DNA of 47,530 nt from a virus, in the IMG/VR virus record IMGVR_UViG_3300036761_001542, positions 1-47,530 of that record, one strand, 5' to 3'. Under the pieces are notes generated by a model. That model had not been told where the DNA came from, made no database searches, and worked only from the letters and a program-made list of their open reading frames with translations. Each line of letters begins with the position of its first letter. The stretch's first letter is position 1. The translations under genes were made by a program, and so were the position numbers. Positions 1 through 47,530 of the stretch are shown piece after piece.

Positions 1-2760
1 ATCGGAACGCTACGGCGAGCGAAGCGACTGTCAGCCGTGCAGCCGGGTACGCTGCGCTCGGGGCTCGGTTCGTCTCTGCTTCGCGCGTATCCGGAAGCTC
101 CGCATTCGATCTTCCGCTTCCTCGGTCGCACGTTCGTTGGTTCTGGGAATGGGCTCTACGAGAACGCCTCGCTGCTTACATTGCCGGCGGCACTCAACGG
201 CGACCGGCTGCAGTTCATTCGCGCGCCGCGCACCGTCGGCGTCGGCGACTTGCTTTACGTGACCGGCGGCGGCAAGCTCTTGAACGTCGACGCGAACAGC
301 AACGTGCGGCAGTGGGGAGTTGCAGCGCCGAAGGATGGAACGGTCGGAAAGAAACTAGCGTACAAGGTTCGCACGCTCGGAACCTGCCGAGCTAACGCGG
401 GAACCATTGCGCCAGGTTCCACTGGAACGATAGAACTCTTGAATTTGGTGGTTCCGGTAGATTGTACGAAGTTCGACGCCGATGGCGGCCCGTCTCTCTC
501 CGGAGACTACCTGGAACTCTATGTCATGTTCGACGCGCCGCAGAACATCACGACGTTCAACGTGCAAGTTTGGACGCAGCCGAGTCCTACTTCTCCGATC
601 GGAGTGTTCGTTCGTAGCTTGACGGTCGTCGTCGATCCGAACGTAGCACCTTCTATTCCGGCAACGATCGACGCGCGCTACATCGCCGCTGGCGCCAGCG
701 ATGCGTCAGCTCTACAGAAGTTCCTTGACAGCGGGTTCACGGTGAATGACCTGGCGAATCAAGCTACGCGGCTCCAGCGGCAGGTTGGAACTGACCGCAA
801 CGGTCAGCCCGTCTACGAATACATCGAAATACCGAAGGTCGTCGTAGGTGGACAATCCACCATCGCCGTGACGGCGAAAGTCTGGACGCAACTATTGATC
901 CCGCGGAACACTTTCATCGTCGACAACAGCGTCTCGCTGCCCCCGGTTGCTTTTCCGAATACTCCCATGTGGAGCGGCGTTCTCCAAGTCAAATGCTACG
1001 CTACGACGACGGGAGACGGAGCCTGCACGGTAACGGTCGGTCCGGCGCCTGACGCGACGATGACGTCGTACCCGCTGCGTATGGTCGGAGGATCGCCGAT
1101 CACGGGAACCGTTCAGTATTTCATCACGTTCATTGATCCGTACCGGGACAAGGCAGGACCGGACGGTCCGGCGCGACTCGACGGGCACGGGAACGAATCG
1201 AACCCTAACCCGACGTACCTCGATACGCCGCTCGGATCAAATCCTATCCCTGGACAGATGTCTGGCGCGCTGGCCGTTTCCTGCACGCCCACGGACACGA
1301 CTTTGGCGCTAGTTGACGCGAGTCTCATTCCGGACGTCGTTCCGGGAAGTCTCGTGAAAATCCAGATTGACGACGAGATCATGCTGTACAGCGAAAAGGT
1401 TGGCGACGTCCTTACGGTGCAGCGCGGCGTCGACCTGTCTCTGAGCGAAGTTCATGCGTCCGGCGCGTCGGTCCGCGTCTTCACGATCATCACGGTTCCA
1501 GCCGTAAACCGGCATCCCGTCGAACTGACCAATCTGCCGATTCCGCCAGCCGGCTACCAGCTCGGGATCTATCGGACGATGGGAAATCAAGCGACGGCAT
1601 TCCGCGCAGCAGTAGTCGACTACGGGGATGGAACTTGGCTGGACGACTTCGCGGACTTTTCCACGATCGAGAATCCGCCGCACGTCCTGTCGACGACGTT
1701 GCTGCGTTTCGACAACGTCCAGCCGTCCGACAGCTATTCGAGCGTCTCGGATTTGACCTGGAACGGGCGCATGTGGTGGTGCCGAGACATGACGACGGAC
1801 GCGGGCGGAAATCGGATATACGGACACCGCCTGTATTACTCGCCGTCGGGCCTTTATGAGAGCGTGGCGAACTTCATCGAGATCACGAACAGTGAGGATT
1901 TGGCGGAAAAGGCTGTCGTCTTTCAGGGGCAGCTATACGTCTTCACGCACATGGGAATCTTCCTCATCGCAGGAACCGACGAGCCCTTCATTCCGATGCG
2001 TGTTACGGGCTGTCCGGGAACGACCGATCGCTTTTCGGTCATTCCGACGGACGGGGGAATTTTCTACAAAGCCAAGGACGGTATTCGCTGCTTCAACGGA
2101 GCTAGCGCCCCGCTGGTCGGCTTCGCTTCCCTCGCGCCGCTGTTCCGCGGCGAAAGCGCCGAAGACCTCTCAGCGTTCTCACCGGCGCTGGTCGCCTACG
2201 GCCGCAGCGAGTTGTGGGCAGCTGCCACAAATGAGACGCTCATCTGGAGCGACGTCTATAGTTCGTGGCGGAATCTGGGCCGCGTCCTTTCTTCCGTCTA
2301 CTACGACAAGGAAACGGACGAGATGCTGGCAGCAGTCGGGCTTGCTGTCTGGAAGATGGACGAAGACAATGTCTTTCAAGATCCGGACGGTCCGATCCCA
2401 TTCGAGGTCGAGACGCTCGGCTTGTCTCCAGCGATCGACGCTCCGATGTTGCTTCAGCGAATCTACGCTGCCGCGAAGCTCAACGGTCAGTCGCTGACGC
2501 CGACTCTCATTCTCGACGGCGTTCCGGACGAAGCCGATCCGGAGTCCCTCGTTCACCTGGAAATCGCGCTGCCGGCGTTCACGGGCGGAAACCTGACGCG
2601 ATCGTTCGAGTGGTCTGTGAACAAGACGTGCCGCGTGGTCGGCATTCGCTTCGACGGCAATCTCATCCTGCCGGTGGAGATTTCCCGCGTCGAAGCCGAC
2701 ATCGACACGTCGACCATCGCTCCGTTGAATTGGAGGTTCGGAAATGTCACCGAAGGTTGA
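1..2760 (+). CDS. Tail hub / stabilisation-type structural protein (5' end outside window)
   Basis: The frame is open from the first base, so the gene begins upstream of the window or, if the genome is circular, in the open frame at the right edge. There is no ribosome binding site before the internal GTG at position 37. The visible 919 residues are rich in short Gly/Trp/Tyr beta repeats. The segment from about residue 570 to 760 has blades such as GRMWW, GHRLYYS, GQLYVFTHMGIF and GGIFYKAKDGIRCFNG, which resemble beta-propeller hub proteins of short-tailed phages (P22 gp10-like). It would join the portal/adaptor complex to the tail. It is followed by small ORFs and ejection-protein candidates, as expected for a tail module. 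The family call is by resemblance only. Confidence 0.7.
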   Translation: MGTLRRAKRLSAVQPGTLRSGLGSSLLRAYPEAPHSIFRFLGRTFVGSGNGLYENASLLTLPAALNGDRLQFIRAPRTVGVGDLLYVTGGGKLLNVDANSNVRQWGVAAPKDGTVGKKLAYKVRTLGTCRANAGTIAPGSTGTIELLNLVVPVDCTKFDADGGPSLSGDYLELYVMFDAPQNITTFNVQVWTQPSPTSPIGVFVRSLTVVVDPNVAPSIPATIDARYIAAGASDASALQKFLDSGFTVNDLANQATRLQRQVGTDRNGQPVYEYIEIPKVVVGGQSTIAVTAKVWTQLLIPRNTFIVDNSVSLPPVAFPNTPMWSGVLQVKCYATTTGDGACTVTVGPAPDATMTSYPLRMVGGSPITGTVQYFITFIDPYRDKAGPDGPARLDGHGNESNPNPTYLDTPLGSNPIPGQMSGALAVSCTPTDTTLALVDASLIPDVVPGSLVKIQIDDEIMLYSEKVGDVLTVQRGVDLSLSEVHASGASVRVFTIITVPAVNRHPVELTNLPIPPAGYQLGIYRTMGNQATAFRAAVVDYGDGTWLDDFADFSTIENPPHVLSTTLLRFDNVQPSDSYSSVSDLTWNGRMWWCRDMTTDAGGNRIYGHRLYYSPSGLYESVANFIEITNSEDLAEKAVVFQGQLYVFTHMGIFLIAGTDEPFIPMRVTGCPGTTDRFSVIPTDGGIFYKAKDGIRCFNGASAPLVGFASLAPLFRGESAEDLSAFSPALVAYGRSELWAAATNETLIWSDVYSSWRNLGRVLSSVYYDKETDEMLAAVGLAVWKMDEDNVFQDPDGPIPFEVETLGLSPAIDAPMLLQRIYAAAKLNGQSLTPTLILDGVPDEADPESLVHLEIALPAFTGGNLTRSFEWSVNKTCRVVGIRFDGNLILPVEISRVEADIDTSTIAPLNWRFGNVTEG

Positions 2761-2995
2761 AGCTGAGTTCGGCCGCACGCTCGTAGAAGACATGCGGGCG
2801 GAGCAGCGAGACTACAATACCGCGCTCGAACAATGGACGCGGCAACTACTTCAATGGAAAGGTTACACCGGCCCACCGATGCGTAAGCTCTGGTATCGAC
2901 GAGCATGTAACAGCGTGTGCTACCACCTCTACACCCTGAAATGGCGCGTCCACGACGTACTGTTTCGCGACTGTTGCACCTGTGGTCGAGGCTAA
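2744..2995 (+). CDS. Small hypothetical protein after the tail hub
   Basis: An 83-residue protein whose ATG lies 17 nt inside the end of the tail hub gene, suggesting coupled translation. It is charged and aromatic (WTRQLLQWKGY, RKLWYRRACNSVCYHLYTLKW) with a cysteine-rich end (RDCCTCGRG). Its position in the tail module suggests a structural or assembly role, but no family was recognised. Confidence 0.55.
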   Translation: MSPKVEAEFGRTLVEDMRAEQRDYNTALEQWTRQLLQWKGYTGPPMRKLWYRRACNSVCYHLYTLKWRVHDVLFRDCCTCGRG

Positions 2996-3557
2996 CGTGA
3001 ACGTCTACGTTCCCGGTGACGGCGAAGCCGAGATCCTTCTCGCTGGAGCGTACAAGCGTCTGCTGGACTCCGACGACATTCGCCTTTTGTTCGTGGAACC
3101 GCTGCCGACTCTGCGGCAATTCCTTAATCTGTTCATGCCGCCCGTTGCCCTGCTGTTCGACTTTGATGCCGAAGGCATCTGGTTCCTGGCTTGGATCGAG
3201 CCGTCGTTCAAGGGTGCCTTCTTCGCGCTATGGATTGACGCTCGCATGCGCAAGTCTAAGGCCGGCTACGAAAACATGCTCAAGGCGTACAGCGCTGGGC
3301 TCAGCCAGCGGCAGCCGCTCCTAGGAATAACCGGACGAAGGGAGTTGGTGGCGGAGCATGTGAAGTTCGGGTATACTCTATTGTGTGAGATCCCGGAGCT
3401 GTACGGACCGGGACGGAGTGGGTTTGTCGTTCAGGTTGATGCAGAGCGAATAAACGAGCGGGTCCGCCGATACCGCCGATGGAGCATGGACGATCGTGTC
3501 TTCTTTGAGCAACTTCGGATCGGGCCTCTTTCAAGGAGCACAGGCCGGACTGAGTAA
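2982..3557 (+). CDS. GNAT-like acetyltransferase-fold phage protein
   Basis: A 191-residue protein starting with GTG and overlapping the previous ORF by 14 nt. The middle has the GNAT-like pattern of hydrophobic strands (FDFDAEGIWFLAWIE, GAFFALWIDAR). The C-terminal half has a segment typical of phage GNAT-fold proteins, with LGITGRRELVAEHVKFGYT followed by an IPELYGPG turn. Such proteins lie next to ejection proteins in many short-tailed phages; whether they acetylate anything is unknown. The start is not certain because no strong Shine-Dalgarno sequence precedes the GTG. Confidence 0.6.
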   Translation: MVEANVNVYVPGDGEAEILLAGAYKRLLDSDDIRLLFVEPLPTLRQFLNLFMPPVALLFDFDAEGIWFLAWIEPSFKGAFFALWIDARMRKSKAGYENMLKAYSAGLSQRQPLLGITGRRELVAEHVKFGYTLLCEIPELYGPGRSGFVVQVDAERINERVRRYRRWSMDDRVFFEQLRIGPLSRSTGRTE

Positions 3558-3855
3558 CTGGTCCGGCGGAACCATAGGTCCTCCAGACTGGGCCAGCGGC
3601 GGCACTGTAGGACCGCCATCAGGTACGATGTCTCCGGGCTGGGGCGGCGGTAACGTGCTCGGGACGTTGATCGCGCAGCTCACGGGAGGCCGCAGTCCTC
3701 TTCTAGGAGCCGTACTTTCTAAAGGCGGCGGCAACAACTTCACGTCGACTCTCAGCAATAACATGCTCAACAGTGGGATGTCTGCCAGCGGCGGGGGCGG
3801 TAGCGGCGGCGGTGGTAAGGGCGGACTTCTAGCGACGTTGCTATCTTTGCTATGA
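3496..3855 (+). CDS. Gly/Ser-rich small virion protein candidate
   Basis: A 119-residue protein with a GTG start that overlaps the GNAT-like gene by 62 nt. It is low complexity: a Ser/Gly/Pro N-terminus (SGGTIGPPDWASGGTVGPP), a glycine run near residue 100 and a short hydrophobic tail (LLATLLSLL). Small Gly-rich proteins with a hydrophobic tail occur beside ejection proteins of short-tailed phages, so an internal virion protein is inferred. The long overlap makes the exact start doubtful. Confidence 0.5.
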   Translation: MSSLSNFGSGLFQGAQAGLSNWSGGTIGPPDWASGGTVGPPSGTMSPGWGGGNVLGTLIAQLTGGRSPLLGAVLSKGGGNNFTSTLSNNMLNSGMSASGGGGSGGGGKGGLLATLLSLL

Positions 3856-3873
3856 CGAAGGGACGAAAATACA

Positions 3874-4326
3874 ATGAGTGGCGGCGGCGGTAAATCCAGC
3901 GGCAAGACGAGCGACGTCACCGCCCTCATGCCCTACATCTCCATGTTCGAGGGAGAGACGAAGCCGGTGCGCCAGACGGCGCTCTCGCAAGCGCTGGAAG
4001 GTTTGCAGACCGGCGGAGTTGGCGCCCGCATTCCCATGATACAGAATGCCGTCGCGCAGTCACAGGGAGCGCTCGGCGCGACGCTGCAAAACATGCGGTC
4101 GGCTGGAGCTGGCGCGGGTTTGTCGAACTCGCCTTTCTTGACTGGCGAAATGGGATCGACCGCGATGGCCGGCCGGCAGCAAGTCGCAGGCATCGGTCCA
4201 GGGATGGTTTCAAGTACCGTCGGCAGCGGCATGAACGTGTTCAGTCAGATATTGAACGCGATGTCCGGCCAGAGGGTTTCGTCTGGCGCTACGAGCGCCA
4301 AGAACACGCAGACCGGGTTGTTGTAA
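3874..4326 (+). CDS. Internal virion (ejection) protein candidate
   Basis: A 150-residue Ala/Gly/Ser/Met-rich protein with long predicted helices (ALSQALEGLQTGG, AVAQSQGALGATLQNMRSAGA). This composition is typical of DNA-ejection proteins packed inside the head of short-tailed phages. It sits between the Gly-rich ORF and two larger proteins of similar composition, with only 1 nt before the next start. No enzymatic motif is visible. Confidence 0.55.
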   Translation: MSGGGGKSSGKTSDVTALMPYISMFEGETKPVRQTALSQALEGLQTGGVGARIPMIQNAVAQSQGALGATLQNMRSAGAGAGLSNSPFLTGEMGSTAMAGRQQVAGIGPGMVSSTVGSGMNVFSQILNAMSGQRVSSGATSAKNTQTGLL

Positions 4327-4327
4327 G

Positions 4328-5536
4328 ATGGCGGCCAACGATCCGAACATGCAGATGCTGATGCAAGGCCTGACGGCCGGGCGCGCTATGGAGCAGCCGG
4401 TAGCGCAGCCGCGCGGCGAAGTTCTTGGACAAATCTTGAACGCGCTCGGAGTTCCTTCCACGGCGCAGCGCACGATGGCGGGGAAGGCCGGCCTGGACGC
4501 GCTCGGCGCGTTGGAATCTTCGTACGAGGACCCGAAGCACGTCAAGCCGATCATCGACTCTTTGGAAAAGGCCGGCCTGCTGTCTCCGGAGGCAGCGGTC
4601 GGACACCGCGATCTAATTGGCGGGGATCTGTACGACACGAAGCGCACGGAGATGTTGGACACGCACAAGATTGCGGGTGGTGTGCACGCGCTGCTCAGCA
4701 CGATCTCGCCGGAATACAATGCAATCTTGGACAAGCTCAGCGCGCCGCAGACGATGACTCCGGGAGCGGCACAAGCTGCGCTTCCGACTTCGACGCCAGC
4801 GGAAGGCCAACCAGCGACCGATGTCGAGATGGCGGCCCGGTCCACGAAGCTTCCTTCCCAGATGCTCGCGATGTCCGGACGCATGCCGGAGGCGCAGCTC
4901 GCGCAGGAATACCAGTCGGCGCTCGTTCGGCACGGGGAAGCTCTGCGAGGGTTCGAGTTGGAAGCCAGTCGCCAGGGGATAGAAAAGGAGCAAGTCCAGC
5001 TCGGACGAGATCAGCTAGCACAGGCGTTCACGCTGGCGAAGCTCAATACGATATACGGGCCGAATGGCCTCGCTGCGCAGGGCGTGCCAATGGCGAACAT
5101 GGACGAACTTTTTTCCTTCGGAACCGGTAAAGTTCCCTACACAAAACTGACCCCGGACGCCAAGACTTTCGCTCCCGCGTTCGTCCGCGCGCAAGCTACG
5201 TCGATCGACTCGCAAATTCAAGACGTGAATAAAGCGCAGGCAGCATATCTCAGTAGCGGCTGGGCAAGAATTGTGGGAAGTGAAGATCCCATGAAAGACA
5301 AGACCTACCGGCTGTTGCACGAGCAGAAGACGACACTTCAGAACCATCTGAAAGAACTGCTACATCAGCTCCCGACTGAATCGGAGACGGAACCTTCGGC
5401 AAAAGCGAAGGAGAAGCCAACAGGCGGCAGCGAAAGGCCTGGAACTGTCCCGCCGCCGACCGCAGCCGAACTAGAGACACTGCGCCAGCAGGGCTACACC
5501 GATGATCAATTCCGAAAGCAAGGCTGGCTCAAGTAG
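4328..5536 (+). CDS. Internal virion / ejection-type structural protein
   Basis: A 402-residue, Ala/Gln/Leu-rich, mostly helical protein. It starts one base after the previous stop codon and overlaps the next gene by 35 nt. A coiled-coil-like stretch covers about residues 185-245 (EYQSALVRHGEALRGFELEA, QVQLGRDQLAQAF). The C-terminus is proline-rich and then ends in TAAELETLRQQGYTDDQF, a short helix-turn of the kind seen in phage linker regions. Position and composition fit an ejection protein, but no conserved family could be named. Confidence 0.6.
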   Translation: MAANDPNMQMLMQGLTAGRAMEQPVAQPRGEVLGQILNALGVPSTAQRTMAGKAGLDALGALESSYEDPKHVKPIIDSLEKAGLLSPEAAVGHRDLIGGDLYDTKRTEMLDTHKIAGGVHALLSTISPEYNAILDKLSAPQTMTPGAAQAALPTSTPAEGQPATDVEMAARSTKLPSQMLAMSGRMPEAQLAQEYQSALVRHGEALRGFELEASRQGIEKEQVQLGRDQLAQAFTLAKLNTIYGPNGLAAQGVPMANMDELFSFGTGKVPYTKLTPDAKTFAPAFVRAQATSIDSQIQDVNKAQAAYLSSGWARIVGSEDPMKDKTYRLLHEQKTTLQNHLKELLHQLPTESETEPSAKAKEKPTGGSERPGTVPPPTAAELETLRQQGYTDDQFRKQGWLK

Positions 5537-7475
5537 CGCTGCTGACGCGCTCGCGAAGCTGCGCTCCGGATCTACGCAGACCACCGATCCCGCACTAGCC
5601 CTACAACACTTGCGCGGAGCCGGACCGGCCGCAGGCGATACCGAACCTGGATTGAAGGGGCCTGGCGACTTCCTCAAGCGAGCTGCAGTCGGCGCGATGG
5701 CGACTCCAGACCTACTCGCGAGCGTCGTAAAGTTGATGATCACTCCGCCGTGGCAGACGCCGGAGCCCGTTTCTCCGTTCACGAACCTCGCTCGCATGGC
5801 TACAGGAGAGAAGCCGCCGGAGACGTTCGGCGAGAGCTTCGCCGAGAACGTCGGGGCTATGGCCGTGCCGTGGGGAGGCCCAGAAAGCTGGCTGGCACAT
5901 GGCTTCCAGACTATCATATCTGCGCTCGGGATGACGGTTGGCGAGAAAGCCGGCGAGCTGTCGAATCATCCGGCGCTCGGCGGCGCGCTCGGCGCTATCG
6001 TCGCTGGCGCAGCCATGCCGGGAAAGCTCATCGGACGCGCCGCTGTCAAAGACGTTGCGGGGGCGGAAAAGGCGGCCCGCGACCTTTCGGCCGGCGCCCC
6101 GCGGGACATAAAAGTTCCTGTCCCGCTCTCTACGAAGGTCGCGGAAGAAAACGCGCGGGCGGACTTCGCGCGTTGGCAGGACAGCTTCACGAATGCGTGG
6201 AAGGGCAGCGAGCAAGCGCCAATGCGCGTGACGGGCACGATGGAATCGGCTGAGAACGCGCTTCAGCCAAGTGATGTCATGGGCAACGCGAATACGCTGC
6301 GAATGCGCGAGGCGCAGGAATTCGGCCGGCGCTACGACGAGCTGGAAAAGCCGTATCTGGACCAACACCTTAGCGAAGACACGTACATGCACGGCGGGAC
6401 GACAGCATCCGAGATTGCGAGCAAAGCGCGGAACTTCACGACGTCACTTCCCGGACCCGTCCGAAACACGCTCCAGCGCCTCATGCAGTACGTTTCTCAG
6501 GATGAGAAGACCGGCGAGATCCGCTTCAACGAGGCTGACTTTCAACCTGCCAAGGACGCTACGACTGGTGTCACGATCCCGGCGAAGCTCACGCCGCTGG
6601 CAATCGGGGATCTGAAAGCGATGCGCGACGACGTGCGCCCGTTCCTCAATTCAGCAGTCGGGCCGACGCGCCACGCGGCGGAAGACGTCTATCACATGCT
6701 GCTCGACATGAGCGGAATGGAAGGCGTAGAGCGCGATCCGGTGTTGAACAAAGCTTACACGTTCTTCCGGAACTCACGGTGGCCGCAGCAGGTCGTGAAC
6801 GCGACGCGCGGCATGGAGTCGGCGGCGAACGCCAAGTCCATCTTCATGGACCCGGAGCGTGTCGGTAGCATGCTGGATACCGCGAAGACGGACGCGGAAA
6901 GCGACACGGTGCGGCGCGGGATCATCCAATATGCACTGACGACTCCGAAGGGAATTCGGACGATCTCCGACACGTTCACGCCGCCGGAACTGGACAAGAT
7001 CTTCGGGAACGGGGCGGGGCGTGCGGGACAAGTATTGAAAGTCAACGCCTTCACGGACGAGCTGCCGAAGCTGTTCATCCACCGGCCTGACCTGATGCAG
7101 AAGTTCGTGCAAGATTCGCGGATCAATGCCTTGCAGTCGTTCAAGTTTCTAGGGGGCAACTTGGGAAAGCGCGGGCTCGGGTTCGCTATTCCTGGAGCGA
7201 TCGGCGGGCTGCTGATGGGTGGTACGCCAGGCCACTACGCGGTAGGAATTGGCGGCCTGCTCGCGGCTAGATTCGCAACTCGTCTAGCTTCCTACGGCTT
7301 GGCTTCCGCGATGGAACGGCCAGATTACTTCGGGAAAGTCGCCCGGTCGATCGCGGCCGGAGACGCTCGCGGAGCCCTTCGTCAACTAGCGGTGACAGGG
7401 GGGCGGGCACTCGCGTTTGAGTCGATGCGGGGAGAGCGGCCTGCCGCCGGTCCGGTTCAACCAGAAGAACCGTGA
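5502..7475 (+). CDS. Large internal virion (ejection) protein
   Basis: A 657-residue protein, the last gene of the rightward arm. Its N-terminal part has Ala/Gly hydrophobic helices (GGALGAIVAGAAMPGKLIG) and its C-terminal part has a strong amphipathic or membrane-inserting stretch near residues 555-600 (GFAIPGAIGGLLMGG, VGIGGLLAARFATRLASYG). Large helical proteins with membrane-active segments at the end of the tail module are usual for genome-ejection proteins that extend the short tail through the cell envelope. No lytic transglycosylase motif was recognised. Its last 209 nt overlap an antisense ORF. Confidence 0.65.
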   Translation: MINSESKAGSSSAADALAKLRSGSTQTTDPALALQHLRGAGPAAGDTEPGLKGPGDFLKRAAVGAMATPDLLASVVKLMITPPWQTPEPVSPFTNLARMATGEKPPETFGESFAENVGAMAVPWGGPESWLAHGFQTIISALGMTVGEKAGELSNHPALGGALGAIVAGAAMPGKLIGRAAVKDVAGAEKAARDLSAGAPRDIKVPVPLSTKVAEENARADFARWQDSFTNAWKGSEQAPMRVTGTMESAENALQPSDVMGNANTLRMREAQEFGRRYDELEKPYLDQHLSEDTYMHGGTTASEIASKARNFTTSLPGPVRNTLQRLMQYVSQDEKTGEIRFNEADFQPAKDATTGVTIPAKLTPLAIGDLKAMRDDVRPFLNSAVGPTRHAAEDVYHMLLDMSGMEGVERDPVLNKAYTFFRNSRWPQQVVNATRGMESAANAKSIFMDPERVGSMLDTAKTDAESDTVRRGIIQYALTTPKGIRTISDTFTPPELDKIFGNGAGRAGQVLKVNAFTDELPKLFIHRPDLMQKFVQDSRINALQSFKFLGGNLGKRGLGFAIPGAIGGLLMGGTPGHYAVGIGGLLAARFATRLASYGLASAMERPDYFGKVARSIAAGDARGALRQLAVTGGRALAFESMRGERPAAGPVQPEEP

Positions 7476-7581
7476 CGGATAGGCGGGTTTCCTCTAGGGC
7501 CGTCCGGATCGCCGTCTCAATTTTCTCACGCTCCGTCCAGTTATAGCCAAGGACTCGCGCGGTGATGATCCACGGCTTCAT
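7267..7581 (-). CDS. Hypothetical protein at the end of the leftward operon, antisense to the ejection gene
   Basis: A 104-residue ORF starting at an ATG preceded by GGGAG with suitable spacing and overlapping the upstream stop codon (ATGA). The first 45 residues (MKPWIITARVLGYNW, TEREKIETAIRTALEE, LSVTVLLVEP) have a regular strand-helix-strand pattern. The rest lies antisense to the last 209 nt of the ejection gene and is Arg/Pro-rich, so the coding constraint there is doubtful. No family recognised. Confidence 0.45.
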   Translation of the reverse strand: MKPWIITARVLGYNWTEREKIETAIRTALEETRLSVTVLLVEPDRRQAALPASTQTRVPAPLSPLVDEGLRERLRPRSTGRLSRSNLAVPSRKPSRRKLDELRI

Positions 7582-7769
7582 GGAAAAATCTCCCAGCTCC
7601 AGAGGAAACCTAGAACCCACAACATCAGGCACGTGAACCAGTCCTGGCGTGCGGCCGCACTGCTGCCGTAGGTCCAGCCGAAGAAGATCGTCGGCGCCGC
7701 GAGGATGAGACGACGGACGCTGGTTTCTTTCCACGAACCTTCTCCAGCTTCCAGCCACGCCTGGCACAC
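7578..7769 (-). CDS. Putative small membrane protein
   Basis: This frame ends with an ATGA overlap onto the next ORF at 7,581, which supports its being translated. The last 45 residues hold two hydrophobic segments (RRLILAAPTIFFGW and WFTCLMLWVLGFLWSWEIF) separated by a short polar turn, like a small two-helix membrane protein. No ATG exists in frame; the GTG at 7,769 is the nearest conventional start (63 residues). It overlaps the 3' part of the neighbouring ORF in another frame, so either this ORF or that tail may be spurious. Confidence 0.4.
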   Translation of the reverse strand: MCQAWLEAGEGSWKETSVRRLILAAPTIFFGWTYGSSAAARQDWFTCLMLWVLGFLWSWEIFP

Positions 7770-7912
7770 ATTCGCTTTACTTTCGCCAACGTCGTTCCCG
7801 GCAGGAACACACGGCACCAGATCGGCGCAGTTCGGACGACGCGCCAGACTCGTTTCTGTCGTTCCAGTTCCAAGCCGGCGCACGCAAAGTCTGTCTCGAT
7901 GCGAATGATCAT
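7625..7912 (-). CDS. Small basic hypothetical protein
   Basis: A 95-residue ORF whose ATG overlaps the stop of the DUF3987-type ATPase gene (ATGA), which suggests translational coupling. The first 60 residues look like a compact alpha/beta protein (RVWRVVRTAPIWCRVFLPG, LAKVKRMCARRGWKLEKV). The last 35 residues are Ser/Arg-rich and overlap a hydrophobic ORF in another frame. Unknown function. Confidence 0.5.
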   Translation of the reverse strand: MIIRIETDFACAGLELERQKRVWRVVRTAPIWCRVFLPGTTLAKVKRMCARRGWKLEKVRGKKPASVVSSSRRRRSSSAGPTAAVRPHARTGSRA

Positions 7913-9105
7913 TTTCTTTTCCCATAGGAAATCTTCCTTGACGTCCAGACGTAGATCGTGGCATTCTTGCCCTGCTTTTCTAGGACCTTTCGCGCAGCCA
8001 CCAAAGTTCCTGCGCAGACCTCCGTCCGTTCCTTCGGCAGGCCTCGGTCCGCGGCGCGGCCGATTAGATCATGCGCCGTTATGCCTTCTTCGCCGCTCTG
8101 CTCGATAACTCTCGTCACGAAGCGCAGAGCGTCCGACTCCGGAGTCATGGACGCAAGAGTGATGAGGCGAGGAACGATGGAAAGAGTGCTCTCCGCGTAC
8201 TGCTGGCCTTTTGCCAGATGAGCGCGGCGGATGAACTGCGCGCGGGGATCGGTGTCCTTGGCAAAGAGCATGGCGAGCTTGATCGAAAGATCGTGCGCCC
8301 GCTTCCATGCCGGAAGCAACGCTTCGTCCTGCGGCACGTCGCGCGTCTCATACCACAACTTGTCCAAGGACCAGGCCTGCCGCGTCATCAGCATGCGGCC
8401 CTCGACCTTCGTGGCGTAGGTATGGATACGGCGCTGGAGCCAGCGGCAGAGCTGCGCGTAGCGCGGATGCGCCGTCGGTTCGTGGCAGCGGCGCGTGAAG
8501 TCATAGGCCGCTTCGATGCCGACGGCGCGGGCGAAGAAGCCGCCGGCCAGCGCTTCGCGCGATAACGAAGAGACGACCCATTCCTCTATGCTTCCCGCGA
8601 GCCAGTTCGGATACGGCACGCGGAAGACGTGGGACTTGTTCGTCCGCGTTCCTTCCCGGAACTCATAGTCTCCGCCCGTATACAGCTCCGTCATCAACTT
8701 GATCAAACGGTCCGCTTGATCTCCCATGCCAACGCTGAGCGAGAGTTCCGGCGTGATGAGGTAGAGCCGGGACGGAGTTCCAGCTTTGCGCTTCCCGGCG
8801 CGGTCACTCAGGTAGTCGACGAGATACGGACCCGTGACCTGGCCTCGGTAGTATCCTATTGCTGGGACGTCGTTGACGAGGTGCTGCACGGCATCGATCG
8901 CAACGCCCTTGCCGAGCCCACTCGGGCCGATGAGGAAGACGTAGAGGTTCGGGACGAGGCGGGCGCTGGCGAACTTCTCGTACCATGTACGGTCGCCAAG
9001 CGCTGCGGCGAGCAACGAGATTGCCGACCACTCGAAGAATTGGCGTGGGACCTCGCACTCGCCGACGTGCGCGATGAACGTCTTTATGAACGACCGTCTA
9101 ACCAT
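7909..9105 (-). CDS. DUF3987-type P-loop ATPase (replicative helicase/primase-like)
   Basis: About 398 residues from the ATG at 9,105; a GTG at 9,114 is an alternative start. The Walker A motif is GPSGLGKG, near residue 60-67, preceded by LVPNLYVFLI. The Walker B-like strand is LYLITPELS. This layout matches DUF3987 (YfjI-like) ATPases, which phages often use in place of a DnaB-type helicase or helicase-primase. The C-terminal 90 residues (VTRVIEQSGEEGITAHDLIGRAADRG) look like a winged-helix DNA-binding domain. It lies directly downstream of the DNA polymerase gene, consistent with a role in the replication fork. No separate helicase or primase gene was recognised in the window. Confidence 0.75.
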   Translation of the reverse strand: MVRRSFIKTFIAHVGECEVPRQFFEWSAISLLAAALGDRTWYEKFASARLVPNLYVFLIGPSGLGKGVAIDAVQHLVNDVPAIGYYRGQVTGPYLVDYLSDRAGKRKAGTPSRLYLITPELSLSVGMGDQADRLIKLMTELYTGGDYEFREGTRTNKSHVFRVPYPNWLAGSIEEWVVSSLSREALAGGFFARAVGIEAAYDFTRRCHEPTAHPRYAQLCRWLQRRIHTYATKVEGRMLMTRQAWSLDKLWYETRDVPQDEALLPAWKRAHDLSIKLAMLFAKDTDPRAQFIRRAHLAKGQQYAESTLSIVPRLITLASMTPESDALRFVTRVIEQSGEEGITAHDLIGRAADRGLPKERTEVCAGTLVAARKVLEKQGKNATIYVWTSRKISYGKRK

Positions 9106-9221
9106 TCCGCCCACTTACCGCAGATCCAAGCTGTAAACCACCACTTATGGGAATGATCTAGGAAGTCGGAACACGACCAACGTCCGTAAAATTTGACTGG
9201 CAAGTATGCCTCATTCCTCAT
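9084..9221 (-). CDS. 45-residue protein between polymerase and helicase genes
   Basis: Starts at an ATG overlapping the polymerase stop codon (ATGA) and ends inside the ATPase gene by about 20-30 nt. It is strikingly aromatic: six tryptophans in 45 residues (FYGRWSC, HSHKWWFTAWICGKWAEW). Coupled position suggests it is made together with the replication proteins. No family was recognised. Confidence 0.5.
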   Translation of the reverse strand: MRNEAYLPVKFYGRWSCSDFLDHSHKWWFTAWICGKWAEWLDGRS

Positions 9222-11623
9222 TTCAGTTCCTTGACAACACGCTTGACGTCGGAAAGCGTAGGAAAGGTCTTCCATTCGTGCATGGTTTTCTTTGCCCATG
9301 TCTTTCCAATGGAAAACGTCACCGGGATCGTCATCTCTTCATTGAAATAGACGCGCGGCCGTTCGAGATGTTCACGAATGTAGGTCATGAAGGCGAAAAT
9401 CGACTTAGGATCTGGAGCTACGCTCAGCAAGAGCGAGTCGTGCACTTGCGCGTTCAGGATGACCTTGTCCGGGTGCTTCTGCGCGTAGATGTCTGCCGGG
9501 ATCAATCCCCACTGGTTCAGCAGAATGGCAACTTCGGCTTGTGGGACGAAGCCATACATCTCGTGGAACGTCTTGTAGTCCAGCGCCATGCTGGAGAAGT
9601 CAACGTGCCATCCCCACGTCGTCGCGAGGATGCCTTCCCCTGCGCCTCGGCGGCGCGTCGCCGCGTGCCAGGCGAGCAAAGGTGGTGTCTTGGCGCGAGC
9701 GAGCAGCTGGTTGCATTCCTCAATCGATTTCGAGAGCCCTAGTTCTTTCAGGATCGTGTCGGATAGAGTCTCGGCACCCTCCGCATTTCGGGCGGCATGG
9801 ACGACTGTCTTTCCTACTTCACGCTCGTCTTTCGTCACGTCGGCAGCTGGTTTGTTCAATATATCCGCCGCCATCAGCGTGTGAACGTCGAGCTTGGCTG
9901 GAGAGGTACGCGCGAGCTTGATCATGCTCGGATCGCGGGTCAACATGCGCGTGACGCGCTCTTCGGCTTGAGACAGGTCGAGTTCGAGGAACAGCCAGCC
10001 ACTTTCACTATGTGTCGGAACGAAGTACTGGCGGCGCGTGCGATCGACGTTCTGGAGATTCATCCCGGTTCGGCGCGGGTTCTTTCGAGAGGAAAACCGG
10101 AGCGTCTTCGTGACGTTGCTGTACGAGCAACGGATGACTCCATCCCGGTCCACGAGATCCGGGTTGACGAGCGTCAGGAGCTTCTGATTCTTTCGATAGC
10201 GAAGGAGAAGCGCGATGACGCGCTGAGCCGACGAGGTCAGGGTTCGTTCGGCTGCGATCCGCAGCTTACAAAGGGCCGTCTCGTCCGCTGTCACAGGCAG
10301 TGTTCCGTCGTTTTGCTTTCTTTTTCGGTTGTACTGCCGTGGCAGCTTGAGATCGCGATAGAGGAAAGCTTGAAGTTTCTTGTTCGAGAGCCCACCCTTT
10401 GCTCCCCAAAGGCTATAACCCGCGAGACTCTCTAGCTTCTCACGCAACTGCTCCAAGCGGTCGATGATCTTGGCACGGGCGGTCCGGAGCTGGGGAACGT
10501 TTACCGGGATTCCCTCTAACATCATGCGGATGCGTGGCCAGATGAGCGGTTGTGACAGGCGCTCGTATAACTCGTACAGGCCACGCTCGCGCAGCGTCTT
10601 CAGGTGTTGCTGCGCCAACATCCACGTAACACAGACATCGATTCCGTTCGTCCGCTGGATGGCGGCGGCCGTGGAATAGTCCTTCCACGGAGGTTGCCGG
10701 GTGTGCATCGCAGCCTGGAATTCTAGGGAATGAGATCCGCTCTTCAGTTCCTCTCCCTTCGCGATCTGTATTCCCCAGCGTGGATAGAGGACGTGGTGCA
10801 TGTCCATCGTGTCGTGGACGTAGCGCGTGATCTTGTAACCTTCCTGGATCAAATAGAAGACGTCGTACGGGCCGTTCTGCAAGACCTTGTCGCAGTTATA
10901 CCTCAAGAGCCATTGGATTGACGCACGTTGCGTGTAAGCGTCCAGGACGAGCGCGGTTTTTCCGTCCGCACTGAAACCGACGTACTTGACGCGGCCTCCC
11001 GGAGTCTCGATGTCGATAGCAAGCAAGGACTTCGAGGTCAGCTTCTTGCCGAACTTGACAATGTCGCTTTCGCTTGGCGAAGTCTTCAAGACATACGTGG
11101 GGTGGTCGAGGTCGCGGAACTCCAGCTCTTCTTTGATCTTCCGCCAGTCTGCCAGAATGACGGAGCGGAGGTCAGGCCGGTAGCTCAAGACCATCGGGTG
11201 GAATGTCGGGATGATCTTGACGGTTTTCCCGTTCGGACGCTTCCAGGCTAGAATCGAACCGCGGTACTTCGTGATGGAGGACAAGCCCGTCAGCGCATGT
11301 AGGGCTGTGCTGCCGACCGGAACGACGAGCCACGGATCTTCCCACGTCTTCGCCCGCTTCTGCAAGTCCAGCTCCCACGCGCGGCGCTCCGCGAGCGGGA
11401 TATTGGAAACGGACGAGGCGGAGCCCCGGCGCTCGCAGACGTTTTCCAGCCTAAAATCTATGCGCCGCAGTCCGACCTCCGTCCAGATGTCTTGCTGGAG
11501 CATGCCGGCGTAGCCGACCATCGGGCGCCGCTTCAGGACTTCCTGCGCGCCCGGTGCTTCGGCGACGAAGATCACGCGCGCATTCAACGGACCTTCGCCG
11601 GGAACTTGATGATCTAGGAGCAT
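9218..11623 (-). CDS. UDG-domain / 3'-5' exonuclease / family A DNA polymerase fusion
   Basis: An 801-residue replicative polymerase with three regions. Residues 1-165 resemble a family 4/5 uracil-DNA glycosylase: EAPG at 22-25, PMVGYAG at 34-40 and the FHPMVLSYR motif at 141-149. Residues 195-345 are a DnaQ-like proofreading exonuclease, with DIE at 204-206, NGPYD at 250-254 and D329. Residues 345-801 are the polymerase, with motif A LELDLSQAEERV (catalytic D549), motif B R601/K605/H609 and motif C VHDS (D729). UDG-like N-termini on phage family A polymerases are known (SPO1-type). The O-helix reads HAARNAEG where related phage enzymes usually have HAxNYGMG, so the conserved tyrosine is an asparagine. 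The start overlaps the upstream small ORF (TAATG). Confidence 0.9.
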   Translation of the reverse strand: MLLDHQVPGEGPLNARVIFVAEAPGAQEVLKRRPMVGYAGMLQQDIWTEVGLRRIDFRLENVCERRGSASSVSNIPLAERRAWELDLQKRAKTWEDPWLVVPVGSTALHALTGLSSITKYRGSILAWKRPNGKTVKIIPTFHPMVLSYRPDLRSVILADWRKIKEELEFRDLDHPTYVLKTSPSESDIVKFGKKLTSKSLLAIDIETPGGRVKYVGFSADGKTALVLDAYTQRASIQWLLRYNCDKVLQNGPYDVFYLIQEGYKITRYVHDTMDMHHVLYPRWGIQIAKGEELKSGSHSLEFQAAMHTRQPPWKDYSTAAAIQRTNGIDVCVTWMLAQQHLKTLRERGLYELYERLSQPLIWPRIRMMLEGIPVNVPQLRTARAKIIDRLEQLREKLESLAGYSLWGAKGGLSNKKLQAFLYRDLKLPRQYNRKRKQNDGTLPVTADETALCKLRIAAERTLTSSAQRVIALLLRYRKNQKLLTLVNPDLVDRDGVIRCSYSNVTKTLRFSSRKNPRRTGMNLQNVDRTRRQYFVPTHSESGWLFLELDLSQAEERVTRMLTRDPSMIKLARTSPAKLDVHTLMAADILNKPAADVTKDEREVGKTVVHAARNAEGAETLSDTILKELGLSKSIEECNQLLARAKTPPLLAWHAATRRRGAGEGILATTWGWHVDFSSMALDYKTFHEMYGFVPQAEVAILLNQWGLIPADIYAQKHPDKVILNAQVHDSLLLSVAPDPKSIFAFMTYIREHLERPRVYFNEEMTIPVTFSIGKTWAKKTMHEWKTFPTLSDVKRVVKELK

Positions 11624-11793
11624 TATAGGTGGAAGACACTGACGAGGGCGGGCAGCGCGAACATGCCAAGCAGCATCCCCTTCTCGTCTGTCAGTAGCAC
11701 GAAGCCCGGCAGCGCAATAAGGTCGACGTTTGCGACGTTTGGAATGTTATACTCGCGTGTCTCTTCCTTCACTTTGATTAGAACTCGTAACAT
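11623..11793 (-). CDS. 56-residue protein coupled to the DNA polymerase gene
   Basis: Starts at an ATG preceded by a GGAG ribosome binding site 6-7 nt upstream, and its stop overlaps the polymerase ATG as TAATG. The protein has an N-terminal charged strand (MLRVLIKVKEETREYNIP) and two hydrophobic strands (VDLIALPGFVLLTDEKG, MLLGMFALPALVSVF). It is probably a small beta protein, and the overlap suggests it is made together with the polymerase. Unknown family. Confidence 0.6.
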   Translation of the reverse strand: MLRVLIKVKEETREYNIPNVANVDLIALPGFVLLTDEKGMLLGMFALPALVSVFHL

Positions 11794-11795
11794 TA

Positions 11796-11978
11796 TTATC
11801 TCCGCTTGTTCCGGATCGCGTCTTTCAGATCGCGGAAGACTTCCTCCCGCTTCGTCTCGATCTCAGTCGCTGAAGACCGGTGGTTCTCGGGACAGTACGT
11901 GGCTAGGTGCGCCACGTAGGCATTCACGCCAACGACCTGCCCGCAACGTTCGCAAACTCGCTTAGAAGACGTCTCCAT
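11796..11978 (-). CDS. Small C2HC zinc-finger-type protein
   Basis: Sixty residues from the ATG at 11,978, which has AAGG at good spacing; a GTG at 11,984 is an alternative. The N-terminal half has C-x2-C-x12-H-x4-C (CERCGQVVGVNAYVAHLATYC), matching a single treble-clef or C2HC zinc finger. The C-terminal half is a charged helix (EIETKREEVFRDLKDAIRNKRR). It probably binds nucleic acid or a host protein. Confidence 0.6.
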   Translation of the reverse strand: METSSKRVCERCGQVVGVNAYVAHLATYCPENHRSSATEIETKREEVFRDLKDAIRNKRR

Positions 11979-12207
11979 TTTCACCTTTCTTCTCTTCCTC
12001 GTAAGGGACGGCCACGCGGCGGTAGAACTCCTGTTGTGTGCAGGTCAATGCGCCCATGATCCCGTTGATGGTCTCATAACTCCGCCCTGCTAGATAGAGG
12101 TAGGATAGACAGAGGTCGGTGATGCAGAAGTTTAGCTCACCGGGCGAGCACGGCTTCCTATGCCGTCTGCGGATGTCCGTTCGAGCCGCTTTCGAGATGT
12201 AGGGCAT
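11962..12207 (-). CDS. Conserved phage protein of the DUF6899 type
   Basis: An 81-residue protein from the ATG at 12,207, which has AAAGGA 5 nt upstream. It begins MPYISKAARTDI and contains SPGELNFCITDLC, the Ile-rich stretch ETINGIMGALTCTQQEFYRR and the ending VPYEEEKKGENGDVF. This pattern is shared by many phage proteins of the MPYIS...GELNY...EFYRR...ENGDVY family, whose function is not known. It overlaps the zinc-finger gene downstream by 17 nt. Confidence 0.7.
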   Translation of the reverse strand: MPYISKAARTDIRRRHRKPCSPGELNFCITDLCLSYLYLAGRSYETINGIMGALTCTQQEFYRRVAVPYEEEKKGENGDVF

Positions 12208-12326
12208 TTCAATCCTTTCCACTCATGACAGGCACAGGCGCAGGTTTTCGACGTGTGGAGGCAGCCATAGCAGTCTTCCGTGATGCACCAGCCGCTCTTG
12301 TATTTACTTGGCTGCAGTGACGCCAA
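12132..12326 (-). CDS. Putative Cys/His-rich microprotein
   Basis: The only start codon in frame is a TTG at 12,326, giving 64 residues and overlaps with both neighbours. The central segment has C-x4-C-x2-C, H and CACACH (WCITEDCYGCLHTSKTCACACHE is read across about residues 12-34), a pattern like small metal-binding phage proteins. It fills the otherwise empty 96 nt between the DUF5664 and DUF6899 genes. No ribosome binding site is visible; the true C-terminus may also be shorter. Confidence 0.4.
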   Translation of the reverse strand: MASLQPSKYKSGWCITEDCYGCLHTSKTCACACHEWKGLKCPTSRKRLERTSADGIGSRARPVS

Positions 12327-12735
12327 CGATGTCGTCTTCCGAGTCATAGTTACGCGGACCGGAACGGAGCTTTCGGCGCACAAGTTCGGAACCGGCCAGA
12401 TTGAAAAAGACGGCCGCTGCGTGATCCTCCGGTGATGCAACACTACAGGCAGCTTCGTCATTTAGGCACTGCGGGAACTCTACGTCCAGGTCCTCGACGT
12501 ACTGTAGCAGATGGCGCATGGCGCTCTCAACGAAGCGCCATAGTTCATCGTGCGTCGCAGCTCTCTTCCAGTTGTTCGGCTTGTATTTGACGGCTCCCTT
12601 GCCCATGTGATCCGCCCACCGGCGCAACATGTGTCGGTCGATGAGATCGTAGCGAGGTTTGTTCGTTGCCGTGTCTCGTACCATGCCGCTGCCGAAAGTC
12701 TGCCGCTCGCCGGAATCTGTGATGACGTAGCTCAT
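12304..12735 (-). CDS. DUF5664 / dATP-dGTP diphosphohydrolase N-terminal-type protein
   Basis: A 143-residue protein. The ATG at 12,735 was chosen because GGAG lies 7 nt upstream and the upstream gene ends just before it. The core SGMVRDTATNKPRYDLI, then HMGKGAVKYKPNNWKRA, then FVESAMRHLLQYVE and HAAAVFFNLAGSEL follows the DUF5664 pattern (dGTP_diPhyd_N), a four-helix fold related to MazG-like nucleotide pyrophosphohydrolases. Known relatives act on dNTPs in some phages, but many are uncharacterised. It sits beside a DUF1937 gene and near the polymerase, so nucleotide-pool control is inferred. Confidence 0.75.
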   Translation of the reverse strand: MSYVITDSGERQTFGSGMVRDTATNKPRYDLIDRHMLRRWADHMGKGAVKYKPNNWKRAATHDELWRFVESAMRHLLQYVEDLDVEFPQCLNDEAACSVASPEDHAAAVFFNLAGSELVRRKLRSGPRNYDSEDDIVGVTAAK

Positions 12736-12736
12736 T

Positions 12737-13201
12737 TCAATACTCCAGGGGCCATCTGACGTAGTAAATCGGTTTGTTGGCATGGCGAAAGCGTAGGATC
12801 TCGTGCCGTACGCCGACGCTCCGCGTCCATCCGAGCATCATGATGACGAGCAGGCCGTGCGCGCAGTCCATCAGCGGCTGGTCGGCCCTGAGCCATACCT
12901 TGTGATTTCCTACACCTTCCAGTCCTACATATGCTTCCGAGATGGCATGCGAATGCGCTATCGGAGAGAACACCGGAATTCCTAGCTCAATCAACCGGCC
13001 AGCGACGAGACAGGCTGCCAGGTTTGCTTGCTGGACTCCTGCGACGTAGCGACTGTATGGTGTCGCAAGATACCAGTATTTCGAGCCGCGGAGGCGCAGA
13101 TCATCGATGGTCGGATAGAGACACTGGGAAAAAGGTGGAAGGCACCGGAGCGGGGAGGATGCCGATCCGGCGCCCTTGTTGCCGGCGGGGTTTGGCTTCA
13201 C
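12737..13201 (-). CDS. DUF1937 nucleoside-deoxyribosyltransferase-like protein
   Basis: A 154-residue protein. The start is placed at the GTG at 13,201, whose GTGA overlaps the stop of a zinc-finger microORF; longer starts exist. From about residue 40 it reads KYWYLATPYSRY, GIPVFSPIAHSHAIS, WLRADQPLMDCAHGLLVIMMLGW, SVGVRHEI and KPIYYVRW, the motif order of DUF1937, a member of the nucleoside 2-deoxyribosyltransferase-like fold. The role is probably nucleotide salvage or modification. It precedes the DUF5664 gene by 1 nt. Confidence 0.75.
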   Translation of the reverse strand: MKPNPAGNKGAGSASSPLRCLPPFSQCLYPTIDDLRLRGSKYWYLATPYSRYVAGVQQANLAACLVAGRLIELGIPVFSPIAHSHAISEAYVGLEGVGNHKVWLRADQPLMDCAHGLLVIMMLGWTRSVGVRHEILRFRHANKPIYYVRWPLEY

Positions 13202-13296
13202 CGTTCGACAACGTTCGCTGGATGCGCCAGAATGTGCGGAACGAGACGGCTTCGAGGAACGCGCTGACCGCACACCGGACATGTTACTGGCGACAC
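13198..13296 (-). CDS. C2H2 zinc-finger microprotein
   Basis: A 32-residue ORF starting at GTG 13,296, between the ssDNA-binding-type gene and the DUF1937 gene. It contains C-x2-C-x11-H-x3-H (CPVCGQRVPRSRLVPHILAH), close to the classical C2H2 finger spacing. Its stop overlaps the DUF1937 GTG. There is no clear ribosome binding site, so expression is uncertain, but the motif and the overlap argue against chance. Confidence 0.45.
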   Translation of the reverse strand: MSPVTCPVCGQRVPRSRLVPHILAHPANVVER

Positions 13297-13324
13297 CCAT
13301 TCTACTTCTCGGACTTCGGACGAC

Positions 13325-13897
13325 TCAGTCGTCCTCGTCGTCTTCCTCTTCGTCTTCCTCGTCGTCTTCCTCTTCCTTCTCTTCGCCCTCTTCCTCTTCC
13401 TCTTCTTCCTCTTCCTCTACCTTGCCCTTACCGAGAGGACGCTCTCCGATGGCGAAGTAGTCGGAGATGTTGTTGCGCTTCGCGCCCTTGTACTTCGGAT
13501 CGCGCAAGCCGTCGTCGATCTGCATGTCGACTTCAGCTCCCACGGACTTGCCGACGAGCCCGGACAACTGCTTTTCGAGGTTCGACAGGAGCTTGGCGCC
13601 GCTCTTCTTCACCAGCTTTTTCAACCGGGACAGCGCCGGGGTCCGAGTTGCCGGATCGGTAAAGGCCGGGTCATCGTCCGTGCCGAGTGCGAAGTAGTCG
13701 ATCAGCGGGGCGCCGACGACTCCCTGCTGCTGCCCTTTGACGACACGGAAGGACACGGTCGGCATGTACTTGGACCCCTTCTTCGTCTTCAGGATCTCAC
13801 ACTTGACGATCCTGAGATGGACGAGCTGTGCGTCGATCACCGCTCGATGATCGGGCACGTCGTCCCAGTTGACAGTACGCTTCTTGGCCATTGCCAT
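13325..13897 (-). CDS. ssDNA-binding-type protein with acidic C-terminal tail
   Basis: A 190-residue protein. The ATG at 13,897 has GAGGGAG 8 nt upstream, so the 77-residue longer frame is rejected. The core (ILKTKKGSKYMPTVSFRVVKG, VGAPLIDYFALG, LVGKSVGAEVDMQ, KYKGAKRNNISDYFAIG) resembles DUF669/OB-fold phage ssDNA-binding proteins. The last 40 residues are almost entirely Asp/Glu, like the protein-interaction tails of SSB and T7 gp2.5. Downstream of a Sak4-like ATPase and upstream of nucleotide genes, it fits the phage SSB role. Confidence 0.65.
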   Translation of the reverse strand: MAMAKKRTVNWDDVPDHRAVIDAQLVHLRIVKCEILKTKKGSKYMPTVSFRVVKGQQQGVVGAPLIDYFALGTDDDPAFTDPATRTPALSRLKKLVKKSGAKLLSNLEKQLSGLVGKSVGAEVDMQIDDGLRDPKYKGAKRNNISDYFAIGERPLGKGKVEEEEEEEEEEGEEKEEEDDEEDEEEDDEDD

Positions 13898-13911
13898 ATA
13901 TTTGACTCCCT

Positions 13912-14217
13912 CTAAAGGTTTACAGACGTGCGCGACACGCTCGCGCGGCGGTGGTACGCTTCGATCTCGGTAGGGGAAAGGGCCGGGATGGTGGGCGGAA
14001 AATTTATCGGGCCTGGATGCTGGGCATTGTGTGGAGTTCGCTGGATACCGATCAGGCCGCTCACTAGGACGTGCCCGCAGCGCTGGCACGAGTACGGATA
14101 ATCTCCTTTCTTGTCGCATAGAGGACAATACAGCCAGTCATTTCCATGACACTTCTGGCACACTACGGACGGCATGGAGCTAGGACGGAGTAGAAAGATG
14201 TAGTTCGGAACGCTCAT
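13912..14217 (-). CDS. Triple CxxC zinc-ribbon protein
   Basis: A 101-residue protein whose ATG overlaps the stop codon of the Sak4-like ATPase gene (ATGA). It has CQKCHGNDWLYCPLCDKKG followed by SCQRCG, i.e. three CxxC pairs similar to a rubredoxin or DnaJ-type zinc ribbon. The C-terminal half is Pro/Thr-rich and probably unstructured. Its position between ATPase and SSB genes suggests a recombination or replication accessory role. Confidence 0.6.
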   Translation of the reverse strand: MSVPNYIFLLRPSSMPSVVCQKCHGNDWLYCPLCDKKGDYPYSCQRCGHVLVSGLIGIQRTPHNAQHPGPINFPPTIPALSPTEIEAYHRRASVSRTSVNL

Positions 14218-15038
14218 GGCTTCTCTCCCCACACGGCCGCGTAGCTAGCTAGACAATGATTCTTCGCGCCAATCTGCGTCGAACAGTGCCAGCTATCGTC
14301 TCTCTGCGTTTGAAACCGTCTCACGTACCGCTGTCTCTTTTCGCTCCAGTCTGCGTGCAAGTAGTATACCTCTCCCCAGCCGATGGCTATGCCGCCTTCC
14401 GGATCTCCGATGCGGCCCGGCAGTGACAAGCTCTTGCCGATCTCGTTACCTTCAGCGTCACGCTTGCCACGGACATGGCACGTTAGGACGAGATTCGTGT
14501 GGAGAGACGGAAGACCTGTCATCAAAAGCTCTTCGCAGGCATCCGCGGCCCCGATTCTCCACTGTCTGGGATCTTTGGCTCCCGGATTCAAGACGTATTG
14601 TTCGTATTTCAAGGCATGCAGGACGAAGTACGTGGCGGAGTCCAGAACGATGGTCTTCCACTTCTTGAATTCGTCATAGAGCTGTTCGCACCTGGACAGG
14701 AGCTTGGCGAAGGCGCGGGCCTCACGGACGGCGCGCTGGCCGAAGATGTCAGGACCGCCCTTCAGCATGCCCGGATCATGGTAGTGTTCGATACGGACGA
14801 TGCCGTCCGGCCGCGTGATTTCCTCGACACGTCCGGTCGGACCCTTGATCCTTTTTACTGGAAAAGTTTCGATGACGCGCCCCGTGGCTTCGTCGAGCTT
14901 GATGCGGTAGGGGCCGGCTTTGTCCGGCGGGTCCGTGAGCAAAACGAGCATGGGCTTCGGCCACGTGACGGCTGCCGTTGACTTGCCGTCTCCAGTCGCG
15001 GCGATGAGAATGGTGTGGGTCGGCGGGTGTTCAGGCAT
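14214..15038 (-). CDS. RecA-fold P-loop ATPase, Sak4-like
   Basis: A 274-residue single-domain NTPase. Walker A is AATGDGKST (residues 13-21) and Walker B is TIVLDSAT (129-136), followed by a conserved LVLTCHVRGKRD strand near residue 185, the usual sensor-like position. The size, an N-terminal Walker A and an SSB-like gene close downstream are typical of phage Sak4-type RecA-like recombinases or annealing factors. A neighbouring Cas4/RecB-like nuclease supports a recombination module. Confidence 0.7.
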   Translation of the reverse strand: MPEHPPTHTILIAATGDGKSTAAVTWPKPMLVLLTDPPDKAGPYRIKLDEATGRVIETFPVKRIKGPTGRVEEITRPDGIVRIEHYHDPGMLKGGPDIFGQRAVREARAFAKLLSRCEQLYDEFKKWKTIVLDSATYFVLHALKYEQYVLNPGAKDPRQWRIGAADACEELLMTGLPSLHTNLVLTCHVRGKRDAEGNEIGKSLSLPGRIGDPEGGIAIGWGEVYYLHADWSEKRQRYVRRFQTQRDDSWHCSTQIGAKNHCLASYAAVWGEKP

Positions 15039-15270
15039 TCTTTCTCACTTTCCGTTCTCCTGAGCACGGATGCTCCAGGACGAAATCTAGGACTTGCGTG
15101 ATAGACTCGGTTAGCTGCTTCTGTAGTCCTACGGCTAGGCCCACCAGGACGTCATCTTGTCCGACGTTCGCAGCTGCGAAGCCTAGAAAGGCGTCTGGCA
15201 GACTGAGGGCACCTCGGAGGCGCATGACGAGAAAGTTCCAGCGGAAACTGCGCTCTTGAAGTTCTGTCAT
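15031..15270 (-). CDS. Small hypothetical protein
   Basis: A 79-residue protein with a very good ribosome binding site (AAAGGAG, 5 nt before the ATG). It overlaps the ATPase gene by 8 nt. Helical and Leu/Val-rich (GLAVGLQKQLTESITQVLDFVLE). Likely co-translated with the recombination genes; no family recognised. Confidence 0.55.
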   Translation of the reverse strand: MTELQERSFRWNFLVMRLRGALSLPDAFLGFAAANVGQDDVLVGLAVGLQKQLTESITQVLDFVLEHPCSGERKVRKNA

Positions 15271-15284
15271 TCGTGCTCCTTTAC

Positions 15285-15347
15285 TCAGATGTCAATGAGA
15301 AGAAGCCATGCGACGATGAGGCCGAAGAAGAGCAGGAGTTCCGTCAT
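15285..15347 (-). CDS. 20-residue single-pass membrane microprotein
   Basis: The ATG overlaps the nuclease stop codon (ATGA) and the next gene starts 15 nt after its stop. The peptide is MTELLLFFGLIVAWLLLIDI, almost wholly a membrane helix. It fills a gap that would otherwise be unexplained between two tightly packed genes. Size alone keeps confidence moderate. Confidence 0.45.
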   Translation of the reverse strand: MTELLLFFGLIVAWLLLIDI

Positions 15348-16297
15348 CGCCGCTTTTCTCCCTTGGCGTAGGCGAGAGGGTTCCAGACGTCTTCGACGAA
15401 CAACTCGCGCAAGTGTTGGAGGGGCCGGCCGTGGGCGCAGAACTCTTGGAACTCGCACCAGTAGCAGGAATCGAAGTGTGCCCCTTCCATCGGCAGACTC
15501 CGGACTCCGTTGTCGCCGTGGACACTGGCGTGCTCGCGGAGTGCTCGGAAACGTTTCGCTAGAGTCAAGGCATCGAGGCGAGCCCGCTCCAGCATTCTCG
15601 GCGTGCGCGTGACGATGAAGATCCGGGACGTGGCGTGCAGAAGCCCGCACTCACGGTAAGCCAGCTTGTGCTTAGAACAGGTTCGGTTCGAGTCAGGCAG
15701 AACCGGAAGCTCAATCGCATTGACGTAGGCGCGCAGGACCGCGGAGCCGGTATGATGCTCTAGGGCAATGCAATAGTTGGAGAGTTGGGCGGTCAGGCGG
15801 AACTTCTTTACCCACGGCGAAGAGATCCGGCCGGTGAACTTGTTGTCGAGGGGCGCGACGATACCGTCGCGGTCCTGGACAATCAGGTCCATACGTCCGG
15901 TCAAGATGACGGAATCGCCGATGTCGGCTTGAAATCCGACTTCGACGCCTTTCTTTCCGAGCGGCAGAGTGAAGGGTAAACCGTCGATCGGATGCGCGTC
16001 AATCCAGGCCTGGACGACCCGGCGCAGGTTGCGATATGAAAGCCGGGGCTCGATGACGACGCCCTCGCTCTCATTCTTCACGCACCATGCTTTGTAGGGT
16101 TTGAGTGCCGCGAGGGCCTTCTTCCGGTCGCCTGTACGGAAGTAGACGGCTAACGCTTCGTGGCCGGCGGCGCCACTTTCCAGGACCGCGACTTCGTGGC
16201 TGGAAGTCAAGTGCAAGCAATGCCGCACGAAGGCACGAGTCGAGCAAACTAGCGTCGAGAGCGTTGAACTGTCAATGTAAAGCAATTCTTCTGCCAC
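15344..16297 (-). CDS. PD-(D/E)XK nuclease of the RecB/Cas4 type
   Basis: A 317-residue protein. The GTG at 16,297 is preferred because GGAGGAAC lies directly upstream; a longer start at 16,336 lacks this. The central part GRMDLIVQD followed by PLDNKFTGR is the D...DxK core of RecB-family nucleases, preceded by a putative helix with HEA (GAAGHEALAVYF). Four C-terminal cysteines (CSKH and later CYWCEFQEFC) match the iron-sulfur cluster pattern of Cas4/AddB-like enzymes. Phages use such exonucleases with RecA-like or annealing proteins, as here. Confidence 0.75.
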   Translation of the reverse strand: MAEELLYIDSSTLSTLVCSTRAFVRHCLHLTSSHEVAVLESGAAGHEALAVYFRTGDRKKALAALKPYKAWCVKNESEGVVIEPRLSYRNLRRVVQAWIDAHPIDGLPFTLPLGKKGVEVGFQADIGDSVILTGRMDLIVQDRDGIVAPLDNKFTGRISSPWVKKFRLTAQLSNYCIALEHHTGSAVLRAYVNAIELPVLPDSNRTCSKHKLAYRECGLLHATSRIFIVTRTPRMLERARLDALTLAKRFRALREHASVHGDNGVRSLPMEGAHFDSCYWCEFQEFCAHGRPLQHLRELFVEDVWNPLAYAKGEKRR

Positions 16298-16451
16298 TGT
16301 TCCTCCAGATTTGATCCACGTCTCTGCCGATCGCACCTATCGCGACCATGATGTTGTGTTGGTTGACCGCCAACTCCAGCGCCCACGACGGCGGCCTTCT
16401 CGTACAGAACCACTTGACTATCCGCATGATTCTCTCAATGAGAGCGCTCAT
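16272..16451 (-). CDS. 59-residue basic amphipathic protein
   Basis: Starts at an ATG inside the 3' end of the upstream coiled-coil gene and runs 26 nt into the nuclease gene. It is basic with hydrophobic helices (LIERIMRIVKWFCTRRPP, WALELAVNQHNIMVAIGAIG). No separate ribosome binding site is evident, so it would depend on coupling. Unknown function. Confidence 0.45.
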   Translation of the reverse strand: MSALIERIMRIVKWFCTRRPPSWALELAVNQHNIMVAIGAIGRDVDQIWRNSGRRIALH

Positions 16452-16719
16452 CTGATTCTTCCGACGAGCGACGTTGGAGTTCGACGAGGTTCTCGGCGAG
16501 TTCAGCGGCGTGCGGTCCGAGCATGGCGACGCGGGCGGCGATGTCTTGGAGACGTGCCCACATGCCTTGCATCTGCACGTTTATGTCGTTGAACTGCTGG
16601 CCGATGAGCTGCGCGCGGTCCCATGCGTCTCGGAGCGACCCCTCTAAGGAATGCCACTCGCGCAGGAGCCCGATGGTCTGTTGTCTTACGGCGGCGGACA
16701 ATTCGGTCGATGATAGCAT
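16435..16719 (-). CDS. Coiled-coil hypothetical protein
   Basis: A 94-residue, almost wholly helical protein with heptad-like hydrophobics (VRQQTIGLLREWHSLEGSL, IGQQFNDINVQMQGMWARLQ). It overlaps the 3' half of the upstream ORF by more than 200 nt in another frame. In the overlap this frame looks the more protein-like of the two. Confidence 0.55.
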   Translation of the reverse strand: MLSSTELSAAVRQQTIGLLREWHSLEGSLRDAWDRAQLIGQQFNDINVQMQGMWARLQDIAARVAMLGPHAAELAENLVELQRRSSEESDERSH

Positions 16720-16930
16720 CAGCGTCTAACCCCACAATCTCGCAGAGCGCGTCGCCGAACTCGGAGCGAAGGAATTCTTCGTCCTCGTCGTGGACAGCCA
16801 GCAGGACGACCGCCGCCCACAAGGAATGATATGGCGTCCAGGCACGACGCGACCTGCCTTCAGTCGTGAGGCCGCGCTTGAGCGCTTCGATGCGTAGCTG
16901 GTTGGTGTCCTCGTCATCTTCGGCAAGCAT
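16502..16930 (-). CDS. Hypothetical protein; C-terminal part doubtful
   Basis: The first ~80 residues look like a genuine acidic/helical protein (WTPYHSLWAAVVLLAVHDEDEEFLR..., FGDALCEIVGLDADAIIDRIV). The last ~60 residues are Arg/His/Pro-rich and lie over the better-looking coiled-coil ORF at 16,435-16,719. Either the genes overlap heavily, or a frameshift joins this N-terminus to the other frame near 16,700. Confidence 0.45.
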   Translation of the reverse strand: MLAEDDEDTNQLRIEALKRGLTTEGRSRRAWTPYHSLWAAVVLLAVHDEDEEFLRSEFGDALCEIVGLDADAIIDRIVRRRKTTDHRAPARVAFLRGVAPRRMGPRAAHRPAVQRHKRADARHVGTSPRHRRPRRHARTARR

Positions 16931-16999
16931 CTAGCGGATTTCCCGAACGCTGTCAAGTCGGCCTCACCTTCTGCATTTCCTGTGCCAGGTGCTCTTCCA

Positions 17000-17311
17000 C
17001 TAGGGTGAAGGGTTACGCTGGTGGGTGTTCCGACAAGTTTCTGCCGATTCCATGAAGATGTCGTAGCAGAACGAGCAGTCGAGCTGAGATCGGAGCACGC
17101 CGGCCGCGAGGTGCTGCCTAGCATCCTCTTGCGACATGAGACGGTCGTCTTCACTCGACTCCAACTCGATGCCACAAAGGGCAACGTCTCGGAATACCGT
17201 GTCCTCAACATGCGTCATCATTCTTCTTCCTTTCTCGGCTTCGTCCATGAGTTGCAGGAATAAACCGTGGCGGATGAACTCACAAACTGTTGGAATTCTC
17301 GTGAGTGACAT
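17000..17311 (-). CDS. Hypothetical protein
   Basis: A 103-residue protein. The ATG at 17,311 is preferred because GGAGAGGA lies upstream at suitable distance; an ATG at 17,329 is also in frame. Features: SLTRIPTVCEFIRHGLFLQLMDEAEKG, a helical start, and a C-terminal CSFC pair. It overlaps the HNH-like gene by 32 nt. No family recognised. The following 69 nt to 16,930 contain nothing obvious. Confidence 0.5.
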   Translation of the reverse strand: MSLTRIPTVCEFIRHGLFLQLMDEAEKGRRMMTHVEDTVFRDVALCGIELESSEDDRLMSQEDARQHLAAGVLRSQLDCSFCYDIFMESAETCRNTHQRNPSP

Positions 17312-17867
17312 TCTCTTTTTCCTCTCCATTGCTTTGATTCAAGTGAAAGGTGCAGAGGCCGGCGCGGAACTCCGGAGTCTCGACCCAGCGCCGGCCGGTT
17401 TTTCGCGCAGCTTTCTCGGGAAGCCATCGCCGCAAATATCCGGGGCCTTTGGCGCGGCGGCCTCGGCGAGCCGACCGCGGATTGCACCGTCCTTCGGCGA
17501 CGCATGCACGACACCAGCGCCTCGCTTGCCAGCGCCGACACGAATGCTGCGAGGACGTCAGTCCGTGCGGGAAGTGCGAGATCCGGATGATTGCGTGCCA
17601 CGGAGCGACGCAGCGAGCCGGGCATGAGGACGGAAACGTCAAGGTCTCGTTCCGGCGCAGCGCTGTTCCGAAGAACGACACGTAGAACAGGCGGCGCGCT
17701 GACATGGCATGGTGGCTGATAGAAATCGTCGGATAGGCGTTCGAGGTTTGGGACGCTCCGGTCACATTGCCTTGCCAGATCAAGTGACCGCCGGGGCGCT
17801 CCTGGCAGCGGAGCACGATTCGCCATGCTAGATTCCAGCGCGTCGCGTCGCTCAATCCGGTCACCAT
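17280..17867 (-). CDS. Degenerate HNH-endonuclease-like protein
   Basis: A 195-residue protein starting 1 nt after the KTSC gene stop. The N-terminal half follows the layout of phage HNH_3 homing endonucleases: HLIWQGNVTG, YPTISISHHAMSARRLFYVSFFG, then a CPARCVAPWHA motif resembling the usual CxxxxCVNPxHL. The His usually before the first Cys of this motif is not seen, so catalysis is doubtful. The C-terminal half is very basic with CRACVAEGRC, a possible zinc knuckle. It could be a decayed homing endonuclease or a DNA-binding derivative. Confidence 0.5.
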   Translation of the reverse strand: MVTGLSDATRWNLAWRIVLRCQERPGGHLIWQGNVTGASQTSNAYPTISISHHAMSARRLFYVSFFGTALRRNETLTFPSSCPARCVAPWHAIIRISHFPHGLTSSQHSCRRWQARRWCRACVAEGRCNPRSARRGRRAKGPGYLRRWLPEKAARKTGRRWVETPEFRAGLCTFHLNQSNGEEKENVTHENSNSL

Positions 17868-17868
17868 G

Positions 17869-18090
17869 TCATTCGACCGTCAAGGGAACGGGAACGCCAT
17901 TGAACTGGAGACGAATCTTGCCGGCGAAGAAGCCGCCCTTCGACTTAGCTTTGATCAAGCCAAGGAAGATTTCTCGGGGCACGGCTGGATAGCGGTAGAT
18001 CCGACCGTTCCGGAACTCGATCTCCAGGCCGGCGCCGGGCTCGAAGCCGACGCTGGCGATGTTGGAACTTTCCACGCTTTCTCTTTTCAT
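17869..18090 (-). CDS. KTSC-domain protein
   Basis: A 73-residue protein, ATG overlapping the upstream stop (ATGA). It reads SSNIASVGFEPGAGLEIEF, GRIYRYPAVPREIFLGLI and AKSKGGFFAGKIR, the full pattern of the KTSC domain (SS-I-x-I, F-x-G-x-x-Y-x-Y, A-x-S-x-G-x-(F/Y)). KTSC proteins are frequent in phages and are thought to bind nucleic acid or protein partners; the precise role is unknown. Confidence 0.8.
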   Translation of the reverse strand: MKRESVESSNIASVGFEPGAGLEIEFRNGRIYRYPAVPREIFLGLIKAKSKGGFFAGKIRLQFNGVPVPLTVE

Positions 18091-19028
18091 GAAGCTTTCG
18101 GTTCGATGAATGCGAAACCTTCGATGCCGAAAGTCTTGCACAAGGCGAGCGTGGAAGTCAACCATTCGTGCAATCCGGGCACGTCTGCAAGGGAGGTCAG
18201 CTTGCAAGGAATGGACAGGAACAACGTCTCCTGCGTGGAATGCTCGGCGAAGTCCTTTTGACAGATGCCGCACGGCGCCGCGCTGGGCTCCAGATACATC
18301 GTTTTCGAGCGCGAGATGTGCTTGGCTGTAATCATGAAGAGGTGCGGCAGGCCGATACGGTCGATCTTCACGGCAGTGCAGCCAGTAGGGGGCGGCGACA
18401 GAGCCGCTAGACATTGCGCGCGGCGCCAGCGCTCCGGATCGTAGACGAAAAGCTTCGTGTCGAGCCAGAGCTGCGCCCACGGGGAGACAGTCGAGTAGAC
18501 TGTGACGTGCATGGCTTCAATGTCACGGTCGAACGTTTCACCGGAAACAGCACACGTGGACGCGGCGGCGTAGAGTTCTGCGGTCGCCGGACCGATCTCT
18601 GCCCAGCTCCAGCCGCCTTTCCACGAGACACAGCGGCGCAGGAAGCCCTCATGCACCTGCCAGGAACCATCCTTTCCCGGTAAGTCGAGCCGACCCGCCA
18701 GAACTTGATCACACCAGTTAGAGAACTTCCAGGTCGCGCCAGTGGCGGCACCGGGAAAGAATTGGTCTCCCGAGCGCCAGTGTCCGCAGAAGTAGATGGT
18801 GCGAGCCAGCTGGGATAGAGCCTCGCTCGTGAAGGCGTCGAAGCGGACGCGGTTCTCGGGGCTCAGCGGAATTTTCAGGTCTGCAGCTTGATGAAGCGAT
18901 TCGAGCGTGGGAATCGCGTCCAGGTACAGGTTGCGACGGTTCGGCAGGAGCTTTTTCCAGGAAGGTGTCGCTAGCCAGAACCACGCGGCTTGATAGTCGA
19001 AATCGTTCTGCTTCATTTTTTCCGTCAT
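18087..19028 (-). CDS. Hypothetical protein, 313 residues
   Basis: Starts at an ATG overlapping the upstream stop (ATGA), so the 61-residue upstream extension is rejected. Aromatic and Trp-rich (FDYQAAWFWLATPSWKKLLP, WKFSNWCDQVLAG, FLRRCVSWKGGWSWAEIGPA), with a CGICQKDF motif near the C-terminal third that may bind metal. Its length is large for this region. No family recognised. Confidence 0.6.
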   Translation of the reverse strand: MTEKMKQNDFDYQAAWFWLATPSWKKLLPNRRNLYLDAIPTLESLHQAADLKIPLSPENRVRFDAFTSEALSQLARTIYFCGHWRSGDQFFPGAATGATWKFSNWCDQVLAGRLDLPGKDGSWQVHEGFLRRCVSWKGGWSWAEIGPATAELYAAASTCAVSGETFDRDIEAMHVTVYSTVSPWAQLWLDTKLFVYDPERWRRAQCLAALSPPPTGCTAVKIDRIGLPHLFMITAKHISRSKTMYLEPSAAPCGICQKDFAEHSTQETLFLSIPCKLTSLADVPGLHEWLTSTLALCKTFGIEGFAFIEPKAS

Positions 19029-19417
19029 TTGATTCTCCGGAAGTTGAAAGCGTCGCCGCTCGAAGAGAGACGGCCGCGGAAGGTTTTGCCGTCGACCACG
19101 AACGTGATGGAGCGGCCCCGGACGATCGGATGCTCGGCGACGACGGTTCCAATGAACGTTTTTACCTGCCCGCCGATGTAGTAAAACGTGCCGCTTTGCC
19201 CGACTTGGCACTGCTTCAAGCCGGAGATCTCACCGGCGCTCAGCAGCGAGTTGTGTTTATCGGCTTGCTCGGGTGTGATCTCCGGATGCTTACCGTCCGG
19301 GCTGAAAACCCCGTGCTCCGGGAAGTCCATCAGATAGCCGAGGCAGCAGCTGGGTTCGCCGCTGTCGTCGACTTCGACGAAAAGCCCGGAATGGTTCTCG
19401 ATCTTCGCCTTTTCCAT
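19025..19417 (-). CDS. Hypothetical protein, first gene after the repeat-rich gap
   Basis: A 130-residue protein with a strong ribosome binding site (GGAGGAT, about 4 nt before the ATG). Beta-rich (GLFVEVDDSGEPSCCLGYL, YYIGGQVKTFIGTVVAEH, ITFVVDGKTFRGRL). It is the first gene read away from the 19,418-19,695 control region, so its transcript probably starts there. Unknown function. Confidence 0.6.
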   Translation of the reverse strand: MEKAKIENHSGLFVEVDDSGEPSCCLGYLMDFPEHGVFSPDGKHPEITPEQADKHNSLLSAGEISGLKQCQVGQSGTFYYIGGQVKTFIGTVVAEHPIVRGRSITFVVDGKTFRGRLSSSGDAFNFRRIK

Positions 19418-19490
19418 CTATCCTCCATTTTTGCCTGTTGACACTTAGTTTTTCAGTTTACGCCTTATTCTCTTGGACGTCGATGGGACC

Positions 19491-19682
19491 TGTTACATTC
19501 AATGGTCCCTGTTACATGCAACTATGACAAATGTCATGGTTTTTGCTAAAGTCCGCTGAAATCAGGGGGCAAAAACCGATGGACGTGTTACATTCAGGGG
19601 GGGGCCTTACGGCACCTTGTAACAGAGTCCATTGATTAAATTTTGCTGGCACCCGCGCGAGGGTACCCCCCCGAATGTAACA
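19491..19682. repeat. TGTTACA motif array (iteron- or operator-like)
   Basis: Forward copies TGTTACATTC at 19,491-19,500, TGTTACATGC at 19,510-19,519 and TGTTACATTC at 19,586-19,595. Reverse copies are TGTTACA on the minus strand at 19,618-19,624 and TGTTACATTC at 19,673-19,682. The first two are phased 19 bp apart and share longer flanks (GGnnCCTGTTACATnCAA). Single copies also occur near 22,531 and 23,234. Confidence 0.75.
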
Positions 19683-19686
19683 CGTC
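19582..19686. repeat. Inverted repeat with G/C-tract arms
   Basis: GACGTGTTACATTC (19,582-19,595) is matched perfectly by its reverse complement at 19,673-19,686. The arms extend through one unpaired A into a run of eight G (19,597-19,604) facing seven C (19,666-19,672). The arms contain one TGTTACATTC site each, so this could be a cruciform or a pair of sites brought together by a bound protein. Confidence 0.7.
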
Positions 19687-19695
19687 GCATGGTTT

Positions 19696-20025
19696 TCAAC
19701 GAGCATGATCGTGAAGATACTCGCCCGCTGCTTCGATGAAATCGCTCGCCGAAACACCACAGCTGGGACAGGCGATTGTGCCGTCTGTGCCGTCGTGCTC
19801 GCAGTACCCGCGTCCACGCTTGGGACGGCGCTTGAACACGGTGACGTGGCCGCCAAGCTGCTTCTGGACGCAGCTAAGGCTCCAGCCAAGATCCTGCGCT
19901 GTGCTCGGATAGTCCCAGTCAACTTGGATAAGAGCGGTGTTGCGAGGTTCACCTCTATCATGCCGGCCCATTGCTGAGCCGCCATGTAGCAGGAAAGCGT
20001 AGCCTAGATCTTCAATCCACGGCAT
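19696..20025 (-). CDS. Small protein with CxH/CxxC metal-binding motif
   Basis: A 109-residue protein from the ATG at 20,025, which has GGAGAAG upstream; the ATG at 20,055 is less likely. The N-terminus is aromatic (MPWIEDLGYAFLLHGG) and the second half has GYCEHDGTDGTIACPSCGVS, a C-x-H...C-x2-C arrangement. It is the last gene before the repeat-rich gap. Unknown family. Confidence 0.55.
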   Translation of the reverse strand: MPWIEDLGYAFLLHGGSAMGRHDRGEPRNTALIQVDWDYPSTAQDLGWSLSCVQKQLGGHVTVFKRRPKRGRGYCEHDGTDGTIACPSCGVSASDFIEAAGEYLHDHAR

Positions 20026-20260
20026 GACTTCTTCTCCTTCCCTTTCTCCGAGCATCCGCTGCTCGGCGCTGTAGGTCGACGTGAGCCGCGAGGGTCAACG
20101 TCGAACGTGGTACGAAGTCGACGGAGCTGAATTCCTGGAAGTCATCGAGCCAGCGGTGTTGGGCTTCCAGGCAGTCAAGGCATAGGTCGCGGGCGTAGGC
20201 TGGACGCTGGTGGCATTCGGCGCAGAGTAGACGTTCCGGTTCCAGGTCAGCTTCTTCCAT
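20012..20260 (-). CDS. Small zinc-ribbon protein
   Basis: An 82-residue protein. CAECHQRPAYARDLCLDC is a compact four-cysteine zinc ribbon near residue 13-30, followed by a basic C-terminus (RRAADARRKGRRRSHA) that could bind nucleic acid. Its ATG overlaps the previous stop as TGATG. No specific family recognised. Confidence 0.6.
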   Translation of the reverse strand: MEEADLEPERLLCAECHQRPAYARDLCLDCLEAQHRWLDDFQEFSSVDFVPRSTLTLAAHVDLQRRAADARRKGRRRSHAVD

Positions 20261-20526
20261 CAGATTGCAACCTTCATGGAAAAGGTAACATGGTCACCAG
20301 CGCGCTGTCGTGCTGCGGCTTCATTCGCGCACAATTCCGCGTTGAAGGCGCCGCCACCACCACTATACCCGAAGCGATTGACGTCGAAGAAAAACACGCG
20401 CCAACCCGGCCAGCAGCCGCTTTCGTCGACGTGCGCGTGACGTGTGCCGTCGCCGGAAGTGTAGGAGTTTCTCGGGGCGGAATCACAAGAGCACAAGCCT
20501 CTGTACTGACTTCGACACTTGCTCAT
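20260..20526 (-). CDS. Cys-rich N-terminus hypothetical protein
   Basis: An 88-residue protein with a clear ribosome binding site (GGGAGGT, 6 nt before the ATG). It begins MSKCRSQYRGLCSC and contains WRVFFFDVNRFGYSGGGGAFNAELC followed by a helical alanine-rich end. Neighbours overlap at both ends. Unknown function. Confidence 0.55.
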   Translation of the reverse strand: MSKCRSQYRGLCSCDSAPRNSYTSGDGTRHAHVDESGCWPGWRVFFFDVNRFGYSGGGGAFNAELCANEAAARQRAGDHVTFSMKVAI

Positions 20527-20714
20527 ATTTCAACCTCCCGGTAAGGTCTGACGTGGAATAGGTCTCTCTCGGGGAAGCGTTCGGCACGGGACGGACGGAT
20601 CGGACCTGGACATCCCAGAGGGCAGGAAGAGATTGATGGCTGCTCGTGACGGCATGCGGGAAACGTCAGCGCTGCTCCAAGGAGTAAGAGGAACGCTAGT
20701 CTGAGGGCTGTCAT
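20523..20714 (-). CDS. Small signal-anchored or exported protein
   Basis: Sixty-three residues from the ATG at 20,714. The N-terminus MTALRLAFLLLLGAALTFPAC is a Sec signal or membrane anchor; FPAC is not a good lipobox. The rest is Cys/Pro-rich. Its stop overlaps the next ATG (ATGA). No ribosome binding site was seen, and the upstream gene ends 11 nt earlier. Confidence 0.5.
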   Translation of the reverse strand: MTALRLAFLLLLGAALTFPACRHEQPSISSCPLGCPGPIRPSRAERFPERDLFHVRPYREVEI

Positions 20715-20725
20715 GCGGTATCGGC

Positions 20726-21184
20726 TCAGCTGGTGAAGCCTGCTGGTTTCCACACTTTCAACCTCGCACGCCACAAGCTCCGACGCTCCGGGGCAGACTG
20801 CAGCTGTAGGCAACCTCGGGACGTGAACGGATGTCGGGCGTCACTATAGGAAGACACAGCTACCCACAATTCGCGGCCGACGTTGTCGCATGAATTGTAT
20901 TGCTCGCGCGTGAGCCAATGGTAAACGCCGGGCTCTTTGAAGAGAATGGCTCGTGTCATGGTGAGACGAATGTCGCGCGTGACGGGACGGCTCTCGTACT
21001 GGTGCACGCGGTAAGAGCCCGGCGCCGGTAGGTCTATGCGATCAAGCCACGTTTCGCAAGCATCGCGGGTTTCTCGGAAGACGCGAACCGAGCGGTGCGC
21101 GCAGCTGTCTTTGTAGCGAAGCCTGTCCAGGTATGACAAGAGCCGGACGGCACGCCGGATCTCCAAGTATTCGACCTGAGTCAT
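20726..21184 (-). CDS. Hypothetical protein
   Basis: A 152-residue protein from the ATG overlapping the upstream stop (ATGA). Helical N-terminus (EYLEIRRAVRLLSYLDRLRYKD), then a mixed region with SYRVHQYESRPV and YHWLTREQYN. Moderately basic. No family or catalytic motif recognised. Confidence 0.5.
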   Translation of the reverse strand: MTQVEYLEIRRAVRLLSYLDRLRYKDSCAHRSVRVFRETRDACETWLDRIDLPAPGSYRVHQYESRPVTRDIRLTMTRAILFKEPGVYHWLTREQYNSCDNVGRELWVAVSSYSDARHPFTSRGCLQLQSAPERRSLWRARLKVWKPAGFTS

Positions 21185-21717
21185 ACGGGTTCGCCGGTCG
21201 CTACAGAGTAGAGGGGATACGGTGCCACGCCGGTATCGAAAAAATCGTGGCCAAAGCAATATGCTCGGTTCCCGGGGTGCGGTTCAGTGAGAGGGTTCCG
21301 CAGATGGCAAGCTCCAGGCGCGCACGCCGAGCAAAATTGCGCGTAGGTAAAGTATGGCGACTTTGTGATAAAGATATCCGTGTCATCGCCGCTTTGCTGG
21401 GCGGCATACTCGCCGTCGTCAAGCGTGAATTCTAACGGGTCCTCGGCATACACGTGCGAGGAATCGAAGAGAGTTGAGCACGTCGAGCAGGCATAGTCGC
21501 TGCAGTCATGTTCGGGCGCGGTGTAGTTCTCTCGTTCATCGTCGCTTGGCTCATGGACCACGTTTTCGCAGGTAGGGCAGGTCGGTTCGCCGTACTGAGC
21601 CTCGCTGCTGTCTAACCACGCTTGGAGAACGTCCCATATGGGTAGCACGCCGTATCGGATGCCATTGGCAGGATCTCGGTTCGCTGTTCCCATGCCGTAA
21701 TCTATTCCTCGGTTCAT
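21181..21717 (-). CDS. Conserved phage protein with CxxC pairs
   Basis: A 178-residue protein from the ATG at 21,717, which has GGAAAGGGGAAAGAG upstream. It begins MNRGIDYGMGTANRDPANG, then IRYGVLPIWDVLQAW, a start that I have seen in other phage proteins of unknown function. CPTC, CSDYACSTC and a later CSACAPGAC give at least two zinc-binding pairs. The middle is acidic. Confidence 0.6.
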   Translation of the reverse strand: MNRGIDYGMGTANRDPANGIRYGVLPIWDVLQAWLDSSEAQYGEPTCPTCENVVHEPSDDERENYTAPEHDCSDYACSTCSTLFDSSHVYAEDPLEFTLDDGEYAAQQSGDDTDIFITKSPYFTYAQFCSACAPGACHLRNPLTEPHPGNRAYCFGHDFFDTGVAPYPLYSVATGEPV

Positions 21718-21754
21718 CTCTTTCCCCTTTCCGTGCCGTGTCGGCACTGTTTTG

Positions 21755-21949
21755 TCACTTGAGCTGAGTCATCGCCGCACGGACAAACGCCATGATGCAT
21801 GGCATACACACGTACCAGTAGCGGTTCATCGAGTGCGGTGTGATGCCTACCTGCCATAACTGTCCCAGCCGACCGCAATGGGCACAGCACTTTTTTCGTA
21901 GCGTGTTGCTGCGCGCCGCGACGGTTTCTAAGCTCACTTCTTTTGCCAT
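21755..21949 (-). CDS. Small zinc-ribbon protein
   Basis: A 64-residue protein with CCAHCGRLGQLWQ and WYVCMPCIMAF, a four-cysteine (CxxC...CxxC) zinc ribbon with about 28 residues between pairs. A purine-rich ribosome binding site precedes the ATG. Unknown partner or target. Confidence 0.6.
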   Translation of the reverse strand: MAKEVSLETVAARSNTLRKKCCAHCGRLGQLWQVGITPHSMNRYWYVCMPCIMAFVRAAMTQLK

Positions 21950-21990
21950 CGTCTCTTTTCCTCTCGCCAGCCTTGCGCCGCTGGCTGCCG

Positions 21991-22239
21991 CTATGCTGTT
22001 GCCTCGAAGCGTGTAACTTTCTGGGGTTCACCGATCGGATGCAGCGTGATGACAGTCGTTGGCGCCGTGTGCCGCAATGGATAGTCGCCCGGGTGTTCGC
22101 CGAGGTAACGGGTGCGCCACCGCTCCCATTCCCGCTGCAATCGGCGCGCAGCAGCAGCTGATACCCGCGGCACGTCATGTGCGCCGGCATGCGTGACGTG
22201 TCCCGCTGCGTCGAAAGCGTAAAGCTGAACTCGTGTCAT
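21991..22239 (-). CDS. Hypothetical protein
   Basis: An 82-residue protein with AGGAGTGAG upstream of the ATG. It starts as a beta strand (TRVQLYAFDAAGHV), followed by an arginine-rich helix (AAAARRLQREWERWRTRYLG) and a final strand (TVITLHPIGEP). Possibly nucleic-acid or protein binding; no family recognised. Confidence 0.55.
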   Translation of the reverse strand: MTRVQLYAFDAAGHVTHAGAHDVPRVSAAAARRLQREWERWRTRYLGEHPGDYPLRHTAPTTVITLHPIGEPQKVTRFEATA

Positions 22240-22275
22240 GGTCTCACTCCTACCGGCCTTGCGCCGCCGGCTGAC

Positions 22276-22497
22276 TTACGGTCTCGCCTCTGTGAACGCG
22301 ATTAAATAGCCGTCGATGGTTTCGATGTGCGCGCCGCAAGCGAGGGCCATTCGCTTCCACTCCATCGCGCACGGTGCCATACAGCTCGGGCCATGCGCGG
22401 CGCGATGCGTCTGAAACCAGCAGCGGGTCCACTTTAGCGGTGGGCATGTTGTCCATGCGTCTGCCGCGCGCCCTTTGGGGTGTGCCGTGTTGGCCAT
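22276..22497 (-). CDS. Hypothetical protein, possibly frameshifted
   Basis: A 73-residue frame starting at an ATG 5 nt after the previous stop. Only its last ~30 residues (MEWKRMALACGAHIETIDGYLIAF) look like normal protein; the first part is Cys/Trp-rich and odd. A second frame on the same strand (MPTAKVDPLLVSDASRRAWP, then ELYGTVRDG) looks normal just upstream. A single-base shift near 22,360-22,375 would join the two. It may be a sequencing error, a real mutation or two overlapping ORFs. Confidence 0.4.
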   Translation of the reverse strand: MANTAHPKGRAADAWTTCPPLKWTRCWFQTHRAAHGPSCMAPCAMEWKRMALACGAHIETIDGYLIAFTEARP

Positions 22498-22502
22498 CTG
22501 CT

Positions 22503-22688
22503 TCACCTGCTCCTTTGCTCCGTAGGTTCTTGTAACATGGTCGAACGCGAGGTGCAAGGGAAAAGTGGAATAGTTGTATATACAAGTGTCCTCAGACCTC
22601 GCCTACAGTTCTCACAGTACACGCAAGCGCTGTACAAGACGCATTGACAAGCAGGACACGAATGGACGTATCGTAGGTCACCGTCCAT
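22503..22688 (-). CDS. Small Cys-rich metal-binding protein
   Basis: A 61-residue protein starting 1 nt after the previous gene's stop. CPACQCVLYSACVYCENC contains several CxxC pairs of zinc-ribbon type; the C-terminal half is Thr/Ser/Arg-rich. No family recognised. Confidence 0.5.
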   Translation of the reverse strand: MDGDLRYVHSCPACQCVLYSACVYCENCRRGLRTLVYTTIPLFPCTSRSTMLQEPTEQRSR

Positions 22689-22689
22689 G

Positions 22690-23007
22690 TCAGTACCCTA
22701 AGACGCACTGCTGGTGCCCGCAGAAGCTTACCGTCCGCCCGTTAAACCGGAACCGTCGCCGTTCATCCGTGTACGTGTGTTGGGTGATCGGGATATCACG
22801 CCACAACATGCCACCGTCGCCGGCGTCGTTCCATTCGAAGCAACGAACACGGCCGCGTCCGTACAGGTCGTTTAGCCGTGTCAAGGCGGACAATACTCTA
22901 GCGTTGATGTCCTCGCGCTTGATCATGTCTGTTTCCTTCGTAGCCGCAGCCGCAGCCTCGAACGCGCACGCCGGGCAGAACGCTCCTGCTGGTAGCTTAT
23001 GTGCCAT
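22690..23007 (-). CDS. Hypothetical protein with CxxC and CGHQQC motifs
   Basis: A 105-residue protein. The N-terminus has FCPACAFEAAAAATK, and the C-terminus RRRFRFNGRTVSFCGHQQC, so two cysteine pairs at opposite ends could form one zinc site. The middle helix (REDINARVLSALTRLNDLYG) is well formed. Second gene of the leftward arm. Confidence 0.55.
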   Translation of the reverse strand: MAHKLPAGAFCPACAFEAAAAATKETDMIKREDINARVLSALTRLNDLYGRGRVRCFEWNDAGDGGMLWRDIPITQHTYTDERRRFRFNGRTVSFCGHQQCVLGY

Positions 23008-23019
23008 AATCGTTCATTC

Positions 23020-23163
23020 CTATATGTTACGGTCCGCGTGAACGTGGATGATGCGGCCATGCTCACGGCCGTAGACCTGCCGCAAGCGCAGCGCCGTCAC
23101 GGACGTTGTGCTACAGGTCCATCCATCCGACCACGTCAGAACCCAGATTAGCCAATGAGTCAT
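23020..23163 (-). CDS. First gene of the leftward arm, 47-residue protein
   Basis: Starts at ATG 23,163 with the ribosome binding site GGAGGT about 7 nt upstream. That site lies inside a strong hairpin (23,166-23,219), so translation is probably regulated. The N-terminus is aromatic and hydrophobic (MTHWLIWVLTWSDGW), the rest basic (ALRLRQVYGREHGRIIHVHA). Unknown function; as the first leftward gene it may be expressed very early. Confidence 0.5.
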   Translation of the reverse strand: MTHWLIWVLTWSDGWTCSTTSVTALRLRQVYGREHGRIIHVHADRNI

Positions 23164-23165
23164 TT

Positions 23166-23219
23166 GCTTGACCTCCACCTGCTTGCCTTGCAGCTGGCAT
23201 GCCAGCAGGGAGGTCAAGC
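23166..23219 (-). promoter_or_regulatory. Hairpin covering the ribosome binding site of the first leftward gene
   Basis: In the minus-strand transcript, GCTTGACCTC (23,219-23,210) pairs with GAGGTCAAGC (23,175-23,166) and AGCAGG/CCTGCT extends the stem after a 2-nt bulge. The loop contains the 12-bp palindrome CTGGCATGCCAG (23,194-23,205), partly shared with the stem. The 3' arm includes the Shine-Dalgarno sequence and ends 2 nt before the ATG. No U-tract follows, so this is an RBS-sequestering element rather than a terminator. Confidence 0.65.
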
Positions 23220-23298
23220 GCAGCGATGGTGTCTGTTACAAAGATACGGCTGTTTTTTCCTTGCCCCCATGTCGAGCGTGTAACGACTGGTGAGCTGA

Positions 23299-23352
23299 TG
23301 ACATGGACGCGGGTGAGACGATGGACCATGACGGACCTGACATGGACGCGGG
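23299..23352. repeat. 15-bp direct repeat in the divergent control region
   Basis: TGACATGGACGCGGG occurs exactly at 23,299-23,313 and 23,338-23,352, a 39-bp period, and both copies are followed closely by TGAGACGA. It lies between the two divergent arms, so a binding site for a regulator is a natural inference. Apart from these signals, no gene was seen in 23,220-23,558. Confidence 0.65.
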
Positions 23353-23470
23353 ATGAGACGAAGACGCGGGACGCGAGGACCGGGGTGAGCCCCCCGGAGC
23401 AGTCGCCGGCTGACGCGATAGCGCTCTCTAATGCGCGATATGTTTTCAGCCTTTCCCAACGTCAACAGCA

Positions 23471-23552
23471 AAACCATTCCATTCCCTTCCTTTCCCCTGC
23501 TTTCTCCCACTTTCCCCATCCATTCCCCTCCATTCCCCTTCCGTGCTACCCT
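23471..23552 (+). promoter_or_regulatory. Pyrimidine tract and extended -10 promoter of the rightward arm
   Basis: From 23,471 to 23,543 the plus strand is almost all C and T, with repeated CATTCCC and CTTTC units. It ends in TGcTACCCT (TG at 23,544-23,545, hexamer 23,547-23,552), an extended -10 element, and then six bases before the terminase ATG. No -35 box or Shine-Dalgarno sequence is seen, so transcription would start at or next to the ATG. The assignment is from pattern only. Confidence 0.5.
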
Positions 23553-23558
23553 TAGAAC

Positions 23559-24254
23559 ATGACCTTCCGCCACCAACGCCTTTTCCAGATGGCCCTCATG
23601 ACCTTCGCACACATGCGCCCCGTGCAAATTGCGGAAAAACTCCATCTCAAACCCGGAACCGTCCGCGCCCACATGCGCTCGGAACTTTTCAAAGCCCAGC
23701 TCGCCGAACTCGCCTCCGTCGTCAACAAACGCGCCGTCGAATCCATCATGGACAGAATAGATTCGGAGGCGTGGGAAAGTCTGCAAACCCTTGTCGACAT
23801 CCGTGACTTGGACGTCGAGCATACGGACACGAAGGCGGCTCCTCTATACGGCCAGAAGAAAGATGCCGCGAAGTTCCTTCTCGGAGATCTATTCCTAGAC
23901 CGCAAAGTTCCGAAGCTCGGCGGAATCCGCGGCGACGAGAACGATCGGGGAGTCTTCCGCCTCGCCCTCTCCCGCGAAGCTCTCCAGGACATGTTCGGTG
24001 CGCTAGCCGACTTCCGCCAGCCCATAGACATCACTCCGCCTCTTCCTCTGCCCGCTCCGCGCAAAGTCATCGTCCACGACGTCGACCAGCTGGGAAACGA
24101 TCTGTCCGACGCCGAGTCCGTCTTTTCCCGTTCAATCGAAGGGGAGGAAGATTCTGCCGCCGCCGCCATCCGTGAACGCGCCCGCGGAAACCAGCGTCCC
24201 GGCAAGCTCGGATCTTTCCACAACCGCGCGCCGGGCTCCGGATGGGCAGCGTAA
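23559..24254 (+). CDS. terS: Terminase small subunit
   Basis: A 231-residue protein, first gene of the rightward arm and overlapping the large-terminase ATPase gene by 13 nt. Residues 8-45 form a helix-turn-helix (LFQMALMTFAHMRPVQIAEK, then LHLKPGTVRAHM), the DNA-recognition domain of small terminase subunits, followed by helices for oligomerisation. The C-terminal third is acidic then basic and probably contacts the large subunit. There is no Shine-Dalgarno sequence; the ATG is 6 nt after a -10-like element. Confidence 0.75.
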   Translation: MTFRHQRLFQMALMTFAHMRPVQIAEKLHLKPGTVRAHMRSELFKAQLAELASVVNKRAVESIMDRIDSEAWESLQTLVDIRDLDVEHTDTKAAPLYGQKKDAAKFLLGDLFLDRKVPKLGGIRGDENDRGVFRLALSREALQDMFGALADFRQPIDITPPLPLPAPRKVIVHDVDQLGNDLSDAESVFSRSIEGEEDSAAAAIRERARGNQRPGKLGSFHNRAPGSGWAA

Positions 24255-25435
24255 CGGAAAAGCAAACCGGCTGGCAGACTCATCGTCTGCGAAAGCCGCG
24301 AGACGTTCCCGCGACTGAAGAGTTCGTCATCGACCGCGCGACCGGCGAGATCCGGCAGGCCGGCGCGACTCAGGCCGGCCGCTGGATATCCAATTTCAAG
24401 CAAGCAGCTGAATCGTCCCTATACGTCTTCGCAAAGGGCGTCCTTGGCCTCACGCGACTGACTCCAGCCCTTCACCTTCCCGTCTCCAACTGGCTCCAGA
24501 GCATTCCGCCCTTGCGCAAAGGTCTGTTGCTTCCCCGCGATCATCTCAAGACCTCTCTCGGAGTCCGGGCCATGCCGCTGCACATGGCCATCCAGACCGC
24601 GGACTCCAACTGCTACATGCCCGGCTTCGAGGGCCGCTCGATGCGTGTCTTGATCGCGGGCGAGAAAGCTGAGAACGCGGAGAACCAGCTCCGGTGGATA
24701 CGTCTCCAATGTGAGTCGAACGCGCGCCTGCGCGCCTTCTGGCCGCAATGCTTCTGGGAAGACGCCAAGCGGCAGTCTCCCAAATGGTCGGAGAAAGCCC
24801 TGTCACTTCCTCGCACGCACGCATACCCCGAATCCACGTTCGAGACGATCGGCGTCGGCGGCGCAATCACCGGACGCCATTACAATGTTCTGCTGAAAGA
24901 CGACCTCGTGACGTTCGAGGCGGCTAACTCCGTCGTCGTCATGCAGGAAGCCATCGAGTGGAACAAGGCGTCTCGCGCCCTATTCGACGATCACGAGAAA
25001 GGACTGGAGTTCGTCATCGGCACAAAATGGGCGAACTACGACTTATACACTGACATCCAGGACAACGATCCGTCCGTCGTTTGGCTTACCCGGCAAGTCA
25101 TCGAAGATGGCAAGCCGATCTTTCCGGAATTCTTCTCTAAGAAAACCATCGACGAACTTCAGCATACGCTCGGGGGCCGCTTCTTTCTCCTATACATGAA
25201 CACGGCGGTCGATCCGTCGCTTTCGGAATTCGACATAGACGACCTGCGCTTCTACGAGACGAGTCCGAATAATCCCGGCATGCTTCTATTTGACGACGAC
25301 CCCCGCGACCTGGCCATCGAAGAACAGGACAATGTTCCGACGCCGCCCGAAGTCACAGGCATGCGCTTGAACGCGGACACGTACGATTTCATGAAGTCTC
25401 GCGCCGGCTTCATCCGGAGGGCTCGTGCGAGTTAG
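24242..25435 (+). CDS. Terminase large subunit, ATPase half (split gene)
   Basis: A 397-residue protein with the packaging ATPase domain only. The deviant Walker A is PRDHLKTSL (98-106), Walker B is YNVLLKDDLV (214-223) and the C-motif-like IGTKWANYDLY follows at 259-269. The sequence ends at TAG in 25,433-25,435, without any nuclease motif. The nuclease half is a separate ORF starting 11 nt earlier in another frame with its own ribosome binding site. Together they match the length and domain order of one large terminase (about 630 residues). Confidence 0.85.
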   Translation: MGSVTEKQTGWQTHRLRKPRDVPATEEFVIDRATGEIRQAGATQAGRWISNFKQAAESSLYVFAKGVLGLTRLTPALHLPVSNWLQSIPPLRKGLLLPRDHLKTSLGVRAMPLHMAIQTADSNCYMPGFEGRSMRVLIAGEKAENAENQLRWIRLQCESNARLRAFWPQCFWEDAKRQSPKWSEKALSLPRTHAYPESTFETIGVGGAITGRHYNVLLKDDLVTFEAANSVVVMQEAIEWNKASRALFDDHEKGLEFVIGTKWANYDLYTDIQDNDPSVVWLTRQVIEDGKPIFPEFFSKKTIDELQHTLGGRFFLLYMNTAVDPSLSEFDIDDLRFYETSPNNPGMLLFDDDPRDLAIEEQDNVPTPPEVTGMRLNADTYDFMKSRAGFIRRARAS

Positions 25436-26129
25436 CGGAAAACTGCCGCATGGCGTCTCTCTGTCCGACTGCGTCATAATCGCTTTTTGCGATCCGGCGG
25501 GCCGCAGCAAGAGCGCGGAATTGAAAAGAATCCGGGCGCGCTCCGCCATCATCGTGATTGCCGTTGACCCGCTGCGCCGAGTATTCGTCATCTTCGCGTG
25601 GGCGGAGAAGTGCACGCCGGAGAAACTGGCAAAGGAGATCGAGGACGTTCTGCGGAAATACAAGCCGAAGATGTTCGGCATTGAGGCGAACGCGATGCAG
25701 TCGCTTTTCGCGGATCTCGTGCGGGCGCGCTGCCGTCAAGCTGGCCTGCGCTCGGCGCTCGTGCCGATCACGCAGCCGACGCACGTGGACAAAGACTTCC
25801 GCATCACGACGGCCATCCAGCCAGTCATGGCTAACGGTCGCCTTTTCCTTCATCGCACGATGGTCGAATTGCTCGCCGAGCTGCGTGGGTTCCCGACGCA
25901 TCGCTTGAAGGATCTCGTCGATGCGCTGGCGTCCGCGATAGCGCTAGCTCCAAAGCGCACGCTGCGCTCCGTCGCATCGGATCACCGGGCCGCCCTTGAA
26001 AAATATCTGCGGCGCAGCGGCGCCTCAGAGGACTACGTGCGCCAGCGCTTGGCGGAAATGGAGAACGACGATGGACGGCCACGAGAACAACCCCGGCGTA
26101 GACCTGTCACTGTTTCGACTGCCGGCTGA
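25425..26129 (+). CDS. Terminase large subunit, nuclease half (split gene)
   Basis: A 234-residue protein with the RNase H-fold terminase nuclease: acidic residues D23 (VIIAFCDPAG), E87 (KMFGIEANAMQ) and D163/D166 (RLKDLVDALASAI). The GTG start is preceded by a perfect GGAGG at 25,416-25,420 with 4-nt spacing, so independent or re-initiated translation is well supported. It should cut concatemeric DNA during packaging together with the ATPase half. A programmed frameshift is possible but no classical slippery heptamer is visible in the 11-nt overlap. Confidence 0.8.
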   Translation: MRVSGKLPHGVSLSDCVIIAFCDPAGRSKSAELKRIRARSAIIVIAVDPLRRVFVIFAWAEKCTPEKLAKEIEDVLRKYKPKMFGIEANAMQSLFADLVRARCRQAGLRSALVPITQPTHVDKDFRITTAIQPVMANGRLFLHRTMVELLAELRGFPTHRLKDLVDALASAIALAPKRTLRSVASDHRAALEKYLRRSGASEDYVRQRLAEMENDDGRPREQPRRRPVTVSTAG

Positions 26130-26355
26130 CGCGCCAGCATCCTGTCAGCTGTGCTTCTGGCGGCTGGGGGTCCTGGAACAGGAACTGTTTGAGGCGAAGA
26201 TCGGACGCCGGCTGACGGTGCTGGAAACGGCCTTCGAGGCCATGAAGGCGGATCTAGCTTCCGTGAAGACGTACAGTTCCTACGCGCTCTATTTGCTTCT
26301 CGCGAACCTCGGAGGTATCATAACATTACTAGCAACCCGTTTGCTTAAACCGTGA
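26071..26355 (+). CDS. XhlA-like membrane protein (lysis accessory)
   Basis: Ninety-four residues from the ATG at 26,071. A helical, coiled-coil-like segment (EQELFEAKIGRRLTVLETAF, then EAMKADLASVKTY) is followed by one C-terminal membrane helix (YALYLLLANLGGIITLLATRLL) and a short basic tail. This is the layout of XhlA-type haemolysin/holin-associated proteins of phages. It starts 59 nt before the terminase nuclease gene ends. Confidence 0.6.
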   Translation: MDGHENNPGVDLSLFRLPADAPASCQLCFWRLGVLEQELFEAKIGRRLTVLETAFEAMKADLASVKTYSSYALYLLLANLGGIITLLATRLLKP

Positions 26356-26368
26356 CGAAGGAGAACAG

Positions 26369-26578
26369 ATGGCGAAAGTCGAAGGTCCAGTCGGTGTCCC
26401 GTTGAAGGAAACCAACACCTACAATCAGGGAAAGGGCGGAGACGCCACGACCCCGAAGAAATTCGGCCCGGCGGTCGGCCACGTCAGCGGCGGCCCGTCG
26501 AAGGGCGGCGGCATCAACCGCGCGGCGAAGCAGGCTCCGGAACAGGGCAGCCCGTACAGCGGCACGTCGCACGCCTGA
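26369..26578 (+). CDS. Small Gly/Lys-rich hypothetical protein
   Basis: A 69-residue protein with GAAGGAGAACAG upstream of the ATG. It is Gly/Lys/Pro-rich and probably disordered (NQGKGGDATTPKKFGPAVG). Such small disordered proteins are common in phages near terminase and tRNA genes. Function unknown. Confidence 0.5.
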   Translation: MAKVEGPVGVPLKETNTYNQGKGGDATTPKKFGPAVGHVSGGPSKGGGINRAAKQAPEQGSPYSGTSHA

Positions 26579-26579
26579 G

Positions 26580-26653
26580 CGGAGCGTGGTGTAGCATGGT
26601 AGCACCCGTGGCCTGGGACCACGAGGTCGCAGGTTCGAATCCTGCCGCTCCGA
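26580..26653 (+). tRNA. tRNA-Pro (anticodon TGG)
   Basis: A complete 74-nt cloverleaf: acceptor CGGAGCG/CGCTCCG, D-stem GTGT/GCAC, anticodon stem CGTGG/CCACG with loop CCTGGGA (anticodon TGG, reading CCA/CCG), 5-nt variable loop, T-stem GCAGG/CCTGC with loop TTCGAAT, discriminator A. No CCA is encoded. The base before the anticodon is C rather than the near-universal U. It lies 1 nt after a stop codon, upstream of several proline-rich genes. Confidence 0.9.
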
Positions 26654-26666
26654 TGGAGATCCGGTG

Positions 26667-26891
26667 ATGCCGGCGGCAGGCCCGGGACCGGCGGCGGCCA
26701 CTGCGCCGATCGAGCCCGACATCGAGTACATGGCGGATCGCATGACGCGGGAGCATCCCAGCGTCAAGCGTATCCAGGCCACCTATGCCAAGCATTTGGC
26801 GCGCGGTGCCCGCGATGGACACAAGCAAGCATCGAAGCTGAAGGTCCGCCGTGGTCATGCCGGCGGCATGCGCCGTGCTAGAGCAACGTGA
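26667..26891 (+). CDS. Small basic hypothetical protein
   Basis: A 74-residue protein just after the tRNA, with GGAG upstream; a GTG at 26,664 is an alternative start. The N-terminus is Pro/Ala-rich, the middle helical (DIEYMADRMTREHPSVKRIQ) and the end very basic (KQASKLKVRRGHAGGMRRAR). No family recognised. Confidence 0.5.
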   Translation: MPAAGPGPAAATAPIEPDIEYMADRMTREHPSVKRIQATYAKHLARGARDGHKQASKLKVRRGHAGGMRRARAT

Positions 26892-26904
26892 AAAGGAGAT
26901 TTTC

Positions 26905-27153
26905 ATGCGAAGAAGCATCCGTTTCATCCGCATTTTCATCCTCGCTCCCATCCTCATCCCGCTCCTGGCGGGCTGCTCAGCGAAGCAGGTCCAGACGGCG
27001 GAGCAGCTCATCGTAGAAAACGCGGCCGTCGTGTCAGCGCAAAGCGGTGCCGCGCTGGCCGCGTCCTTGACTCCTGCCGAGTGCAAACAGGTCTGCACGA
27101 ACCTGACGACGTTTACTACGCCGTTCTGCACGCGCAGCCAGTCGGGGCCGTGA
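26905..27153 (+). CDS. Small lipoprotein (possible spanin component)
   Basis: An 82-residue protein with AAGGAG upstream of the ATG. The N-terminus RRSIRFIRIFILAPILIPLLAGC is a signal peptide ending in a perfect lipobox (LAGC, Cys24). The mature part is helical and Ala-rich with two later cysteines. An outer-membrane spanin subunit or a superinfection-exclusion lipoprotein are both possible; the position next to membrane proteins favours lysis. Confidence 0.6.
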   Translation: MRRSIRFIRIFILAPILIPLLAGCSAKQVQTAEQLIVENAAVVSAQSGAALAASLTPAECKQVCTNLTTFTTPFCTRSQSGP

Positions 27154-27154
27154 C

Positions 27155-27295
27155 ATGGAAGAAGCCGACCAGACGACCACGAACGGTGAGCGGGTAATCC
27201 TGCCCTCGAAGGTCCAGGTCACGCAGGCGCCCGCTCCGCCTCCCGATCCCTGGAGTGACACGCCCCCGCGGCGCGGAGAGGACGTTGATGCCTAA
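27155..27295 (+). CDS. 46-residue Pro/Thr-containing protein
   Basis: ORF beginning 1 nt after the lipoprotein stop and ending with ATGCCTAA overlap on the next gene. Reads MEEADQTTTNGERVILPSKV, then a Pro-rich part (APAPPPDPW). Small acidic protein with no recognised family. Confidence 0.45.
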   Translation: MEEADQTTTNGERVILPSKVQVTQAPAPPPDPWSDTPPRRGEDVDA

Positions 27296-27488
27296 GTCGA
27301 AGGGGCCACTGTCGGCTGTCGCGAAGACGATGCAGAAGGGCGGCTTGCACAAGTCGCTCGGGATCGCACAAGGCACGAAGATCCCGGCCGGCAAGGTCGC
27401 GGCAGCGGCGAAGAAAGGCGGAAAAGTAGGGCGTCAAGCAAGACTGGCACAGACTTTTGCTCGCTATCGGAAGGTGCGTTCGACGTGA
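27288..27488 (+). CDS. Small very basic protein
   Basis: Sixty-six residues from the ATG at 27,288 (GGAGAGGA upstream), rich in Lys/Gly/Ala (LSAVAKTMQKGGLHKSLG, KVAAAAKKGGKVGRQ). Charge suggests nucleic acid binding or capsid-DNA contact. No family recognised. Confidence 0.5.
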   Translation: MPKSKGPLSAVAKTMQKGGLHKSLGIAQGTKIPAGKVAAAAKKGGKVGRQARLAQTFARYRKVRST

Positions 27489-27497
27489 GAACGTTCA

Positions 27498-27653
27498 ATG
27501 CCCCTCATACTCGACTCGATCAATATCGGAACCTTCGAGACCGACTGTCATGTCGAGACGACAGACGACGATCTTCCAACCGGAGACGAAGGACTGGATC
27601 ATGCCGTTAGGCCCCGGCGTCCGCTATCGAGTGAAGACGTTCGCGAGCGGTAA
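27498..27653 (+). CDS. 51-residue acidic protein
   Basis: ORF MPLILDSINIGTFETDCHVE followed by TTDDDLPTGDEG. It overlaps the next basic ORF by 53 nt in another frame. The N-terminal half looks like a real beta/acidic protein; the end is less convincing. No ribosome binding site is obvious. Confidence 0.4.
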   Translation: MPLILDSINIGTFETDCHVETTDDDLPTGDEGLDHAVRPRRPLSSEDVRER

Positions 27654-27753
27654 GAAGGTTCGCCTCGCGTTCAAGGGAAAGGGAAAAGTCGTGGAGACGA
27701 AGTCCTTGCAGACGGGTGAGATCCGGCATCCGCAGAAGGCGAAGAAAAAGTGA
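27601..27753 (+). CDS. Small basic protein of phage type
   Basis: Fifty residues beginning MPLGPGVRYRVKTFASGKKV, then RLAFKGKGKVVE and ending KAKKK. Similar short basic proteins with the MPLGPGVRYRVKT start occur in other phages; function unknown. The upstream GAAGGA may serve as ribosome binding site. Its stop overlaps the next GTG start. Confidence 0.55.
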   Translation: MPLGPGVRYRVKTFASGKKVRLAFKGKGKVVETKSLQTGEIRHPQKAKKK

Positions 27754-27887
27754 CTGCGTGTGACGTGAAGATCGTGTCGGTCGGCTTCCTGTGCGGCATC
27801 CTGCTCGGACTAGGCGCGCTCCTCACGTGGGTGGGCTATACGATGCTGCGCGACGACGAGAAAAGGGAAGACGATGAAGAACCCTAA
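27750..27887 (+). CDS. 45-residue single-pass membrane protein
   Basis: GTG start overlapping the previous stop (GTGA). A membrane helix (VSVGFLCGILLGLGALLTWVG) is followed by a strongly charged tail (RDDEKREDDEEP). It overlaps the next membrane-protein ATG. Position suggests part of the lysis set. Confidence 0.5.
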   Translation: MTACDVKIVSVGFLCGILLGLGALLTWVGYTMLRDDEKREDDEEP

Positions 27888-28041
27888 GACGACAATCTGT
27901 GGAATCCTAATGCTCGTCGGCGCGCTGTCGACGATGGCGGCGCATTTGCTTTCCGGCGCCTCGCTCACCGCGGACATGCCGGCGCTACTGGCCGCACTGG
28001 CCGGCCTCGGTCTCATCGTTGCGAAAGATGGCAGCGCCTAA
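27874..28041 (+). CDS. Holin-like small membrane protein
   Basis: Fifty-five residues with two hydrophobic segments: KTTICGILMLVGALSTMAAH and MPALLAALAGLGLIVAKDGS. The KTT-(I/L)-x-G start and the GLGLI-A-KD ending recur in small phage proteins often annotated as holin-like. Overlaps its neighbours at both ends. Holin activity is an inference. Confidence 0.55.
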   Translation: MKNPKTTICGILMLVGALSTMAAHLLSGASLTADMPALLAALAGLGLIVAKDGSA

Positions 28042-28282
28042 GCGAAAGGGCATCGGGTCGGGGGGCGTCGGCACGAAGGGCAATATCCAAGTCTCCGCCC
28101 AGACCCGGAAGCTATCGAAGAAGCACCACCGGGACGACGTCCGCTTCAACCTGTCGCACGCCAAAGATCACCTGAAGCAAGCTGCCGTAAGCGCGAAGAA
28201 GATGCACGTCTACGGAGAAAAGACCCGCGTCTCTCCGCAGTTCTCGAACATCCTCAGTTCAATCCGTGGCGCAAAGTCCTAG
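28028..28282 (+). CDS. Small basic hypothetical protein
   Basis: Eighty-four residues from the ATG at 28,028. Lys/His/Ser-rich (APKRKGIGSGGVGTKGN, TRKLSKKHHRDDVRFNLSHA). Probably nucleic-acid binding. The following 48 nt carry a pyrimidine-rich stretch like those before the terminase and scaffold genes. Confidence 0.5.
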   Translation: MAAPKRKGIGSGGVGTKGNIQVSAQTRKLSKKHHRDDVRFNLSHAKDHLKQAAVSAKKMHVYGEKTRVSPQFSNILSSIRGAKS

Positions 28283-28330
28283 CGCCGTCACTTTCTCATC
28301 ACTTTCCCTTCCATTCCAACCTACACGTAC

Positions 28331-29251
28331 TTGAAGGACGGCTTGGCGTGGTTCTTGCGACGGACCACGCACATGCAAGCTAAATCCTACGACTTCGTCA
28401 CTCGCCACGGCCGTAACGATCCCGTGCTCATCATGCCGGTCGGTGACATTCAATGGAGCGGAGAAAAGGGCGATACCGTCCTCGGGATGCTCCAGCGTCA
28501 TATCGAGTGGGGCGTCGAGCGCGGCGCCTGGTTCCTCGGGATGGGTGACTACATCGACTTCGCCAGCCCGTCGAACCGCCAGCGTTTGACCTCTGCAGCT
28601 CTCTACGACTCGGCGCTCGATGTCATCGGCGACAAGGCACATGAGCTGACGTCGGAGATCTTCAACCGTGCGCTCAAGCCGTCGAAAGGCCGGTGGCTCG
28701 GGCTGCTGGAAGGGCATCATTTCTATCAGTTGAAGGACGGAACCACGACGGACATGCGCCTGTGCGAGATGCTCGATGCTCCGTTCCTCGGAACGTCAGC
28801 GTTCGTCCGCCTGCGCTTCGGACGGCGGAACTCAAATAGCACCGGCAACGTGTCGATATATTGCCATCACGGGACAGGACAGGGACAGCGGGCCGGATCT
28901 CCCTTGAACAAGCTCGACACGATGGCCGCGTATTTTGATGCTGACATTATCCTGATGGGGCACGTCACGAAGAAGGTCGGCGCTCCCCTCGATCGTATCA
29001 GCTGCGTGTGGGCAAAGAATGGCCCGCGCCTCATCCACAAGACAGTGCTCATCGCGGCGACCGGCGGCTTCTCTCGTTCGTATCAGCTGAATCGACTCGA
29101 TGGCAGCGTGCCGCGCGGCAACTACGTTGAACAGAAGATGATGGTTCCGGCGGCACTCGGCGGCATCGTCGTCCGCGTCACGCCGGAATGGCGGCAGTTC
29201 GTGGGAGATGCCGACCTTCTGTGGCATCCGGACATCAAGATTGAGTTGTAG
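28331..29251 (+). CDS. Calcineurin-like metallophosphoesterase
   Basis: 306 residues from TTG 28,331, or 292 from ATG 28,373; neither has a clear Shine-Dalgarno sequence. The metal-binding motifs occur in order: PVGDIQ, GMGDYIDF (GD-x-x-D), GLLEGHH (GNH-like), YCHHGTG (H-x-H-type) and LMGHVTK (GH-x-x). This is the calcineurin-like phosphoesterase pattern, with the second motif of phage enzymes. Substrate is unknown; phage members cleave DNA ends, cyclic nucleotides or 2',3'-phosphates. It stands alone between small basic proteins and a lipoprotein. Confidence 0.7.
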   Translation: MKDGLAWFLRRTTHMQAKSYDFVTRHGRNDPVLIMPVGDIQWSGEKGDTVLGMLQRHIEWGVERGAWFLGMGDYIDFASPSNRQRLTSAALYDSALDVIGDKAHELTSEIFNRALKPSKGRWLGLLEGHHFYQLKDGTTTDMRLCEMLDAPFLGTSAFVRLRFGRRNSNSTGNVSIYCHHGTGQGQRAGSPLNKLDTMAAYFDADIILMGHVTKKVGAPLDRISCVWAKNGPRLIHKTVLIAATGGFSRSYQLNRLDGSVPRGNYVEQKMMVPAALGGIVVRVTPEWRQFVGDADLLWHPDIKIEL

Positions 29252-29252
29252 A

Positions 29253-29510
29253 ATGAAGCGCTCCGCCATCATACTTCTCTCCACGCTTCTTCTCACTGGC
29301 TGTGCCATCGTCCACGTCCACGCACCGAACGTAGATGTCTGGGTACTGGCGCCGCCGAAGGCGCATATCGAGGTTCCGCTCGTGCCGACCTCGCCTCCGG
29401 CGCCCACGGCGGTCATCATCGACAGCGCGATCTCCGATTCCGTCTGGACGCAACTGGCGGCGATCGGTGCCGGCTTCTTCGCTTTAGTTTCCAAGCTAGG
29501 TTGGCCGTAG
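29253..29510 (+). CDS. Small lipoprotein with C-terminal membrane segment
   Basis: Eighty-five residues from the ATG at 29,253, 1 nt after the previous stop. Signal peptide KRSAIILLSTLLLTGC with lipobox LTGC (Cys17), a proline-rich middle (VPTSPPAPTA) and a hydrophobic C-terminus (LAAIGAGFFALVSKLGW). Lipid anchor plus a second membrane segment resembles a single-protein spanin layout, though the usual central coiled coil is absent. Confidence 0.6.
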   Translation: MKRSAIILLSTLLLTGCAIVHVHAPNVDVWVLAPPKAHIEVPLVPTSPPAPTAVIIDSAISDSVWTQLAAIGAGFFALVSKLGWP

Positions 29511-29519
29511 GAGAAAAAT

Positions 29520-29951
29520 ATGATTCGAGTGAAGGCGACGCGCGAGGGTTTGATCGGCAAGAAGACGGCGGTCGGCTACTTCATCCAGAATGATTCATGG
29601 TTCGCCGCGCTGCCGTCGCACGCGGCCCTGTGGCGGATCGTCGAGCTGTGGGCGGACCGACTGGAATGGCGAGGACTTAGTCCGGAAGACGTCTGGAAGG
29701 ACATCCTGGCGCGCTCTATCTTTCCGCTGACGGCGCCGGTGCTGGAAGTCGGCCCATGGAACACGCATGACGACGAATACGTTTTGTGCGGCTCCCGGCC
29801 GCTGTCCGAAAGCGGCGTGTCCGTGTCCGGCCATGGAACGAACCACGCGGGAATCGACTTGTCGGATTTCCTCTATCGGCAGCTGAACGTGGACGCGCAC
29901 GGCGGTTACGTTTGGTGGAACTTCGTGGAAAATGTCTCTCTTCACACATGA
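29520..29951 (+). CDS. RlpA-like double-psi beta-barrel protein
   Basis: A 143-residue protein. Features of the DPBB/RlpA family are VLEVGPWNTHDDEYVLCGSR, SESGVSVSG and AGIDLSDFLYRQL, ending in YVWWNF. RlpA-type barrels bind or cleave peptidoglycan glycan strands; in phages they can take part in lysis. It lacks a signal peptide, so it would need a holin. No other clear endolysin was found nearby. Confidence 0.55.
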   Translation: MIRVKATREGLIGKKTAVGYFIQNDSWFAALPSHAALWRIVELWADRLEWRGLSPEDVWKDILARSIFPLTAPVLEVGPWNTHDDEYVLCGSRPLSESGVSVSGHGTNHAGIDLSDFLYRQLNVDAHGGYVWWNFVENVSLHT

Positions 29952-30150
29952 GGATTGGCTTTTGCTTCAGTCCGCTCTGCGGCAGGAATTGAAGCAACGA
30001 GAGAAGAAAGCCGGAGCCGCGCACGGCGGTTACCTGCCGGACAGTGTCATAGAACGTTCGGAGAAAATCCGTGGTACTATGAAGAAGGTCGCGATGATGC
30101 TCGATCTTGACGAAAAGGTCGCGCAGATCGAAAGGGACATGAATGCCTAG
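29932..30150 (+). CDS. Small helical hypothetical protein
   Basis: A 72-residue protein overlapping the previous gene by 20 nt. Helical and charged (LLLQSALRQELKQREKKAG, KVAMMLDLDEKVAQIERDM), probably coiled coil. Next gene overlaps by 8 nt. Unknown function. Confidence 0.5.
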   Translation: MSLFTHEDWLLLQSALRQELKQREKKAGAAHGGYLPDSVIERSEKIRGTMKKVAMMLDLDEKVAQIERDMNA

Positions 30151-30514
30151 CGTCAAAGCAACGCTTTCTCTCGAAGTCGACAACTCGTCCTACGGCGGTG
30201 GTCCTACCGTTCGCCGGATCGAGTGTCAGCAGCTGGACATCAACGACGGCAAGAAACTTCCCCCCGCGCCCGGCACGTTTGCCGCGTTCCTGTCCGCGCT
30301 CATAACAACGAAAAAGGTCTGGATGTTGCGCGCGGACCAACTCGTCAACATCTACGCGGAGGACCCGCTCGGATACACGCCGCAGCTGGCGCTCAAGTTG
30401 AATCCAGGCGGCTTCATCATTCTGGTCGACGGCGACCTCGGAAATCTGGTCATCGAGAATCCGGGGGCGAACGTGGCGACCGTGGAACAACTGACCGCCG
30501 GAGGGAGTGACTGA
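30143..30514 (+). CDS. Hypothetical structural-type protein
   Basis: A 123-residue beta-rich protein (ATLSLEVDNSSYGGGPTV, GGFIILVDGDLGNLVIENPG). Beta-sandwich-like repeated turns and the absence of catalytic motifs suggest a virion decoration or fibre-accessory protein. The next ORF is similar in style. Confidence 0.5.
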   Translation: MPSVKATLSLEVDNSSYGGGPTVRRIECQQLDINDGKKLPPAPGTFAAFLSALITTKKVWMLRADQLVNIYAEDPLGYTPQLALKLNPGGFIILVDGDLGNLVIENPGANVATVEQLTAGGSD

Positions 30515-30515
30515 G

Positions 30516-30794
30516 ATGGCGAATGCGTTTCAACCAAGCTCGAATGCCTGGCTTTGCACGGAAACCGGAGCCCTGACCACGGAGCGCGTCAAGGTTCGTA
30601 GCTGGCGCTGGACCGGAGCGACTGCTGCCGCGCAGCAAATGATCATCAAGGACGCGGCCGGCGGGATCTTCGCGAAAGCCATCGCGGACGGCGCTAACTA
30701 CAATGACGAGCAGCTGTTCGTGCCAGGCGCGTGGGTTAACGGGCTCACGATCGATACTCTCGGCGGGGGCGTCGTCGTCATCGTTCTAGCGTGA
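30516..30794 (+). CDS. Hypothetical virion-associated protein
   Basis: Ninety-two residues from the ATG at 30,516, with GGAGGGAG 8 nt upstream; a GTG at 30,507 is too close to that site. Contains WRWTGATAAAQQMIIKDAAGG and WVNGLTIDTLGGGVVVIVLA, beta-rich and similar to small phage structural proteins. Last gene before a terminator-like hairpin. Confidence 0.5.
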   Translation: MANAFQPSSNAWLCTETGALTTERVKVRSWRWTGATAAAQQMIIKDAAGGIFAKAIADGANYNDEQLFVPGAWVNGLTIDTLGGGVVVIVLA

Positions 30795-30800
30795 CGGACG

Positions 30801-30824
30801 GGCGCGGCATCGGCTGCGCCTTAT
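30801..30824 (+). terminator. Terminator-like hairpin
   Basis: GGCGCGGC (30,801-30,808) pairs with GCTGCGCC (30,813-30,820), with one G-U pair and the loop ATCG, followed by TTAT. The U-tract is weak, so termination may be partial. It separates the lysis and small-protein genes from the exported Pro/Thr-rich block. Confidence 0.4.
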
Positions 30825-30842
30825 CCCACGTGGAGACGTGAA

Positions 30843-32087
30843 ATGAGAAAGCTCGCTCTCTTGCTATCGTTGCTGGTTCTCAGCCGCGCGGCTCTGGCAC
30901 TGACGCCGACGCCGACCGCGTCTCCGACTCCGACAATAGCCTGCGCTGGAACGGTCTGGACATCTAGTCTGGCTGCGGGGCAGAACTGCACTTGGACCGA
31001 CGATGGAGGCGGCTCGCACTGGCACGTGTGGGCAGGCAAGGATGACGCCGCCTGCACGGCGGCGGAAACCATCGGGTCAATCGGCATCTACTGGGGCGGC
31101 AACTCGGGAGAGACGGACCAGTTGAGATTGACACAATTCGTCGGCATCGACTCGATCCCGGCGACGTCTCCGATCGTGGGCATTCAGTTGACGATCTGCG
31201 ACGGGAAATGCTCCACTGGGGCCGAACTGACCTATTCCCACATGCGCATGCGGATGCCCGACGGTTCTCTCGGCGGCGAGGATAAGGCCAACTCAACGGT
31301 GCTGCATAGCGCTAGCTCGTGTGTCTGCGGCGGCAATAACACGTTTGGGAGCTACGCCGACACTTGGAGTGAGACGCTAACGGGCGCCGATCTGGCGAAC
31401 TCAAACTGGGGCTTCGCGCTCCAGGCGCACGACGACTACACGTACAATCGCTGCGCGGTTCTCGGCCACATTCAGGTGAGCGTCTGCTACGGTGAACCGC
31501 CGACTCCCACATTCACTCCGACTCCTACGGCGACGGACACGGCGACCCCTACACCTACCTCCACGCCGACGCCGACCGATACTCCGACATCGACCGCGAC
31601 TCCGACGGAAACCCCGACGGCTACGCCAACGGCCACGATGACGCCAACGAAGACGCCCACCCAGACCCCGCTGCCAGGTTGCGCGGTTTGCTCCGAAGGG
31701 GATGGTTGTGTGCCTTCATGTACTAATGACGTCCCGTGGTCTTATGGCTGTTCTTCTCCATGCCTAGTAACTTCCTTTGTTTCTGGTGGAACGTGTGAAA
31801 CTGGTTGTGGCATTACGGAATGGCCAACTCCCACGCCTACGCGAACCCCGACACCGACGCGCACGCCTACGCGCACTCCAACGCCGACACCGACAGATCC
31901 CACGCCCGTGCCGACGGACACTCCCACGGCGACTCCTACCCCAACGTCAACTAGCACCCCGACTGCTACCGCCACTCCGACTTCGACCCCGACGACTACT
32001 CCGACGCCCACTTCGACTCCAATCGCTCGGAAGCATCGCATGTATATGCGGCATGCGGAAGTGGGCGGCGCCGGTTCGCGGAGTTAA
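30843..32087 (+). CDS. Exported Pro/Thr-repeat protein with fibre-type beta domain
   Basis: A 414-residue protein with a Sec signal peptide ([19 protein letters not shown], probable cleavage near 19). Residues 34-217 form a Cys-containing beta domain with [31 protein letters not shown] and a final strand; this domain recurs in the genes at 33,332 and 34,550 and resembles a domain seen in phage fibre proteins. Residues 219-277 and 328-393 are TPTPT-type repeats, like mucin stalks, flanking a Cys-rich module (280-322). The end is basic. It has GGAG before the ATG. Likely secreted or surface-attached; role unknown. Confidence 0.7.
31500..32030 (+). repeat. Pro-Thr coding repeats (two blocks)
   Basis: Imperfect 6-nt repeats of the ACT/ACG-CCG type at about 31,500-31,672 and 31,826-32,020, coding TPTPT-like stalks. 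They are interrupted by a more AT-rich, Cys-coding insert. Such sequence is prone to slippage and recombination, so length may vary between isolates. Confidence 0.7.
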
Positions 32088-32088
32088 C

Positions 32089-32856
32089 ATGAAAAAATTA
32101 ACCGCCGCCATTCTCCTGCTGGTTGTCAGCTGGGCAGTCCAAGCAGCGGCGGCTACGCCGACTCCGACGCGGCGGCCGACATGGACGCTGACGCCGACGC
32201 CTACCGTTACCGATACTCCTGCTCCAACCTGGACGCTGGTAGCGACGCTCACTCCGCTGCCCTGCGATCCCTGCGCCGCGACTCCGACCAGGACAGCCAC
32301 GCCGACGTCGACGGAAACCTCGACGCCGACCGATACGCCCACACAGACGCCGACGGGCACCTCGACGAGCACGGCGACTAATACTCCCACACCCACGCCG
32401 ACACCGTCGCAGACTCCGACCCGGACAGATAATGATTGTCCGGCCGGAGAGTTCTTCTGTCATCAACCGAATTCAGATGCGTTGACGTGCTGCACGCCGG
32501 TGCCGGAGACGCCGATCCCGACTGACACGCCGCTTCCTACCTCTACGTTTACTCCGACTCCAACGGCGACGCCGACGGAGACGCCGACCAGCAAGACGCC
32601 ATCCGCGACGCCAACGTCGACCCTGAGCGGAGTCGAGCCGATCTGCGTCAACTACCCGTCGAATCAGGTGGCGCAGTGCTCGCCGACGCCGGTCAACACG
32701 GCGACGCCGACCAGCCTAACGCCGAGCCCGACTCCGACGTTCACGCCGACCAACACGTTCACACCCACGAACACCTTCACACCCACGAATACAAAGACTC
32801 CAACGACACTGGTTGAGATTCCGATCAACCGAAGCAACCTAGGCGGAGGTTTCTGA
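32089..32856 (+). CDS. Exported Pro/Thr-repeat protein
   Basis: A 255-residue protein beginning with a Sec signal peptide ([22 protein letters not shown]) at an ATG with GGAG upstream. The mature protein is nearly all TPT repeats, broken by short Cys-containing islands ([32 protein letters not shown]). It ends in the hydrophobic-basic tail [14 protein letters not shown]. No folded enzyme domain is visible. It begins 1 nt after the previous stop and overlaps the next start as TGATG. Confidence 0.65.
32149..32815 (+). repeat. Pro-Thr coding repeats
   Basis: Imperfect repeats coding TPT/TPTPT at about 32,149-32,430, 32,507-32,625 and 32,690-32,815, the last with an 18-nt period around TFTPTN. 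They share sequence with the blocks in neighbouring genes, so homologous exchange between the genes is possible. Confidence 0.65.
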
Positions 32857-33347
32857 TGAGACCCTTTTCGCGTGTGCTTACTTTTTTCGTGCTTTGGCTC
32901 TTGCTGCTCTACGGTCGCGTGTGGGCGACCGTGACGTCGAACTCCGTGGTGCTGCCGCAGACCCCGCAACTGGGCGTCGTGCAGCTCACGAACGCGAGCG
33001 GGACCACGCCCGCCACGCTCTACACGGGGGCGACGAACGCCACCAAGTGCGTCGGCGCGATAGCATCGTCAACCGACACGAGCGGCCGTGACGTGTCGAT
33101 CTTCCTCATACGCGGCGCGACGACGTACTTGCTGACGACGGTCACCGTCGCGGCCGGCTCCGGCTACGCAGGCGGCACACCCCCGGTGGCTCTGATGACC
33201 GCGGCCGTTTGGCCCGGACTGCCGGTCGACCAGAGCGGCACGCCGTACTTCTACCTGGCCTCGGGCGACCTGCTCAAGGTCGGCACCACGACCACGATCA
33301 CCGCTGGCAAGTTGGTCGGAGTGACGATCGTATGCGCCGATTTCTAA
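32856..33347 (+). CDS. Signal-peptide version of a phage decoration-type protein
   Basis: A 163-residue protein with GGAGG before the ATG. The first 26 residues are a signal peptide (VLTFFVLWLLLLYGRVWA). The rest (LGVVQLTNASG, TLYTGATNATKCVGAIASS, VWPGLPVDQSGTPYFYL, LKVGTTTTITAGKLV) follows a pattern known from small phage structural proteins (TPxLGVVQ...YTgGTNaT...LPvD..GtPYlyL.sGd.Lkv). Those relatives normally have no signal peptide. It has no Pro/Thr repeats. Confidence 0.6.
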   Translation: MRPFSRVLTFFVLWLLLLYGRVWATVTSNSVVLPQTPQLGVVQLTNASGTTPATLYTGATNATKCVGAIASSTDTSGRDVSIFLIRGATTYLLTTVTVAAGSGYAGGTPPVALMTAAVWPGLPVDQSGTPYFYLASGDLLKVGTTTTITAGKLVGVTIVCADF

Positions 33348-34135
33348 TCTCGCTGCTGGCGGCCGTCGCGCTGGGCTACGCCGCGCCGGCCTACCCGCTA
33401 GTTACGTCCGTTCTCAGCTGCGGCTCGCAGGCGGCGATCACGTCAGGGGCCGGCGATAACGACGGCTATGCGTCATACCCGGAATATTTATGTGACGCAA
33501 ATGACTTAAGTTATGCTGTGGACGTCTCATCAGGGACGGCCGCGGGGACGGGCTGCGGCACCGCGACCCGCGACCAGCACAAGGTCTATAACTGGGGCTT
33601 GGACGGCGCGGGCGGGGTGCCGCTCAACTCACCCATCGTCAGCATCCAGGTCCTGCTGAAGAACGCTGTAGCCGACTCGACGACGGGAGCGCCGTACATC
33701 GCCGTCGACATCAGCTGGGACGGGGGCACGCACTGGCGCGCCTCGTGCGTCTCCGCCGGCAACCTCACGACAGGAGCAGCGTCTGACTATACCTATTCGT
33801 TCACCAATACGGACCCGGCGCACGTGTGGACGGCCGACGAGGTGCGCGACAACGCGAACTTTGTCGTCCGCCTGACGGACGACGCCAACAACGCGAACCG
33901 CGATTTCTTCGTGGGCGGCGCATACGTGTACGTGTTCTACCTGGCCGCGCCCGCGACCTACACTCCGGCGCCGACCTACACTCCGTACCCGACCTATACG
34001 CCATACCCGACCTATACTCCGTACCCGACTAACACTCCGTACTTTACCTATACACCGTATCCGACAAGTACGCCGCGTCCGACGAACACCCGCTGGCCGA
34101 AGTGTAAGCTGGAAACGTGCGGAGTGCTGGACTGA
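33332..34135 (+). CDS. Exported beta-domain protein with TPYPTY repeats
   Basis: A 267-residue protein from the ATG at 33,332, overlapping the previous gene by 16 nt. Signal peptide (MRRFLISLLAAVALGYAAPA). The middle has SPIVSIQVLLKNA, VDISWDGGTHWRASC, HVWTADEVRDNANFVVRLTDD and VGGAYVYVFY, the same beta domain as the genes at 30,843 and 34,550. The C-terminus is a six-residue repeat (TYTPYP), then a basic end with one cysteine. Tyr in the repeat distinguishes it from its neighbours. Confidence 0.65.
   Translation: MRRFLISLLAAVALGYAAPAYPLVTSVLSCGSQAAITSGAGDNDGYASYPEYLCDANDLSYAVDVSSGTAAGTGCGTATRDQHKVYNWGLDGAGGVPLNSPIVSIQVLLKNAVADSTTGAPYIAVDISWDGGTHWRASCVSAGNLTTGAASDYTYSFTNTDPAHVWTADEVRDNANFVVRLTDDANNANRDFFVGGAYVYVFYLAAPATYTPAPTYTPYPTYTPYPTYTPYPTNTPYFTYTPYPTSTPRPTNTRWPKCKLETCGVLD
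33955..34095 (+). repeat. 18-bp repeats coding TYTPYP
   Basis: About seven imperfect copies of an 18-nt unit (ACCTATACGCCATACCCG type), giving the series YTPAPTYTPYPTYTP... in the protein. The period is regular and the copies are similar enough for slippage. Confidence 0.75.
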
Positions 34136-34143
34136 GGCAGAGG

Positions 34144-34539
34144 GTGAGAGCCATCACGCGCGTCATAATCCTCTTCCTCGTGGTCTGGGCGAGCGCGGCG
34201 TCCGCCGGAAACTCATGCTGCGAGTGCGCGTATTGCTACAACACCGGCGTGCCGGGCTGCGACCACGACGGCGCGGACCCCGCCGCGTGCCAGGATTGCG
34301 TCTGCGGCATTGACCCCTACTGTTGCTCACTACTTGGCGGTAGTTTCGACGGACAGTGCGTCAGCGAAGCTCAGAACGAATGCGCTGGGACTTGTCTCTG
34401 CCCGGCTCCGACTCCTACGCCTACGCCCGTTCCAACTCCGTCGCCGTGCCCGACGTGCCCTCCCGTTACACCGTGCACTTCGTGGTCGTGCTACAAGGTG
34501 CTAAGATGGGCTCAGACGCACCACTGCGGCTGTCCGTGA
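34144..34539 (+). CDS. Exported disulfide-rich protein
   Basis: About 131 residues from the GTG at 34,144 (a GTG at 34,117 is in frame). Signal peptide VRAITRVIILFLVVWASAASA, then some 20 cysteines in the mature chain (NSCCECAYC, CQDCVCG, CCSLLGG, CAGTCLCP, CPTCPPVTPC, HHCGCP) around a short PTPTP linker. This density implies a disulfide-stabilised secreted protein. No toxin or known knot family was identified. Confidence 0.6.
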   Translation: MRAITRVIILFLVVWASAASAGNSCCECAYCYNTGVPGCDHDGADPAACQDCVCGIDPYCCSLLGGSFDGQCVSEAQNECAGTCLCPAPTPTPTPVPTPSPCPTCPPVTPCTSWSCYKVLRWAQTHHCGCP

Positions 34540-34549
34540 GAGGAATGTT

Positions 34550-36694
34550 ATGAGGAAGACGATTTGTTTCGCTTTTCTTTCGCTCTGCCTGCTGGCAGCG
34601 AGAACGCAGGCCGACACGCCTACTCCCGCTCCTACGCCGAGCTGTGCCGGAAGTCTAGTCACGATTGTTCCTGCGACTCCTGCTAGTTGCACGGCGACGG
34701 ATGCGGGCGGCGGATCGGACGTAAGCGCCTGGAACCACCCCAACAACCTGTGTCAGAGCGGGATCGTGAACCCCAACATTCCCTGCACGGTTCCGTCATG
34801 CGAGGTCAACTGCTCTCCGGTCACTGATTATCTGCAAGCGCAAGCCTTCAACGCCGGCCTGCCATCGGGTGCCGTTGTCTTAGGGATTCAGCTGACGGTA
34901 AGCCGCGGCGCCATCCAAGTTCTCGGAAGCTACACCGACAAAACCGTCAAGATGATCCTCGCCGACGGCAGCTACGGAGCCGAGAACAAAGCTAGCGGAA
35001 GCGCGATCACAGATTGTGGCTCGAACTGTAGCACGTGTGAGGCCGCGGTCTACGGAGATTATACCGATACGTGGGGAGAGTCTCTCACGGATGTCGACGT
35101 GAACGACGCTGACTGGGGCTTTGTGCTACAGGCGCAAGGCAGCGGCGTGCACAACAACAGCAACGTCTCCTACGGCGCGCTGAAGATTGAAATCTGCTAC
35201 CTCGCGGCGACGCCAACCGAGACTCCTACCTTTACTCCGACAGACACGCCCACTGAGACTGCGACGCCGACCGATACGGCAACTCGGACATCGACTCGGA
35301 CGCCTACGGCGACTCGGACTCCGACCTCGACGCCGACTACGACAGCAACGCCGACAGATACGGCAACGGTGACTCCGACCAACACGATCGGTCCGACGCC
35401 CGGACATGCGGCCGGTCCGCCGGAATGCGATCCGGGAGAAATGCGATACGAATTCTATCCTAACCCCTACACCGCGACTGGTACACTGACGGCTTCGTTT
35501 CCTGGCTGGCCCCCACCCGGACCGCCGGGCATGCACCTGGCGACTTCGGAAGTTCGCTGGAACAAGGCTGGCTCTTCCTTCCGAGTCGGACAGGCTGAAG
35601 TCGGCTTCACGGTCGGATCGTTTCCAGGAAGCATCACGCAGGCTGTCCTCGGTGGTTTGATAACGGACTTCAGTGGAGCGAATCATTCGTACACGAACGC
35701 GACTCCTAGTTTCGTCATCGACTACCTGTGGGGAGATTCCATCGAGGCCGAAGACTGGCTTGACACGGGTGTCGGAGACGGAAGTGCGTACAACAGCGAC
35801 ATCACGCAAGAGCGGCAGATGTACTTGGACGCGGAGACTGGCGCTGTCTACTACATCTTGAGACAGCCTAGTGTCGGGCTTTCGCCTTACGTAGCAACGA
35901 GACTGCGTATAGCTGTCGGAACGGATGACGGCAGTCCCGTATCCTACGACTACATCTACTATGATCCGACCGCGTGGCGGTTGTACGTCTGCGTCGCGCC
36001 GTGGCCGACGATGACTCCTACGGTGACGGCTTCACCGACCGTTACGGGAAGCGTGACTCCGAGCCCGGTGCCGACCGTCACGCCGGGCGGTTGCAAAGGT
36101 GAAACGCACAGTGTCATTCCAGCGGAGAACTCGAACTTCCTATCGGATCTCCAGCACTTCGATTGCGTCGAAGATGCCGCGCGCAGCGGTGAACAGCTGC
36201 ACGGATTCGTGTCGGCCGGCGGTTTCAACCCAACTCCGTTCCCGCCCGGCCTGACGCTCGTGCCGGGCGAGCCGCTCATCGCTTACAGCGCCTCCGGCTA
36301 TTACATGACGGGATGGCAAAGCGTGACGTTCGCGGACAACTCAACTTGCTGGTTGATCGCTGCGCCGGGCCTGACCGGGGATCTGGACGTCTTCCACCGT
36401 GCCGGTAACTCGCACTATCTGACGTACTGTGGCACGGTGAAGCCAGTCGCATTGCCGGCGGAAGCTGTGTGGCTCGAATCGGTGACTACGGTAGGCGGGT
36501 CCGTGCATGCGACGAAGGATCTCCGCAACCGCGTTCCGTGGACGATGACCTACGAGACGCTGTCCGAGTTGCCGGCGAGCGGAGTTCCCGGAGACATGGC
36601 ATACGTCTTGAGCGTCAATCGGCTGTATGCTTTTGCGGGAAGCAGCTGGTGGCAGATTGCTCCGGCGCTGACAGGCGAAAGGAGGCCGAGATGA
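34550..36694 (+). CDS. Large exported fibre/adhesin-like protein
   Basis: A 714-residue protein with AGAGGA before the ATG and a signal peptide (MRKTICFAFLSLCLLAARTQA). Residues 32-217 are the shared beta domain (VVLGIQLTV, YTDTWGESLTDVDVNDADWGF). A TPT stalk covers 220-283, followed by a second domain to about 480 (FYPNPYTATGTLTASF, GQAEVGFTVG, ERQMYLDAETGAVYYIL) and a second short Thr/Pro linker. The C-terminal 190 residues (TFADNSTCWLIAAPGLTGDL, DLRNRVPW, then SELPASGVPGDMAYVLSVNRLYAF) look like phage tail-fibre or attachment modules. Sec export of such modules is unusual. Confidence 0.65.
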   Translation: MRKTICFAFLSLCLLAARTQADTPTPAPTPSCAGSLVTIVPATPASCTATDAGGGSDVSAWNHPNNLCQSGIVNPNIPCTVPSCEVNCSPVTDYLQAQAFNAGLPSGAVVLGIQLTVSRGAIQVLGSYTDKTVKMILADGSYGAENKASGSAITDCGSNCSTCEAAVYGDYTDTWGESLTDVDVNDADWGFVLQAQGSGVHNNSNVSYGALKIEICYLAATPTETPTFTPTDTPTETATPTDTATRTSTRTPTATRTPTSTPTTTATPTDTATVTPTNTIGPTPGHAAGPPECDPGEMRYEFYPNPYTATGTLTASFPGWPPPGPPGMHLATSEVRWNKAGSSFRVGQAEVGFTVGSFPGSITQAVLGGLITDFSGANHSYTNATPSFVIDYLWGDSIEAEDWLDTGVGDGSAYNSDITQERQMYLDAETGAVYYILRQPSVGLSPYVATRLRIAVGTDDGSPVSYDYIYYDPTAWRLYVCVAPWPTMTPTVTASPTVTGSVTPSPVPTVTPGGCKGETHSVIPAENSNFLSDLQHFDCVEDAARSGEQLHGFVSAGGFNPTPFPPGLTLVPGEPLIAYSASGYYMTGWQSVTFADNSTCWLIAAPGLTGDLDVFHRAGNSHYLTYCGTVKPVALPAEAVWLESVTTVGGSVHATKDLRNRVPWTMTYETLSELPASGVPGDMAYVLSVNRLYAFAGSSWWQIAPALTGERRPR
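35206..35406 (+). repeat. Pro-Thr coding repeats
   Basis: About 190 nt of imperfect 6-nt repeats coding TPTETPTFTPTDTP-like stalk sequence in the large fibre-like protein. Same kind of array as at 31,500 and 43,785. Confidence 0.65.
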
Positions 36695-36888
36695 TCACGG
36701 TTTCGGTTGACATAAACGGGCACACTATTTTCGCGCGCAGCGCCATCAACACGGGAAAGAGAACCGACGACGGGGAGATAGTCTATCTCGTCGACGATGG
36801 TTCGACCATCTACCATTTTCCCATCAACGGGGCCGTGCCGCTCGCGATCGAGTTACTTCAGCGGATAAAGGAACCCCGGCATGAATAA
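36691..36888 (+). CDS. Small hypothetical protein
   Basis: Sixty-five residues, ATG preceded by GGAGG, overlapping the previous gene by 4 nt. Beta-rich and acidic (ITVSVDINGHTIFARSAIN, GEIVYLVDDGSTIYHFP). No signal peptide, unlike the preceding genes. Unknown function. Confidence 0.6.
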   Translation: MITVSVDINGHTIFARSAINTGKRTDDGEIVYLVDDGSTIYHFPINGAVPLAIELLQRIKEPRHE

Positions 36889-37039
36889 GCGCCAGCGTCG
36901 GGAGCGTGAGCGGTTTCAGCACGCGGTCGAGACGTGGACTATCATTCGCGTGCTTCAGACGTGCGGGTGGTTAAAGGAAAGGACAAACGATGAGCGAACT
37001 TCGCCGACAGCGCCGAGACCTGCGGGCCGGCATACTTGA
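36881..37039 (+). CDS. 52-residue basic protein
   Basis: The ATG overlaps the previous gene by 8 nt. N-terminal RQRRERERFQHAVETWTIIR is a charged helix. It overlaps the next ORF by 50 nt in another frame, so its C-terminus is doubtful. Confidence 0.4.
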   Translation: MNKRQRRERERFQHAVETWTIIRVLQTCGWLKERTNDERTSPTAPRPAGRHT

Positions 37040-37235
37040 CATGACGGAACTGTTCACAGCGATCAACTGTATGGCAGCATGTAACTTAGGAATGCGCTAC
37101 GCCTTGACCGTGGCGAAACTGCCGGAACGTATGATCATGGCGAAGCGTTTCGTGTTCGAGCCGTTTACGAACTACTGGGGAGAGCCGGCGCTGAGCGACG
37201 AAACGGAAGGGCATACGCCGATCATCCTGAACTGA
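36990..37235 (+). CDS. Small hypothetical protein before portal
   Basis: An 81-residue protein with AAAGGAAAGGAC before the ATG. Basic N-terminus (SELRRQRRDLRAGILDMTEL), then a helical segment with NCMAACNLGM and a WGEP-containing end. The portal gene starts 9 nt later. Unknown function. Confidence 0.55.
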   Translation: MSELRRQRRDLRAGILDMTELFTAINCMAACNLGMRYALTVAKLPERMIMAKRFVFEPFTNYWGEPALSDETEGHTPIILN

Positions 37236-37244
37236 GGAAAAACC

Positions 37245-39149
37245 ATGCGTGTACCAGTTGCGAAACACTTCAACGCCAAGCCGCTCGACATCGACGACAA
37301 GAAGTTGCGGCAGCTCGGACAATATCTGATGGTGGAAGTGTCGGAAGCCATCGCGGCGCGGGCTCCCCTGGAGGAATTGTGGCGCGAGCTACTACGTCAA
37401 TATGAGGGCGTGCCGAAGAAGGAAGTTCGGGAGACTCCGATCATCAACGCGCCTAACACGGAGGTCACGGTCGGCGCCGTCGCTTCCGACTCCGTCTACG
37501 CGCAGGTCATCGACCAGATATTCAACACGGAGCCGCTGGTCACGTGCCGCTCGACGGGTTCGGCATGGATAGAGCACGCGAAGGCCGTCCAGCGCTTCGT
37601 CAACTGGATCGCGAAGAACGAAGCAGACGTGCGGGCGGCGGCGGATCACGGCCTGACGGACTGCATCCAACTCGGGACCGTGGCGTTCTACATCCCATAT
37701 GCGACGACCTGGAAGAAGAACAAAGTCTACAAGATGCAGTTCGAGGCGCCGATCATTCGCTCGATCCCGGTCGAGGACTTCCTCGTTCCCGGCGGGTCCT
37801 ACCAGGACGTTCAACAGACGCGGTGGCTCGGCATCCGGTCTTACTATCCAGAATCGCACCTACGGGCCGTGAGCAAACAGCGGAAATGGAACTGGAAGCT
37901 GGCACGGCCGTGCGGCCCGATCTCATGGGTACGGTCGCGGCGCGAGCAGCTCGGCAAGACGATGTCGAACGCGGACAAGAGCATGTCGCGCTTGTACGAG
38001 ATATGGGAAATGTACGTCGACTTCGATATTGATGGCGACGGTTACGACGAGGAACTTCTGGTCATCTGGGATCGGACGTCGACGAACGTCCTGGCTGTCT
38101 CGTACAATGGCTACGACTTGCGCCCAGCCGTCACTGCTTGTTATCAACTGCGGGCGCATCTCTTCTACGGCATCGGCGTCTTGGAAATGTGCAAGCCGTA
38201 TCAAGAAGGCGCGACGGAAATCTACAACGCCTGGATAACGAACATGATGATCGCGAACGCCCGGATCTGGGCGGCGCGCGAGGGCGTCATCGCGGCGTCG
38301 GAAGACATGTATCCGAACAAGGTCATACCGTTGCCGGACCCGCGAAACGACCTCATTCCGTTACAGATGGGAGACGTCTACCAGAGTGGGCCGCAGGCGC
38401 TGTCGACGACGATCTCTATGGCTGAGCGGCGTGTCGGCGTGAACGATATGTCGGCGCCGAGCCCGCGGCAGGGCTTCGGCGGCCGTATGCCGGGCATCAC
38501 CGCGATCTCTATGTTGCAGCAGGTCAATAAACGGTTCACGCCCGCGTTCGACGGCATGCGTGGAGCGTTGTCGCAGGCGCTCGTTCAAGCCGTGTGGCGC
38601 TACCGCGAACGGCTGCTTGCCGGCGATCGTGCCGTCGAGAACAAGATCACGAAGCTTCTCGGATTTGAGGACGGATCGAAGGTTATCCAGGTCCTAATGG
38701 AACCTGACTTCGACAAGTTCATCGAAATAGAATTGACCGCATCGTCCGCGACCGTGAGCAAGGAAGCGGACCGGCAGTCGCTCGTCATGCTCGGGACGCA
38801 GGTTCTTGGACCGTACTACCAGCAGATCATACAGCTGGCGATGCTCGCGTCGCAGCCGCAGACGCCGGAGCCAATCCGCGAAGTCATCATCAAGATTTCG
38901 CAGGCTCTGGCTTCCGGCATCGACCAGATCGTGCGGACGTTCGATCAAGTCCGCGACCCGCAGCTTCTTGCTGTCTCGATCGTTGCGGAGCTGGAGGCTA
39001 TCCAGCAGCAGGCGCAGATGCAGCAGGGCTTCGCGCAGATTCTCCAACTGATGAGAGGAATAGGAAGTGGCACAGGGCAAAATCAGGATCAAGCCGCAGC
39101 CGGCGGACCCGGAGCTGTGGCTCCGCAGTCTGACCAGTTCGGCGCGTGA
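37245..39149 (+). CDS. Portal protein
   Basis: A 634-residue protein. Length, helical content and position before scaffold and capsid genes fit the large portals of short-tailed phages. Typical elements are NAPNTEVTVGAVASDSVYAQ, IDQIFNTEPLVTCRS, IPVEDFLVPGG and YGIGVLEMCKPYQEGATEIYN, followed by a helical C-terminus rich in Gln/Ala (the barrel region). It should form the dodecameric ring through which DNA is packaged and to which the tail adaptors attach. The last 83 nt overlap the next gene. Confidence 0.8.
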   Translation: MRVPVAKHFNAKPLDIDDKKLRQLGQYLMVEVSEAIAARAPLEELWRELLRQYEGVPKKEVRETPIINAPNTEVTVGAVASDSVYAQVIDQIFNTEPLVTCRSTGSAWIEHAKAVQRFVNWIAKNEADVRAAADHGLTDCIQLGTVAFYIPYATTWKKNKVYKMQFEAPIIRSIPVEDFLVPGGSYQDVQQTRWLGIRSYYPESHLRAVSKQRKWNWKLARPCGPISWVRSRREQLGKTMSNADKSMSRLYEIWEMYVDFDIDGDGYDEELLVIWDRTSTNVLAVSYNGYDLRPAVTACYQLRAHLFYGIGVLEMCKPYQEGATEIYNAWITNMMIANARIWAAREGVIAASEDMYPNKVIPLPDPRNDLIPLQMGDVYQSGPQALSTTISMAERRVGVNDMSAPSPRQGFGGRMPGITAISMLQQVNKRFTPAFDGMRGALSQALVQAVWRYRERLLAGDRAVENKITKLLGFEDGSKVIQVLMEPDFDKFIEIELTASSATVSKEADRQSLVMLGTQVLGPYYQQIIQLAMLASQPQTPEPIREVIIKISQALASGIDQIVRTFDQVRDPQLLAVSIVAELEAIQQQAQMQQGFAQILQLMRGIGSGTGQNQDQAAAGGPGAVAPQSDQFGA

Positions 39150-39384
39150 CGTCGAGTCATTGCATCGGTGGCTCGCGAAAATGGAAGATACGGCGGAGTT
39201 CCAGCTCCGGAACTCCGTCTCTTCCGATGACATGGCCGGCGCGCAGAAGGCGCTAGGCCACTTGGGTGCGTATGGAATCATCCGAAAAGCCGTCGCTATC
39301 GCTCGTGCACTCGCAGGAGAAACCGAAGCCCCTAGCACAGATCGGCCGAGCCGAGACGATCAAGCGGCAGCTCGACGCCGTTGA
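39067..39384 (+). CDS. Hypothetical protein after portal
   Basis: A 105-residue protein starting with GTG inside the portal gene (AGAGGAATAGGAA upstream). Helical (ELWLRSLTSSARDVESLHRW, GAQKALGHLGAYGIIRKAVA), with a basic end overlapping the next ORF by 113 nt. Possibly a minor head protein. Function unknown. Confidence 0.5.
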   Translation: MAQGKIRIKPQPADPELWLRSLTSSARDVESLHRWLAKMEDTAEFQLRNSVSSDDMAGAQKALGHLGAYGIIRKAVAIARALAGETEAPSTDRPSRDDQAAARRR

Positions 39385-39580
39385 AGCCCTGCGTGCGCGC
39401 GTCGCGGACGGACAGTTCGCGGCGATCCTCGTCGGCGGCGAACCCTTTGACCAGGGCGAGCCCACGTTCTATGCGTACTCAGTCGCACCCACCAAATGGC
39501 GGGAGCTAGTCTATCTGGCCAGCCGGCTGTTCGGAGTAATACAAAAGGGTGACGTCGGGAGTAGTACCGAAGTCGCCTGA
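39272..39580 (+). CDS. Hypothetical protein
   Basis: A 102-residue protein from the ATG at 39,272 (a GTG at 39,266 is also possible). Contains IKRQLDAVEALRARVADGQ, FAAILVGGEPFDQG and KWRELVYLASRLFGVIQKG, a compact alpha/beta protein. It overlaps the previous ORF by over 100 nt. No family recognised. Confidence 0.5.
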   Translation: MESSEKPSLSLVHSQEKPKPLAQIGRAETIKRQLDAVEALRARVADGQFAAILVGGEPFDQGEPTFYAYSVAPTKWRELVYLASRLFGVIQKGDVGSSTEVA

Positions 39581-39591
39581 CTCTAACCCTT

Positions 39592-39650
39592 TCTCCGTCC
39601 TTTCGCTTTCGCCGTCCGTTTGCTTTCACCATACTTTCGTGTGATACTTT
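39592..39650 (+). promoter_or_regulatory. Pyrimidine-rich extended -10 promoter before the scaffold gene
   Basis: A CTTTC-rich stretch (39,592-39,640) ends in TGaTACTTT (TG at 39,642-39,643, hexamer 39,645-39,650). Six bases later is ATG at 39,657. This is the same arrangement as before the small terminase and the adaptor genes. No -35 element is visible. It would drive scaffold and capsid genes. Confidence 0.5.
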
Positions 39651-39656
39651 GAGAAG

Positions 39657-39716
39657 ATGATCCGAGCGCGACGCCGAACGCTCTCCGGTCTTCTGGAAAG
39701 GTTTCACACATGCTGA
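39657..39716 (+). CDS. Putative 19-residue leader peptide
   Basis: Begins at the ATG that follows the promoter-like element by 6 nt and ends by overlapping the scaffold start (CATGCTGA). Sequence MIRARRRTLSGLLERFHTC. If the transcript is leaderless, this peptide would be translated and couple to the scaffold gene, which also has its own GGAAAGG site. It may simply be the untranslated leader. Confidence 0.3.
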   Translation: MIRARRRTLSGLLERFHTC

Positions 39717-40534
39717 AAGACGAAGCGTCGCCGAAGCCGGAAGCAGGAAAAGAACCTGCCAAGCCGGCCGCCGATACGCCAGGTCAGAAGCCAGCGGAAG
39801 CCGTGTCACTCGCGGATTTCCGCGCGTCACAGGAAAAGATAACCGCGCTCGGTAGTCAGCTAGGCGAAATGACGACCACGTTAGGGCGCATCGCCGAGTC
39901 GCTCGCCTCGAACCGTTCAGCGCCCGTGCAGCCTACATCGCAGACGGCTCCGGACGTCACTGATGCTGAACTTCAGAAGGCGCTGCAAGATGGAGATCCG
40001 GCTGCTCTGCGCAGGATGCAGAATGCGAACAACGCCCGCTTGCTGGCCGCCGTGCAGCAACTCGTCGAACCGCTGCGAGTGACGGGCACGAAAGCTATTT
40101 CCGACATCACGAACCGTGTCATGCGCGCCAGCATGCCACACTACGAACTGCTCAAGAACGACGTCGACAAGATGCTCGACAGTTTGGACCCGGCTATCCG
40201 GATGCAGCCGGAGACCGTCGAGCACGTTTATAACATCGCCGTCGGCAAGAACGTGGACAAGATCGTGGCAACGGAAGTCGAGAAGCAGCTGCGGCAGTCC
40301 CGCGAGGCCGACGCGGCCACGGGTGGTGGTGGAGACGCGAGTTCCCGCCAGGTGGAAACCGGGGCGACGGAGCTGAAGGAATTTGCGGAGATCGTCGGTC
40401 CGGACGCGATGGCTGCGTTGAAGACGAGGAAGCAGACTCCCGAACAGTTCGTCGCTCGTCAAGGCTACGCCAGTATCGAAGCGTGGCTGAAGGTCGCGAA
40501 GGAACAGGGTGAACCAGAAGGGGCCGCCGCATGA
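39710..40534 (+). CDS. Capsid scaffolding-type protein
   Basis: A 274-residue protein with GGAAAGG before the ATG. Charged, helical and Ala/Gln/Glu-rich with an acidic/basic Pro-rich start (KDEASPKPEAGKEPAKPAA), a coiled coil (FRASQEKITALGSQLGEMTT) and a helical C-terminal part ending in QGYASIEAWLKVAKEQGE. Composition and its place between portal and capsid genes are those of scaffolding proteins. No protease domain is visible. Confidence 0.65.
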   Translation: MLKDEASPKPEAGKEPAKPAADTPGQKPAEAVSLADFRASQEKITALGSQLGEMTTTLGRIAESLASNRSAPVQPTSQTAPDVTDAELQKALQDGDPAALRRMQNANNARLLAAVQQLVEPLRVTGTKAISDITNRVMRASMPHYELLKNDVDKMLDSLDPAIRMQPETVEHVYNIAVGKNVDKIVATEVEKQLRQSREADAATGGGGDASSRQVETGATELKEFAEIVGPDAMAALKTRKQTPEQFVARQGYASIEAWLKVAKEQGEPEGAAA

Positions 40535-41217
40535 AGCATAAGACAAAGAGAATCGTCTCGAAACGCGAGCAGGAAATCCTGCGCAATACCGGATCGCTCG
40601 ATCCGACGTTGCCACCTCCCGGCGCCGCCCGTCACGATGAGCTGAAGAGACGGCAGGACGCGCTCGAAGCCGAAGCCGAGCTGATGAACGCCGACGCCGG
40701 CACGATAGATCCGGCCGCGCTCGAACCGGACCTCGCCATTCTCACCTACGTCAACGAGCTGGCAGTCGAAGGCGCGGTTGCGGGCAAAGCCTACTGTTGG
40801 GTGAACCCGCTGGTGCAGAGCGGGTACTTCGTCCGGCTGAAGGAAGTCCTCAGTTGGGAAGTTGTCCGGGGAGACATGCCGGAGTGTCCGCGCCTGAAAG
40901 ACGCGACTGGTTTCCGTCGGCTCGGAGACGTCATTCTCATGCGAGTTGACGCGGCTCGTGCTTTGGCGATCGATCGGCACTACCAGCAGTTGTCTGAGCG
41001 GCGCATGGTAGGCGTCACCGGGAACCTGAAAGAGATGGCAGCGAAGCACGCCGGCAAAGGTGTCATTTTGCATCTCACTGGTGAGGACTTGGACCTCGAT
41101 CATCCGATCATCAAGCGAGCGATACAGAAAGCCGCCGCACGTCAAGTCGTGTTGGCTGGTCCGGTAACGCAGATGTTGAAGGAAGGACGAGTGCCGGGAA
41201 TTCCGGCCGCAGCGTAA
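40531..41217 (+). CDS. Hypothetical head-associated protein
   Basis: A 228-residue protein whose ATG overlaps the scaffold stop codon (ATGA). The N-terminus is basic then acidic/helical (LKRRQDALEAEAELMNADAG). The middle includes GKAYCWVNPLVQSGYFVRLK and a C-terminal helical part (IKRAIQKAAARQVVLAG). Position suggests a role in head assembly. No family recognised. Confidence 0.5.
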   Translation: MKHKTKRIVSKREQEILRNTGSLDPTLPPPGAARHDELKRRQDALEAEAELMNADAGTIDPAALEPDLAILTYVNELAVEGAVAGKAYCWVNPLVQSGYFVRLKEVLSWEVVRGDMPECPRLKDATGFRRLGDVILMRVDAARALAIDRHYQQLSERRMVGVTGNLKEMAAKHAGKGVILHLTGEDLDLDHPIIKRAIQKAAARQVVLAGPVTQMLKEGRVPGIPAAA

Positions 41218-41241
41218 GAGGAAGAAAAGAAGGAGTCGTCA

Positions 41242-41760
41242 ATGCCCCTGTCAGTTCCGCAAGCAATTCTCAACGGCCCGAATGAAGGCCGTAACACTCA
41301 CGCATCCGAAGTCAACGGTGTGACTTCCGGGCAGACCTTCAAGCGTGGCGCTCCTCTCATTGCCACGGCTGGCTTGCTCGTGCAAGCGTCCGAAGGTCCG
41401 ACTGTCGGAATCGTCGGGTTCGCAGCTGCGAACGCGCTGAACCCGGATGGCGTGCAGAGCCGTGAGAACATCGACGGTGTCGCGCGCTATACTCCGGCCG
41501 ATGGTGAAGTCTTCGAGGCGACGTTCGCGACTTCAAGCGGGGGCTCGCTCACGGCTCCGGTGCAGGTCGCGTTGGCGCAGACGGACCTGTTCGGCGTCTA
41601 CGGGCTATCGAAGTTCGGATCATACGGTCCGTGGTACGTCAACAAAGCGTTGACGGGAGCGGCGGGGTGCGTCGTGATCGTCGGCTTCAAGGACGCTGTC
41701 GGTGTCAATGATGCCCGCGTCTACTTCAAGGTCAAGGGAAGCGCTCTCGCTATCGCGTAG
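41242..41760 (+). CDS. Head decoration-type protein
   Basis: A 172-residue beta-rich protein with GAAGGAG about 8 nt before the ATG. It begins MPLSVPQAILNGPNEGRNTH and continues with GVTSGQTFKRGAPLIATAGL, GIVGFAAANALNPDG and EVFEATFATSSGG. The beta-tulip-like pattern, with short Gly-rich turns, is typical of capsid decoration proteins found next to major capsid genes. The role as a head stabiliser is inferred. Confidence 0.6.
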   Translation: MPLSVPQAILNGPNEGRNTHASEVNGVTSGQTFKRGAPLIATAGLLVQASEGPTVGIVGFAAANALNPDGVQSRENIDGVARYTPADGEVFEATFATSSGGSLTAPVQVALAQTDLFGVYGLSKFGSYGPWYVNKALTGAAGCVVIVGFKDAVGVNDARVYFKVKGSALAIA

Positions 41761-41767
41761 GAACGAC

Positions 41768-42226
41768 ATGCCGGCCCGTGGTGACATAACTGAACCGCTC
41801 GAACGCTTCCTCAAACTTGTAGAGGAAGACGAGAACGGTTGCTGGCGGTGGAAAGGTTATATCTGGGAGACTGGATATGCCTGCTTCTGGCTAGACGAAG
41901 CCGCTGGTAACGTGCGGGCAGCGAGGTGGGCTTGTGAATTCACGTGGGGACCACTGGAGAGCAATGAGCCGGATCATCTCTGCCTAGTAAAAGATTGTGT
42001 TAATCCCTGGCACCTGGAGCCAGTAACACACAAAGAGAACGTGCGCCGATGTGATAGTCCGCCGGGGATCAACGCACGAAAAGTCGTCTGTCTTCGAGGA
42101 CATGCGTTTACGCCTGAGAACACATATCTCACGAAAGACGGGCAGCGTCGGCAGTGCAAAATCTGCCTAAACCTGCGGACGCAGGCGTTTGTCGAACGTA
42201 AAATGCTTGCGAATATAAGGAGTTAG
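41768..42226 (+). CDS. HNH homing-type endonuclease
   Basis: A 152-residue protein from the ATG at 41,768. The HNH_3 layout is clear: GCWRWKGYIWETGYACFWLD, ARWACEFTWGPLESNEPDHL, then CLVKDCVNPWHLEPVTHKEN, with Asp-His and Asn-His residues present. The C-terminal part has CLRGHAFTPENTYLTKDG and CKICLN, a CxxC-type zinc-binding site of these enzymes. It is inserted between the decoration and major capsid genes, as free-standing homing endonucleases often are; the SD of the capsid gene lies at its 3' end. Confidence 0.85.
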   Translation: MPARGDITEPLERFLKLVEEDENGCWRWKGYIWETGYACFWLDEAAGNVRAARWACEFTWGPLESNEPDHLCLVKDCVNPWHLEPVTHKENVRRCDSPPGINARKVVCLRGHAFTPENTYLTKDGQRRQCKICLNLRTQAFVERKMLANIRS

Positions 42227-42228
42227 CC

Positions 42229-43128
42229 GTGTCAATCGGACGAGGAACTTTCAGCCCCCTACTTTCGCCGGATCTGCGGCGTGTCTTCATCGAGACTGGT
42301 AAAGAGCGCCCGCTCGAATACCCGCTCGTCTTCAACGTCGAGGACATGGAGTGGAACCCGGTAACGGATCAACAGATCTCCGGGCTCGGCACTCTGCCGC
42401 CTAAGCCCGAAGGCGCGCAGTTCGCGCTCGACGAGCCCCTGCTCGGAAACCGCAAGGCGTACGAAGCCGCACCGTTCGGCATGGCTGTCGAGATCACGTG
42501 GGAAATGTGGCGTGACGAACTGTACGGCGTCATGCGCGAGTTGATCGCGGAGATGAAGCGCGCGTCGAATCTGCAACAGGAGACGCAGGCGTGGTCCGTG
42601 TTCAACCGTGCCTTCGCGACGGCATACCCTGGCTTCACTTCTGGCGAGTCCCTCTGCTCGATCGTCCACGTCGGCCTCGACGGGGTGACGCGGACGAACC
42701 GGCCTTCTCCCGACATCGGCTTGTCCATTACGGGTATCCAGTCGATGATCAATCGGTTCGAGACGATGACGAACGAGCGGAACCTGCCCCGCTTGCTCGC
42801 TCCGACGCGAATCTTGATCGCGCCGCAGAACAAGTTCACCGCTCGTGAGATCCTCGGCTCGGCTCGCAAGCCGTTCACCGCAGACAACGAGATCAACGCG
42901 CTCGTCGAGGAAGACCTGTCGTGGATGGTCGTCCACTACTTCTCATCCCCGACTCAGTGGTTCGGCATCTGCCAGCCTGGCGTCCACGATGTCAACTTCC
43001 TGTGGCGTGACCGTCCGATCTTCGATTCGTTCGACGATCCGTGGACGAAGAACGCGATCTTCACCGTCTATCAGCGCAACATCGCGTCCTACGGCGCGTG
43101 GCGTGCCATTGACGGCTCGACGGGATGA
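42229..43128 (+). CDS. Major capsid protein
   Basis: A 299-residue protein starting with GTG, preceded by AAGGAG within the HNH gene's end. It has the HK97-like features: an N-terminal part (FIETGKERPLEYPLVFNVED), the long helix region (EMWRDELYGVMRELIAEMKR), the P-loop region (TRILIAPQNKFTAREILG) and an end rich in aromatic residues (VYQRNIASYGAWRAIDGS). Size and position after the scaffold and decoration genes fit the Mu-like / Lin1272-type major head proteins. It should form the icosahedral shell. Confidence 0.8.
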   Translation: MSIGRGTFSPLLSPDLRRVFIETGKERPLEYPLVFNVEDMEWNPVTDQQISGLGTLPPKPEGAQFALDEPLLGNRKAYEAAPFGMAVEITWEMWRDELYGVMRELIAEMKRASNLQQETQAWSVFNRAFATAYPGFTSGESLCSIVHVGLDGVTRTNRPSPDIGLSITGIQSMINRFETMTNERNLPRLLAPTRILIAPQNKFTAREILGSARKPFTADNEINALVEEDLSWMVVHYFSSPTQWFGICQPGVHDVNFLWRDRPIFDSFDDPWTKNAIFTVYQRNIASYGAWRAIDGSTG

Positions 43129-43149
43129 TCGGTTGAACGGAGAGTTTCC

Positions 43150-43497
43150 ATGAGAAAGCTCCTGACTGCGGCCGTGGCGGCGAGTCTTGTTTTGCTCGCC
43201 GCAGCGGCCTTCGCCAACGGGACACCGTCGACGTCAACTCCGACCCCTACCTTCACTCCGACACAGACCTTCACTCCGACGCCTACGGTTCCGGCGACTC
43301 CGAACACCACGTTCACGCCGGATACGATCAACGGCTCGCATTTCGTCACCCTCGATCTCGACAGCGAGGCGTCGCTCGTAGATCCACCGAATCAGACGCT
43401 CAAGCCCAACACCTGTAAACTGTACGTGGCCGCCTGGCGCCTGTTTCTCGTCTGTGCGGACGGCGTCCAACACATGATCGTCTTCGTGGACGATTAG
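43150..43497 (+). CDS. Exported protein with PT repeat and GSHF-type C-terminal domain
   Basis: A 115-residue protein with GGAG before the ATG. Signal peptide (MRKLLTAAVAASLVLLAAAAFA), a short TPTFTPTQT repeat (residues 26-57) and a 56-residue C-terminal domain (GSHFVTLDLDSEASLVDPP, TLKPNTCKLYVAAWRL, CADGVQHMIVF). About two thirds of that domain is identical to the C-terminus of the next gene. One possible disulfide is visible in the domain. It lies directly after the major capsid gene. Confidence 0.65.
   Translation: MRKLLTAAVAASLVLLAAAAFANGTPSTSTPTPTFTPTQTFTPTPTVPATPNTTFTPDTINGSHFVTLDLDSEASLVDPPNQTLKPNTCKLYVAAWRLFLVCADGVQHMIVFVDD
43225..43320 (+). repeat. Pro-Thr coding repeats
   Basis: Imperfect ACTCCGAC-type repeats coding [18 protein letters not shown] in the small exported protein. 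Related to the arrays at 31,500, 32,149, 35,206 and 43,785. Confidence 0.6.
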
Positions 43498-43527
43498 GAT
43501 GTTCGGGAGCCGCCAGGAAATCGTGAG

Positions 43528-44589
43528 ATGTTGAAGCATTTCGTTCTCGCCCTTGCCGCCGTATGCGCCTTAACCATTCTTCCTGTACTTCGCGCACAGG
43601 CTGTAACGGTCTGCTGTATCTGTACGGGCGCGGACTGCATTCCTAATCCGCAATGTACGGACGCTGTGGCAGATGGTAGCGCTTGCACGACATTGTGCAC
43701 CGGGCAAGGAGCGTGCACCGTCTATCATTTCGAGTCTAGTGATACCTGTGTCGGGACGTGCGGTGGTTTCTGGCCGCTCCCGACGGCGACCCCTACGAAT
43801 ACCCCGACACCGACACCGAACGCGACGCAGACTGCCGCGATGGCGAAGACGCAGACGGCTGCCGCTAACGAGACAGCTACGGCTGCCGCCGCTACCGCTA
43901 CCGCTGCTGCCAATGAAACCGCAACCTCCGTCGCAGCCACGGCGACTGCCGCTGCCGTCGCTTCAGAGACGGCCGCCGCACATGCCGCTGAGACCGCGGC
44001 TGCCGCTGCGATAGAAACAGCTACCGCGGCGGCTGCGGAGACCGAAACGGCCGCTCCGACTCCAACATCCACGCCTACGGACACCCCGACGGATACTCCG
44101 ACCGTCACGCCGACTACGACCAATACTCCGACGCGGACCCCGACGTTGTCAGGCGTGCCGACTGGCTGGACCTGCAGTCCACGTTACTACGGTGGCGGAC
44201 CATTTGACGGCTGCGACTGCGGCTGCGGGGTAGTCGATTTGGATTGTCCGGACTATTCCGTGGGCTCCTGCGAGTATTGCGACGATTCCGGATCGTGCAG
44301 TTACGAGGCGATGGGGCGCGGCTGCTCGTTCATAGATCCGACGCATAACTGGCGGTGTGTATCAGCGACGCCGGTAGCCGTTGACGGGTCTCACTTCACC
44401 ACGTTGGACCTGGACAATGAATCTGGATACGTAGAGCCCCCGGACCAGACGTTCAAGCCGAACACCTGCAAGTTGTACGTCACCGCGTGGCGGCTACTGT
44501 TCACCTGTGCGGACGGAGTCCAGCATATCGTCCGGTTCAGCGGCGACCCGACGCCGGCCCCGACGCCGGGGTTTACTCCGCCGACATAG
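43528..44589 (+). CDS. Exported Ala/Thr- and PT-repeat protein with GSHF-type domain
   Basis: A 353-residue protein: signal peptide (1-25, ALAAVCALTILPVLRAQA), a Cys-rich head (28-80), PT repeat (84-100), an Ala/Thr-rich low-complexity stretch (102-176) with ETATAAA-type repeats, a second PT repeat (177-208), a second Cys-rich part (215-277) and a C-terminal GSHF...LDLD...PNTCKLYV...CADGVQH domain (286-340) shared with the previous gene. Modular layout and cysteines suggest a secreted stalk or surface protein. No enzyme motif. Confidence 0.6.
   Translation: MLKHFVLALAAVCALTILPVLRAQAVTVCCICTGADCIPNPQCTDAVADGSACTTLCTGQGACTVYHFESSDTCVGTCGGFWPLPTATPTNTPTPTPNATQTAAMAKTQTAAANETATAAAATATAAANETATSVAATATAAAVASETAAAHAAETAAAAAIETATAAAAETETAAPTPTSTPTDTPTDTPTVTPTTTNTPTRTPTLSGVPTGWTCSPRYYGGGPFDGCDCGCGVVDLDCPDYSVGSCEYCDDSGSCSYEAMGRGCSFIDPTHNWRCVSATPVAVDGSHFTTLDLDNESGYVEPPDQTFKPNTCKLYVTAWRLLFTCADGVQHIVRFSGDPTPAPTPGFTPPT
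43785..44150 (+). repeat. Pro-Thr and Ala-Thr coding repeats
   Basis: Two TPT arrays (about 43,785-43,825 and 44,058-44,145) flank an Ala/Thr-rich array (43,830-44,055) with GCC-GCT-rich codons. The Ala/Thr array gives long open frames on the other strand, which are artefacts of the repeat. Confidence 0.6.
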
Positions 44590-44600
44590 GAGAATAGCCA

Positions 44601-44894
44601 ATGGGTGTGAACATGCAGAGAGTCCGAACGGATCACGTTTGTCAGCCGACGTTTCTCGGACATTGTCCCAGCTGCGGTGCGAAGAAAGGTCCGGTGCACG
44701 CGCACGGCATCGGCCAGCAAGGGTGTGCACAGGTGCATCCGACTATAATTGCCGAGCGCGAGGCCGCCGTCGTTTCCAGTAACCCGGTCGTTTCACGAGC
44801 CGTGAAACAGGCGGAGGAAGTGGAACAGAAGCGGGCGAAGAAGAACGGGAAGAAGGAAAAGACCGCCGATGCCTCGAACGAAGACCTTGATTGA
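44601..44894 (+). CDS. Small protein with Cys/His motif
   Basis: A 97-residue protein with GGAG before the ATG. CPSCG together with HAHGIGQQGC gives a possible zinc site; the C-terminal half is Lys/Glu-rich and helical (AVKQAEEVEQKRAKKNGKKE). Its end overlaps the next start by 26 nt. Unknown function. Confidence 0.5.
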   Translation: MGVNMQRVRTDHVCQPTFLGHCPSCGAKKGPVHAHGIGQQGCAQVHPTIIAEREAAVVSSNPVVSRAVKQAEEVEQKRAKKNGKKEKTADASNEDLD

Positions 44895-45075
44895 GCTAGC
44901 GCTAGGCGTCCGCGACGGAACCGTGGACGCGGCTAAGCTCGACGAAAAGGTGCGTGCCAAGATTCGGCGGCTCGGCACGCTTGCGATGGGCGGCGAGTCC
45001 CTCAAAGACTCGCCTCGCCCGTCGCATCACTCTTCCATGCCGCACGCGCAGCTTCGGCGCGCTCGTGCCGCCTAA
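44869..45075 (+). CDS. Small basic hypothetical protein
   Basis: A 68-residue protein (TLIELALGVRDGTVDAAKLD, KVRAKIRRLGTLAMGG) with a His/Ser-rich end. Helical N-terminal part, basic throughout. Position next to adaptor genes suggests a head or tail accessory role, but nothing specific is visible. Confidence 0.5.
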   Translation: MPRTKTLIELALGVRDGTVDAAKLDEKVRAKIRRLGTLAMGGESLKDSPRPSHHSSMPHAQLRRARAA

Positions 45076-45081
45076 ACGTTC

Positions 45082-45486
45082 ATGCCTAATCCGCAGATCA
45101 TCAAAGCTGGAAGCAAGGAACACCAGCAGGTACTACAGTTTCTCGCGCACATGTCGCCCATGGGTGCGAAAGACCCAGAAATTCCTAGTGATCCGAACGC
45201 TGCATTGTCCTCTGCTGCTTCGGTACTAGGTTTCCCGGTACAGGGTGGCGTAGGCATGGCCGCGGTGTCGGCTGAGGATTTCAGCAAGCTCTCTACTATC
45301 ATGGGTAAGAGCAATTTCGATACTGTGGTTAATCTCGCTAAGAAGTATGCTACAGCCGAGCATGCGCAGAGTTTAAAGGATGCTATCGCTAAACTGACTC
45401 CGCAGGCTCAATCCGAACCAACACCTGCATCACCACGCGGAACTATGTCTCCTCCGTCGCAGGTTCGCAAAGCTGGCGGAAACTAG
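45082..45486 (+). CDS. Hypothetical protein with different codon usage
   Basis: A 134-residue protein 6 nt after the previous stop. Helical (HQQVLQFLAHMSPMGAKDPE, FDTVVNLAKKYATAEHAQS). Codons such as GCT, CTA, TAT, TTA and AAT are more frequent than in its neighbours, and GC content is visibly lower, hinting at recent acquisition. No family recognised. Confidence 0.5.
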   Translation: MPNPQIIKAGSKEHQQVLQFLAHMSPMGAKDPEIPSDPNAALSSAASVLGFPVQGGVGMAAVSAEDFSKLSTIMGKSNFDTVVNLAKKYATAEHAQSLKDAIAKLTPQAQSEPTPASPRGTMSPPSQVRKAGGN

Positions 45487-45511
45487 TTCCTTCGCGGTCG
45501 GACGGCCGTCG

Positions 45512-45520
45512 TGGTAAAGT
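45512..45520 (+). promoter_or_regulatory. Extended -10 promoter before the adaptor gene
   Basis: TGgTAAAGT (TG at 45,512-45,513, hexamer 45,515-45,520) is followed by exactly 6 nt and then the adaptor ATG at 45,527. This matches the element before the small terminase gene, and no Shine-Dalgarno sequence precedes the ATG. A leaderless transcript is inferred. There is no obvious -35 box. Confidence 0.5.
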
Positions 45521-45526
45521 TGAACC

Positions 45527-46519
45527 ATGAGCGATGTCGTCAAACCAACCACTTGCCGTGACGTAGCGAACCTCGTTCGCTCAGCCATCAACACAGACGT
45601 GAACCTGCTCCAGTGCGGGAGTTGGGTTTCCGAACGCTTCAAGCAAATTTGCAGCCGGACCCGGCTTTCCTCGCTGCGCGAAGTCGGGCAACTCACTATC
45701 CCGGCCGCCGTCCACGCGGGAACCGCCTCCGTCTCCCTTGGCTCAACCTACGTGGACATCACGGACCTGGCTGCACTCGCTGCCATCGCGGCGATCACAG
45801 AAGGGCTTCAAGATTGGTGGTTCAAGGGGCAGACGAACTACTACGAGATCACGGGAACCGACTGGCGAAAAGACGGCAGTCTTCGGCTGACGCTGAAGGC
45901 GCCATACGCTGACCAGACGTCGAACCCTCAGACGGCCTTCTATTTGCTGAAGCGCTTCATTCGATTGGACGCGAGGGCTCGATGGGTTGGCGAAACGATG
46001 ACTCTGCCGAACAGGAACGTGACGATCATGCGGATGTCGCCGGAGGAAATGGACCTGGCGTATCCGCGCCGTCCGGTCATCAGCGGCTTCGGCCCTCTGT
46101 GGTGGTGCCAGCAGGGCTTGGACGAAGAGACGCAGTCGATCGTCGTCGAGTTCTATCCGTACAGCTCGGTCCGGCATCTCATCACTTACATCATGTGGCG
46201 GCATCCTTATAGCTTGGACTTGGACGATCCGCTGCCTCCGAAGCTCGACGCTTACATCTTGCGCGAGGGCGCCCTCATCGATGCCTTCCGCTACGAGTCA
46301 GCGAAGTCCATGCGGGCGAAGGACGTCGAAGGCGCGGCGTTCTGGCGCAACGAGTCACGGGCGCAGATGACGAGCTGGGAGCGGCAGATATCGGAAGCCA
46401 TCCGGAACGATCGCGGAACGAACGACATCGCGTTCATGCTGCGCAGCGGATGGGAGCGCCGTCCGCGAGACGTCGTCAGCGCGAGAGACGAAATTTACGC
46501 TAGGGGAAATCGGCCATGA
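45527..46519 (+). CDS. Head-tail adaptor-type protein
   Basis: A 330-residue protein. It begins CRDVANLVRSAINTDVN and has QCGSWVSERFKQICSR, a helical start seen in phage adaptor proteins, then beta-rich parts (AGTASVSLGSTYVDITDL, YEITGTDWRKDGSLRLTLKA) and helices rich in Arg/Trp. Position between capsid and tail hub genes fits a portal-bound adaptor ring (as P22 gp4 or similar). The family is not certain. Its ATG follows a -10-like element. Confidence 0.6.
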   Translation: MSDVVKPTTCRDVANLVRSAINTDVNLLQCGSWVSERFKQICSRTRLSSLREVGQLTIPAAVHAGTASVSLGSTYVDITDLAALAAIAAITEGLQDWWFKGQTNYYEITGTDWRKDGSLRLTLKAPYADQTSNPQTAFYLLKRFIRLDARARWVGETMTLPNRNVTIMRMSPEEMDLAYPRRPVISGFGPLWWCQQGLDEETQSIVVEFYPYSSVRHLITYIMWRHPYSLDLDDPLPPKLDAYILREGALIDAFRYESAKSMRAKDVEGAAFWRNESRAQMTSWERQISEAIRNDRGTNDIAFMLRSGWERRPRDVVSARDEIYARGNRP

Positions 46520-46656
46520 CCGCTAGGCATTGTATCTACGCACTCAACCGGCTGCCGCTGCATGCCCTCCGGCTCGGCTTCTTCGCGTATCGACTGACGA
46601 GTTTCATCGTTTGGTCTGCGACTCGTCCACTACATTGGTGGGCAGACCGATCATGA
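46516..46656 (+). CDS. 46-residue protein between adaptor and peptidase
   Basis: ATGA overlaps at both ends: its ATG overlaps the adaptor stop and its stop overlaps the peptidase ATG. This makes translation likely. MTARHCIYALNRLPLHALRL is basic, followed by a hydrophobic segment (FFAYRLTSFIVW). May be a small membrane-active or structural peptide. Confidence 0.5.
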   Translation: MTARHCIYALNRLPLHALRLGFFAYRLTSFIVWSATRPLHWWADRS

Positions 46657-47225
46657 TCAGTTCCAATCTGTGGAGATTTCCCGCATTGCAAACTTCCGAG
46701 ATCAACGGGCAGTCCCTGCGCGTGGGCGACATCATCGCCGTGCGCAGCAGAGGCAAGCTCGCGGACTTGATCGTGGCCGCCGGAAAGGCGCCCGTGTCGC
46801 ATGTCGGGCTGCTCGTGGGGCTTGATCCGCCAATCGTCCTTGAAGCCCTGACCCGGGTCCGAACCCGGCCGCTTACCATCACGCTGCTTGACTGCACGAG
46901 CGCGTGGCTCTTGTCTCCGCGGAAGCTCACGCCGAACCAAAGGCGGCGGATCGTTGACACAGCTTGTGAGTTCAGCGCGAAGACGTATGGATACGGTGAA
47001 ATGCTGCTTCAGGGCGCCGACGCGATTTGCCGGACGCGCTGGTTCACGGAGCATCTGTCGTTCAAGGTGGGGTGTCATCCGATCTGCTCATACATTGTCG
47101 CGGAGTCGTATGCGCGGGATAACTTGCGATTCGGCCGTGCGCCGCTCCAGAGCGTGACGCCGGCCGACATCTTCAACTTTGCCCTCGGGCATCGGAATTT
47201 CTACTACTGCGTGCCAATCCTATGA
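46653..47225 (+). CDS. Permuted papain-like (NlpC/YiiX-type) peptidase
   Basis: A 190-residue protein from the ATG at 46,653; a TTG at 46,530 is rejected because the intervening ORF is coupled. LRVGDIIAVRSRGKLADLIV, then APVSHVGLLVG and later GCHPICSYIVAESYA contain the His and Cys of the permuted papain fold (YiiX/C92 type). Such enzymes cleave amide bonds in peptidoglycan or lipids, and in phages act at the tail tip or in lysis. Its stop overlaps the next ATG (ATGA). Catalysis is inferred from motif order only. Confidence 0.65.
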   Translation: MISSNLWRFPALQTSEINGQSLRVGDIIAVRSRGKLADLIVAAGKAPVSHVGLLVGLDPPIVLEALTRVRTRPLTITLLDCTSAWLLSPRKLTPNQRRRIVDTACEFSAKTYGYGEMLLQGADAICRTRWFTEHLSFKVGCHPICSYIVAESYARDNLRFGRAPLQSVTPADIFNFALGHRNFYYCVPIL

Positions 47226-47530
47226 TTGTCGGCGACGCCATCGACATCGTTCTGCGCCGCGTCCGTGACCCGCACGGCTTGGCGCATCCGCGCGCCTTCG
47301 TCATGGAAGAGCTGTCGGTCGCGCAGCGGATCGCCAATATCGCGCTCCGGGCCGTGGTCGAGGAAGTTCCGTTCACGCTTTATCCCTATCACATGATATA
47401 CGGTCCCATAAGCGAGATGCTTCCACGCGCCGGCAGAATAGTGGCGGTGCATACGGCGGCCCGGACGGACGTTCCGGAAACCGACTGGTTGCCGCTGACG
47501 CAGGCACGGCCGCAGTGGCTCCGGGACGTC
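47222..47530 (+). CDS. Neck/tail-type structural protein (3' end outside window)
   Basis: An ORF of 103 codons running exactly to the window edge without a stop. It reads AIDIVLRRVRDPHGLAHPRA, FVMEELSVAQRIANIALRAV and LYPYHMIYGPISEMLPRA, followed by DWLPLTQARPQWL. This is the pattern of phage adaptor/neck proteins (VLRRVRDP...LSqAQRiaN). If the genome is circular and the window ends are adjacent, the frame continues directly into the tail hub gene at position 1. The ATG overlaps the peptidase stop. Confidence 0.6.
   Translation, partial: MIVGDAIDIVLRRVRDPHGLAHPRAFVMEELSVAQRIANIALRAVVEEVPFTLYPYHMIYGPISEMLPRAGRIVAVHTAARTDVPETDWLPLTQARPQWLRDV

Follow-up and report, generated by a model that had tools for sequence, protein, structure and literature searches.

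The non-coding gap at positions 19418-19695 of the window, by which is meant the whole 47,530-bp virus record analysed here, is probably a replication origin of the kind that combines iterons with a DNA unwinding element (DUE). A rough probability of 0.55 is assigned to this reading, which is drawn from sequence and is favoured over an operator array. It stands on computed features: the sites themselves and how far they exceed chance, the weakness of the duplex, a location where the well-adapted replication genes begin, and relatives that show the same layout with other motifs; a five-site array at the easiest-to-melt spot of the record, together with that layout built on a different repeat in relatives, makes a replication start the most likely function of the gap. 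A phage DNA-binding protein would occupy the five ~20-bp sites, three of them forward and two inverted, and the region would be bent or wrapped; the adjoining T-rich/AT-rich stretch, the weakest duplex of the genome, would then melt, and melting would let the DUF3987-type primase-helicase and the PolA-family polymerase load (Table 1).

The gap lies inside the leftward part of the genome and has a GC content of 0.47, against 0.60 for the genome; the open reading frame (ORF) that runs into and across it has a negative coding score. The first-pass annotation had placed it at the head of the replication genes, and strongly coding leftward genes do start there. The coding signal of g19025 is 0.31 log2-odds per codon, against 0.32 for the polymerase, whereas the small leftward ORFs at 19696-23007 have weak or negative scores, which suggests that they were acquired recently, are read in the wrong frame or are mostly non-coding DNA. 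It follows from this contrast that the array heads a well-adapted set of replication genes. PHROG and Pfam searches of the small early genes recognised only the KTSC protein, the PD-(D/E)XK nuclease, a dGTP diphosphohydrolase-like protein, a weak AAA match and DUF3987; the genes adjoining the gap matched no PHROG or Pfam family, and no initiator gene was recognised. Single-sequence AlphaFold models of g19025 and g18087 were unusable (pLDDT 44 and 36, respectively). No nucleotide matches to 17-24 kb were found in phage records and no close relatives of g19696 among viral contigs, and a search for the polymerase in bacterial genomes returned two distant contigs only.

Table 1. Features of the window, with the candidate iterons and unwinding element of the gap.
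Feature	Position	Strand or direction	Remarks
DUF3987-type primase-helicase	7909-9114	leftward	401 aa; DUF3987 match weak
PolA-family polymerase	9218-11623	leftward	
tRNA-Arg(cct)	12126-12210	+	predicted; sits among leftward genes
AAA match	14214-15038	leftward	weak
PD-(D/E)XK nuclease	15344-16336	leftward	
dATP/dGTP diphosphohydrolase-like, nucleoside deoxyribosyltransferase-like and KTSC proteins		leftward	
g19025	19025-19417	-	130 aa; matches no known family; first leftward gene past the array with a strong coding signal
Non-coding gap with repeat array, origin-like	19418-19695		coding-signal contrast, GC
Candidate DNA unwinding element	19445-19544		least stable 100 bp of record; nearest-neighbour profile
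Iteron 1, TCGATGGGACCTGTTACAT	19480-19498	+	core 19491-19497
Iteron 2, TCAATGGTCCCTGTTACAT	19499-19517	+	core 19510-19516; tandem with iteron 1
Small inverted repeat, ATGACA-AA-TGTCAT	19524-19537		
Hairpin, GGTTTTTGC (19538-19546) / GCAAAAACC (19569-19577)	19538-19577		perfect 9-bp inverted repeat
Left arm of 31-nt inverted repeat	19572-19602	+	holds iteron 3 and G run
Iteron 3, ACCGATGGACGTGTTACATTC	19575-19595	+	core 19586-19592
Iteron 4, AATCAATGGACTCTGTTACA	19618-19637	-	core 19618-19624; inverted
Right arm of 31-nt inverted repeat	19666-19696	-	holds iteron 5 and C run
Iteron 5, ACCATGCGACGTGTTACATTC	19673-19693	-	core 19676-19682; inverted
Possible degenerate outlying site, CGATGGTGTCTGTTACA	23234-23240	+	doubtful; divergent leader
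terS-like gene	23559 (start)	rightward	first of the rightward genes
terL	24242	rightward	
tRNA-Pro(tgg)	26580-26653	+	predicted
Portal	37245	rightward	further along rightward block

The heptad TGTTACA occurs eight times in the window, where 1.44 copies are expected, and none of 100 shuffles had as many. Five of the copies fall in the 278-bp gap, in both orientations and with the first two 19 bp apart, exactly as first described, and outside it the motif is near chance (three copies, about 1.4 expected). Among 3000 dinucleotide shuffles of the gap, none gave any 7-mer five times and one gave a 7-mer four times; the other intergenic gaps of more than 100 bp in the window hold at most three copies of any 7-mer. 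The 7-bp motif of the first-pass annotation is real, but the actual unit is longer, about 20 bp, and reads YRATGG-N3/4-cTGTTACAttc, where four of the five copies have RATGG 4-5 bp ahead of the core and in four the core is followed by a T. Copies 1 and 2 form a tandem with a 19-bp period, copy 3 lies another 76 bp on, and the last two copies are inverted. The additional copies that had been pointed out near 22,531 and 23,234 also exist, and one at 2906 had been overlooked. The flanks of the 22,531 and 2906 copies are ordinary (their scores are equalled at 29 and 43% of positions, respectively) and both are chance occurrences, whereas the 23,234 copy, with marginal flanks (score equalled by 2.8% of positions) and the next-best PWM score genome-wide (9.2 bits, against 32-38 bits for the five), is a weak candidate.

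The inverted repeats reported for the gap are likewise present. The GGTTTTTGC/GCAAAAACC pair is perfect over 9 bp, and GACGTGTTACATTC (19582-19595 and 19673-19686) forms a perfect 14-bp inverted repeat which, extended by G8/C7, has 31-nt arms that are 84% complementary; the element described as a 14-bp palindrome is there, but really consists of two 6-bp arms around AA.

Origins of the iteron and DUE kind are marked by several specific repeats of ~7-22 bp in excess of chance and by adjacent AT-rich, easily unwound DNA, and both are found in the gap, the latter at 19445-19544. The gene for the cognate initiator of such an origin usually lies next to it. The nearest-neighbour dG of this stretch is 128.4 kcal/mol, against a mean of 152.2 kcal/mol (z -3.6); the 60-bp stability minimum beside it ranks third in the record, and most relatives have a more extreme weak spot (z -4 to -7.7). 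A weak duplex is partly expected by default in the non-coding control region of a GC-rich phage, which counts against an origin. Cumulative GC skew, for which a peak at 19.4-19.7 kb had been anticipated, instead has its maximum at 21.6 kb and no peak at the gap; skew extremes near the arrays of relatives have mixed signs, and skew is non-discriminating.

The relatives used for comparison comprised about 15 IMG/VR records, found via capsid and terminase profiles, and two GenBank phages, MW202489 and Caulobacter phage Kuura, which have a related polymerase. Sixteen records, the window among them, were read over their full length, those with both modules having a common gene order, and clusters of 7-10-mers on both strands were scanned for over the terminase-to-nuclease interval and over whole genomes. 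The whole-genome scan of the 16 records yielded seven clusters with log10E < -3, all seven in the terminase-to-nuclease interval and each with a different motif; the array of the window (TGTTACA, five copies) scored log10E -3.4. The relative G005 carries 16 copies of CGTACCA/TGGTACG in both orientations within 190 bp (49923-50112; log10E -30), ~0.8 kb before its PD-(D/E)XK nuclease, and a second, separate array of CAGGATA around an AT core, its AT-richest DNA, at 41.7-42.2 kb. Thirteen copies of GTACACA/TGTGTAC occupy 190 bp of G014 (32756-32944; log10E -21), directly after a 623-aa gene with no Pfam match and ~60 bp from a ribbon-helix-helix (RHH) gene at 33003-33203. CTTAGCA is present 12 times at 3859-4208 of G015 (log10E -15 genome-wide), AGCCAGC seven times in G009 and CTGTGCGC six times in G013, and in G001 TGCTSAGCAATT is arranged around an AT-rich core. 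The G001 array was missed by the genome-wide test because its motif is also dispersed: no 9-bp palindrome of that record is more over-represented than TGCTSAGCA (18 copies, 0.65 expected), which has five copies in the array and the others mostly scattered over coding regions. The array region of G001 recurs in G008, with 100% identity over 1.1 kb, and the two were counted as one.

Neither a repeat array nor the weak-duplex feature was seen in G007, some other records (such as G011) are without a clear array, and the cluster scan also hits less related sequence, for example inside structural genes of L028. In the 21 relatives searched with TGTTACATTC only scattered matches were obtained, so the motif itself is not conserved. 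Homology among the heptads of the window, G005 and G014 (TGTTACA, TGGTACG and TGTGTAC) was considered and rejected, the similarity being too short to support the claim. At 20852-21107 of G003, just upstream of terS, a long (CA)n(GA)n tract has GTTCCGGAAC palindromes on either side.

The least stable 100 bp of the genome fall in the terminase-to-nuclease interval in 12 of 13 distinct genomes, the window included, where 3.0 would be expected (P about 1e-7, a value that sets the interval against its share of the sequence and not against other non-coding DNA). In the window, G001, G005, G009, G010 and G015 they fall within the array or repeat region itself; in G003, G013 and G014 the distance to the repeats is about 0.1-0.6 kb. 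Repeats near weak DNA in the relatives are often inverted about an AT-rich core, and their sequence differs in nearly every phage. In MW202489, pairs of GCCATTTCC are inverted around the least stable spot of the genome (38.4-38.6 kb), with a short A-rich core, and in Kuura copies of GGGCAGT on one side and of AACTGCCC on the other enclose an A-rich core (43.0-43.3 kb) that is not the least stable DNA of its genome. Weak duplexes are common in the non-coding DNA of GC-rich phages, and the two signals are therefore not fully independent.

Phages often have AT-rich control regions in which operators are repeated, and the repeats of the window directly precede g19025. They might accordingly be a transcription-control array, at which a phage repressor or activator would control the leftward replication operon from 19,417 with no role in starting replication, although this appears unlikely. 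Among the relatives, the 13 TGTGTAC copies of G014 are near the RHH gene and about 2.2 kb from an HTH gene, and the genome-wide dispersal of TGCTSAGCA in G001 fits a regulatory or DNA-organising site. The window motif, however, is not dispersed beyond chance, no leftward promoter is convincing (the sole sigma-70-like match being rightward), and no RHH gene was recognised in the window by Pfam PF01402, which divergent RHH proteins can escape; moreover, an operator needs no weakest duplex at its spot. The first-pass annotation had allowed for an origin or a master operator: the former is supported by the weakest 100 bp, the gene boundary and the analogous arrays of relatives, whereas the latter is weakened by the confinement of the motif. 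Nothing in the analysis connects the array with the zinc-finger or KTSC proteins that the annotation put forward for binding assays.

It is improbable that the gap is a packaging site, similar to pac or cosB, with its repeats serving as binding sites for the small terminase, as in lambda cosB. The arrays or repeats of G003, G005, G010, G013 and G015 are about 1-2.5 kb from the terminase genes, but the gap of the window ends 3.9 kb from the terS-like gene and so is not adjacent to it, the G009 array is about 8 kb from terL, and such a site has no need of the weakest duplex. Marginally less probable still is an element acting at the RNA level, in which a long hairpin of the leftward transcript would be a processing site or attenuator. 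The gap strand does fold better than its shuffles (z -4.6 as RNA; minimum free energy -96.5 against -72.7 kcal/mol, with no shuffle as good), but the fold is equally strong as DNA (z -4.7), tandem iterons 1 and 2 are outside the long stem, and the gap gave no Rfam match and contains no terminator-like site.

Database searches with ATGGNNNCTGTTACATTCA gave 14 single matches in viral contigs, about the chance number by our own estimate, and no arrays; the motif pair TGTTACA-N4-ATGG-N4-TGTTACA gave five matches, all in AT-rich contigs with no more copies nearby. These near-chance matches, and the copies 1, 2 and 4 that terminal repeats would leave unexplained, make a remnant of a small MITE-like mobile element very improbable despite the resemblance of the 31-nt imperfect inverted repeats to terminal ones, and chance repeats are excluded by the shuffles.

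If the gap is a replication origin, it can be proposed, tentatively, that the lineage has kept its origin at one location and with one anatomy, the weakest duplex together with iterons that are often inverted, while almost every member has acquired a different recognition sequence. With such turnover the initiator would diversify quickly, in the manner of plasmid incompatibility groups, the pressure perhaps coming from satellites, defence systems or co-infecting relatives, and the lineage would provide a natural series for initiator-origin co-evolution. Most environmental phage origins are unmapped because their initiators are unrecognisable, and a signature read from sequence only, consisting of an array and the weakest duplex in the interval from terminase to replication nuclease, points to a single candidate region in most phages of this lineage. 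The similar layout in Kuura, a GenBank phage reported from a Caulobacter host, makes the proposal directly testable.

Several known systems share parts of this arrangement. The stoperators of Cluster A mycobacteriophages are asymmetric repeated protein-binding sites, as the candidate sites of the window would be, and G001 has dispersed copies of its array motif; the window differs in that its motif is confined to one gap and not dispersed genome-wide. The RHH protein omega of pSM19035 reads heptad arrays (parS) with multiple ~7-bp units, direct and inverted. Direct and inverted ~7-bp units are shared, and an RHH gene accompanies the array of G014 and, judged by eye, that of G005, whereas no RHH gene was found in the window, and its sites are ~20 bp and widely spaced. 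In satellite phage P4, ori and crr contain short type I repeats that are read by the alpha primase-helicase through its C-terminal domain. Short repeats in both orientations near AT-rich DNA, and a genome encoding a primase-helicase, recall P4, but the window protein is a 401-aa DUF3987-type protein and the repeat sequences differ, so that the likeness is best treated as a lead.

For the phage satellite PLE, an iteron-dependent origin has been shown (PMC7145576). Among characterised phages the closest example is Bacillus phage SPP1, in which oriL and oriR consist of direct repeats bound by gp38 and an AT-rich DUE (PMC6316719). Unlike SPP1, the window has its sites in both orientations, one such region was seen, and no SPP1-type initiator was recognised; like SPP1, which is lytic and of similar size, it has an array beside an AT-rich, easily melted stretch among early replication genes. 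The proposed origin anatomy is of a known kind, and the added interest would lie in rapid motif turnover at a conserved position.
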